41,374 nucleotides of DNA from an uncultured cyanobacterium. GTDB lineage: Bacteria; Cyanobacteriota; Cyanobacteriia; Cyanobacteriales; Microcystaceae. The translations under genes were made by a program, and so were the position numbers. This document shows positions 1 through 41,374 of the stretch, piece by piece. Each line of letters starts with the position of its first letter. Positions within the stretch are counted from its first letter, which is position 1. Where the stretch lies: positions 1-41,374 of the forward strand of contig CAIPYC010000062.1 in NCBI GenBank assembly GCA_903869185.1, read 5' to 3'. Below the pieces are notes generated by a model. That model did not search any database and had not been told where the DNA came from. It saw only the letters and a program-made list of their open reading frames with translations.

Positions 1-65
1 ATGATGGCAACTGTCTCCTGAGCATCTCTTGCCAAATGTTTCTTTATCTGCAATTCTATATCCAT
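1..65 (-). CDS. 5' end of an unidentified gene, cut by window edge
   Basis: Reading leftwards from an ATG at 65-63 the frame stays open to the window edge and gives 21 residues beginning MDIELQIKKHLARD. An in-frame GTG a few codons upstream is an alternative start. The stretch is charged and helix-prone, like the start of a soluble protein, but it is too short to assign. It lies 8 nt after the stop of a possible 52-residue membrane ORF on the same strand, so the two may be co-transcribed, divergently from hisG. I do not recognise the family. Confidence 0.35.
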   Translation of the reverse strand, partial: MDIELQIKKHLARDAQETVAI

Positions 66-73
66 TACTCTGC

Positions 74-232
74 CTACCACGTAGCGTTTTCTATTTTAAT
101 TCCTTTATTTATTATACTCGGAAAGTGACAAAAGAGGGATAGCCCAAAACCTATCGTTATCGAGACCAGGAAAATAACCCCCAAATTAACCAATCGTCTG
201 GGCAAACTTGACTTGATCAACCGAATACTCAT
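74..232 (-). CDS. possible small single-pass membrane protein (52 aa)
   Basis: A 52-codon frame starts at ATG 232-230 with a GAGAG-type Shine-Dalgarno-like sequence about ten bases upstream and ends at TAG 76-74. Residues about 16-38 are hydrophobic (LGVIFLVSITIGFGLSLF), preceded by a basic segment (PRR), as in an N-in single-pass membrane protein. No family recognised. It could also be the beginning of the gene that continues in another frame at 65-1, if a frameshift separates the two. Support is limited to the ribosome-binding-site-like sequence and the clean hydrophobic segment. Confidence 0.3.
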   Translation of the reverse strand: MSIRLIKSSLPRRLVNLGVIFLVSITIGFGLSLFCHFPSIINKGIKIENATW

Positions 233-457
233 ATTTTAATAACTCTCTTTGTTAATCCACGGTACCTTGACCTGTATTTAGTATATTAACTATTGCATAA
301 AAAATTAAATTTTTCTACTAATATGTTTTGTTTAGGTGATGAGAGCATTAGGATTTCGCAAGGAACATATTCTTCTCTCATTACCATCATCAAGTAGGCA
401 AGAGGATGTGCATCAGGGGTTAAAATCATCATTAGAGATCTAAAATCCCATAACCTC
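233..457 (+). promoter_or_regulatory. probable promoter/leader region of hisG
   Basis: This 225-bp stretch separates the divergent small ORF from hisG. A TTGACC at about 268-273 is followed after about 18 bases by TATTGC, a plausible but weak sigma-70 type pair. A minus-strand ORF of 76 codons covers part of it and runs into hisG; I regard it as a shadow. No strong ribosome binding site precedes the hisG ATG and no attenuator-like His-codon run was seen. Confidence 0.25.
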
Positions 458-1102
458 ATGTTGACCGTTGCTTTGCCCAAAGGGGCTCTCTTGGCTGATA
501 GTATCAAAATTTTCAAAGAAATAGGTCTAGATTTCAGTTTACATCTTGAACCTGGTAACCGTCAGCTTCAGATTGCAGATCCAACAAACAGCGCAAAAGC
601 ACTTTTAGTAAGAGCTCAGGATGTCCCGGTCTATGTTGAGTATGGACAAGCCCAATTGGGAATAGTGGGTTATGATGTATTACTAGAGAAAAAGCCGGCA
701 GTTGCGCAACTTTTAGATCTTGGTTTTGGTGGTTGTCGGATGTCAGTGGCAGTACCCAAATCAAGCCCCTATAAGAGCTCTGTGCAATTACCACCGCATG
801 GACGGGTAGCATCAAAATTTGTGCATTGCGCCCAGGATTACTTTCATAAATTGGATCTGCCTGTGGAAATAGTTCCTCTTTCTGGCTCCGTTGAACTAGG
901 TCCTATTACAGGCATGTCTGAGGCAATTGTGGATCTTGTTTCCAGTGGACGAACACTCAAGGAAAATGGACTCATTGAAATAGACGTTCTCTTTTATAGC
1001 AGCGCCCGTCTGGTAGCCCATCCGCTGAGCTATCGCTTGAATTTGCATGATATTGCCCAGTGGATTGCCAGACTAGAAAAAAGACTACCAGGTACCCTGT
1101 GA
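458..1102 (+). CDS. hisG: ATP phosphoribosyltransferase, short form (HisG)
   Basis: First step of histidine biosynthesis: condenses ATP and PRPP to phosphoribosyl-ATP in the cytoplasm. The 214-residue protein begins [11 protein letters not shown], and has the family signature near the C terminus, [14 protein letters not shown] at about residues 164-177, plus the preceding [13 protein letters not shown] segment. The length matches the short HisG(S) form, which lacks the C-terminal histidine-binding regulatory domain and in known cases needs the HisRS-like partner HisZ; no hisZ is in this window. Its stop codon overlaps the likely GTG start of the ABC exporter gene (GTGA), so the two are probably translationally coupled although functionally unrelated. 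Confidence 0.95.
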
Positions 1103-2901
1103 TTAGAATCAATCAAAAACCGAAATCAGAGAATGACTGGAAACTTTTCCTGAGGCTCACGCCTTATCTGCGTAGACATCGTAATCCCTTGATTGTATCT
1201 GTTGTTCTGCTGATTCCTCTGGCTTTAGCTAGTGCGGTGCAGCCTTTGATCGTGGGTCAGGCTATCTCTTTTTTGCTACATGAGCCGACTTGGTCTTTTC
1301 TAAAGAGTAAAACTGTCCCAGGTGCAATCAACATACTTTCTTTTTTTCTGTTGCTGACCATCATTGTCAGATTGTGTTTTGTAGCCTATCAAGGTAACTT
1401 GGTTCAGAAAATTGGCCAACAGATCACAACTGAGGTCAGAGAAGATCTTTTCTCTCATATTATCCATCTTCCTTCTGTTTTTTTTGAATCAACTCCAGTT
1501 GGTAAATTGGTAACCAGAATCATCAGTGATGTAGAAGCATTAGGAGAGGTTTTTTCCGGCGGAGCTATCGGGGTCTTGAGTGATCTCATTTCCATGTTGG
1601 TTTTACTGATAGTTATCTTTTCAACCCAGTGGCAATTGTCCTTGATGTTGCTTGTGATATTAGTTCCGGTGAGCTTTCTGATTGTTTATTTTCAAAAAGA
1701 ATACCGCAAGGCTAATTATCAAGTCAGAGAGGAACTTTCTAAGCTTAATTCCATGCTCTCCGAGAATGTTTCCGGTATTAACATAGTCCAATTGTTTGAA
1801 AGAGAAAGCTATAATAGTAATCTGTTTGCAGTGACCAATGAGAAGTACCGACAGTCTGTCGATCGTACAATTCTGCTTGATTCAGCGGTTTCAGCCACAC
1901 TAGAATGGGTTTCCTATATTGCCATTGCTGGCGTTCTTTGGTTTGGCGGATTATTCATATTGCATAAACAGTTGGATTTCGGGATTCTTTCTGCTTTTAT
2001 TCTCTTTGCCCAGCGCTTGTTTACACCTTTGAGACAATTTGGTGAGAAATTCACTACCCTTCAATCCGGTTTTACTGCTGTAGAGCGAATCACTGAATTG
2101 ATGCAAGAGCCTGTTATTAATACAGGTGAGAATTCCAGCCTGTTTTTGGATCCTAGTTCTACGTATATGGGCGAAATACGTTTTGAAAATGTTTGTTTTG
2201 GTTATAAAAAAGGCGAATATATACTCAAGGATTTAAACTTCACTCTCAAACCTGGACAAAAGGTAGCTATAGTAGGGCCTACGGGTGCTGGCAAGACATC
2301 TTTGATTCGTTTGCTCTGCCGCCTCTATGAACCTAACCAAGGAAGGATTCTCGTAGATGGCATTGATATTAGAAACATCCCCAAAGCTCAACTACGCAAC
2401 TACATAGGAGTCATTCTGCAAGAGAGTTTCCTTTTTGCCGGTAATATCAACCGTAATATCACTTTAGGAGAAAGCTATAGCCAAGAGCAAATTGAAGAAG
2501 CAGCCAAGATGACCGCTGTCGATTCTTTTATCAGTGAACTTCCACAAGGCTATCAAACTCCACTGCGCGAGCGGGGAACCAATCTTTCTGCTGGACAAAA
2601 ACAACTATTGGCCTTTGCCAGAGTTGCAATTCGCAATCCCAGTATCCTAGTTTTGGATGAAGCAACAGCTAGTCTTGATGTAGCTACCGAAGTTATAGTA
2701 CAAAATGCCCTTGACAAGCTGCTGCGCGGCAAAACCGCCATAATCATTGCCCATAGACTATCTACGATTCGCAATGTTAATACAATATTGGTGCTCAAGC
2801 GCGGTGAACTGGTAGAAATGGGCACACATGAAGAGCTGCTCAAGCAAAATGGAGTCTATGCCGGACTTTATCACCTGCAATTGTTGGGTACTGCTGCTTG
2901 A
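1099..2901 (+). CDS. ABC exporter half-transporter (membrane + ATPase domains fused)
   Basis: Type IV (MsbA/BmrA-like) ABC exporter of about 600 residues that probably works as a homodimer in the inner membrane. The transmembrane domain fills roughly the first 310 residues with about six hydrophobic helices. The nucleotide-binding domain follows: Walker [10 protein letters not shown], signature LSAGQKQ, Walker [13 protein letters not shown] and H-loop AHRLST, in the right order. The frame is open from an ATG at 1060, but I choose GTG at 1099, which forms a GTGA overlap with the hisG stop; the extra 13 residues from 1060 would be read inside hisG. The substrate cannot be told; lipids, peptides or drugs are all known for the family. 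Confidence 0.9.
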
Positions 2902-2956
2902 GAGATTATTGACCCAATAGAGTGACCATAATCAAAATACTCCCGGTTGAGCAAAA

Positions 2957-4213
2957 ATGATAAGTTGGCTTTTAATAATGGCACTTGGATTTGTAGGCAG
3001 TTTTGGGCATTGCCTTGGTATGTGTGGACCATTGGCGGTAACCTTTTCACTATCCCAAAAGAGAGAATCCAAGCTATGGCAACAATTGGGCTTTCATTTA
3101 TTGCTCAATCTAGGCAGAATCCTCAGCTATAGCCTCATTGGCGCTGGTATTGGTGCGGTAGGCTCTGTCATCGTAGGGGGGATAGGCAGTGAATTTCGAG
3201 AACAGTTGGTCAAGATTACAGGCATCGTTCTCATTTGGATGGGATTGATCCAAATCAAACCCAAATGGCTCCCTAAATTTCCACTACTACATCCCTTACT
3301 AAAGGGAAATCTCCATGATTCACTTGGCTCTGCAATGCTTAAGCTTTCTAATAGTTCTCACCGCTTGATGCCTTTGCTGCTGGGGATGATATGGGGTCTG
3401 ATCCCTTGCGGTTTTTTATATGTAGCCCAGATTAAGGCTGCAGAAACCGGGGATATTTGGCAAAGCACTCTAACGATGTTTGGTTTTGGGTTGGGGACTT
3501 TGCCATCAATGCTTGGTGTGGGTATTTCAGCATCTAGGGTGAGCGCAGATAGACGTAGTCAACTTTTCCGTCTTGGTGGCTGGCTGATGATCCTCATGGG
3601 TTTAATCAATCTCCAGCGCAGTGGCAATACAATGAACGACCTGACAGGCTATGGTTCGCTCTTTTGCCTGATGCTGGCGCTCATCGCCAGGCCTATTTAT
3701 CGCCTTTGGATAGGCCCTTTGAAATATCGTAGGCTACTGGGATTAGGCGCGTTTGTTTTGGCCGTTGCACATACCTTGCATATGTTGCAGCATACTTTCA
3801 ACTGGAGCCTAGATGCTATAGGCTTCATGCCGCCAGAGCAAAGAATCTCTATCTTTCTGGGCTTTGTTGCTCTATTGCTCCTCTTGCCAGCAGCCTGTAC
3901 AAGCTTCGATAGCATTACCGAAAGATTGGGCAAGTACTGGAGATATATTCACCTTTTAAGCATTCCAGCTCTGATTCTCTGTATATTTCACATTTTGCTA
4001 ATCAACGGCTTCACCCCACGCTCCTGGATGGATAATTTGATGGTTGGGGCGATTGTAGCTCTATCTGTTTTGGTATTATTGATTCGTCAAAGGTACTTCT
4101 GGAGTGTATTCAAACTGTCAAAGTATTATGGTTCTATTGTTATTGGCTCAGCTTCCACCAACCGAAAGCCGGGCCAACGAAACGAATCACCATCCAGGCA
4201 GCCCCCAGGGTAA
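2957..4213 (+). CDS. TauE/SafE-like (COG2836) membrane protein with C-terminal ferric-reductase-like domain
   Basis: The 418-residue polytopic membrane protein has two halves. Residues 1 to about 215 look like the SafE/UreH-type transporter family related to DsbD and CcdA: N-terminal GSFGHCLGMCGP and, in the second repeat, GLIPCGFLY, each carrying a cysteine/proline motif inside a helix. Residues about 235-390 resemble a ferric-reductase/MsrQ-type heme domain: RRLLGLGAF followed by AHTLHMLQH, and later YIHLLSIPALILCIFH, supplying several helix-embedded histidines. This suggests transmembrane electron or thiol transfer, possibly linked to metal or cytochrome handling; the exact role is inference. 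The last about 25 codons lie antisense to the end of the DUF2839 gene, so the polar C-terminal tail may be non-essential. Confidence 0.8.
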   Translation: MISWLLIMALGFVGSFGHCLGMCGPLAVTFSLSQKRESKLWQQLGFHLLLNLGRILSYSLIGAGIGAVGSVIVGGIGSEFREQLVKITGIVLIWMGLIQIKPKWLPKFPLLHPLLKGNLHDSLGSAMLKLSNSSHRLMPLLLGMIWGLIPCGFLYVAQIKAAETGDIWQSTLTMFGFGLGTLPSMLGVGISASRVSADRRSQLFRLGGWLMILMGLINLQRSGNTMNDLTGYGSLFCLMLALIARPIYRLWIGPLKYRRLLGLGAFVLAVAHTLHMLQHTFNWSLDAIGFMPPEQRISIFLGFVALLLLLPAACTSFDSITERLGKYWRYIHLLSIPALILCIFHILLINGFTPRSWMDNLMVGAIVALSVLVLLIRQRYFWSVFKLSKYYGSIVIGSASTNRKPGQRNESPSRQPPG

Positions 4214-4355
4214 AAATCCCAATCCAAGCTCCCTGTGTTGTCAGCTTGTATGCATCCTTGGCCTGCCTTTGTGTTAAAGGTAACCAGGAAACAATAGGTT
4301 TATCTTGACCAAACTTATCTCCTAATGCTTCCTTACGACGTTTTGCCTCTCCCAT
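4140..4355 (-). CDS. DUF2839 family small membrane protein
   Basis: A 71-residue protein of a conserved cyanobacterial family of unknown function. It shows the typical start MGEAKRRKEALGDKFG, a central WLPLTQRQA segment, and a C-terminal hydrophobic helix (GAWIGIFTLGAAWMVIRFVGP). It probably sits in a membrane (thylakoid or plasma) with the basic N terminus in the cytoplasm. Its 3' end overlaps the convergent SafE-like gene by 74 nt. It is transcribed divergently from DUF1824 over a 43-bp spacer. Confidence 0.8.
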   Translation of the reverse strand: MGEAKRRKEALGDKFGQDKPIVSWLPLTQRQAKDAYKLTTQGAWIGIFTLGAAWMVIRFVGPAFGWWKLSQ

Positions 4356-4398
4356 AATATTGCTAAAATCTTATTGTTATTAAAAATTTCATTATTTT
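4356..4398. promoter_or_regulatory. 43-bp AT-rich divergent promoter spacer
   Basis: Only 43 bp separate the divergent starts of the DUF2839 and DUF1824 genes. The spacer is very AT-rich and holds several TATTRT-like hexamers that could act as -10 elements on either strand. The -35 regions or the 5' UTRs would have to overlap the opposing coding sequence, or one gene may be leaderless. Confidence 0.3.
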
Positions 4399-4809
4399 AT
4401 GAATATAGCAGAATCTCTAGAAATTTTGAGCTCTTACAACTCCAGTAAGATTAAATTGCCCGATAACCAAATGGAAAAAGAAAAACTAATTGGAGCAATC
4501 AGGCATTTTACTGGGCTCTGTGATTGGCAAAACTTGGGAATTTGCAGCCAAAGTCCTCAAGAGGGGATCATAGTCCTGAGTGAATATCTCAAAGCCTTAG
4601 ATTATCCTTGGCAAGATATAGAAATAGCAAATAACAATCAAAGCGGCGCTTGTTATATCAAATACAACACTCAAAAAATGTCCCATTTACTTGAGCCTTA
4701 CCTGGGAGAATATAGAGGAGTCTTGATATCTTATCAAAGCGAAAATCCCCAGATCCAAGGAACTTTTGGTTATTTTCCCCTGAATCTGTTTAGAGATTTT
4801 TTTAACTGA
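4399..4809 (+). CDS. DUF1824 family protein
   Basis: A 136-residue soluble protein matching the cyanobacterial DUF1824 family: an N-terminal helical part, a central GLCDWQNLGICSQSP segment, then YLKALDYPW, and an aromatic-rich C terminus with EYRGVLISYQS and GTFGYFPLNLFRDFF. The function is unknown. It ends 12 nt before the convergent purB stop, leaving almost no room for a terminator. Confidence 0.75.
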   Translation: MNIAESLEILSSYNSSKIKLPDNQMEKEKLIGAIRHFTGLCDWQNLGICSQSPQEGIIVLSEYLKALDYPWQDIEIANNNQSGACYIKYNTQKMSHLLEPYLGEYRGVLISYQSENPQIQGTFGYFPLNLFRDFFN

Positions 4810-4821
4810 ACTCAGCGATAA

Positions 4822-6117
4822 TTATATACCCAGCTTTTGGTAGATATGCTCTAGGTTAGAGAGGTGATGCCCAGGGTCAAAACATTGCTCAATTTCTTGT
4901 TCTGTAAGGTATTTAGCAACCTCTTCATTTTCCCGAATTAGGCGATGAAAATCCCCATCGGGTTGATTCCACGCCTGATGGGCACAAGATTGAGTAATTC
5001 TATAGGCTTGGTCTCGGCTCAGTCCTTTATTTACTAGAGATAGAAGTACCCTTTGACTGAAGATCACTCCCCCATAGACATTCATATTGCGCTTCATGTT
5101 TTCCGGATAGACCAAAAGATTTTCAATCAGGTCAGTTATTTCATGCAACATAAAATGGCTCAAAATGCAGGCATCGGGGAACATTACCCGCTCTACTGAA
5201 CTATGGGAAATATCGCGCTCATGCCAAAGTGCAACATCTTCCAAGGCAGTTCCGGCATAGGCTCTAATCATTCTAGCGATACCAGTCAAGCGTTCTGAAC
5301 GGATTGGGTTACGTTTGTGAGGCATAGCCGAAGATCCCTTCTGACCAGGGGAAAAATATTCCTCTACCTCTAGAACATCAGATCTTTGCAGGTTGCGAAT
5401 TTCCACGGCAAAGCGTTCAATAGAAGCTGCCAAAAGTGCCAATTGTTGAATATAGTTGGCATGGCTATCTCTGGATATAACCTGGGTAGAAGCCTTATCA
5501 GTCTGCAATCCCAACTTTTGACAGGTTAAAACCTCTATCTGAGGATCAATATTGGCATAGGTTCCCACCGCTCCGGAGATTTTACCCACCGCAATCTCTT
5601 GGCGTACCTGCTCTAATCTCGTTTGGGCCCGTAGTATTTCAGCCAGCCAGCCAGCTAGTTTAAAGCCGAAAGTGATAGGCTCAGCATGGATCCCGTGCGA
5701 TCTACCAACCATAATGGTTTGCCGATGAAGAGTTGCCTTTTTTCTAATGACTTGAACCAGCGACTCTAATGCCTCTAAAATCAGATCCATGCTGGAGACC
5801 AACTGCAAAGCCAAAGCAGTATCTAGAACATCAGAACTGGTCAGCCCCAGATGGATATAGCGGCCAGATTCACCAACATACTCATTGACATTGGTCAAAA
5901 AGGCAATCATGTCGTGGCGAACCTTGGCTTCTATTTCCAAAATTCTCTTGGTATCAAATTTTGCTTTGGATTTTATCTCCTCTACAGCAGAGTAAGGTAT
6001 ATAACCCAATTCTGCCTGAGCCTGACAAACTGCTATTTCAACATCCAGCCAAGTCTGAAACTTAAATTCTTCCGTCCAAAGTTTGCCCATCGCGGGCAGG
6101 GTGTAACGCTCTATCAC
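4822..6117 (-). CDS. purB: adenylosuccinate lyase
   Basis: Catalyses two beta-eliminations of fumarate in purine synthesis (SAICAR to AICAR, adenylosuccinate to AMP) in the cytoplasm as a homotetramer. The 431-residue length is normal. The fumarase/aspartase superfamily signature GSSAMPHKRNP lies at about residues 260-270, and the TSSDVLDTA and GRSHGIHAEP motifs that build the active site are present. It starts MIERYTLPAMGKLW as in many bacterial PurB proteins. It lies 47 nt downstream of thiG on the same strand, so it may be the last gene of the DUF4079-thiO-thiG run. Confidence 0.96.
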   Translation of the reverse strand: MIERYTLPAMGKLWTEEFKFQTWLDVEIAVCQAQAELGYIPYSAVEEIKSKAKFDTKRILEIEAKVRHDMIAFLTNVNEYVGESGRYIHLGLTSSDVLDTALALQLVSSMDLILEALESLVQVIRKKATLHRQTIMVGRSHGIHAEPITFGFKLAGWLAEILRAQTRLEQVRQEIAVGKISGAVGTYANIDPQIEVLTCQKLGLQTDKASTQVISRDSHANYIQQLALLAASIERFAVEIRNLQRSDVLEVEEYFSPGQKGSSAMPHKRNPIRSERLTGIARMIRAYAGTALEDVALWHERDISHSSVERVMFPDACILSHFMLHEITDLIENLLVYPENMKRNMNVYGGVIFSQRVLLSLVNKGLSRDQAYRITQSCAHQAWNQPDGDFHRLIRENEEVAKYLTEQEIEQCFDPGHHLSNLEHIYQKLGI

Positions 6118-6164
6118 CGATTGTAACGCTCAACACAACCTAAAAATTGTACATCTTTTGAGGA

Positions 6165-6989
6165 TCAATTGACTAGTCCGGTCAAGGGAGAACTGGCACT
6201 GGCATAGTTTTTAACTGGCATCCTACCGGCAAGATAGGCTTGCCTTCCTGCTTTGGTTCCTAGGAACATTGCCATGGCCATTCTGACTGGATCTTTGGCA
6301 AGTGCTATGGCGCTGTTAATCAATAAGCCATCTGCTCCCATTTCCATAGCCAGAGCTGCCTCGCTAGGGCTGCCTATGCCCGCATCCACTATCACAGGAA
6401 CCTTTGCTTCTTCTATGATTATGGCAATATTGGCGGCATTTCTGATACCTTGTCCAGAGCCAATGGGTGAGCCCAAAGGCATGACTGTCACACAGCCGAT
6501 TTCCTCCAATCTTTTAGCCAATAGGGGATCGGCATTGATGTAGGGCAGTACCGCAAAACCTTCCTTTACTAGTTGTTGTGCGGCCTCAAGAGTGCCAATA
6601 GGATCAGGCAAAAGATATTTAGGATCTGGGATGACTTCCAATTTGAGAAAATTATTATCTTCCTGTCCCAACAACTTGGCCATTTCCCTACCCAATCGGG
6701 CAACCCTGATTGCTTCATCGGCATTTTTACAGCCAGCAGTATTGGGTAGCATCCAGATTCTGCTCCAGTCTATAGCCTCTGCCAGACCACCATGGCCAGC
6801 TGCATTGGACTGTACTCTTCGTACTGCAACTGTTACAATGTCGCATTGACTAGCAAGAATACTCTCTCGCATAGTATCAAAATCACTATATTTGCCAGAT
6901 CCGGTCATCAAGCGCGAATTGAATCTACGTCCAGCAATCACCAGGGGATCACTGTTTAATTTGGTTTCTGTTAGGGACATTGAACTCAT
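6165..6989 (-). CDS. thiG: thiazole synthase (ThiG)
   Basis: Forms the thiazole phosphate half of thiamine from deoxyxylulose 5-phosphate, dehydroglycine and ThiS-thiocarboxylate. Family marks: [12 protein letters not shown] near the N terminus, [40 protein letters not shown] (the lysine is the likely Schiff-base residue) and the phosphate-binding [15 protein letters not shown] and [11 protein letters not shown] choose ATG 6989 (274 residues), which has AAAGGA about 12 nt upstream and starts just after the thiO stop; a TTG at 7013 would overlap thiO. ThiO, which feeds it dehydroglycine, is immediately upstream; in some cyanobacteria the two are fused, here they are separate. Confidence 0.95.
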
Positions 6990-6996
6990 AAAATAA

Positions 6997-8055
6997 CTAT
7001 CCTTTACCAACAAATCGGTGGGGCGAAAATTCTTGGATCAGGGTTTCTTTTTTTCCTTCTACCAATAGATCACAGATGAGCTGACCGGTAATTGGAGCTA
7101 GAAGAATCCCGTTACGGTAATGGCCAAGAGCTAAAATAAGATTCTCGGCAAAATAACCTCCAAGCAGAGGAGCTTCATCTGGTGTAGCTGGTCTAAAACC
7201 CCACCACATCTCTTGTATTGGATAGTCCCTAAGAGGGGGATAAAGTCTGATAGCTCGCTCCAAAAGCAACCTGATTCCATCTGCGCTATTGCCATCACTC
7301 CAGCCCACATCCTCTACTGTAGCACCTATAAATAGCCGCCCATCAGCTCGGGGCACCAGATAAACACTATCTCCAAATATCACCCTAGTCAGGGGACTAT
7401 CTTTGGGCATTTGCAGAGCCAACATTTGTCCCTTGACGGGCCTAACCGGTAAATCAATTAGCTCTCTGGCATAGGCTCCATTTGCCAAAATATAGCACTG
7501 GGAGCTTATCTCTCCGGCAGAGGTTATCAATTGTTTAACTTTTCCCGCTTTTTCCTCAATAAATAGAACCTGGATATCTTCTTCTATTTTTACCCCCAAA
7601 TTGAGAGCAGCCTGATTGAGTGACTCGATTAAAAGCCTATTGTTGACCTGCCCATCTTCGGGATACCACCAGGCTCCTGTTATATCTTGAGCCAAATTGC
7701 CCTGTTGATCTTCTAGTTGACTGCGATCCCACCAGATTCCGCCTACAGAGCCCCCAGTGGAAACCTCAAAAGTAGGCGCTATGATTCCAGTGGGTAAATA
7801 ACCTACGTCTTTACCTGTGATATTTTTGAGTTTAGCTATCCATTGGGGATAGAGATTGAGGGAATTCTGACATAGACAAAAGAGAGAATCTAGGGCGATT
7901 TTTTCGGCATGTGGTGCCAACATTCCTGCAGCAGCTAATGAGGCCATCTTTAGCTCTTTTTTGCGTAAAATCTTGACATCTATACCCTTTAGCCTGAGCT
8001 CTATAGAGATGGCCAGGCCAATCACCCCGCCGCCAATGACTATAACTTCACTCAT
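6997..8055 (-). CDS. thiO: glycine oxidase ThiO
   Basis: FAD-dependent oxidation of glycine to dehydroglycine, used by ThiG to build the thiamine thiazole. The 352-residue protein begins with a dinucleotide-binding [17 protein letters not shown], then [12 protein letters not shown], and has the DAO-family C-terminal part with PVRGGQ-like [29 protein letters not shown] and the closing [11 protein letters not shown]. Its start overlaps the DUF4079 stop (ATGA), and thiG begins 7 nt after its stop, so all three are likely one transcript. Confidence 0.93.
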
Positions 8056-8495
8056 AAATTCTCTGGCAAATATTTCTGTACAACCCCCCAGCCAGTCCAG
8101 GAGACACCGGCAAAGCCAAGCAATAGTAAAAAATTGATGACAATATGCACCCTTCGCAACCAGGGATGATTCTGGATATTAACAGCAGAGATCGCCGATA
8201 AGCTCACTAGTAATACCACCAAAATCCCCAGTAATAAATGGAGAGAATGTCCCAAGCTGCCAAAATGCCCCAGCGTTCCCACAATTCCAACTGACAGGAG
8301 TAAAAAAACAAGCAGGACCAGGACAATACCTATGATCAGATGTAGGGAACGAAGATAATCTGGTAAGGGTTTTTCTGATGAGCGAAAATAGAACATGGCT
8401 CCTCCGAGGATTGCCAAAACAAAATAAGTCAATAGTGAAAAGCCCATCGACCAGGCTGCGATACGCCACAACCACAAAAAAGAGGGTAAGTTCAT
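8052..8495 (-). CDS. DUF4079-like four-helix membrane protein
   Basis: A 147-residue membrane protein with four hydrophobic helices. Histidines recur at equivalent helix positions (SLHLIIGI, GHSLHLLLGI, RVHIVINFLLLLGF), a pattern expected of a small b-type heme binding membrane protein. It resembles the cyanobacterial DUF4079 family; the assignment is from pattern memory. Its TGA overlaps the thiO ATG (ATGA), so it is translationally coupled to thiO. Whether it has any role linked to glycine oxidation is unknown. Confidence 0.6.
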   Translation of the reverse strand: MNLPSFLWLWRIAAWSMGFSLLTYFVLAILGGAMFYFRSSEKPLPDYLRSLHLIIGIVLVLLVFLLLSVGIVGTLGHFGSLGHSLHLLLGILVVLLVSLSAISAVNIQNHPWLRRVHIVINFLLLLGFAGVSWTGWGVVQKYLPENL

Positions 8496-8544
8496 ATAAA
8501 AACAAACATGTATTGACGAAAAACAGAGGAACAGTTCTTAAAAT

Positions 8545-9825
8545 TCAGGGATTTGGAGTTACATTGTCGACGATTTTTAATTTGCCGTTATCTTGAACCT
8601 GCCAAACATCGTAACTACCTACAACATCACCATAGGGATCAATGGCTAGATCGCCGCTGGCTCCTTGATATTTGATTTTTTTGCCCTCCTTGAGAAGCTT
8701 AAGCCCAAGGCAGGGATCACTGACCGGTTGACCGGCAGAATCGCCAGAGACTTCGCGAATATGAGATTTGAGAGCATCGCCGCTATTGTTCTTGCCAGAT
8801 TGAGCGGACAACATCAATAGCACTGTTGCATCCCAGGTTTGCGGAACATAGGCTGTAACTTCTTTGTGGGTCTTCTGCTTCCAGAGTTGGGTGAACTGCG
8901 CCAGTGCCTTACCGTGTGCTCCAGGCACTGTGCCAAATGAACCAGCAATGATTGATTTTTTATCGGGAGTCGTACCTAATTTTTTAGTAAACTCTTGTGA
9001 ATAGACCCCATCGGTCAAGAGAAAGGGAACGCCTTTAGATAGTCCCTGCTTATATGCTGCCTGCAGGAGTAAACTGCCAGTATCTTCATAGACAGCGGCC
9101 ATAACTGCATCGGGCTTTCCAGCAAGAGACGCAGCCGCTTCGCTATCCAAGGTGGCCGCTTTGGGATCATATCTAACTGGTTTGTTTTTGTTGATCACCG
9201 TTCCACCGAGTTTTTCAAAAGCCTTGACAAAAGCCTGTTCAAAACCTACGCCATAATCATTGTTGATGACCACGGTCGAGACCCTCTTAAAGCCCTTTTT
9301 GTGAGCCAGAAAGGCCAAGGCAGCCGCCTGGTAGGTATCAGGAGGAGCTGTGCGAGCCCAGTAGCCCTTGAGCTCACCCTTTTTAGCCCTTTGAGTAAAT
9401 ACTGGGCTGGTGCTACCTGGTGAGACCATCATCACTTTGTTGCGAACAGCAATATCCACAGCTGCACCCGATACACTACTGGCAAAAGATCCTATGACTC
9501 CATCAACATTGTTTATTTCAGTCAGTTTGGTCATGGCAGAAGCGCCGACAGACGGATCGGTGCCATCGTCTTCACTGAATATCGCAACTGGATGACCATT
9601 GACACCGCCACAGGCATTGACCTGATTAACAGCAAGCTTGGCTGCTACTGGTAAATTCTGGCCAATAGCAGAGAGATCGCCGGTTAATGGCAGTAACACC
9701 CCTAGTTTCAATCCCTCATTGCTCGATCCCGCCTGATTGGAAAGAACATCGGTTTTTTTTCCACAAGATGCCAGCAAAAGACCGCCCAGGGCTACGGTCA
9801 AAAATAAACAATGCTTATTGCGCAT
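8545..9825 (-). CDS. branched-chain/neutral amino-acid ABC transporter substrate-binding lipoprotein (NatB/LivK type)
   Basis: A 426-residue periplasmic receptor of the Leu/Ile/Val-binding type. The signal peptide ends in a lipobox LLLAS with Cys21 as the likely lipidated residue, followed by a Ser/Asn-rich linker. The mature part has the hallmark KLGVLLPLTGDLSAIGQ, the second half of lobe one with DGVIGSFASSVSG and VSPGSTSPVF, and the lobe two NDYGVGFEQAF motif. It resembles the NatB receptor of the cyanobacterial neutral amino-acid transporter. No permease or ATPase gene is beside it, so the rest of the transporter must be encoded elsewhere. It stands alone between a phosphatase gene and DUF4079. 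Confidence 0.85.
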   Translation of the reverse strand: MRNKHCLFLTVALGGLLLASCGKKTDVLSNQAGSSNEGLKLGVLLPLTGDLSAIGQNLPVAAKLAVNQVNACGGVNGHPVAIFSEDDGTDPSVGASAMTKLTEINNVDGVIGSFASSVSGAAVDIAVRNKVMMVSPGSTSPVFTQRAKKGELKGYWARTAPPDTYQAAALAFLAHKKGFKRVSTVVINNDYGVGFEQAFVKAFEKLGGTVINKNKPVRYDPKAATLDSEAAASLAGKPDAVMAAVYEDTGSLLLQAAYKQGLSKGVPFLLTDGVYSQEFTKKLGTTPDKKSIIAGSFGTVPGAHGKALAQFTQLWKQKTHKEVTAYVPQTWDATVLLMLSAQSGKNNSGDALKSHIREVSGDSAGQPVSDPCLGLKLLKEGKKIKYQGASGDLAIDPYGDVVGSYDVWQVQDNGKLKIVDNVTPNP

Positions 9826-9862
9826 GAGATCCTTTATAAAAAATTATTGAATTCATAGTTTT

Positions 9863-10345
9863 TCATTTTATCCTACCGCACTGTTGTAGGTACTCGAGTA
9901 ATCCCGCACAAGCATCCTGGAGAAGATCTACTACTTTTTCAAAACCGTCAGGACCTCCATAATAGGGATCTGGCACTTCTTGCAGGCTATGATATTTGGC
10001 AAATTCACAAAGCAATTTGACTTTTTCAGTATACTCACCACGAGGATCATATGCCAAAACATCCTCAAGATTGCTTCGATCCATCACCAGAATTAGATCA
10101 AAGTTGCGAAAATCCCAGGGAGTAAATTGCCTGGCCTTGCCATGATCAGAAAATCCACGTTTTTTCAAGGAAGCGGCCATCCGACGATCTGGCGGAGATC
10201 CCATATGGTAATTGGCTGTCCCGGCAGAATCACAAGAGATTGTATCGCAAAGTTCTCTTTGTTCAACCAAATGATTCATAATGTTTTCAGCACTTGGTGA
10301 ACGGCAGATGTTTCCCAAGCAAACGAACAAGAGTCTGTATTTCAT
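9863..10345 (-). CDS. low-molecular-weight protein tyrosine phosphatase
   Basis: A 160-residue cytoplasmic phosphatase. The catalytic loop CLGNICRS at residues 9-16 supplies the nucleophilic Cys9 and the phosphate-binding Arg15; the general acid aspartate is in VPDPYYGG near residue 128. Length and start (MKYRLLFVCLGN) are typical. Relatives in cyanobacteria act on tyrosine-phosphorylated proteins including polysaccharide export kinases; a target cannot be inferred here. It lies 37 nt upstream of the lipoprotein gene on the same strand and could share its transcript. Confidence 0.93.
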   Translation of the reverse strand: MKYRLLFVCLGNICRSPSAENIMNHLVEQRELCDTISCDSAGTANYHMGSPPDRRMAASLKKRGFSDHGKARQFTPWDFRNFDLILVMDRSNLEDVLAYDPRGEYTEKVKLLCEFAKYHSLQEVPDPYYGGPDGFEKVVDLLQDACAGLLEYLQQCGRIK

Positions 10346-10482
10346 AAAAAGATTAATTTATTCCTGCTCAAAAGATTGATTGTTGACATACTCCCCACCA
10401 TGAACAGCATTGATGATATTTTTTTATCGAAGAGGATATCATCAGCATAAGCCATTGAGCAGTATTCATAATTTTCTCGTTG
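10346..10482 (-). promoter_or_regulatory. spacer between mocA and the phosphatase gene
   Basis: 137 bp between the stop of mocA and the start of the phosphatase gene, AT-rich. It presumably holds the end of the aldehyde oxidoreductase operon and the phosphatase promoter. I see no clear stem-loop followed by a T-run on the minus strand. Confidence 0.25.
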
Positions 10483-11082
10483 TTACAACAATTCAGATCG
10501 CCATTTTTCATAATCCTGCGGGGTATCTAAATCTATTTCTCCCCTGGGAAAAGAAATACGAAAGACCGATTGTTCATATTTTTTAATGACCTGTTTCGCA
10601 CCTTCTATGCTCTTTAGATTCATTAAATCTGGAAAGACAAGACGCTTGAACAGAGCAGGAACTCCTACTGTATTAGCATATTCCGATGCAATGATCGGCT
10701 GATATGTTGTACTATACATCTCTAGCAATTGAGAAATTACCGCCAGAGAGAGAAAAGGTTGATCACAAAGGATAATGATGACGGCTTCAATGTTTGGCTC
10801 AATTTGAATTAAAGCTTGTATCCCTTTTTTAATAGAAGTTCCCATTCCCCGTTCCCAGTTCTCATTCTTGACAATATAAATAGGAGAGGAGACTATATTG
10901 GGGTAGATTTGTTCAAAGTACGCACCTAAAACAACAATCACTGGACGACAGTCAGACCTCAGCGCAATATTAATAGAATGGCACAGTAGATTGGTTTCTC
11001 GATAGGGAAGCAGTTGTTTCGGAATTCCCATGCGAGAAGAGGAACCTGCCGCCAAAATGATCGCAGCAATTGCTGAAGACAT
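10483..11082 (-). CDS. mocA: molybdenum cofactor cytidylyltransferase (MocA family)
   Basis: NTP-transferase of 199 residues that converts molybdenum-molybdopterin to the cytosine dinucleotide form (MCD) used by xanthine oxidase family enzymes. The signature LAAGSSSRMGIPKQLLPY is at residues 10-27 and CDQPFLS supplies the metal-binding aspartate. The genomic position, last in an operon with an MCD-type aldehyde oxidoreductase and an XdhC chaperone, favours MocA over the GTP-specific MobA; a MobA is encoded separately at 17.8 kb. Its ATG overlaps the xdhC stop (TAATG), so translation is coupled. Confidence 0.85.
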   Translation of the reverse strand: MSSAIAAIILAAGSSSRMGIPKQLLPYRETNLLCHSINIALRSDCRPVIVVLGAYFEQIYPNIVSSPIYIVKNENWERGMGTSIKKGIQALIQIEPNIEAVIIILCDQPFLSLAVISQLLEMYSTTYQPIIASEYANTVGVPALFKRLVFPDLMNLKSIEGAKQVIKKYEQSVFRISFPRGEIDLDTPQDYEKWRSELL

Positions 11083-12200
11083 TACTCAGTCTCTATTGTG
11101 TGTTTTGATGTTACTTTCTTTGAACGCTCTTTTAAAAAACCACCCGAGCGTTGGGATATAACAGCTTGTATTTCAGCAATAATAGCTAGGGCGATCTCCA
11201 CCGGTGTGGTTGCTCCAATGTCTAAACCAATGGGAGAAAATAGAGTCACTTGAGAGAGGATTTCTTGTTTATGTAAATCCTGTAATAGTCTCTCAGAACG
11301 TTCTTGAGAACCCAGTAAACCTAAATAACGAAGAGATAAAGGGCATAACCACCTAAGAATCGCTAGATCATCAAGATAATTGTGAGTCATAATAACCACA
11401 ACGCTTTGCTCTTGGATTTTAACATCTTGTTGAAGCCGATCTCGACCTGTAAGAATGACACGATGAGCATTGCTAAAACGATGGTAACTGGCCTCATTAG
11501 CCCGACAATCGACCAGAATTACTTCCCAACCTAATAGTTGAGCGAATTGCACTAATGGTAAGGCATCGTTTCCAGCCCCAAAAATGATTAAAGATAAGGG
11601 AGGGGGTATTACCTCAATAAACACATCGAAAAAACCTGATGGCAGAATATAACGGCGCGTTATGGATTTTTCCTTTGATAATATCTTTTGAGCCTCGGAA
11701 ATAATTAAAGATATTATTTCTGGTTCATCAATGTCGCTAATTTCAAGCTCAAGCGATCGCAAGATTAAATGATCGCCCAATTTGGCATTAACCAAACCTT
11801 CAACCTTGATTACTGTTACTAGGATAGTTGGCTGTTTATGGGCAAGAAAATTGAGGGGAAAATATTCACGTTCAGGCTCTAAAGACTCGATCAAAATTTC
11901 TACAATTCCCTGACAACCGATTCCAAATCCCCAAAGTAGGTCTTCATCGGTTGTCGTATCATAGGTCACAATACGAGGCTGACCAGACTTCATCACATGT
12001 TTGGCATGTTCGCTGACATCATTTTCCAAACATCCCCCGCTCACCATGCCCACGGTTAGACCCTCAGACGTAATCAACATCCGTGCCCCTGGTTTACGAT
12101 AGGCTGATCCCTTAACGTCGATCACCGTGGCCAGTACGGCCTTTTGCTGATCACGTTTGATCTGTTCGAGAATCTTCAGGATATCTCGCAGTTCTTTCAT
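11082..12200 (-). CDS. xdhC: XdhC/CoxI family chaperone (PaoD-like)
   Basis: A 372-residue protein that in this family binds the molybdenum cofactor, protects it during sulfuration and inserts it into xanthine dehydrogenase type apoenzymes. The N-terminal domain shows GSAYRKPGARMLI and the conserved VSGGCLENDV with its invariant cysteine; the C-terminal Rossmann domain begins at IIFGAGNDALPLV (about residues 205-217) and ends with GLDIGATTPVEIALAIIAEI. In the E. coli paoABCD operon the corresponding gene follows the molybdenum subunit, as it does here with an 8-nt gap. The tail after about residue 350 is basic and variable. One HIP1 palindrome (GCGATCGC, about 11754-11761) lies inside it. Confidence 0.88.
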   Translation of the reverse strand: MKELRDILKILEQIKRDQQKAVLATVIDVKGSAYRKPGARMLITSEGLTVGMVSGGCLENDVSEHAKHVMKSGQPRIVTYDTTTDEDLLWGFGIGCQGIVEILIESLEPEREYFPLNFLAHKQPTILVTVIKVEGLVNAKLGDHLILRSLELEISDIDEPEIISLIISEAQKILSKEKSITRRYILPSGFFDVFIEVIPPPLSLIIFGAGNDALPLVQFAQLLGWEVILVDCRANEASYHRFSNAHRVILTGRDRLQQDVKIQEQSVVVIMTHNYLDDLAILRWLCPLSLRYLGLLGSQERSERLLQDLHKQEILSQVTLFSPIGLDIGATTPVEIALAIIAEIQAVISQRSGGFLKERSKKVTSKHTIETE

Positions 12201-12208
12201 GCATTCAG

Positions 12209-14344
12209 CTAAGTCATAAACTCAGCAGGTGTAATTGGAAGATTCCGAAACCTTTTACCTGTCGCATGGTAAATGGCATTTGCAATCGCCGGAGCAACCC
12301 CTGTAATGCCAATTTCACCGAGTCCCCTCGCCCCTAAAGGATTAAAATTCAAGTCTGGTTCCCCCACAAAGATAACTTCAATTCGGGGGATATCAGCATG
12401 AGCAGGGTAATGATAGGTCGCCAGATCGTAGACTACCGGGTAGCCATTATTGGGATCGAGGCAACTTTCCTCCATCAAGGCTTGACCTATGCCCATAATC
12501 ACCGACCCTCGAACCTGACTCGCTGCGGTTTTGGCGTTAATCACCTGTCCAATATCCATCACCGCTAACCAGCGGCTGATCCGAACCCGCCCTAACTCTT
12601 CATCTACACAGACTTCACAAAAGTGTGCTCCCCAAGATTGGAAAGCCCATTCTTTGGCTTTTGCTCCAGGGGCACTAGAGGCGGTTGCTTCAAAAGCTGC
12701 TTGTCCTGACTGACGAAGAGCCGTAAAAGCCTCATTAGCCGTTGTCACCCCGGCCACTTTTAGTACCTCTTGACAAGCAAGCTGAACGGCAGGAGTTAAA
12801 GAGGCCGTCATTTGAGATCCACCTGCCCGCCATCCATCGGGTAGCAAGGAATCTCCCATTTCGACCCGCACTTGCTCTACGGAAATCCCTAATGCTTCGG
12901 CTGCGATCACCGCTAAAACCGTATAGGATCCCGTTCCCATATCATTGCCTGATGTTAGAACATGGGCGGTTCCATCTGCCAAGAGACGGACTTTTGCTGA
13001 ACTTTTACCCCGTGAACCGGGATATGTGGATCCCGCCATACCCCAACCGATCAGCTTATCCCCTTGTCTCTGCGATCGTGGTTGGGCGGCACGATTTGAC
13101 CAACCGAAACGTTTAGCACCCACATCTAAACAATCAGCAAAATGTTTAGCAGAAAAGGGTAATCCTTTGCGCTGGTGTTTTTTTGTCTCGTTTTTCAAAC
13201 GCAATACGACCGGATCGATCTGCAACGCCCAGGCCAGCTCATCCATCGCGGATTCTAAGGCCCAAAGCCCTGGATTTTCTCCAGGCGCACGCATAAAGCC
13301 TGGCGTACCGATATTCAGTGTCGCTAATTGCTGATTCAAACTTAGATTGGGTGTTGCATACATAGCGGACGTAACAGCGGTGCACAGCTCGGTAAAGACA
13401 TCTACCACGGATGTGCAAGACTTAGCCTCATGTTCAACACTCTGCAACATCCCCTCTTTATTTGCTACTAAGCGAATCATCTGCTCGGTTTGGGAACGAT
13501 GTCCTGTATTGGCTGTCATCTGACGGCGACTCACAACTACCTTCAAGGGTTGTCCCAGTTGACGAGCGACTGCTATACACAAAATCGAATGAGGCCAAGG
13601 AAAGGCCTTGGAACCAAATCCCCCTCCTAAGTAGGGAGAGATTATATGTACTTTCTCCGTCGCCAGTCCAAAAAGCTGAGCATAGGTACGCTGAAAACCT
13701 GTAACCCACTGAGTCGGTTCATAAACAGTCACAGATTCCTCATTATGCCATTGAGCAATAATCGCATGGGGTTCCATCGGAGCATTGAGTTGAGTAGAAG
13801 TGCGATATGTCGCTTGGAGCTTTGTGTCTGTTATCTCTGCATTGGCAAGATCCCATTGACCGGTCTGAAATTTTATCTCTTGACCAACCATGGAAAGCCA
13901 GCTACCAAGGATGGCTTCTTGGTAATTAGCTCTTTGATCATCAACCAGAGGCGTCTCCCTCAGGTACTCAATCTCAATCAAATGGGCTGCCTCACGGGCG
14001 AGTTCAAAAGTATCTGCAATCACTAAGCCAATAATTTGACCCGCGTAGTAAATAATGTCATCAGACAGTGGCAAACGGGCTTCATAGATTTTCGAACTAA
14101 CATAATCGTTAGCCGGCTTAAATATTTTAGGTGAGTTTTGGGATGTGAAAATTGCCTTAACACCCGTTATTTTTTGGGCCTTGCGACTGTCGATCGCCTG
14201 GATTTTTCCCTTGGCGATGGTAGATGTAATCAGATAGCCGTGAAGGAGTCCAGGAATGATATGTTCAGCGGCATAGGTGGCAGATCCTGTAACTTTAGCC
14301 CGTCCGTCTTTACGACTAACTGATGTACCAATGACTTGATTCAT
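12209..14344 (-). CDS. paoC: aldehyde oxidoreductase molybdenum-binding subunit (PaoC/YagR type)
   Basis: Large subunit (711 residues) of a xanthine oxidase family enzyme that oxidises aldehydes to acids at a molybdenum centre. The N-terminal RKDGRAKVTGSATYAAEH and LHGYLITSTIAKGKI match the YagR/PaoC branch rather than purine-oxidising XdhB. The cofactor-binding GGGFGSK is at about residues 238-246, and the catalytic glutamate sits in ARGLGEIGITG at about residues 670-678. I choose ATG 14344 because it overlaps the FAD-subunit stop (ATGA); an upstream in-frame start at 14395 would add 17 unrelated residues. All key motifs are intact, in contrast to the broken FAD-subunit gene just upstream. 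Confidence 0.9.
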   Translation of the reverse strand: MNQVIGTSVSRKDGRAKVTGSATYAAEHIIPGLLHGYLITSTIAKGKIQAIDSRKAQKITGVKAIFTSQNSPKIFKPANDYVSSKIYEARLPLSDDIIYYAGQIIGLVIADTFELAREAAHLIEIEYLRETPLVDDQRANYQEAILGSWLSMVGQEIKFQTGQWDLANAEITDTKLQATYRTSTQLNAPMEPHAIIAQWHNEESVTVYEPTQWVTGFQRTYAQLFGLATEKVHIISPYLGGGFGSKAFPWPHSILCIAVARQLGQPLKVVVSRRQMTANTGHRSQTEQMIRLVANKEGMLQSVEHEAKSCTSVVDVFTELCTAVTSAMYATPNLSLNQQLATLNIGTPGFMRAPGENPGLWALESAMDELAWALQIDPVVLRLKNETKKHQRKGLPFSAKHFADCLDVGAKRFGWSNRAAQPRSQRQGDKLIGWGMAGSTYPGSRGKSSAKVRLLADGTAHVLTSGNDMGTGSYTVLAVIAAEALGISVEQVRVEMGDSLLPDGWRAGGSQMTASLTPAVQLACQEVLKVAGVTTANEAFTALRQSGQAAFEATASSAPGAKAKEWAFQSWGAHFCEVCVDEELGRVRISRWLAVMDIGQVINAKTAASQVRGSVIMGIGQALMEESCLDPNNGYPVVYDLATYHYPAHADIPRIEVIFVGEPDLNFNPLGARGLGEIGITGVAPAIANAIYHATGKRFRNLPITPAEFMT

Positions 14345-15335
14345 ACAATTCCTCCTCCCTGAGCAGAAATAATTAAGGCACGTTGAATGGCCCATTTCGC
14401 CATTTTGACTTTAAAACCATTATGGACTAAGGGTTTGGCTTCTTGTAAGGCAATTTCGGCGGCTTGTCGAAACACTTCAGGCTGGACAGGTTTACCAATT
14501 AAAAAGGCTTCTGCAGTGACTGCTCGCCAGGGTTTAGAAGCTACTCCTCCCAAGGCTAAACGAACTTCTTTAATGACACCATCGGAAACATCGATCACCG
14601 AGGCTACGGAAATCAGTGCAAAAGCGTAGGAAGCGCGATCGCGCAATTTCAGATAAACCCCTGACTGTGCAAAGGGTAAAGGAGATAAAACCACCCCTGT
14701 AATCAGTTCTCCCACCTCTAGAGTTGTATCTCGCTCAGGATTATTTCCTGGAAGACGATGAAAATCCTGAAAAGGAATCTGTCGTTTACCCTTGGCTCCT
14801 TGTACCTCTATGACGGCATCAATGACAGCTAGGGCAACACACATATCGGAAGGATGCACAGCAATACAGCTATCGTTGGCTCCGAAAATAGCGTGCATTC
14901 GATTAATGCCTGTTAAGGCTGCACAACCGGTTCCTGGCTCCCGTTTATTACAAAGAAAAGCTCTATCGTAATAGTAAGGGCAGCGAGTCCTTTGCAAGAG
15001 ATTTCCGCCTACGGTGGCAATATTGCGAATCTGTTGAGAAGCTCCCGATAGGATTGCCCGCGCCAGAAAAGGATAGTTGCGTCGAACTTCGGGATGATCG
15101 GCAACAGCTGTATTGGTAGCTAAGGATCCCAAGCGCAGATTCCCCTCGCTGGTTTTTTCAATTCGTTGTCCCTCCAAACGGGAAATGTCCACCAAATGCG
15201 TGGGTTCATCTAGGAACACTTTCATCCGATCTACACAAGATTGGTTCCGCCGGCAATGTACATACTACCAGAGGTATTTGCCTGCTCAATGGCCTCTTTG
15301 ATAGAGGTGGCGTGGCTATAGGAGAAATTTTTCAT
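14341..15335 (-). pseudogene. paoB: aldehyde oxidoreductase FAD/4Fe-4S subunit (PaoB/YagS type), frameshifted
   Basis: Medium subunit that would pass electrons from the Fe-S subunit to FAD. The gene starts at ATG 15335, overlapping the paoA stop (ATGA), and reads 34 residues beginning MKNFSYSHAT through the FAD-binding motif YIAGGTNL, then hits TAG at 15233-15231. The rest continues in another frame from 15225 (MKVFLDEPTHLVDI...). Removing one copy of the dinucleotide repeat ACAC at 15233-15236 gives AGGTNLVDRMKVFLDEPTHL, which lines up with PaoB; the repaired length is 330 residues. The downstream part keeps GASQQIRNIATVGGNLLQRTRC, the cysteine pattern of the PaoB-specific 4Fe-4S cluster (LCNKREPGTGC) and RDRASYAFALISVA. 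An internal start at 15225 would lack the FAD pyrophosphate-binding loop. Pseudogene or sequencing error. Confidence 0.88.
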
Positions 15336-15931
15336 GCCATTTTTTCCTGAACTAATATTGTCGCCGCTGGGGATGGGGGGTGAATTCCTGCGGCTTGTTG
15401 GACTGCAGCAACAATTCCGTTATAAGCACCACAGCGACAGAGATTACCACTTAGACGCTCTTGGATTTCTCCTTCTGAAAGTTCGGTGAGTTGGGGTGGG
15501 CGCTCGAGATCTTGTGTCACGGCACTGGCGCAACCCTGGCTCACTTCACTAAGTAGAGCCACTGAAGCACAAATTTGACCAGGAGTACAATAACCACACT
15601 GAAAGCCGTCATTATCGATAAATGCAGCTTGTACACAATGCAGCTGATCGCCTTGAGCGAGTCCTTCGATGGTGACAATCTGTTTTCCTTCCTGCATGAT
15701 GGCTAGAGATAGACAGGAATAAACTCGCTGACCCTCAATCAGTACAGTACAGGCTCCGCACTGGCCATGATCGCAACCTTTTTTAGTACCCACCAACCCA
15801 ATCAGCTCACGTAAAGCGTCTAGAAGGGTAACACGGGGCTCAATGGATAAAGATTGGACGTTACCATTGATATTCAGTCTGATGTTAATTTCTCCTGACT
15901 GAGACCGATTGAGGTTTTGTGTATTTTGCAT
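15332..15931 (-). CDS. paoA: aldehyde oxidoreductase 2Fe-2S subunit (PaoA/YagT type)
   Basis: Small subunit of 199 residues carrying two [2Fe-2S] clusters. The plant-ferredoxin-like N-terminal domain has CDHGQCGACTV with a further cysteine in YSCLSLA; the C-terminal helical domain has FQCGYCTPGQI and GNLCRCGAY. The E. coli PaoA has a Tat signal and the enzyme is periplasmic; here the N terminus (MQNTQNLNRSQSGE) has no twin-arginine or hydrophobic segment, so this enzyme is probably cytoplasmic. First gene of the paoABC-xdhC-mocA operon; the ATG at 15931 has no strong Shine-Dalgarno sequence. Confidence 0.9.
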   Translation of the reverse strand: MQNTQNLNRSQSGEINIRLNINGNVQSLSIEPRVTLLDALRELIGLVGTKKGCDHGQCGACTVLIEGQRVYSCLSLAIMQEGKQIVTIEGLAQGDQLHCVQAAFIDNDGFQCGYCTPGQICASVALLSEVSQGCASAVTQDLERPPQLTELSEGEIQERLSGNLCRCGAYNGIVAAVQQAAGIHPPSPAATILVQEKMA

Positions 15932-15990
15932 TATTAATTATGGATGAAAAAAGAGAGACAAAAACCAAATTGCAGTAAACCGAATTGACG
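15932..15990 (-). promoter_or_regulatory. short leader before paoA
   Basis: 59 bp between the stop of the upstream decayed methylase frame and the paoA start. It must hold part of the operon promoter or the operon is read from further upstream. It is AT-rich; I see no recognisable regulator site. Confidence 0.25.
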
Positions 15991-16254
15991 TTAAAATAAG
16001 CTAAATTGTTCTCTCTTGTCTTTAAACTTACTACTCAATCGGATCATCTCAGTCCAAGAGATCACTAGTATATCCGAGCTTACCATTGAATTGATGCTGA
16101 ATTTTTTCGACTTGGATAGGGCTTTTGTACCAAAACCCATGCTGGACTGGGCTAAATCCGCCAGGGCTATGTTGCCTTGTTGCAATAGCCGCAGCGCGGA
16201 GGGCAATTGTGTTTTTAGTTCATTTAAAATTGTCTTCTGGTGGATTTGGGCGCA
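15991..16254 (-). pseudogene. remnant of a DUF1156-type DNA methylase C terminus
   Basis: Minus-strand frame open for 87 codons with no convincing start, directly after a TGA at 16257-16255. The first half, LNELKTQLPSALRLLQQGNI followed by ALADLAQSS, resembles a conserved segment in the C-terminal half of DUF1156 (Zn-ribbon adenine-specific) DNA methylases, where LQQGNIAPVDLAQ is typical. It then jumps to KALSKSKKFSINSMVSSDIL, which resembles the family's near-C-terminal LSKAKNTSVxGLVEAGIL segment. The stretch between these two blocks in intact proteins is missing, so an internal deletion is likely. The match rests on recalled family sequence, not on a search. DUF1156 methylases occur in anti-phage and restriction-like clusters; no partner genes survive here. 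Confidence 0.5.
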
Positions 16255-16966
16255 TCAAAAGCTCTGGGACGGCAGACCAGGACGATGGATTTTTTCTTTG
16301 CGTTTAACCGAAACTATCATATTTAATTTTGCTTTACGGCGTTTGAGTTGTCTTAATCCAAGAAAAATAGGAACTCCTAGTGCAGCACCTTCGAGTGGGT
16401 TAAAATCAAAAGGAATATCCGTAGAAGAACCTCTATCCCCAACTGTAATAGGAGCGCCTGAGGTGCTATTGTAATATCATTCAGTAAGTTACAGATCCTA
16501 ATTCTGCCGCCGAGGTAGACCAGTGAGCCCACCCAGAATACTTGTTAGCCCCATCTGTGTCGACGAAGCCGAAGTACCCAGAATTATTTTGAAGCCCTCC
16601 ATGGTTAGAACTTAATTGGAGCGAAGTCAGCCCCCCAGTCAATCCCCAACCAGGCACGATAGCCCCATTATTCAAAATTTCAAACGAAGCATTGTAGCTC
16701 CCAATTAGGTTCCGCACCAACGCTTTCCCTGTATTAGTACCAGCATTGCCCGTGAGTAAGATTGCAGATAGGAGAGCTTGGTGTCCAGTTGCCCCGTCCA
16801 AAGTCCAATGCGCCCCATTGAACGGACCTGATGTGACCTGAGTTACATTACTACCACCTTGGACAATATTAGCGTGATTAGCGTGCGCGTTTTTCCCTAA
16901 TTCGGTAACACCGAGGATCGCCAGAGAGGCCGAGGTTGCTGTTCTGGTCCATTTGGAAGAAGTCAT
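16255..16966 (-). pseudogene. PEP-CTERM-like surface protein gene, disrupted before the sorting signal
   Basis: From ATG 16966 (AAAGGG about ten bases upstream) a 161-residue frame encodes a weak signal peptide ending NAHA, then a Gly/Asn/Thr-rich exported domain with GYFGFVDTDGANKYSGWAHW near its end, and stops at TGA 16483-16481. From 16476 another frame stays open for 73 codons: YYNSTSGAPITVGD, then DIPFDFNPLEG, a hydrophobic stretch GAALGVPIFLGL and basic RQLKRRKAK. That is the tripartite architecture of cyanobacterial PEP-CTERM-like anchors. A single indel cannot join the frames because both have stops between 16483 and 16477; a 2-nt loss plus a TGG-to-TGA change would explain it. So the protein has lost its anchor. 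Confidence 0.7.
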
Positions 16967-17294
16967 AGAAAAAACCCTTTAGATGATTTCTGTCTTGTTT
17001 ATTTATACATGAAGTACAAAGAAAAAGCAATGAGACTGGGGTCCCAATTTTTTCCTGGGACGTTCCTAGGACCACAACCTCAAAACGGAGTTAGAGTATT
17101 GACTCCCTTCAGCCTAAATCCGCTATCCCACAAGGGGACATTGGATTTTAAAGATATGATAAATGCTTGGTTAATTGGCTGATAACTTGGAGATCGGTTG
17201 ATTATAGAAGTAAGAATTACGATTATAGTGGTTCTTGGTATTATGAGTAGGAAGTTAGATATTGTAAAGAATAGATATTTCTGATATTTATTAT
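16967..17294. promoter_or_regulatory. 328-bp divergent region: narM promoter side and surface-protein leader
   Basis: No gene seen. On the left, two adjacent 11-bp imperfect repeats (17052-17062 and 17063-17073, TTCCTRGGACS) overlap an inverted repeat GTCCCA...TGGGAC (17041-17046/17056-17061). On the right, two exact GATTATAG copies at 17200-17207 and 17221-17228 are 21 bp apart, about two helical turns, and enclose a small dyad GTAA-GAA-TTAC at 17210-17220. This could be a regulator site 70-95 bp upstream of narM. No GTA-N8-TAC NtcA site was found. Confidence 0.4.
17041..17073. repeat. inverted repeat overlapping 11-bp tandem repeat
   Basis: GTCCCA at 17041-17046 pairs with TGGGAC at 17056-17061 across a 9-base T-rich loop. 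TTCCTGGGACG and TTCCTAGGACC follow each other directly at 17052-17073, differing at two positions. It lies about 75 bp upstream of the decayed surface-protein start. It could be an operator, a small hairpin in the 5' UTR, or chance. Confidence 0.4.
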
Positions 17295-17735
17295 ATGTTT
17301 GATATATTTGAATTTGAAACTGATTTTGCCCAAACATTGCATTGCATTCCCATGCAAGTCAGGCTAAAACTTGATACGTGCTCAATCAAACTCAAGTTAG
17401 AACAGTGGAATACCCTATCTGATGGGCAAAAGCGCCAATTACTCACCTTGGATTGCAATAGTCCAGAACAGATCAATTACTACCGAGAATTTTTAATAGA
17501 TTTAGTTAGAAATGTTACCGGAGAAAAACTTAAAGATATTTTTATAGGATCCAATCCCCCTTGGCAGCAAACTCAACAATTACCGGCAGAATTTGCCAAA
17601 AGACTTGAGCAAGAAACAATGGAAGTGTCAATCGAACAATGGGCAAGACTCACTATTTTGCAACGTTTTGCCCTAACTAAACTCTCCCAGAGTCAGAATT
17701 TCTTGCCCGCTTTGAAGGAATTTGGACTGACATGA
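17295..17735 (+). CDS. narM: nitrate reductase associated protein (NarM family)
   Basis: A 146-residue cytoplasmic protein of the cyanobacterial nitrate reductase associated family. Recognisable marks are FEFETDFAQTLHCIPMQVRLKLDTC at the N terminus, the middle YREFLIDLV, and the closing LTILQRFALTKLSQS with NFLPALKEFGL. In cyanobacteria NarM is needed for an active molybdenum-dependent assimilatory nitrate reductase. Here it stands 73 bp before mobA on the same strand, which makes the molybdopterin guanine dinucleotide cofactor that nitrate reductase uses. The nitrate reductase gene itself is not in the window. Confidence 0.82.
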   Translation: MFDIFEFETDFAQTLHCIPMQVRLKLDTCSIKLKLEQWNTLSDGQKRQLLTLDCNSPEQINYYREFLIDLVRNVTGEKLKDIFIGSNPPWQQTQQLPAEFAKRLEQETMEVSIEQWARLTILQRFALTKLSQSQNFLPALKEFGLT

Positions 17736-17808
17736 TCTCTCCTCTGGAGTTCTCATTTACTAAAATCATTGCAAAGACTGGGTTTGGACGCTACAGAAAA
17801 CTTGACTT

Positions 17809-18384
17809 ATGTTGAGCGTATTGATTCTCTCTGGCGGTCAGAGCTCACGTATGGGAACAGATAAAGCTCTGCTGAAGATTGGAGAAAGGATACTTATAGA
17901 AAAAATCGCTTCTATTTCTATGGCTCTGTCCCAACAGGTCTATGTGCTGAGCTTTTGGCCAGAGCGATACAAATCGATATTACCTTCGGGTTGCCACTTG
18001 ATTCAGGAGATCAAGGCGACAGAACAGATAGGATCCCATGGTCCTTTGGTTGCATTTGCCCAAGCTCTGCCTCATATCCAAAGCGAATGGGTGCTTTTGC
18101 TAGCATGTGATCTGCCCAGGTTAAAGCTGGAAATTTTAAAAGAAGGCTATCTTTCTTTACCAAAGGAAGCGATCGCCTACATCCCTCGCCAGAATTCACG
18201 CTGGGAACCACTATGCGCATTTTATAACAAGTCTTGTTATGGCTCAATACTGGATTATCTCCAAACAGGCCGGAGATCTTTCCAAGGTTGGTTAAATACT
18301 ATTCCAGCTAGTCAATGGAACACCAGGGATACTTCTATTTTATTCAATTGCAATAGTCCAGAAGATCTTTATTTGTTTCTTTAG
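17809..18384 (+). CDS. mobA: molybdenum cofactor guanylyltransferase (MobA)
   Basis: A 191-residue NTP-transferase that adds GMP to molybdopterin-molybdenum, giving the cofactor of nitrate reductase and other DMSO-reductase family enzymes. The N-terminal LILSGGQSSRMGTDKALL is the nucleotide-binding signature, LLACDLPRL carries the metal-binding aspartate, and SRWEPLCAFYN plus the closing FNCNSPEDL (MobA normally ends ..N(I/C)NTPEDL) are typical. It differs in sequence from the MocA at 10.5 kb, so the two molybdenum cofactor branches have separate enzymes. A HIP1 palindrome lies at about 18168. It ends one base before the convergent tRNA-Gln gene. Confidence 0.9.
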   Translation: MLSVLILSGGQSSRMGTDKALLKIGERILIEKIASISMALSQQVYVLSFWPERYKSILPSGCHLIQEIKATEQIGSHGPLVAFAQALPHIQSEWVLLLACDLPRLKLEILKEGYLSLPKEAIAYIPRQNSRWEPLCAFYNKSCYGSILDYLQTGRRSFQGWLNTIPASQWNTRDTSILFNCNSPEDLYLFL

Positions 18385-18385
18385 A

Positions 18386-18457
18386 CTGAGGCGCTAGGAT
18401 TCGAACCTAGGAATGCCTGGACCAAAACCAGGTGCCTTACCACTTGGCGACGCCTCA
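18386..18457 (-). tRNA. tRNA-Gln (anticodon UUG)
   Basis: Minus-strand cloverleaf of 72 nt: acceptor TGAGGCG paired with CGCCTCA, D arm CGCCAAGTGGTAAGGC, anticodon stem CCTGG/CCAGG with loop TTTTGGT placing TTG at positions 34-36, and T arm CTAGGTTCGAATCCTAG. Discriminator base G; CCA is not encoded. The gene is convergent with mobA, whose TAG ends at 18384. Confidence 0.96.
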
Positions 18458-18519
18458 TTACTCAACTTTGAAATTATAGCAGAATCTAGAGTCTGATTGT
18501 CAAGATCCTAGGAAACATC

Positions 18520-19557
18520 TTAGGAAACGGTAATTTTTAGTGTTAATTCCTGCGGCAGGTTCTTTCCGATAAAAACCAGCCTGGTCTGTTGGAGTTCGTC
18601 AATTTGCCAAGGCCTGTCATAAAAAGTTTCAAGGCGCTGACCTACTCCCTGGAGAACCAATCGCATAGGCTTACTGGCAACTCTAACAAAGCCCTTAATA
18701 CGGTAAATTTCATGCTCACTCACCAATTGTCTCAGCTGGGCGATCAGAGATTCAAGATTATATTCTTGCTCATTAATCAGTTCAAGAGAATTAATTTGAT
18801 CATCGTGTTCATGCTCTTCTTCAGAATCATGATGACTGGGGCGAGATGAGAGATGATCCTCAACAGAGGCATTAAAGCCCAATAAAACCTTAAGATCAAT
18901 CCGTCCATCCACAATGGGCAAGATCCTGACTCCGGGTCTAAGTTCGGATTTCAACCATTGCATTACCCTTAGCTCTTCCGGCTTCCCTATCAGGTCAACC
19001 TTGCTCAGCAGAACCAGATCAGCGCAGTTTAACTGATCTTCAAATAGTTCCTCAATTGGGGTTTCATGTTCGAGATTGGGATCAGCTTCTTTTTGATGTT
19101 GTAAAGCTTTTAAATCTCCCACCAAAGTACCCTCAGCCAGAGCGGCGGCATCAACTACAGTAATCACCCCATCTACAGTCGCTCCATTGCGGATTTCTGG
19201 CCAGCCAAAAGCCTGGATCAAAGGTCTAGGTAAAGCCAAGCCCGAAGTCTCTATGACAATGGCATCTAGATTGTCGCTTTTCTCTAGGAGAACCTGCATG
19301 ATAGGAAAAAATTCCTCCTGAACCGTACAGCATAGACAGCCATTAGTCAGCTCCACGATAGGACTAGTAGGGATATCATCTTCCTCCTGGCAGACTTGAC
19401 AGGATTTAAGCAGTTCACCGTCTATACCGATTTCTCCAAACTCATTGACCAAGACCGCAATTCTCAATCCTTGTTTATTCTCAAGAAGATTGCGAATCAC
19501 TGTCGTTTTGCCTGCCCCTAAAAATCCTGTGATTACCGTAACTGGAATTTTATGCAT
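18520..19557 (-). CDS. CobW/COG0523 family metal-chaperone GTPase
   Basis: G3E-class P-loop GTPase of 345 residues. The Walker A is GFLGAGKTT (residues 11-19), the metal-binding CLCC sits at residues 74-77, followed by IVIETSGLALP (switch region) and the guanine-specificity SKVDL. A His/Asp/Glu-rich stretch (HHDSEEEHEHDD, about residues 241-252) precedes the CobW C-terminal domain (RIKGFVRVASKP). Such proteins deliver zinc, cobalt or other metals; the subgroup cannot be settled from sequence alone. No Zur box or cobalamin riboswitch was seen upstream. Confidence 0.88.
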   Translation of the reverse strand: MHKIPVTVITGFLGAGKTTVIRNLLENKQGLRIAVLVNEFGEIGIDGELLKSCQVCQEEDDIPTSPIVELTNGCLCCTVQEEFFPIMQVLLEKSDNLDAIVIETSGLALPRPLIQAFGWPEIRNGATVDGVITVVDAAALAEGTLVGDLKALQHQKEADPNLEHETPIEELFEDQLNCADLVLLSKVDLIGKPEELRVMQWLKSELRPGVRILPIVDGRIDLKVLLGFNASVEDHLSSRPSHHDSEEEHEHDDQINSLELINEQEYNLESLIAQLRQLVSEHEIYRIKGFVRVASKPMRLVLQGVGQRLETFYDRPWQIDELQQTRLVFIGKNLPQELTLKITVS

Positions 19558-20068
19558 ATCTTAAACTTATCCTTTGCAAATCCATCATTATTCTAGCTTT
19601 TCTACCCATATTCGACAGTTTAGTGTCTTTAGTTTTTCGCCATTAACAAACAAGTAGAAAATAAAGGTAGAGAAGAAAATATAAAGATTGAAGGAGTCTG
19701 AAGATGAACATTGGCATGCGTGAGGAGCAAATTTTACCAAATAAATAGGTAAAAGCCTGCCTTTCAGGACGACTTTCTCTTAAAATTATCTTAATATTTA
19801 TTAAGCGCTAAACCACAGTCGAACAACTATCACAAGGCAAGGAAACAACTAGACAAAGTATCAAATACTACAGAAGACCGTCTAACGGTGACTTATAATC
19901 GGACTAATTGAAAATCATAGGCATGGTACCTTCATACCGTTCTTTGGCACACAACGTACGAACTCCTATAACTCCAATCCGGTGATAAACTGTCCTCTCG
20001 AAATGTACTGTCTTGGCTTTTGTTCTAACAATCTCGGATTAATATAATAAATTTTATAAATATTAATA
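19558..20068. other. 511-bp region without a confident gene
   Basis: Flanked by the divergent CobW and sulfotransferase genes. It holds a 14-codon ORF with an excellent ribosome binding site (19704-19748, listed separately), a short hairpin CCTG/CAGG at 19756-19768, and, on the minus strand around 20035-19910, an open stretch of about 40 codons (includes VYHRIGVIGVRTLCAKERYEGT) without a start codon that could be a decayed coding fragment. Composition becomes strongly AT-rich towards 20 kb. No terminal inverted repeats of an insertion sequence were seen. Confidence 0.4.
19704..19748 (+). CDS. 14-codon mini-ORF with strong Shine-Dalgarno sequence
   Basis: ATG at 19704 encodes MNIGMREEQILPNK followed by TAG. 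AAGGAG at 19691-19696 is ideally spaced (7 nt). After the TAG the same frame is open for another 20 codons to TAA, so this may be the start of a decayed gene rather than a true leader peptide. The sulfotransferase begins 320 bp downstream, too far for simple coupling. Function unknown. Confidence 0.3.
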   Translation: MNIGMREEQILPNK

Positions 20069-20989
20069 ATGATTAAAACTCCAATATTTTTAGTAGGCGC
20101 AGAACGTTCTGGCACAACACTATTAAGATTAATGTTAGATCATCATCCTGAGATAGCTTTTAATAGTGAATTTGACTATGCTATAAAATTTTTTGATTTT
20201 AATACTTTACAAGAATATTACGGATTTTTAGATCAAGATAGGATTTTCAGATCATCAAATTTTATTATTGATAGAAAGTGTAATCCAGATGAACTTGTTA
20301 ATATTTGGTTAAAACAAAAACAAGGTAATAAAAAATATATTGGAGCCACTGTTCATCATCAATTTAATAGATTGATTAAAATATGGCCAGATGCTAAATT
20401 TATTCATATTGTGCGAGATCCTAGAGACGTTGCCTTGTCTGTAGTTCAAATAGGCTGGGCTGGTAATACTTGGAAAGGTTGTGAACGATGGATAACTGCC
20501 GAACAAACTTGGAATACCCTAAAAATTAATCTTAAAAAAGAACAATATTTAGAAATAACTTACGAAGATTTAATCTTAAAAACACAAGAAATCTTAAGCT
20601 ATGTGTGTGGTTTTATTGGTGTTGAATATAATTCAAAGATGTTAAGTTATCCTGAATATACTACTTATAAATTACCAGATAATAGTATGGCTTATAAATG
20701 GATAAATATGCTTAAAATATTTGATATAAATTTAATTAATATTAAAGTTGGTAAAGAATTAATACTAGCAAATAATTATCTTTGGTCTGAAAATTCTATT
20801 AATATAAATTGGTTTTATAAATTATATTTGGAAATTGAAAATAAAATATTATGTTTTAAATTTCGTATCAATCGTTTTGGATTTAAACTGCTATTAAAGT
20901 ACTACATTGCCCGCAAATTAGCTTTAAAAAAATGGGCAGAACAATTAAATTTACAGATACATGATATAGAAGTTCAATACTTAGTATAA
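20069..20989 (+). CDS. sulfotransferase family protein
   Basis: A 306-residue PAPS-dependent sulfotransferase. The 5'-phosphosulfate loop is FLVGAERSGTTLLRLML (residues 7-23), and the 3'-phosphate binding segment is FIHIVRDPRDVALSV (residues 111-125), with the conserved arginine and later serine. The C-terminal third is Asn/Ile/Lys-rich with no clear motif. The gene is much more AT-rich than its neighbours and follows a 511-bp sparse region, which suggests acquisition from elsewhere. Bacterial members often modify polysaccharides, lipids or secreted small molecules; no linked cluster is visible. Confidence 0.85.
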   Translation: MIKTPIFLVGAERSGTTLLRLMLDHHPEIAFNSEFDYAIKFFDFNTLQEYYGFLDQDRIFRSSNFIIDRKCNPDELVNIWLKQKQGNKKYIGATVHHQFNRLIKIWPDAKFIHIVRDPRDVALSVVQIGWAGNTWKGCERWITAEQTWNTLKINLKKEQYLEITYEDLILKTQEILSYVCGFIGVEYNSKMLSYPEYTTYKLPDNSMAYKWINMLKIFDINLINIKVGKELILANNYLWSENSININWFYKLYLEIENKILCFKFRINRFGFKLLLKYYIARKLALKKWAEQLNLQIHDIEVQYLV

Positions 20990-21095
20990 CAATATACACA
21001 TATAGATTATATACTTGAGGTTAAAGAACTTAATGAATTTGAAGAATAGGCTTATTTAGAGAGTATCTTTTAAATAAAAATATTCGAAAATCTAT

Positions 21096-21866
21096 ATGAA
21101 TCATCACCATAATTTTTCTAGTATAAAAATAGGTCAATTTACATTGCTATGTCAGCGTTTCTTGATAGTATTGGTAATCACTGGTAGTCTTTGTTTGATT
21201 TCATCCAATTCAGCTATGGCATTGCCAGCAGAAATACAAGAAAAAGTATTGCGAACATTGACAGTTACAGGACAGGGAGTCAAAAAGATTCCCACCACAA
21301 TAACACAAGTGCAACTTGGGGTAGAAGTTCAAGATAAGACAGCAGTAGCTGTACAACAAGAAGTCGCTAAGCGTACTTCAGCCCTTATCGATTTCCTTCG
21401 TTCTCGTAAGGTAGAACAATTAAAGACTACCGGCATACATCTCCAACCCAACTATCAATACAAAAATAATCAGCAGCAATTCATAGGCTATACTGGCACA
21501 AATACAGTTAGTTTCCGCCTCAATACAGAGCAAGCCGCAGGGGTACTAGATGGAGCGGTAAAAGCAGGAGCAACCCGAATAGATGGCTTAAGTTTTACTA
21601 CCAGCGAAGAGGTGATTTCAATCGCTCAAAAAGAAGCTCTCCGCTTAGCGACTGTAGACGCGCAACAACAATCAGATGCAGTCTTAAAAGCTTTAAATTT
21701 CGTTGCCAAAGAGATTGTAAGTATCCATATTAATGGCGCTAACGTTCCATCACCAAGAACTTTTCAAGCTGAACAATTCTCAAAAAACGCTGCCAGTTTC
21801 AGTACCCCTATAATTGGAGGAGAGCAAGATGTTCAAGCAACTGTCACTCTTCAAATTAGTTATTAA
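21096..21866 (+). CDS. SIMPL (DUF541) domain exported protein
   Basis: A 256-residue protein with a hydrophobic signal segment (about residues 19-40, ending SAMALPAE) and a SIMPL domain: LTVTGQGVKKIPTTITQVQLGVE at the start of the mature part, then the helical LIDFLRSRKVEQLKTTGIHLQPNY, GYTGTNTVSFRL and the closing VQATVTLQISY. SIMPL proteins are periplasmic or surface-associated with poorly defined roles, sometimes linked to oxidative stress. The N-terminal MNHHH could bind metal but is probably incidental. 105 bp separate it from the sulfotransferase. Confidence 0.85.
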   Translation: MNHHHNFSSIKIGQFTLLCQRFLIVLVITGSLCLISSNSAMALPAEIQEKVLRTLTVTGQGVKKIPTTITQVQLGVEVQDKTAVAVQQEVAKRTSALIDFLRSRKVEQLKTTGIHLQPNYQYKNNQQQFIGYTGTNTVSFRLNTEQAAGVLDGAVKAGATRIDGLSFTTSEEVISIAQKEALRLATVDAQQQSDAVLKALNFVAKEIVSIHINGANVPSPRTFQAEQFSKNAASFSTPIIGGEQDVQATVTLQISY

Positions 21867-21911
21867 AATTTCTGCGAGCGAATCGACCGGTAGGACGGAA
21901 TAAATACAAAC

Positions 21912-22487
21912 ATGGTAAGCTTACTGGCTCCGCTCAAATTATATATTGACTTAACAGATGCGCAATTTTTTCAACTTTGTCAAAATAACCGAGACTATCG
22001 GTTTGAGCGTACAGCTACAGGAGAGGTGATCATCATGCCGCCTACAGGAGCTGAAACAGGGGAACGCAACGCCGAGATCACTTATCAATTAAAAGCATGG
22101 AATCACCAGAATAAACTGGGAAAAGCTTTTGACTCTTCTACTGGTTTTAAACTTCCCAATGGTTCCGAGCGCTCTCCTGATGCCTCCTGGGTAAAACTGG
22201 AAAAATGGGATGCTTTGACAAAAGCAGAAAAAGAAGGATTTGCCCCTTGCTGCCCAGATTTTGTAGTTGAACTAATGTCAATTAGTGATTCTCTTGAAAA
22301 GACCCGTTCCAAAATGAAAGAATATATAGACAATGGCGCAAAACTAGGATGGTTGATTAATCGAAAAGAGCAACTAGTAGAAATCTATCGAACCAATAAA
22401 GAAGTAGAAATTTTACAAACTCCGCTGACTTTATCTGGAGAAGAAGTTTTATTTGGTTTCGTTTTAAATCTAGCAGAAATTTGGTAA
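21912..22487 (+). CDS. Uma2 family (DUF820) putative endonuclease
   Basis: A 191-residue member of the Uma2 family, very abundant in cyanobacteria, with a predicted PD-(D/E)XK nuclease fold. It shows RTATGEVIIMPPTGAETGERNAEI, GFKLPNGSERSPDASWV (first acidic site), PDFVVELMSISDSLEKTRSKM (second acidic site and basic residues) and YIDNGAKLGWLI. All the characteristic catalytic positions look intact. Biological role unknown; most copies are stand-alone, as here. Confidence 0.88.
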   Translation: MVSLLAPLKLYIDLTDAQFFQLCQNNRDYRFERTATGEVIIMPPTGAETGERNAEITYQLKAWNHQNKLGKAFDSSTGFKLPNGSERSPDASWVKLEKWDALTKAEKEGFAPCCPDFVVELMSISDSLEKTRSKMKEYIDNGAKLGWLINRKEQLVEIYRTNKEVEILQTPLTLSGEEVLFGFVLNLAEIW

Positions 22488-22552
22488 TTATGCTGTAATA
22501 AGCTTTGCTATAAGGATTCCAGTTCTTCAAACTGACCACTAGAACAGTCAAT

Positions 22553-22572
22553 CCCAAAAAAGATCTTTTGGG
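22553..22572. terminator. possible bidirectional stem-loop between convergent genes
   Basis: CCCAAAA (22553-22559), loop AAGATC, TTTTGGG (22566-22572), a perfect 7-bp stem located between the uma2 stop and the convergent PEP-CTERM gene. The A/T half of the stem may serve as a weak U-tract on either strand, but there is no separate T-run. Confidence 0.35.
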
Positions 22573-22607
22573 GGAGTGTCTCTTTCTTGATTAACTAAGT
22601 AATTCTC

Positions 22608-23198
22608 TTAGTTATCTTTATTTGATGACTTTTTTTTGAGTAGATTAGCTAAGGATCCAAACAGGGCAATTCCTGTAACAGATCCTAAGACATTGAGAGG
22701 CTCAGGAACTTCGGTTGCAACGAAATCGACTCCATGATAGTCTGTCCAGGCACCTATACTGTTACCATAACCGGAAGTAAATTTATAAAGTGCATAGCCA
22801 ATAACAGGGTTGACCTCATCAGGGGTACTATTGTAGTAAAGTACGAGTCCTGCTTGATTGGCAAAAGTTAATGCTTCTGTATGAAAGCCTATCCCGCCGT
22901 AGGTAAGTTGGGGTTGATTTTGAAAGAGTAAATCATTGATAATGGCTGGTTTATCCCTATATGGAGGTAGATATGAAGGAGTCCCTGGTGGATATAATCC
23001 TGTGATTGTTGAACCCTCAGCAGTTCCAATGATATCCGTAACTAGAAAGGGGGCTAAATTATTGGTTGTAAGCGTACCACTTCCGCCAATAATTCCAGTT
23101 CCACTGTATGACCAGTTCCATGTGGCAGCTTGAGCTCTAGTCTCTGTCATGCCAAAAATAACCAGACCCAAAAGCAAAGCAATTTTTTGAAAATTCAT
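22608..23198 (-). CDS. PEP-CTERM sorting-domain surface protein
   Basis: A 196-residue exported protein. The signal peptide is residues 1 to about 24 (hydrophobic LLLGLVIFGMT, cleavage after RAQA). The middle is Gly/Thr-rich with TWNWSYSGTGIIGGSGTL, a pattern common in cyanobacterial PEP-CTERM proteins. The C terminus has the complete sorting signal: VPEPLNV, hydrophobic SVTGIALFGSLANLL, then KKKSSNKDN. Such signals are processed by exosortase; none is encoded in this window. The gene is intact, unlike the PEP-CTERM-like gene at 16.3-17.0 kb. Confidence 0.88.
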   Translation of the reverse strand: MNFQKIALLLGLVIFGMTETRAQAATWNWSYSGTGIIGGSGTLTTNNLAPFLVTDIIGTAEGSTITGLYPPGTPSYLPPYRDKPAIINDLLFQNQPQLTYGGIGFHTEALTFANQAGLVLYYNSTPDEVNPVIGYALYKFTSGYGNSIGAWTDYHGVDFVATEVPEPLNVLGSVTGIALFGSLANLLKKKSSNKDN

Positions 23199-23259
23199 TC
23201 GATTTATATCTCCTTTAAGGAATTATTATAAAGAACTTTAAACCAGACAATTAACCCAA

Positions 23260-24228
23260 TTAACCAATGAGATTTGAATTTCTTTGGATCTCGGTAAAAA
23301 TATGATCCAGGATTTCTTGAGCTCCTTGGTTTCGTAAACTATTGGCCAGCTGGATACCAATATTTTCAGACTCTTGGGCAGATCCACTTACAGTATCTTT
23401 AACCAGTTTTTTTCCATCTAAACTAGCCACTAGACCAGTCAAGCTCAAAATACCATCTTCAATTTTGCTATTGACTCCAATAGGAACCTGACAGCCTCCT
23501 TCTAGCTCTCGAAGAAAAGCCCTCTCAGCCAAGCAACAATCTCTAGATGCTGGATGTTCTAGAACCTTTAAAAGCTCCAGCACGTAGCTATTCCCCTCAC
23601 GACATTCAATTCCAAGGGCGCCCTGACCTACTGCATGCAAGGAGATTTCAGGCGGAATAATCTGATGAATACGATCTTGCATACCCAATCGCTCCAATCC
23701 GGCCGCTGCCAAAATCAAGGCGTCGTACTGTTCATCTTCGAGTTTTTTGAGACGAGTATTGACATTTCCTCTAACATCTTTAAAGGTCAGATGAGGATAA
23801 TGGTATTTAAGCTGAGCCAGTCGTCTCAATGAAGAAGTTCCAATGACCGAATTTTCAGGCAATGTTTCTAATTGGTATTGCCCATTCTTTTGATTGACAA
23901 CCAAGGCATCAGACGGATTAACCCTTTCGGTAATACATCCCAAGACCAGTCCTTCTGGTAATCGGGTGGGAAGATCCTTGAGCGAATGAACAGCCAAATC
24001 TATATTCCCATCGAGCATTCCCACTTCCAATTCTTTTGTGAACAGCCCCTTATCTCCAATTTTAGCCAAGGCAACATCGAGAATCTTGTCACCTTGAGTA
24101 CTCATAGTCTCTATAGTAAAAGTCTGGTCCTTGTGGTGCAACTGAAGCTGCTCATGGATAAAGTATGTTTGCACTAAGGCAAGTTGACTTTTGCGAGAAC
24201 CAATACAAATATTACGATTAAGACTCAT
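23260..24228 (-). CDS. hemC: hydroxymethylbilane synthase (porphobilinogen deaminase)
   Basis: Polymerises four porphobilinogens into hydroxymethylbilane for heme and chlorophyll. The 322-residue protein starts [18 protein letters not shown], then [17 protein letters not shown] and the dipyrromethane cofactor site [10 protein letters not shown] with Cys246. These are all the diagnostic motifs. It stands alone, divergent from glcE over a 125-bp spacer. Confidence 0.96.
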
Positions 24229-24353
24229 TTTGCTAGGATTTTAAAGTTTCACCGGTATGAATTAGCGTATCACGACAGCATGCCTGAGAACAAATCAACA
24301 AAGGTTATCAAGATGATAGACTAAGCTTTAGACCTGCAAAAGTCAAAGTTTAG

Positions 24354-25595
24354 ATGTCCACATTTAATCAACTCTCATCTCTTGGCGATCTTCTTGTTGA
24401 ACAAATTCCTGGACAAGAGACTATACTGGCCTGTCCATTGACGGTCGATTCTATGTCCAAGGTGTTACAGTTAGCCTCTTTAAATCGATGGTCAGTAGTC
24501 CCCACCGGCCAAGGTACTAAATTGACTTGGGGGTCTGCGATGATAAATTCTCCCAAAATATTACTTAGCACAAAAAAATTAAACAAGATTCTCGATCACG
24601 CTGCCTCTGACCTTACGGTGACCGTAGAAGCCGGCTTACAGCTAAGTCAGCTACAGAAAGAACTAGCCAAGTTTCGCCAGTTCTTGCCTATTGATCCTGC
24701 TTACCGAGATCTAGCAACCCTAGGAGGTATCGTTTCGACCGCTGATACTGGTAGCTATCGGCAAAGATATGGATCTCTGAGGGATTTAGTTCTAGGTCTC
24801 TCCTGGCTTAGAAGTGATGGACAACTAGCCAAAGCTGGTGGCAAGGTCGTCAAAAACGTAGCAGGTTACGACTTGATGAAACTTTTAAGCGGATCCTATG
24901 GAACCTTGGGAGTCATAACGAGTATAACCTTTCGACTCTATCCATTGCCTAGCGACTCTCTGACTTTGCTGATAACCGGAAAGGCAGAGGAGATCAATCT
25001 ACTTGCTCAAAAAATATATCAATCCAGTCTGACCCCCAGCATGTTTGACTTACTTTCAGCTGGATTGGTAACACGCCTGGGTCTAGGGGAAGATTTGGGA
25101 CTCATTGTTAGATGGCAAACTACTGCCGAGAGCATTGATAGGCAAAAAGAGATAGTGATGGCAGAGCCTTATAACTGTCAGTTTAAAGTTTACCAAGGAG
25201 AAGCGCAAGATGATCTCTGGCAAGAAATCAAATCTACCATTCGCCATAAAGATCAGCAATCATCTATAATTTGCAAATTCGGTATCAAATCGAGCTGTGG
25301 AGTGGATTTTCTCAATTCTACTTTAGCCAAATCATTGCTGGGACAATTTCATTTTACCAGCGGTATAGGTTATCTCAAAACAACAGAAATACAATCCCTA
25401 AAAGAGCTTCGTAAATTCCTAGAAGCGCAAAAAGGCTTTCTTACAATTTTGGAAAGATCAACAACAGAAAACAGTTTTGAATCACTTGAACCTTGGGGAT
25501 ATCAGGGCAATTCTCTAGATTTGATGTCCAAGATCAAACAACAATTTGATCCTCTCGCAATACTAAGTCCCGGACGTTTCATTGGCAATATCTAA
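24354..25595 (+). CDS. glcE: glycolate dehydrogenase FAD-binding subunit (GlcE)
   Basis: A 413-residue flavoprotein of the FAD_binding_4 type, part of photorespiratory glycolate oxidation to glyoxylate. FAD-binding features: VVPTGQGTKLTWG, DLTVTVEAGLQLSQLQ, ATLGGIVSTADTGSYRQRYG and the GlcE-type VVKNVAGYDLMKLLSGSYGTLGVIT. It is about 60 residues longer than typical proteobacterial GlcE, normal for cyanobacteria as far as I recall. glcF follows after 5 nt, so the two form an operon; glcD is not in the window. Confidence 0.88.
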   Translation: MSTFNQLSSLGDLLVEQIPGQETILACPLTVDSMSKVLQLASLNRWSVVPTGQGTKLTWGSAMINSPKILLSTKKLNKILDHAASDLTVTVEAGLQLSQLQKELAKFRQFLPIDPAYRDLATLGGIVSTADTGSYRQRYGSLRDLVLGLSWLRSDGQLAKAGGKVVKNVAGYDLMKLLSGSYGTLGVITSITFRLYPLPSDSLTLLITGKAEEINLLAQKIYQSSLTPSMFDLLSAGLVTRLGLGEDLGLIVRWQTTAESIDRQKEIVMAEPYNCQFKVYQGEAQDDLWQEIKSTIRHKDQQSSIICKFGIKSSCGVDFLNSTLAKSLLGQFHFTSGIGYLKTTEIQSLKELRKFLEAQKGFLTILERSTTENSFESLEPWGYQGNSLDLMSKIKQQFDPLAILSPGRFIGNI

Positions 25596-25600
25596 AAATC

Positions 25601-26914
25601 ATGCAGACTTCTAATACAGGTTTCGATTCTAAAAATCCCCCTTCTGCCGAATTGCTAGATGCCTGTGTGCATTGTGGCTTCTGCCTAGACACCTGTCCCA
25701 GCTACCGGGTAATAGGCAAGGAAACTGATTCTCCGCGCGGACGTATCTATCTGATGGATGCCATTAATCAAGATGAGGCTCGTTTTGATTCGGTAACCTC
25801 CCAGCATTTTGATAGCTGCTTGGGTTGTTTGGCATGTGTGACAAGCTGTCCATCCGGTGTAAGGTATGACCAATTGATTATCTCGACTAGAGCGCAGGTT
25901 GAAAGAAACCAACCCCGCTCGTTCCATCAAAAAGTCATAAGGAGTATTATTTTTAATCTTTTTCCTTATCCTGAACGTTTAAAATATCTCTTACCTTTGT
26001 TCTGGCTATACCAAAACTCTCGATTACAATCTCTCTTTTTGAAAATGGGCTTCCTCAAAGCCATCTCCTCCAACCTCTCTGCAATGGAATCTTTATTGCC
26101 CCCAGTAGACCTAAAAAGCCTTCAGGTTAATTTTCCTGCTATAGTTCCATCTCAAGGGAAAAAACGTTATAGAGTTGGTATGGTTTTAGGCTGTGTGCAG
26201 CGTCTATTTTTCTCCTCAGTCAATGCCGCCACTATTAGGGTTTTAACTGCCAATGGCTGCGAGGTGGTAATTCCTCCTCAACAAGGATGCTGCGCCGCAA
26301 TACCTGCTCATCAAGGACGTGAAAAGCAGGCTCAGGAACTTGCTCGGCAAATGATAGATAGTTTTGCAGCAACAGAAGTTGACTATATCATTATCAACGC
26401 TGCAGGTTGCGGACATACACTCAAGGAGTATGGAGGTATCCTAAAGGATGATCCGCTGTACCAGCAAAAGGGCAGAGATTTCTCCAATAGGGTCAGGGAT
26501 ATTCAGGAATTTCTTGTAGAGATTGGGTTAACTACTCAGCTTTTCCCCCTTACAGAAGAAACTTTGACCATAGTTTATCAAGACGCTTGTCATCTATTGC
26601 ATGGCCAATCTATCAGCGCGCAGCCTCGAGAACTTTTGCGACAAATCCCAAATGTGATCCTGAAAGAACCGCTTGACGCCGCACTTTGTTGTGGAAGTGC
26701 CGGAGTATACAATATGCTTGAACCAGAGGTTGCTGAGCAATTGGGGCAACAGAAACTGAAAAATCTCTTAAATACCGGGGCTCAAATGATTGCATCGTCA
26801 AATCCGGGCTGTTCATTACAAATTACTAGGTCTATGAAAACCCAGGGTCAAGCCATTGCACTGAGACACCCAATTGAACTATTAGACCTTGCAATTAGAG
26901 GAGAGAGGATTTAA
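25601..26914 (+). CDS. glcF: glycolate dehydrogenase iron-sulfur subunit (GlcF)
   Basis: A 437-residue protein with two [4Fe-4S] ferredoxin motifs, CVHCGFCLDTCPSY (about residues 22-35) and CLGCLACVTSCPSG (about residues 73-86), and two CCG (DUF224) domains with LGCVQRLFF/GCCAAIPAH and DACHLLHGQ/CCGSAGVYNML. It carries electrons from the flavin subunits towards quinone. It is read directly after glcE. Its last 33 nt overlap the convergent GT8 gene. Confidence 0.93.
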   Translation: MQTSNTGFDSKNPPSAELLDACVHCGFCLDTCPSYRVIGKETDSPRGRIYLMDAINQDEARFDSVTSQHFDSCLGCLACVTSCPSGVRYDQLIISTRAQVERNQPRSFHQKVIRSIIFNLFPYPERLKYLLPLFWLYQNSRLQSLFLKMGFLKAISSNLSAMESLLPPVDLKSLQVNFPAIVPSQGKKRYRVGMVLGCVQRLFFSSVNAATIRVLTANGCEVVIPPQQGCCAAIPAHQGREKQAQELARQMIDSFAATEVDYIIINAAGCGHTLKEYGGILKDDPLYQQKGRDFSNRVRDIQEFLVEIGLTTQLFPLTEETLTIVYQDACHLLHGQSISAQPRELLRQIPNVILKEPLDAALCCGSAGVYNMLEPEVAEQLGQQKLKNLLNTGAQMIASSNPGCSLQITRSMKTQGQAIALRHPIELLDLAIRGERI

Positions 26915-27754
26915 AGGATTATAAGATCTCCATAAATCTCCATAGATTATGTTATCTGTTTTCCATGGTTTGTGATAGCCACCACTCCAGTGAATAACCT
27001 TAGCTTGTGCTAAATCACACTTGAGCAAGCTTGCTACAGGTCTGGAATTTCCATAGCCAGAACGATTCCAATTTCTATCTAGAGGTATAAAGTTTTTAAA
27101 CATCAAGTTTAATATAGTCTCGTCCCCAACTCTGTAAAGATTATAGTTATGATTTGCCTCCAAGTCGAGATAATATTGGAGATTTTTGTAAGTCTCCTGA
27201 TTCCAATAAGAAAAGTCAGTTAAGAACACACCACTATTAAAACTATATTTCATTTCCTTAGTTTCCTTTAAGGCAATTAATATATTGACAAAATGCCCAA
27301 GGGGAGGGAGTAATTGAGGCGCTGCTGCAAAAAACTGGTTACTGGAAAACGACTCTACGGCATTGTATAAATCTGCTATATCAGCAAGAACAATTAAGTC
27401 TGTATCAAGATATATTATTTTATTTATATCAGGAAAAATATCTTTTAAGAAAAAGCGGGAAAATTGCATATTTCTAGATTTTTTTCTTTCATCCGACTGT
27501 TCAGCATATTTCGCACCGAGATATATTTTGATGAATTCTGGTGGATTGAAAGTCTGAATTCTAATAGTAAAAATATGCTCGGGAAAAGTCTGTTCAATTA
27601 AATCAGAAAAAAAATCAATCTCTTCTTCAGGAACTACAAGATTAAATCTCAGATTTTCCGGAAATTTTGTATTTCTTATAATTGAGTTTATTGTTGTCAG
27701 TAACGAAAGATAAATCGGTTTATTTAAAGCGAACGCAACGTCTATATAGGTCAT
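26882..27754 (-). CDS. glycosyltransferase family 8 protein
   Basis: A 290-residue GT-A fold transferase. It starts MTYIDVAFALNKPIYLSLLTTINSI, has the metal-binding DTD at residues 117-119 within IIYLDTDLIVLADI, and the late KVIHWSGGYHKPWK motif (family HxxGxxKPW). Related enzymes add galactose or glucose from UDP-sugars to glycans or glycogenin-like acceptors. It is more AT-rich than glcF and glgA on either side. The 3' end overlaps glcF by 33 nt on the opposite strand. Confidence 0.88.
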   Translation of the reverse strand: MTYIDVAFALNKPIYLSLLTTINSIIRNTKFPENLRFNLVVPEEEIDFFSDLIEQTFPEHIFTIRIQTFNPPEFIKIYLGAKYAEQSDERKKSRNMQFSRFFLKDIFPDINKIIYLDTDLIVLADIADLYNAVESFSSNQFFAAAPQLLPPLGHFVNILIALKETKEMKYSFNSGVFLTDFSYWNQETYKNLQYYLDLEANHNYNLYRVGDETILNLMFKNFIPLDRNWNRSGYGNSRPVASLLKCDLAQAKVIHWSGGYHKPWKTDNIIYGDLWRSYNPLNPLSSNCKV

Positions 27755-28030
27755 AAAAAAGGGTATAATTGTATTTTATTTAGCAACAACGCCAGCTTAC
27801 TCTATATCATAGTAATTTTGTCCTTAGATGACAAGAGGTTGATGGTTTATTCAATATTCTTGAATACCTATTATAAATCTGCAAGAGATGAACCTATAAT
27901 CCTAGATAGTTTACGGGTGAGAAGTCTACCAAATATATCCCATATTCCCCATATGTGATTAACTAATTATTAAAGTTCTCAATTTTGTCACCCTTAAGAT
28001 CAATTAATAAAATACTGGAATCTAGAAAAT
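27755..28030. promoter_or_regulatory. divergent spacer upstream of the GT8 gene and glgA
   Basis: 276 bp without ORFs, AT-rich, containing the promoters of both divergent genes. Several TATAAT-like hexamers occur (for example TATTATAAAT near 27870), but I cannot pick a pair with confidence. No riboswitch-like structure recognised. Confidence 0.3.
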
Positions 28031-29464
28031 ATGAAAATCTTGTTTGTTTCAGCCGAGGCTGCTCCTATCGCCAAGGTAGGTGGACTGGGAGATGTAGTAG
28101 GGGCTCTGCCCAAGGTTTTACGTCAATTGGGACATGATGTCCGGATTTTTTTTCCATACTATGGTTTTCTACCAGACAAGATGAGTATTCCTGCTGAACC
28201 AATCTGGACGGGATCGGCGATGTTTGAGAAGTTTTCCATCTACGAAACGATCCTACCTGGCAGCGATGTTCCCCTTTATCTGTTTAACCATCCCAGCTTT
28301 AATCCACGTAATATTTATGGGGGTGAAGATGAAGCATGGCGTTTTACTCTTTTTAGTAATGGAGCAGCGGAATTTGTTTGGAATTATTGGAAACCAGATG
28401 TAATTCATTGTCATGACTGGCACACAGCAATGCTTCCTGTTTGGATGCATCAATCTTCTGATATTGCCACGGTCTTTACAATCCACAACCTAGCATATCA
28501 AGGTCCCTGGCGTTGGTATCTACAAAAGATAACCTGGTGCCCATGGTATATGCAGGGCGAGAGCGTCATGTCTTCAGCCATTATGTTTGCAGACCGAGTG
28601 ACAACGGTCTCTCCAACCTACGCAAACCAGATACAGACCCCCACTTATGGAGAAGGGCTAGATGGTTTGCTCTCTTATGTTAGTAGCAATACGGTTGGCA
28701 TTTTAAATGGCATTGATACTAATCTATACAATCCCGGAGCCGATCGTTTCATAATGCAGGAATATACGGCCGATACCATTGAAAAACGCATAGCGAACAA
28801 GACAGCCCTCCAGGAAGAAGTTGGACTGCAGGTCAACAAGGGAGCCATGTTGGTTTCTATGGTTACCCGCCTGGTTGAACAAAAAGGAATAGATCTGCTC
28901 CTACAGATTCTAGATAGGTTCCTTTCCTACACAGATGCACAATTTTTAGTGCTAGGTACAGGAGATCGTTATTATGAAAGCGAACTTTGGAATATTGCCT
29001 CTCACTTTCCTGGCAGAATGTCTGTCCAGCTCCTCTACAACGACGCTCTCTCTCGCCGAATCTATAGCGGATCGGATGTATTAGCTATGCCTTCGCGTTT
29101 TGAGCCTTGTGGCATCAGTCAAATGCTGGCAATGCGATATGGCTGCGTACCACTAGTGCGCAATACAGGAGGATTGGTGGATACGGTTTCATTCCATGAT
29201 CCAGCTAATGAGAAAGGAACAGGCTTTAGCTTTGACCGCTATGAACCTTTAGACTTTTATACTTGTCTGATAAGAGCTTGGGAAAGCTACCGTTATAAAG
29301 AAAGTTGGACCCTTCTCCAGCAAAGAGCGATGCGCCAAGATTTCAGTTGGTATCAATCAGCAATTGATTATCTAAAGGTTTACAAACAGATCAAAGGAAT
29401 TCCCGATATATTGACCACTGAAGAACAGAATAAATTAGCTATTATGACCAAGCCAAAGAGTTGA
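28031..29464 (+). CDS. glgA: glycogen synthase (GlgA, GT5)
   Basis: ADP-glucose-dependent alpha-1,4-glucan synthase of 477 residues. ADP-glucose binding KVGGLGDVVGALP at residues 15-27; HCHDWHTAMLP; the catalytic region FTIHNLAYQG; the C-terminal MVTRLVEQKGIDLL and the GT-B ribose/phosphate site SRFEPCGISQMLAMRYGCVPLVRNTGGL. Cytoplasmic, uses the product of GlgC (not in window). It ends 3 nt before the convergent DUF3352 gene. Confidence 0.95.
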   Translation: MKILFVSAEAAPIAKVGGLGDVVGALPKVLRQLGHDVRIFFPYYGFLPDKMSIPAEPIWTGSAMFEKFSIYETILPGSDVPLYLFNHPSFNPRNIYGGEDEAWRFTLFSNGAAEFVWNYWKPDVIHCHDWHTAMLPVWMHQSSDIATVFTIHNLAYQGPWRWYLQKITWCPWYMQGESVMSSAIMFADRVTTVSPTYANQIQTPTYGEGLDGLLSYVSSNTVGILNGIDTNLYNPGADRFIMQEYTADTIEKRIANKTALQEEVGLQVNKGAMLVSMVTRLVEQKGIDLLLQILDRFLSYTDAQFLVLGTGDRYYESELWNIASHFPGRMSVQLLYNDALSRRIYSGSDVLAMPSRFEPCGISQMLAMRYGCVPLVRNTGGLVDTVSFHDPANEKGTGFSFDRYEPLDFYTCLIRAWESYRYKESWTLLQQRAMRQDFSWYQSAIDYLKVYKQIKGIPDILTTEEQNKLAIMTKPKS

Positions 29465-29467
29465 TTT

Positions 29468-31123
29468 TCACTTTGTAGAAGATAGATTGAAATAAACAGT
29501 AGCGCGGCCGACTCCGTCTTTTCGGCCCATACTGGATAACACTAAGGATTTCAAATGTTCCAGTAGGGGCTCAAGAGGGAGCTGAGCTACGGTAGTTATG
29601 GGATATTTTTTAGCCAAAAGAGGTAAAAATTTTTCCCAATTGAGATAGAAGTAACCATCGTTATTTTTAGGAAGGGAGCTTTGCAAAAGGGCTAAATTAG
29701 AATGAGCTGAAGCTCTAATAGCAACCTTGAGGGTCTCAATGGAGCTGGCAAAAATTTCATAATTTCCCACAGTGGCATGAATTCCCTTGACAAGCGTGCT
29801 TAGATTGGATGAGTCCTGATCACTCTCAAATTCCGACCAGACCGTAGCCTGATGACCTAAAACAGAAAGAGAGCCAAGACTAAGTCCCTGTTCAAGGGCG
29901 ATTGTATTTAGATTTTCAATACCGGAATCAACCCCCGGCTTGCGCTCAACGGCAAATAACCAATCTGGCGATTCATCTTTGGAATTATCGATCAGAGCAA
30001 GAGCAAATTCTCCCTTGACCCACGGAAAGACATCTTGAGTTATGGTTATTTGTCCAAGCCTATTTTCCAAACGCTTGAGTGCATCGTTGAGAATTTGTTG
30101 AAGAGGACTGTTGTCAGATAATTCTTTATCAATTTTATCCCAAAGCGCAGGTAGGTCAGATCCTGATAGTGAAACGATACTGCTACTAGGTACATATTCA
30201 AGCGCACCAACAGGCTCTGAGAGTATTGGTTCACTGGAGTCAGAGAGATTATCGTTGATTAGTGCTGTCTGAGCTATCAATCCCCCCTCATCAAGGGTAA
30301 GGTTTACTGTCAGTGTCTGCACAATCTTACTATCTGCCGGAGCGGCAACATTACCCAACCAAGCTGATACCAGAGGAAGATTGGCATAAACTAAGCCTAA
30401 TCGCGATGGTTCAACAGACTCTAGAGCTCTTGAGTAGAGAGGGGATCTCTTTAAGCTCAAATTATCAACCTGCAAGGTGTTGATTGCCTCGCGCAGAATT
30501 TTTGGACGATTTGCAAACAGGACAAAATCAGCCAAAACAGCGCTACTGGTAAGAAATTTGTCAGGCTGAGAATTGAGCAAGTTCTGAGTGATTATATTGA
30601 CACCCTTGTAGGATTCAAACTTTAATTGTGAGTTTCGCTTGAGGGCGTTTTTAGAATATGCAGCTTGGAGAAACTCTTTTGATAACTCAGGATTTTTGGT
30701 TTCAACCGCCAGTAAATAACCCGGTTCAACACCATTGACGCTATTGTGATCGTAGTCAAGCGAAGTTACCGCAAGAGTTATTTCTTGTCCGATCCAAGGA
30801 CTAATCTCTTTACGATAATCAAGCCCTGTGGATTTGAGAAGATTGATCTCCAACTGCCTTATATCGCGTTGTACCTTTGCCCGTTGCCATACCGGAACTC
30901 TTGAACTAGTTAGACTCTCAAGGGAATCTGGGTTAACCAGAAGCGAAAACATCAAAGGAGATTGCTTAGGAACAAGCAAAGGGGCTTGAGGTTCCCTTAG
31001 AAGACTAGCGGTAGCCAAACTTAAAGGGCCAGAGCGCAAAGTCCAAGCAAAGATTGATCCTGCCACTGTCAACATAGAGATAACGACAATGAGCAAAACT
31101 AGAAAAAATGAACGCTGTTTCAC
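29468..31123 (-). CDS. DUF3352 domain protein
   Basis: A 551-residue exported or membrane-anchored protein. An N-terminal hydrophobic helix (LVLLIVVISMLTVAGSIFAW, residues 8-27) is followed by a long beta/alpha region typical of cyanobacterial DUF3352: LVPKQSPLMFSLLVNP, YLLAVETKNPE, and the FALALIDN segment. Function unknown. It is downstream of era on the same strand with a 48-bp gap and convergent with glgA. Confidence 0.75.
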   Translation of the reverse strand: MKQRSFFLVLLIVVISMLTVAGSIFAWTLRSGPLSLATASLLREPQAPLLVPKQSPLMFSLLVNPDSLESLTSSRVPVWQRAKVQRDIRQLEINLLKSTGLDYRKEISPWIGQEITLAVTSLDYDHNSVNGVEPGYLLAVETKNPELSKEFLQAAYSKNALKRNSQLKFESYKGVNIITQNLLNSQPDKFLTSSAVLADFVLFANRPKILREAINTLQVDNLSLKRSPLYSRALESVEPSRLGLVYANLPLVSAWLGNVAAPADSKIVQTLTVNLTLDEGGLIAQTALINDNLSDSSEPILSEPVGALEYVPSSSIVSLSGSDLPALWDKIDKELSDNSPLQQILNDALKRLENRLGQITITQDVFPWVKGEFALALIDNSKDESPDWLFAVERKPGVDSGIENLNTIALEQGLSLGSLSVLGHQATVWSEFESDQDSSNLSTLVKGIHATVGNYEIFASSIETLKVAIRASAHSNLALLQSSLPKNNDGYFYLNWEKFLPLLAKKYPITTVAQLPLEPLLEHLKSLVLSSMGRKDGVGRATVYFNLSSTK

Positions 31124-31171
31124 AGATTCTGCCTAATGAGCTAACTACTTAGTATTTTAAGCCTAGATCAG

Positions 31172-32104
31172 CTAATTTTCTTCTCGATAACCCAATTCAG
31201 CTAACAACATTCTAGATTGTCTCCATTTGGGCTCGACTTTGACAAAAAGCTCCAGATAGACATCACCGTCAATAAGTTTTTGGATCTGTTCTCTGGCAGA
31301 TTGGCCGATATTTCTAAGCATTGAGCCCTTTGCTCCAATGATAATACCCTTTTGAGATTGTCTTTCAACATTAATAGCGGCCATAACTCTAGTGAGCTTG
31401 GGAGTTTCTTCTACCTTTTCAATAACAACAGCAACCGAATGGGGTATCTCTTGTTGAGTTAGGTGTAATATCTGTTCTCTAATTAACTCACCCATAATAA
31501 AGCGCTCAGGCTGATCTGTAACCAAATCTGGAGGATAGTAATAAGGACCGTTTGGCAGAGCTTCCAGGAATCTTTGCTGTAGCTCTAAAGTACCTGTGCC
31601 ATCAAGGGCTGAAAACTTGAGGTAGGGCCAGCTATATTGCTGAGCTAAATCATGATAGCTTTGGTCAATTTGTTCATCTTTTTGTTGGTCTGCTTTATTG
31701 AGACCCAAGATAACAGGAGTCGATGAACTTGTCAAAAGTTCTGCTATATAACGATCCCCACCTCCGGCTTTAACAGAACAATCCACAACCATTAAAACTA
31801 AATCTACCGAATCAAAAGAGGCGATAGCGTTTTTGAATAGAATTTTGCCAAGTTGATGATGTGGCTTGTGAATGCCTGGGGTATCTACAAAAATAATCTG
31901 GGCATTCTCGTTGGTTAGAATTCCCCTCAAACGATTGCGCGTGGTTTGGGCTACAGGAGAAGTTATCGCTATTTTTTGACCAATAAGATGGTTCATCAAT
32001 GTGGACTTTCCGACATTGGGACGACCTACAATGGCAATAAAGCCGGATCTAAAATTTTCTTTTGCCTCGGGAATTGTTCCTAGCATCGCTTTGTTGAGAT
32101 TCAT
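31172..32104 (-). CDS. era: GTPase Era
   Basis: Ribosome-assembly GTPase binding 16S rRNA. G1 motif GRPNVGKST at residues 27-35, G3 DTPG at about 74-77, G4 NKAD near residue 137, and a C-terminal KH domain with GIIIGAKGSMLRNIG. The frame extends to a TTG at 32110, but I choose ATG 32104 (310 residues). It is divergent from the glycosyltransferase pair at 32250. Confidence 0.95.
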   Translation of the reverse strand: MNLNKAMLGTIPEAKENFRSGFIAIVGRPNVGKSTLMNHLIGQKIAITSPVAQTTRNRLRGILTNENAQIIFVDTPGIHKPHHQLGKILFKNAIASFDSVDLVLMVVDCSVKAGGGDRYIAELLTSSSTPVILGLNKADQQKDEQIDQSYHDLAQQYSWPYLKFSALDGTGTLELQQRFLEALPNGPYYYPPDLVTDQPERFIMGELIREQILHLTQQEIPHSVAVVIEKVEETPKLTRVMAAINVERQSQKGIIIGAKGSMLRNIGQSAREQIQKLIDGDVYLELFVKVEPKWRQSRMLLAELGYREEN

Positions 32105-32249
32105 ATACAATTACCATATCGCGAAGTCTTGTCCATTGGAAATTTTAAGGGCAGACAAAAGAGTGTCAATTACTGTGGTAAATTATTTCAAAGATTTTAT
32201 TCTGCAACACCGAAGTAAAATCATAGTATCCACTTGAGTCTATTTCCAA
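32105..32249. promoter_or_regulatory. divergent spacer between era and the glycosyltransferase pair
   Basis: 145 bp that must contain both promoters. On the plus strand TTGCAA-like and TATTTC hexamers occur shortly before 32250, but no strong sigma-70 pair is evident. No other structure recognised. Confidence 0.25.
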
Positions 32250-33410
32250 ATGCCTCGTACGAGAAAACTTCTTTCTATTGGACACTCATATGTAGTTGCC
32301 TTGAATAGGCGATTGGTAAATGAAATGGCTTTGCTTGGCAAAGGGAAGTGGGATGTAACCGCAGTTGCCCCCAGTATCATGCACGGCGATCTCAGAACAT
32401 TGAAGCTCGAAAGTGATCCCAAAGAGATTTGTCGACTCGAAAAGGTACCAGTTTATAACAGTGGTCGAATTCACTTCATGACCTATGGCTGGCGATTGAA
32501 GGAAATAATGCAACAGCCATGGGATCTTGTTCATTGTTGGGAAGAGCCATACATACTCGCTGGCGCTCAGCTTGCCTGGTGGATGCCTCAAGAATCTCCT
32601 TTGGTCTATAGAACTGCCCAAAGTAAATCTAAAAGATATATACCTCCTTTCAACTGGATAGAGCAATATTCCATGAATCGTGCCTCAGCCTGGATATGCT
32701 CAGGACAAACAGTCTATGACGCGCTAAGAGATCGCTCTGGCTATGCCAAGCCCATGAGATTGATCCCCCTTGGAGTCGATCCTAAACACTTCTATCCATC
32801 GCCAGAGTCCGGCAAAAGGATTCGCCAGATCCTCAATTGGGATGATACTGATGTACCGATCATTGGCTATCTAGGGCGACTGGTACCCGAAAAGGGATTA
32901 ACATTGTTGATGAATGTTCTCGAACGTCTTGAGGTGCCTTGGCGGGTGTTGTTTGTTGGTACTGGTGAGATGGAACGTGAGTTGCAAAATTGGTCAAAAC
33001 TTCATCCTAATCAAGTTAGAATTTGCACTGATGTTCGACACAACGAAGTTGCTCAGTACCTTAATGCCATGGATGTACTGGTTGCCCCAAGTCAGACTAA
33101 AAAAAACTGGCGTGAACAATTCGGCAGAATGTTGATTGAAGGACTTGCTTGTGGTGTTCCTGTAATTGGTAGTGACAGTGGAGAAATTCCTTATGTAATT
33201 GGACAAGCCGGTGTTGTGGTAGGAGAAAAAGATGAGTCTGCCTGGGTCGGGGCTATTTCCGAATTGATAACCAACCCAGCTAAAAGAGAAGAATTAAGAG
33301 AAAGAGGACTAGAGAAAGTGCATACTGAATTTAGTTGGGAGATTGTTGCACGAAAATATCTCGACTTTTTTGATGAACTTGTAGAAACCAATACTTTTGG
33401 CAGAAAATGA
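32250..33410 (+). CDS. glycosyltransferase family 4 (GT-B) protein
   Basis: A 386-residue retaining glycosyltransferase. The C-terminal Rossmann domain has GYLGRLVPEKGLTLLM, LFVGTGEMERELQ and the EX7E motif in REQFGRMLIEGLACGVPVIGSDSGEIP. The N-terminal domain includes WDLVHCWEEPYILAG, characteristic of acceptor-side variation. Sugar and acceptor are unknown, probably surface polysaccharide or glycolipid. Its stop overlaps the next glycosyltransferase start (ATGA), so the two likely act together. Confidence 0.88.
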   Translation: MPRTRKLLSIGHSYVVALNRRLVNEMALLGKGKWDVTAVAPSIMHGDLRTLKLESDPKEICRLEKVPVYNSGRIHFMTYGWRLKEIMQQPWDLVHCWEEPYILAGAQLAWWMPQESPLVYRTAQSKSKRYIPPFNWIEQYSMNRASAWICSGQTVYDALRDRSGYAKPMRLIPLGVDPKHFYPSPESGKRIRQILNWDDTDVPIIGYLGRLVPEKGLTLLMNVLERLEVPWRVLFVGTGEMERELQNWSKLHPNQVRICTDVRHNEVAQYLNAMDVLVAPSQTKKNWREQFGRMLIEGLACGVPVIGSDSGEIPYVIGQAGVVVGEKDESAWVGAISELITNPAKREELRERGLEKVHTEFSWEIVARKYLDFFDELVETNTFGRK

Positions 33411-34486
33411 AAATCACCACAATAGTACCTCGTTTACCACCAGCTATTGATGGATTGGGAGACTATGCCTCGATATTGGCTAAGAGAATATTGCAGGACT
33501 ATTTGTTAAATAGTGAGTTCATTGTAGGAGATCCATCTTGGTCTGGGGAGAAATTGTTTGCTGATTTCCCGGCTAGGAAAGTACAAAAGAGATCTCCTGA
33601 TTCTCTATTGGAGCTACTGCCTTGTCTGAGCGCAGATAAAAATATTGTTCTACTTCACTATGTCGGCTATGGCTACGCTAAAAGGGGTTGTCCAGTATGG
33701 TTGGTAAATGGACTCGAAAAATGGTACAGACAGACACCAAATTCTCATTTGATCACCATATTTCATGAAGTCTATGCTTACGGTCCAATTTGGAATAGTC
33801 AATTCTGGACCTCACCATTGCAGAGAAGCTTGGCGACTCGCTTAATTAACCTCAGTGATCAATATACGACAAGCAATAGAATATTTGCCCAGAGAATTAG
33901 TAAATTGATTGGTGGCAAAGATAAACAGATCTCAATCAACCCGGTTTTCTCCAATGTTGGCGAGCCAGATCATTTGAATGAACTCTCAGAGCGCAAACGC
34001 CAATTGGTTATTTTTGGTGGGGTCGCCTGGCGACGAAGGGCCTACTATCAATCAAGATCACTTCTCGAGGAAACTTGTATCCAACTGGAAATTGAGGAGA
34101 TTTTGGATATCGGAGCACCTCTGGATCTGGAAATCAATTCTGTTGCTGGCGTTGCCATAAATTTTCTGGGAAAAAGATCCCCCGAAGAAATTAGCCATTT
34201 TCTCTCCGATGCCCTGGTAGGGTTTCTCTGCTACCCCAATCAGTTTTTAGCCAAATCGGGAGTTTTTGCCGCTTATTGCGCTCACCGCCTATTGCCTGTA
34301 TGTGTATCAGAGCGGGGAGAAAATGAGGATGGACTAGAAGCTGGGAAAAACTATTATCTTTTGGATACCGCTCAAACAACCTTCAATATATCTCTCCAGC
34401 AGGTGATCGCCGACAATGCCCACAATTGGTACCAGCAACATAGCGTCAAGGTACAAGCTCACAATCTCTACCAAAAATTATATTGA
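33407..34486 (+). CDS. glycosyltransferase-like protein
   Basis: A 359-residue protein with GT-B architecture. It starts KITTIVPRLPPAIDGLGDYA, a GT4-like N-terminal nucleotide-sugar fold, then TIFHEVYAYG and, in the second domain, LVIFGGVAWRRRAYY and INFLGKRSPEEISHFLSDALVGFLCYP. The typical EX7E motif is replaced by a divergent FLAKSGVFAAYCAHRLLPVC. Translationally coupled to the preceding GT4 gene by an ATGA overlap. It could be an inactive or unusual partner of that enzyme. Confidence 0.7.
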   Translation: MKITTIVPRLPPAIDGLGDYASILAKRILQDYLLNSEFIVGDPSWSGEKLFADFPARKVQKRSPDSLLELLPCLSADKNIVLLHYVGYGYAKRGCPVWLVNGLEKWYRQTPNSHLITIFHEVYAYGPIWNSQFWTSPLQRSLATRLINLSDQYTTSNRIFAQRISKLIGGKDKQISINPVFSNVGEPDHLNELSERKRQLVIFGGVAWRRRAYYQSRSLLEETCIQLEIEEILDIGAPLDLEINSVAGVAINFLGKRSPEEISHFLSDALVGFLCYPNQFLAKSGVFAAYCAHRLLPVCVSERGENEDGLEAGKNYYLLDTAQTTFNISLQQVIADNAHNWYQQHSVKVQAHNLYQKLY

Positions 34487-34556
34487 CAAGCAATGGTGCC
34501 AGAAAGCAGGAGAGTACATCTGGACTTACCCAAGCTTATCAGGGTATTTTGAATCT

Positions 34557-34880
34557 TTAGCGTCGGATTTGGCTGGCCATAGCTTTAAACTGGTTCATGC
34601 TGGGTCCAGGTAGGCGGCGGGTAAGAGTTTGGGAATAGCATTGTCCAGTGGTTTTGCTACTGACAGCAGGTTCTCCTTTGTTAGCTGACTTGGTAACCGA
34701 TGTTTTTTGGGCAGCAGGGGCCGGGGTTGTTTTGGGCTCGTCTTTTTGGACAACAGGAGCCGGAGCCGCCTTGGGTTCAATGACAGGAGCTTCTTTAGCT
34801 GGTTCTACTAAATCTTCTTTTAATTCCAGGAAAAAATTGCCTTTTTTAGCGCCTTTATTTCCACCAAATAACTTAAACAT
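34557..34880 (-). CDS. conserved cyanobacterial Ala/Pro-rich small protein
   Basis: A 107-residue protein with three parts: a conserved N terminus MFKLFGGNKGAKKGNFFLELKED, a low-complexity Ala/Pro/Lys/Thr linker, and a conserved C terminus TRRLPGPSMNQFKAMASQI. The ends resemble a cyanobacterial family of unknown function whose C terminus typically reads RRRPGxxMxxFxxMA. No signal peptide. Monocistronic, convergent with the glycosyltransferase pair and divergent from pepA over 152 bp. Confidence 0.65.
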   Translation of the reverse strand: MFKLFGGNKGAKKGNFFLELKEDLVEPAKEAPVIEPKAAPAPVVQKDEPKTTPAPAAQKTSVTKSANKGEPAVSSKTTGQCYSQTLTRRLPGPSMNQFKAMASQIRR

Positions 34881-35032
34881 CTGAAATTTCTCCTAAATTT
34901 TCTCTGATAAAGGTCTCTATCTATTATCATCAAGCCAGAGTAGATCATCGCTTGCAACATTAGTTAACCAAATTTAACAAATCATCCGAAACTATCCTAC
35001 AATCGTTCTGTTCTAGGTAATAAAGAGAGAAT
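34881..35032. promoter_or_regulatory. divergent spacer upstream of pepA and the Ala/Pro-rich protein gene
   Basis: 152 bp, AT-rich. On the plus strand AAAGAGAGA just before ATG 35033 is a good ribosome binding site. No strong promoter pair could be fixed. Confidence 0.3.
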
Positions 35033-36505
35033 ATGGAAATTTCAGGAACCGCAAATTTAGAACAAGACTGGATTGGTGATGTACTGGCAATTGGCTTTAT
35101 AGAAGGTCAAATAGCCCTAGAAAATTCTAGAGCCCAACTTGATCAAAAGCTAAATGGTTTAGTGAGTGAGATTATCACTGAGAGTAAATTTGAGGGCAAA
35201 GCTGGCTCAAATGTCAGTTTAAAAATCGCTGGAATAAAAGATCTCAAAAGGATCATATTGGTAGGACTAGGGAAAGAACCCAGCCTGGACAATATCAGAA
35301 ATGCAGCAGCAACCGTAGCTCGAGAAGCCAAAAAAAACAAGAGTCTCTCTATTGCATTACCCGTTATTGAGGCTGATGCTCAGAAGATTGCCCAAGCCCT
35401 CACCGAAGGTTTACTGCTAGGTCTCTACAAAGATGAACGATTTAAATCAGAGCCAGAAAAGAAAGAACTCGAACTTGAATCAGTAGAATTACTGGGGCTA
35501 CCTGATACCCAAGCGTCTATTGAACTAGCCCAGACTATCATTAGTGGTGTGATTTTGGCAAAAGAATTGGTGGCTGCACCTGCTAATTTCGTAACCCCTC
35601 TGGAGATGGCTCAGAATGCCTATCAGATTGCACAACAGTATGGACTGGGATTAAAAGTACTAGAAGAGCAGGACTGTAAAGAGCTGGCAATGGGCGCCTT
35701 TCTTGGCGTTGGACAAGCTTCAAATCTGCCACCTAAGTTCATCCATCTAACCTATACCCCAAGCCAAAAAGCCAGCAAAAAAGTAGCAATCATAGGTAAA
35801 AGTCTAACTTTCGATTCGGGTGGATTAAATATCAAAGGGCAAGGTAGTGGCATTGAAACTATGAAAATGGACATGGCCGGAGGCGCGGCTACCCTGGGAG
35901 CTGCCAAGGTGATTGGTCAATTGAAGCCAGAAATTGAAGTTCATTTTATCTGCGCTGCTACTGAAAACATGATCAGTGGAAATGCTATGCATCCTGGCGA
36001 TATTCTAACTGCTTCCAACGGCAAGACAATTGAAATCATCAATACTGATGCTGAAGGAAGACTGACTCTAGCAGATGCGCTTGTCTATGCTGAAAAACTG
36101 GAAGTGGATTATATTGTTGATCTGGCAACTCTGACCGGTGCCTGTGTGGTTGCCCTGGGTGACGATATTGCAGGATTATGGAGCACAGACCAGGATCTGA
36201 TCGATCAGTTACAACAGGCCGCTAAAGACTCCGGTGAAAAAATCTGGCTCATGCCACTTGAGAGCAATTATTTTGAAGCAATCAAATCTCCAATAGCAGA
36301 TCTCAAAAATGTAGGTTCGCGCGCTGGTGGTTCAATCACTGCTGCTCTTTTCCTCAAAGAGTTCATCAAGGAAACTCCCTGGGCTCATCTCGATATTGCA
36401 GGGCCGGTCTGGGCAGATAAGACCTCTGGTATTAATAATGCCGGTGCTACTGGTTTTCCCGTACGAACATTAGTGAGCTGGATCTTGGCTTTGGCCGATC
36501 ATTAG
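35033..36505 (+). CDS. pepA: leucyl aminopeptidase (cytosol aminopeptidase M17)
   Basis: A 490-residue hexameric dimetal aminopeptidase. The catalytic C-terminal domain has [14 protein letters not shown] (metal ligand Asp, Lys), [10 protein letters not shown], the family signature [14 protein letters not shown] at residues 337-350, and [15 protein letters not shown]. The N-terminal macro-like domain has the usual weak conservation. Acts in peptide turnover. Its last 36 nt overlap the convergent O-antigen-ligase gene. Confidence 0.95.
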
Positions 36506-38989
36506 CTTCATACTCTTTAGCCACTCCTGCCTTATTGGTTCTATAGCCCTATCAAGCTCTGGCATATAGACAGGAGATGGTAGAACCTGCCCAAAAAAAC
36601 GATTCATAACTGCGTTCTCTTGTATTATATGAAAGTCTAAGGGCAGGGGACCGCCAAGATGTCTACTATTTACGTTGAAATTGGGTCTTTGATTGCGATA
36701 TTGCAAAACGGGAGCTTTCTGTTTTATCCATTGCTCCAGATTGGCCGCATTCTTAAAACTATCAATGAACTGTTGCTTGATATCTTCGCTCATGGGAGGT
36801 TCTCCTAAGGCGGACCAACCTTTTTCTATCAAAACCATTCTTTGCTCTTTATCGTACCAGGCTTTTAAGGCAAGCTCGGCTGGCATATTGCCGATTGAGT
36901 CGATTTCTCGCTCAATAGATTCTCCTTTGGCTTGCTTTAACAGTAACTGAGATAATTTATCGCCTGATATGTCAAAATCACCAGAGGCCTCATCAAGATT
37001 TCCTCTCCACCAATTTAGCCCACCCCTGGCTTGATGCAGATAGTTATAAAACTCATCACCCCGGGCGTACTTGCTCAAGAGTTGATCATATTGTTGGTTT
37101 AATTCTTTTAGTACCCTGGGGTAGATTGGCTGGAGTTGCTTAGTCTGCCAAAAGGGACTGGTGATAAAAACAGGACGACGTAGACATTCTAGAGTAAAGG
37201 CTTTGATGGCTAACTCGGTTCGGTTTTTCATTAACAGACTCAAGCCCAAACCGTAGGCATTGTTTCTTTTGGCCGGCATAAGCTCTATTGCTCTAATAAA
37301 AGAAGCAGTGGCTTTTTCAGGAGCAATATTTAACCAGAGCCAACCTAGGCTACTGCGGCCAAACTCGAGATAGGGAGAATCTTTGACACCTTTTTCCAAC
37401 CAATTGATTGCACCTAACAAAAGCGATCTTCTAAGCCGCTGGTCGGGAATTTCACCGGCCAAATCACCTAAATTCCAGCCCAACTGTAAAGGATAATAGG
37501 GTTCCCACTGCGCAAGCTCATGAGCTCTAGAAAGTGAATGGGAAAATGCTCTGATATTTTGACGGCTTAGAGAGAAAAATCCTTGACTTGAGATCGACCA
37601 AGCCATCTGCACAGGAACAGACCAGATAATGATCGCCGTTAGAAATGCCAATCCACCATAAAATATCGCTTTTGGATTGACTACTATTGTTTTAGGAGCA
37701 ATGGTATATGAATTCAGACAAGCTAAGTAGATCAACAATAGTCCATTGATGGCTAAATTATCTAATTGATAATCGGTTAGACTCATCAACAGATAGCTTA
37801 AAATTCCTGCGCAGATTGAGTAATAAAGCGGCTGATCATCTAATGGGGGTCGTTGAAGAAATTTGAATATCAATAAAATCAAAGTTAAGAGAAAAAGCAA
37901 AACTCCCCAGATACCCAGCTCGGCAAATAACTCAACAGGAGTGCTGTGCAATTGGTAAAGCCATTCTGCCTGGAAACCAGCCCAAACTGGATGATATTTT
38001 TGATAGAGTAGAGGCACACCGCCAATGCCTATTCCACTCCAGAGATGGGACAATCCCATTTGATAGCCCACCTCATTAGTAATAGTACGAAAGGTTAGCT
38101 CTTCAGAGCCACCTTTTCCACTAATAATCTCCAGCAGGATACGGCTAAGTCGATTATTAGAAACAATCAGTCCCAATAAAATCACTAAAATGACTATACT
38201 GCTTAGAGTTAAAAGCTTTTTGGGTAATCTGTTCTGGCGAAATAGCACTATTACAGATAGTAAAAATACCAAAACTAAAGATAACCAGGCTGCTTTGGAA
38301 CTGGTTGTATATAGATCAATTAAACCAAAACCTATGCCAGCTATATAAAGCCAACGCAATCTTCTCTTTTCAGAGATAGCCAAACCCACCAGAAGAGGTA
38401 ATCCCAAAATGAGATAGCCAGCTACATAGTTAGGATGCCCAAGCGGCGCCCAGTTGCGCAAATCCAATATGGAAAAATCGTAAAATAAGTGCAGGCCAAG
38501 TTTCTGGTTAATCGTTCCTATATGGGAGATTGTGGGTAGATAAGTCTCTTTTAACCAAAAGAAAAGACTGATGATTATAAATGCAATGATCAGCAAGCCC
38601 TGAAATTTCAGTAGTTTCTTACTGCTTTCTTTGTTGGTCAAACTTTGGCTTAATACATAGAGCGTAGCCAACCAACCAACTACCGCAATGGCATTCCAAA
38701 TTGCCTGATTTCTAAATTCGGCAAAACCAACCGAAATTGCTGTTGCCAGGAGGATAAGCAAAGACCAAAGATCCCAGCTTCTCCCTAAAGAGAACATTTG
38801 GTCTAAAAGCCATAGCCTCGCTAAAAACCAGAAAAAGCCACCCAAATAGCAGGTCTGCCAGAGCAATACCCACGGATAATCAACAGCCAAACTGTTGCTA
38901 TTGGGCATGAGCGTAAACAATACGTACAAAACAAGAACAATCCAGGCCATTAAATGCCCCTGCGTAGAAGATCTTGATGGGTAGATCAT
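36470..38989 (-). CDS. O-antigen ligase/Wzy-like membrane protein with C-terminal TPR-like domain
   Basis: An 839-residue protein. Residues 1 to about 450 contain roughly a dozen transmembrane helices with the Wzy_C/O-antigen ligase hallmark [20 protein letters not shown] and the periplasmic [21 protein letters not shown] (conserved His followed by E and G). The C-terminal about 370 residues are soluble with repeated helix pairs (for example [23 protein letters not shown]) resembling TPRs. Such proteins polymerise or ligate surface glycans, or anchor them. The start overlaps the rsmI stop (ATGA). Matches the local wealth of glycosyltransferases. Confidence 0.8.
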
Positions 38990-39858
38990 AGTTCTAGGCT
39001 CAGCTTATAAAGATACTGACGAGAAAATGTGGTGACTTTGGCAAGATGCGCACTAGCTTGCGAACGAGACATTCCATTGGCCAGTAATTGACTCAATTCA
39101 CTTTTAATTTGGTCGGCAGTCAGATGTATTTTTTCTGATAGAGCTTTACCTTCAAGAATTAGGGTGTATTCTCCTCTTGGTCGACGTTGCTGGTAAATTG
39201 TCAGAGCCTCGGATAAGGTTCCTCGCCAAATTTCCTCATGAAGCTTGGTCAATTCTCTGGCTATGGCAATGTTTCTTGACTGGCCTAACATCTGGCAGAG
39301 ATCCCCAATAGTCTCCAATAGTCGATGTGGGGCTTCATAAAAAATCATGGTTTGTTTTTCTTCGCTCAAGTATTCTAGCCTTTCTTTCCTTTCTTGCCGG
39401 CAACTTGGTAAGAAACCTTCAAAAACAAAACGATCACTAGGTAAACCTGAAACTACTATTGCCGCTAGTGATGCGCTTACTCCTGGAATTGGACATACCT
39501 TTATATTTTGTTTGATACATTCGCTCACTATTTCATGGCCAGGATCGGAAATACCGGGCATACCAGCATCTGTGACCAAGGCTATGGATTTACCTTGCTT
39601 TAAGTAGGCAATCAATTCTGGTATTCTTGCATTTTGATTGTGTTGATGATAGCTGATCTGGTTGGTAGCTATCTGAAAATGCGCCAGAAGCACTCCGGTA
39701 TGACGTGTATCTTCTGCAGCAATCAAATCTACGCATTTAAGAGTCTTGATTGCTCTAAATGTCATATCTTCCAGATTACCAATTGGTGTACCAACAAGAT
39801 ATAAGATGCCCTGGTTCTCTGGAAGGTTTTGCTGCGAATCAACTTGGGAGGATAACAT
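38986..39858 (-). CDS. rsmI: 16S rRNA (cytidine1402-2'-O)-methyltransferase
   Basis: A 290-residue SAM-dependent tetrapyrrole-methylase fold enzyme modifying C1402 in the ribosomal P site. Family motifs: LYLVGTPIGNLEDMTFRAI, IAAEDTRHTG, SYHQHN, VTDAGMPGISDPG, PIPGVSASLAAIVVSGLP and RELTKLHEEIWRGTL. Length normal. It leads an operon with the O-antigen-ligase gene (ATGA overlap). Confidence 0.95.
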   Translation of the reverse strand: MLSSQVDSQQNLPENQGILYLVGTPIGNLEDMTFRAIKTLKCVDLIAAEDTRHTGVLLAHFQIATNQISYHQHNQNARIPELIAYLKQGKSIALVTDAGMPGISDPGHEIVSECIKQNIKVCPIPGVSASLAAIVVSGLPSDRFVFEGFLPSCRQERKERLEYLSEEKQTMIFYEAPHRLLETIGDLCQMLGQSRNIAIARELTKLHEEIWRGTLSEALTIYQQRRPRGEYTLILEGKALSEKIHLTADQIKSELSQLLANGMSRSQASAHLAKVTTFSRQYLYKLSLEL

Positions 39859-39910
39859 AATAAATACAGCTTACTTGACCTAATGAACCTAGTCAATCTT
39901 GGCAAGCATT

Positions 39911-41041
39911 TTAAAATACAAAGTTAGAAGCATGATCTAATCGAGCCTCAGTAATCCCTTTAACAAAGATTAAAGTTACGGGGAATATCATGAATACCCG
40001 AACCATCCTTATCTAAGGTCACAAAAGTTCCAGTAGAGGGCCCCTTAAAGCCCACATAATGATCTCCAATGGCATCTGTGCCCTCATAACCTAAGCTTTG
40101 CAAAACTTCTGTTAGCTTAATGACATCCCTACCAGGTTTGAAGTTGGTAATAGTACTACCTGTCTCGGCTGGAGAAGTATAGGTAAACTCATTGATCCTT
40201 CCAGGATGACCAGTAAGGGTATCTCCGCCACCTAGACCTATTATTTGGGTTTCTTGACTACTTCCTGTCAAAGTATCTTTTAAAGGAGTACCAACTACTG
40301 TTTTTAAGGGAGAATTTGTTATTGCTAGTTTGACGCCAATTACCCCATTTACAGAAGCATCTGCATCGCCCCTACCGCCATCTTGGAAGTTGAGCTTAAC
40401 GGTTTTAGTACCATCTGAGTTGTCGCTAATTACAACCCCAGTACTGCCGTTATTCACAAAGTTTACCCATTTTCCATTGGTATTTTGAACATAAATTCCA
40501 TTAGCTTTAGAATCGCCAGTGACGTTGAAAGATAGAGTTGCTTGGCCGTTGTTATTGGCTGTTACATAGAAATCAAACTCTCCTGTAGTGTTGCTTAAGG
40601 GGTTTACTGGATCAGTAGGTAAAGCTACCGTAGGAGTAAGATCATGAGTCCACTGTCTTACCAAAGAGCCATTGGTATCTGTTAGCTCAACAGACCAGCT
40701 TGAAATTGGGGTAGAGCTTTCTTTTGTAATTGCCGCTTCTACTTGGAATTGTTGTTTGCCAGTATAGATTTGGTTTTGTGGTAGCTCTACAGTGATTGTT
40801 GTGTTAGTTTTTCTGCATTCAATACTATTTGTCCTGCTGCTTCATAATTTAATCCGGCTTTGGCTCCTCCATCTATGGTGAGATATCTCACAGCTAGATA
40901 TTTACTGGCATCTCCCATGCGGGTTAGCATGAAGGTTATTTTTCCATCACTTTTAAATACATTAGGACTGCTCATATAGATTTGAGCGGGTTGCTTATTT
41001 GAAATATTAGCTTGGGCAGAAGATGCAGATGCAGCAGGCAC
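39911..41041 (-). pseudogene. secreted Calx-beta / calcium-binding-repeat protein gene, frameshifted twice
   Basis: Three frame segments together read as one protein. Segment 1 (41041 to about 40812) has a Calx-beta-like domain: VFKSDGKITFMLTRMGDA, AVRYLTIDGGAKAGLNYEAAG, then a premature stop at 40787. Adding one A to the A5 tract at 40808-40812 joins it to segment 2 as NAEKTNTTITVELPQNQIYTG. Segment 2 holds a choice-of-anchor-U-like block (FQDGGRGDADASVNGVI), a hemolysin-type repeat GLGGGDTLTG and TGSTITNFKPGRDVIKLTEVL, and stops at 39960. Removing one T of the TT at 39976-39977 gives IPRTLIFVKGITEARLDHAS and a final NFVF stop at 39911, the expected C terminus of such exported proteins. The 5' end looks truncated: GTG 41041 comes just after an in-frame TGA. 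Confidence 0.82.
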
Positions 41042-41280
41042 CTGTCATTGCCGATATGTCCTCAAATACACACACACCAGGTTTGAGCTTCAATAGCGCT
41101 ACCAAGGAGCAACTGGTCATCATATTGAAAGGCTCAAGGATAAAGGCTGCCACCATTGACAAACTCATTCAGAACCGCCCATACAATTCGATATCAGAGA
41201 TGTTTTCAATATTAAAGTTTACGCCTTTTGCCAGGAAAGCAATACAAACAAAGTTGGACTCAGACCAAGTCTTTTTATAA
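41023..41280 (+). CDS. small helix-hairpin-helix-like protein (possible)
   Basis: An 85-codon ORF; ATG 41023, 41029 or 41056 are possible starts, none with a clear ribosome binding site. LSFNSATKEQLVIILKGSRIKA, then KLIQNRPYNSISEMFSILKF, resembles the ComEA-type HhH repeat (N(T/S)ATxEQL...RPFxSxxEL). The usual GIG hairpin is replaced by KGSRIKA and the second by KFTPFAR, so DNA binding is doubtful. The start overlaps the truncated 5' end of the calcium-repeat pseudogene by up to 19 nt, so one of the two has lost its natural beginning. Family assignment is tentative. Confidence 0.45.
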   Translation: MQMQQAPVIADMSSNTHTPGLSFNSATKEQLVIILKGSRIKAATIDKLIQNRPYNSISEMFSILKFTPFARKAIQTKLDSDQVFL

Positions 41281-41374
41281 TGTTTTTTGGCAAATTTACT
41301 GGTATAGTATAAGAAAATTTTCCCTCTTTAGTTTGTCTCGTTCTTGGTACCCATAAGTCTTTTTTTTCGAGTAA
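41281..41374. other. window-edge region
   Basis: 94 bp after the HhH-like ORF, AT-rich. No gene or terminator was recognised. Confidence 0.3.

Follow-up and report, generated by a model that had tools for sequence, protein, structure and literature searches.

A cyanobacterial membrane protein that joins a DsbD_2 domain to a YedZ/STEAP-type ferric-reductase domain in one reading frame was found to travel with a small secreted protein that, judging by its conserved residues, looks like a metal-binding protein. Among 291 genomes of the class, 191 encode both the partner and the fusion or its heme domain, 12 the fusion or heme domain only, two the partner only and 86 neither (Fisher p 1e-57, the genomes being taken irrespective of relatedness). 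We tentatively propose, as a reading that falls somewhat short of an even chance, that the two proteins form a transmembrane redox machine for copper reduction and delivery outside the cytoplasm, in the periplasm or the thylakoid lumen.

Domain architecture of the fusion protein

The gene lies at positions 2957..4213 on the + strand of the window (the whole 41,374-nucleotide stretch of DNA that was analyzed) and encodes 418 amino acids from its ATG. A sequence-only reading of this DNA had described a SafE/DsbD-like N-terminal half carrying the motifs GHCLGMCGP and LIPCGFLY. Both motifs were located, at residues 17–25 and 148–155, and the half was identified as Pfam DsbD_2 (PF13386; residues 7–216, 2975..3604, + strand; E 3.6e-45), with 154.8 bits against a curated cut-off of 24.9 and the GHCxGMC and PCG motif residues present in 54/54 sequences. 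The ferric-reductase-like C-terminal half that the same reading had suggested was also recovered: Ferric_reduct (PF01794) was matched by residues 248–342 (3698..3982, + strand; E 3.8e-10) with 40.3 bits against a curated cut-off of 28, the model resembles STEAP1 and others in fold, and the residue pattern is that of YedZ/STEAP. In NCBIfam, the C-terminal half scored 41.3 bits with MamZ (cut-off 650; the matching part corresponds to positions 477–596 of a 633-position profile) and 41.1 bits with MsrQ (NF003831; cut-off 130), both far below what membership demands.

The single frame translated on the opposite strand of the fusion ORF contained stops throughout. In the genome to which the window belongs (2.76 Mb, 205 contigs, 96.6% complete), the fusion ORF is the sole Ferric_reduct match, and a second, weaker DsbD_2 match (52.9 bits) was found on a different contig.

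Invariant residues and the heme-type signature

Residue conservation was counted over 54 sequences, i.e., the window query and all 53 cyanobacterial loci among the best 80 of 119 relatives; alignment A1 displays the query and 41 of these 53, with 12 omitted. C19, C23, C151, R258, R259, H272, H332 and H345 are invariant in all 54 fusions. The three cysteines, two of them in CLGMC (C19 and C23; 3011..3025) and one in PCGFLY (C151; 3407..3409), also show no variation in the 27 non-cyanobacterial relatives among the best 80 of 119 (all coordinates in this section refer to the + strand).

According to excerpts of PMC3591440, YedZ and STEAP proteins have Arg instead of the first canonical heme histidine (NOX2 position 101), and YedZ and STEAP1 retain the histidines at 115, 209 and 222 in NOX2 numbering. 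In the alignment, R258 (3728..3730) takes the place of the first NOX heme histidine, 14 residues before H272 (3770..3772), and the three remaining histidines are H272, H332 (3950..3952) and H345 (3989..3991, 13 residues after H332), a YedZ/STEAP pattern present in 54/54 fusions. The Arg/His spacings are 14, 60 and 13 in the fusion vs. 14, 94 and 13 in NOX2 numbering; thus, the short ones agree with NOX2 and all agree with MsrQ. Alignment to E. coli MsrQ superimposes R258 and R259 on its RR pair and the three histidines on its own, with no gaps between the histidines, which are 60 and 13 residues apart in both proteins. The helix-embedded histidines that had been likened to those of MsrQ or YedZ are therefore spaced as in MsrQ and are invariant.

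By charge counts and a rough hydropathy estimate, the loop bearing the RR pair (residues 254–259, three K+R) is likely cytoplasmic, which would put both H272 and H345 close to the outer side of the membrane. We infer that the C-terminal half is a heme-b domain, with H272 and H345 as predicted ligands of an outer heme.

Structure prediction of the fusion

The AlphaFold model of the fusion had a mean pLDDT of 82.9 and a pTM of 0.65. Foldseek with the whole model returned no match at E ≤ 0.001, and a PDB sequence search gave chance matches to light-harvesting proteins only (E 0.15 and 0.21). When Foldseek's candidates were aligned with VIA-align, the best was STEAP1 (6y9b; Z 14.1, 179 residues, rmsd 3.6), in a leading group that comprised STEAP2, b561 (13.1), STEAP4 and SpNOX (12.3), all on parts of residues 200–403. 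All top 15 rows were heme or heme-handling proteins. These alignments lend moderate support to a heme bundle of the STEAP/NOX/b561 fold, given that helical bundles can reach Z values of about 13–14 by arrangement alone.

No outstanding fold match was obtained for the DsbD_2 half within the whole-fusion model, where rows at Z of about 6–7 included NqrE- and Rnf-type subunits; such poor matches are no evidence for a new fold. The sequence-only reading had named, as findings that would tell against it, a lack of heme-compatible histidine pairing or C-terminal helices resembling the transporter family alone. Neither was observed: the histidine spacing is MsrQ/NOX-like, and the C-terminal half resembles heme proteins rather than the transporter family.

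Distribution of the fusion and of its separate halves

A scan of genome contigs yielded 119 relatives; the analysis continued with the best 80 (L001–L080). Within these 80, all 53 cyanobacterial loci (L001–L053) contain both halves in one frame of 389–429 amino acids, so that the joining of the DsbD_2 and ferric-reductase domains is no chance event. The other 27 (L054–L080), from Nitrospirota, Campylobacterota and Chloroflexota, have the DsbD_2 half only, in ORFs of 226–262 amino acids, and their matches stop by residue 232 of the fusion.

At the genome level, the fusion profile matches 203 of the 291 genomes of the class, some via the heme half only, and six genomes from the window's own family lack a match; the distribution is broad yet patchy. 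In a tree of the N-terminal half, built from the window, the 27 non-cyanobacterial loci and 20 of the 53 cyanobacterial ones, one branch sets off the cyanobacteria and a second the Nitrospirota, and branches are long; this tree does not point to a donor of the DsbD_2 half. The fusion as such is probably already in print: von Rozycki et al. reportedly described, in 2004, YedZ fusions to transporters and electron carriers as well as cyanobacterial YedZ domains joined to biogenesis proteins. We know of no secreted partner or copper link in connection with those fusions. In two genomes, the fusion is interrupted close to the junction of the DsbD_2 and heme domains and occupies two frames (G128:C11:13668-14907, loci L100 and L119; G007:C17:186267-187482, loci L099 and L120), either as a naturally divided gene or as a broken one.

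A secreted partner protein with a predicted N-terminal His and CxC

Directly downstream of the fusion, a gene for a secreted partner was found in 43 of 53 loci by neighbor clustering; a profile search raised this to 44 of 53, counting a truncated ORF in L013 (best 80 of 119 relatives). Of the nine remaining loci, L024 and L052 are uninformative, since their sequence ends within about 160 bases after the fusion. The partner is the only conserved neighbor, every other neighbor family occurring in at most nine of the 54 loci (window included). In 28 loci, the predicted partner start overlaps the fusion end by 20–26 bases, an arrangement that suggests translational coupling.

The partner consists of a signal peptide (assigned by eye), a His at predicted mature position 1, a second His at +13, a Trp and a CxC motif; some partner proteins also have a C-terminal membrane anchor (by eye). 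All 68 distinct partner frames contain both histidines, the Trp and the second Cys; 65 of them also have the first Cys, completing CxC. Ala precedes the first His in 65 of the 68, so that, with the cleavage site placed by eye, the partner would have the N-terminal His of a His-brace protein. Alignment A2 displays 18 of the 43 clustered partners, with 25 omitted. Pfam offers no family for the partners scanned, and Cox11 (PF04442), YtkA, FixH and CopC were not matched by those of L001, L014, L038, L006 and L107 (E ≤ 10) or L160 (E ≤ 0.01).

The predicted structure of the partner is a beta-sandwich (pLDDT 87.4), and its best match was CrdA of H. pylori (Z 13.4 over 104 residues, rmsd 2.4–3.1). 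HftA, FetP, FtrA and P19, several of them copper-bound, came next at Z of about 10–11.6 (VIA-align, Foldseek), and proteins not known for copper stood close behind CrdA, namely a DUF4426 protein (Z 11.5) and an OST subunit (10.7). As CrdA contains neither His nor Cys according to the available portion of PMC9182242, the likeness is a match of fold, not of site. 

Regarding the exceptions to co-occurrence, 10 of the 12 genomes with only the fusion or heme domain gave weak matches (E 4e-10 to 8e-7), and the four that were re-examined contained the heme half only. G260 (85% complete) combines a strong fusion score (7e-161) with no partner, and G074 has a match to the DsbD_2 half only and no partner. 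No published account of the partner or of a copper link was found in searches of open-licence literature.

Stand-alone heme domains and copper-enzyme neighbors

In eight genomes (families f24, f38 and f39), the heme domain stands alone. The partner is present in all eight, and DsbD_2 matches are weak in seven (23–43 bits) and missing in one; hence, a pair of heme domain and partner exists without a close DsbD_2 half. The five genomes that were re-examined have two heme copies each, in open frames of 208–284 amino acids.

In three of the five genomes whose heme-domain surroundings were examined, one heme copy immediately follows genes for cytochrome oxidase, namely subunits II, I and III in G094 and G104 and subunits I and III in G061. 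Curated cut-offs were exceeded by the subunit I genes of G094, G104 and G061 and by the subunit II genes of G094 and G104, while for the subunit III genes of all three the subunit III family was the best match, below its cut-off. The second heme copy of G061 is followed by the partner. No oxidase genes were found beside either heme copy of G013 or beside one of the two copies of G033; a same-strand heme oxygenase gene immediately precedes one G013 heme domain (L125). The second G033 copy, G047, G072 and G083 were left out of this survey of heme-domain surroundings. With regard to the partner, a Cu/Zn-SOD gene is located directly upstream in two of six genomes examined (G047 and G013), the wider surroundings in G033 and G072 being left out.

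A further copper signal came from the relatives of the DsbD_2 half. All five Nitrospirota relatives among the best 80 of 119 lie amid genes for cbb3 oxidase or copper assembly (FixO, FixG/CcoG, FixH or a copper-type ATPase), with Pfam support for the genes of L054, L059, L066 and L079 and motif evidence only for L063. A motif scan of the other 22 non-cyanobacterial loci within the same 80 revealed no cbb3 cluster, and a copper-type ATPase is present in two of these 22.

A proposed route for copper reduction and delivery

Taken together, the oxidase genes beside the heme domain, the Cu/Zn-SOD gene beside the partner, the copper-assembly genes beside the N-terminal-half relatives and the His/CxC anatomy of the partner point to copper. 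In excerpts of the cited sources, STEAP proteins reduce Fe(III) and Cu(II) alike (PMC3591440), a DsbD family protein of an ammonia oxidizer is upregulated under copper limitation and proposed to bind Cu(I) (PMC7785015), and YcnI binds Cu(II) via an N-terminal His brace (PMC8424229). On the basis of these neighbors, the partner's anatomy and these precedents, we propose that the heme domain would reduce copper, which would then be handed over to the partner. Electrons would be moved outward by the heme-b domain, through the outer heme at H272/H345, and would reduce Cu(II) to Cu(I), as in STEAP proteins. The DsbD_2 half, by means of its invariant CxxxC and PC cysteine, may carry reducing equivalents and/or Cu(I) through the membrane. 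The secreted partner would be the acceptor, its N-terminal-His/His pair being suited to Cu(II) and its CxC to Cu(I), and could then load copper enzymes such as cytochrome oxidase. The fusion, its invariant residues, the heme-type fold match, the partner's adjacency and co-occurrence and, in some related genomes, the copper-enzyme neighbors are observations; heme binding, copper binding, the way in which electrons flow and the enzymes served are the parts of this scheme that we infer.

The sequence-only reading had envisaged that a single protein could pass electrons or thiol equivalents across the membrane to a heme-linked acceptor. Its domain calls stand; given the conserved secreted partner and the links to copper enzymes, copper or the thiols of copper proteins outside the cytoplasm now appear likelier than a generic heme-linked acceptor, and an MsrQ-like service to MsrP is not upheld.

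The scarcity of the usual oxidase copper chaperones also speaks for the copper reading: SCO1 exceeded its cut-off in five of the 291 genomes and Cox11 was found in none, while COX1 is present in 288. A broader version of this reading, which we consider rather unlikely, is that the heme-based cupric reductase–DsbD_2 fusion and its His/CxC partner constitute the Cyanobacteria's own copper route to the oxidase and other exported copper enzymes. If the broader version were true, a heme-type cupric reductase would take part in bacterial copper-enzyme assembly as a functional stand-in for CcoG plus Sco/Cox11. The pair, whose heme domain is usually fused to DsbD_2, is present in 191 of 291 genomes and is a concrete, testable candidate for oxidase copper delivery beyond Atx1/PacS.

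Other observations temper the copper reading. COX1 occurs in 84 of the 86 genomes that lack both partner and fusion, so the pair is not strictly or generally needed for the oxidase. The two strong SCO1 matches (G202 and G233) are both in genomes without the partner, too few to show replacement, and the weaker ones above cut-off are in G024 and G180, with the partner, and in G096, without it; the pattern in these five genomes proves nothing. Since no neighbor family other than the partner exceeds nine of 54 loci, no copper gene is a conserved neighbor of the fusion. Atx1 and PacS already supply the cyanobacterial lumen with Cu(I), as described in portions of PMC7558416 and PMC12292863. Also on this side are the 22 non-cyanobacterial loci with no cbb3 cluster in the motif scan, the heme copies of G013 and G033 with no oxidase neighbor, the absence of His and Cys from CrdA, the proteins not known for copper that score close to it, and the diverged partner copy on another contig of the window genome. 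Moreover, the partner motif leaves the metal unfixed, as some families of N-terminal-His proteins prefer nickel, according to part of PMC12537917.

Alternative explanations

The copper reading was weighed against a thiol-reducing relative of CcdA/DsbD, which we regard as improbable. Here, the DsbD_2 half would take electrons from cytoplasmic thioredoxin and reduce the CxC of the partner, the heme domain would be a second electron entry, and the partner would keep exported cysteines reduced, either for cytochrome c maturation or in CuA. The three cysteines invariant across all fusions and their 27 relatives would suit such a relay, as would the near-constant CxC of the partner. In addition, cyanobacterial cytochrome c maturation is of the System II type, CcdA included, as stated in the accessible part of PMC9145763. 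However, the partner model is a beta-sandwich with invariant His rather than a thioredoxin fold, and where the heme domain stands alone, in eight genomes, the partner is retained with a weak DsbD_2 match at most.

Iron uptake, with the fusion as ferric reductase and the partner as a P19/FtrA-like periplasmic protein, is less probable again. It draws on the Ferric_reduct match of the C-terminal half and on the likeness of the partner model to FetP, FtrA and P19, but the family clustering of neighbors yielded no iron permease as a conserved neighbor, and the linked enzymes that were found are copper enzymes. To our knowledge, the ligand set of P19 also differs from N-terminal His plus CxC, which we count against iron.

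Finally, an MsrQ-type heme subunit serving the periplasmic methionine sulfoxide reductase MsrP is very improbable: MsrQ is one of the two best NCBIfam matches, level with MamZ, and shares its histidine spacing with the fusion, but its score is far below the cut-off, the sole PF00174 match in the window genome (L158, G000:C162) is on another contig and sits beside a cytochrome b561 gene of its own, not beside the fusion, and neighbor clustering found no conserved gene neighbor other than the partner.

Relation to known systems

The YedZ/MsrQ and STEAP branch, as portrayed in part of PMC3591440, shares with the fusion an Arg substituted for the first heme His, three matching histidines and the STEAP1 fold match, whereas the cyanobacterial protein has a DsbD_2 half and a secreted partner of its own and lacks both an NADPH domain and an adjacent MsrP. 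The link to cbb3 clusters with CcoG, CcoH, CcoI and DsbD_2 is through the Nitrospirota relatives of the DsbD_2 half, which sit there. CcoG is a cupric reductase in the available text of PMC7558416; it uses Fe-S clusters, in contrast to the predicted heme domain of the fusion.

In the sources as far as they were available, the partner has in common with YcnI, CopC and other N-terminal-His metal proteins that it is a secreted beta-sandwich with N-terminal His (as in YcnI), and with the oxidase copper factor Cox11 a CxC motif (PMC9145763). It is unlike the oxidase copper factors YtkA/CtaK and Cox11 in that no Pfam match was found among the partners scanned, and it differs from YcnI, CopC, Cox11 and YtkA in combining His/His with CxC and in traveling with the fusion. 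A further relative is MamZ, which the C-terminal half matches in NCBIfam below the cut-off. MamZ is a YedZ-like domain fused to a transporter; its transporter half differs from that of the fusion, and the protein is longer.

Deletion of the partner gene at the window locus

The window and L001 share hisG, an ABC transporter, the fusion (78% identical at the protein level), a 71-amino-acid gene and the gene after it, which in the window is DUF1824. The partner gene of L001 (7172-7603) lies between the fusion and the 71-amino-acid gene; a blastn comparison revealed that a 424-base stretch (7187-7610), which holds nearly all of it, is cleanly missing from the window. The 71-amino-acid gene of the window, which we take to be DUF2839-like, is convergent to the fusion (4140..4355, − strand; frame read from the blastn output), and its end overlaps the fusion tail. 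As a result of the deletion, the last 20-odd residues of the fusion are read from the other strand of this gene. The deletion joint and the non-homologous C-terminal tail correspond to residues ~396–418 (4141..4213, + strand; blastn window vs. L001), and the conserved protein thus ends near residue 395.

An intact gene of the partner family (148 amino acids) is present on contig C196 of the window genome and is 48% identical to the L001 partner. Its sequence would fit a moved copy or a second copy; given this lower identity compared to the fusion, and its location on another contig, it may be a paralogue.

Neither of the upstream candidates, hisG and the MsbA-like ABC transporter, was retained as a functional partner of the fusion, the ABC cluster appearing in nine of 54 loci at scattered positions. 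The HisG of the window (458-1102, 214 amino acids) is above the cut-off of TIGR00070 and is of the short form, which needs a HisZ partner. Elsewhere in the window genome, the product of L158 is a molybdopterin oxidoreductase of 235 amino acids, encoded directly beside a cytochrome b561-type gene of its own. Within the window, a DUF4079 protein weakly like cytochrome b561 is encoded at 8052-8495 on the − strand, with two further − strand genes downstream of it (6165-8055).
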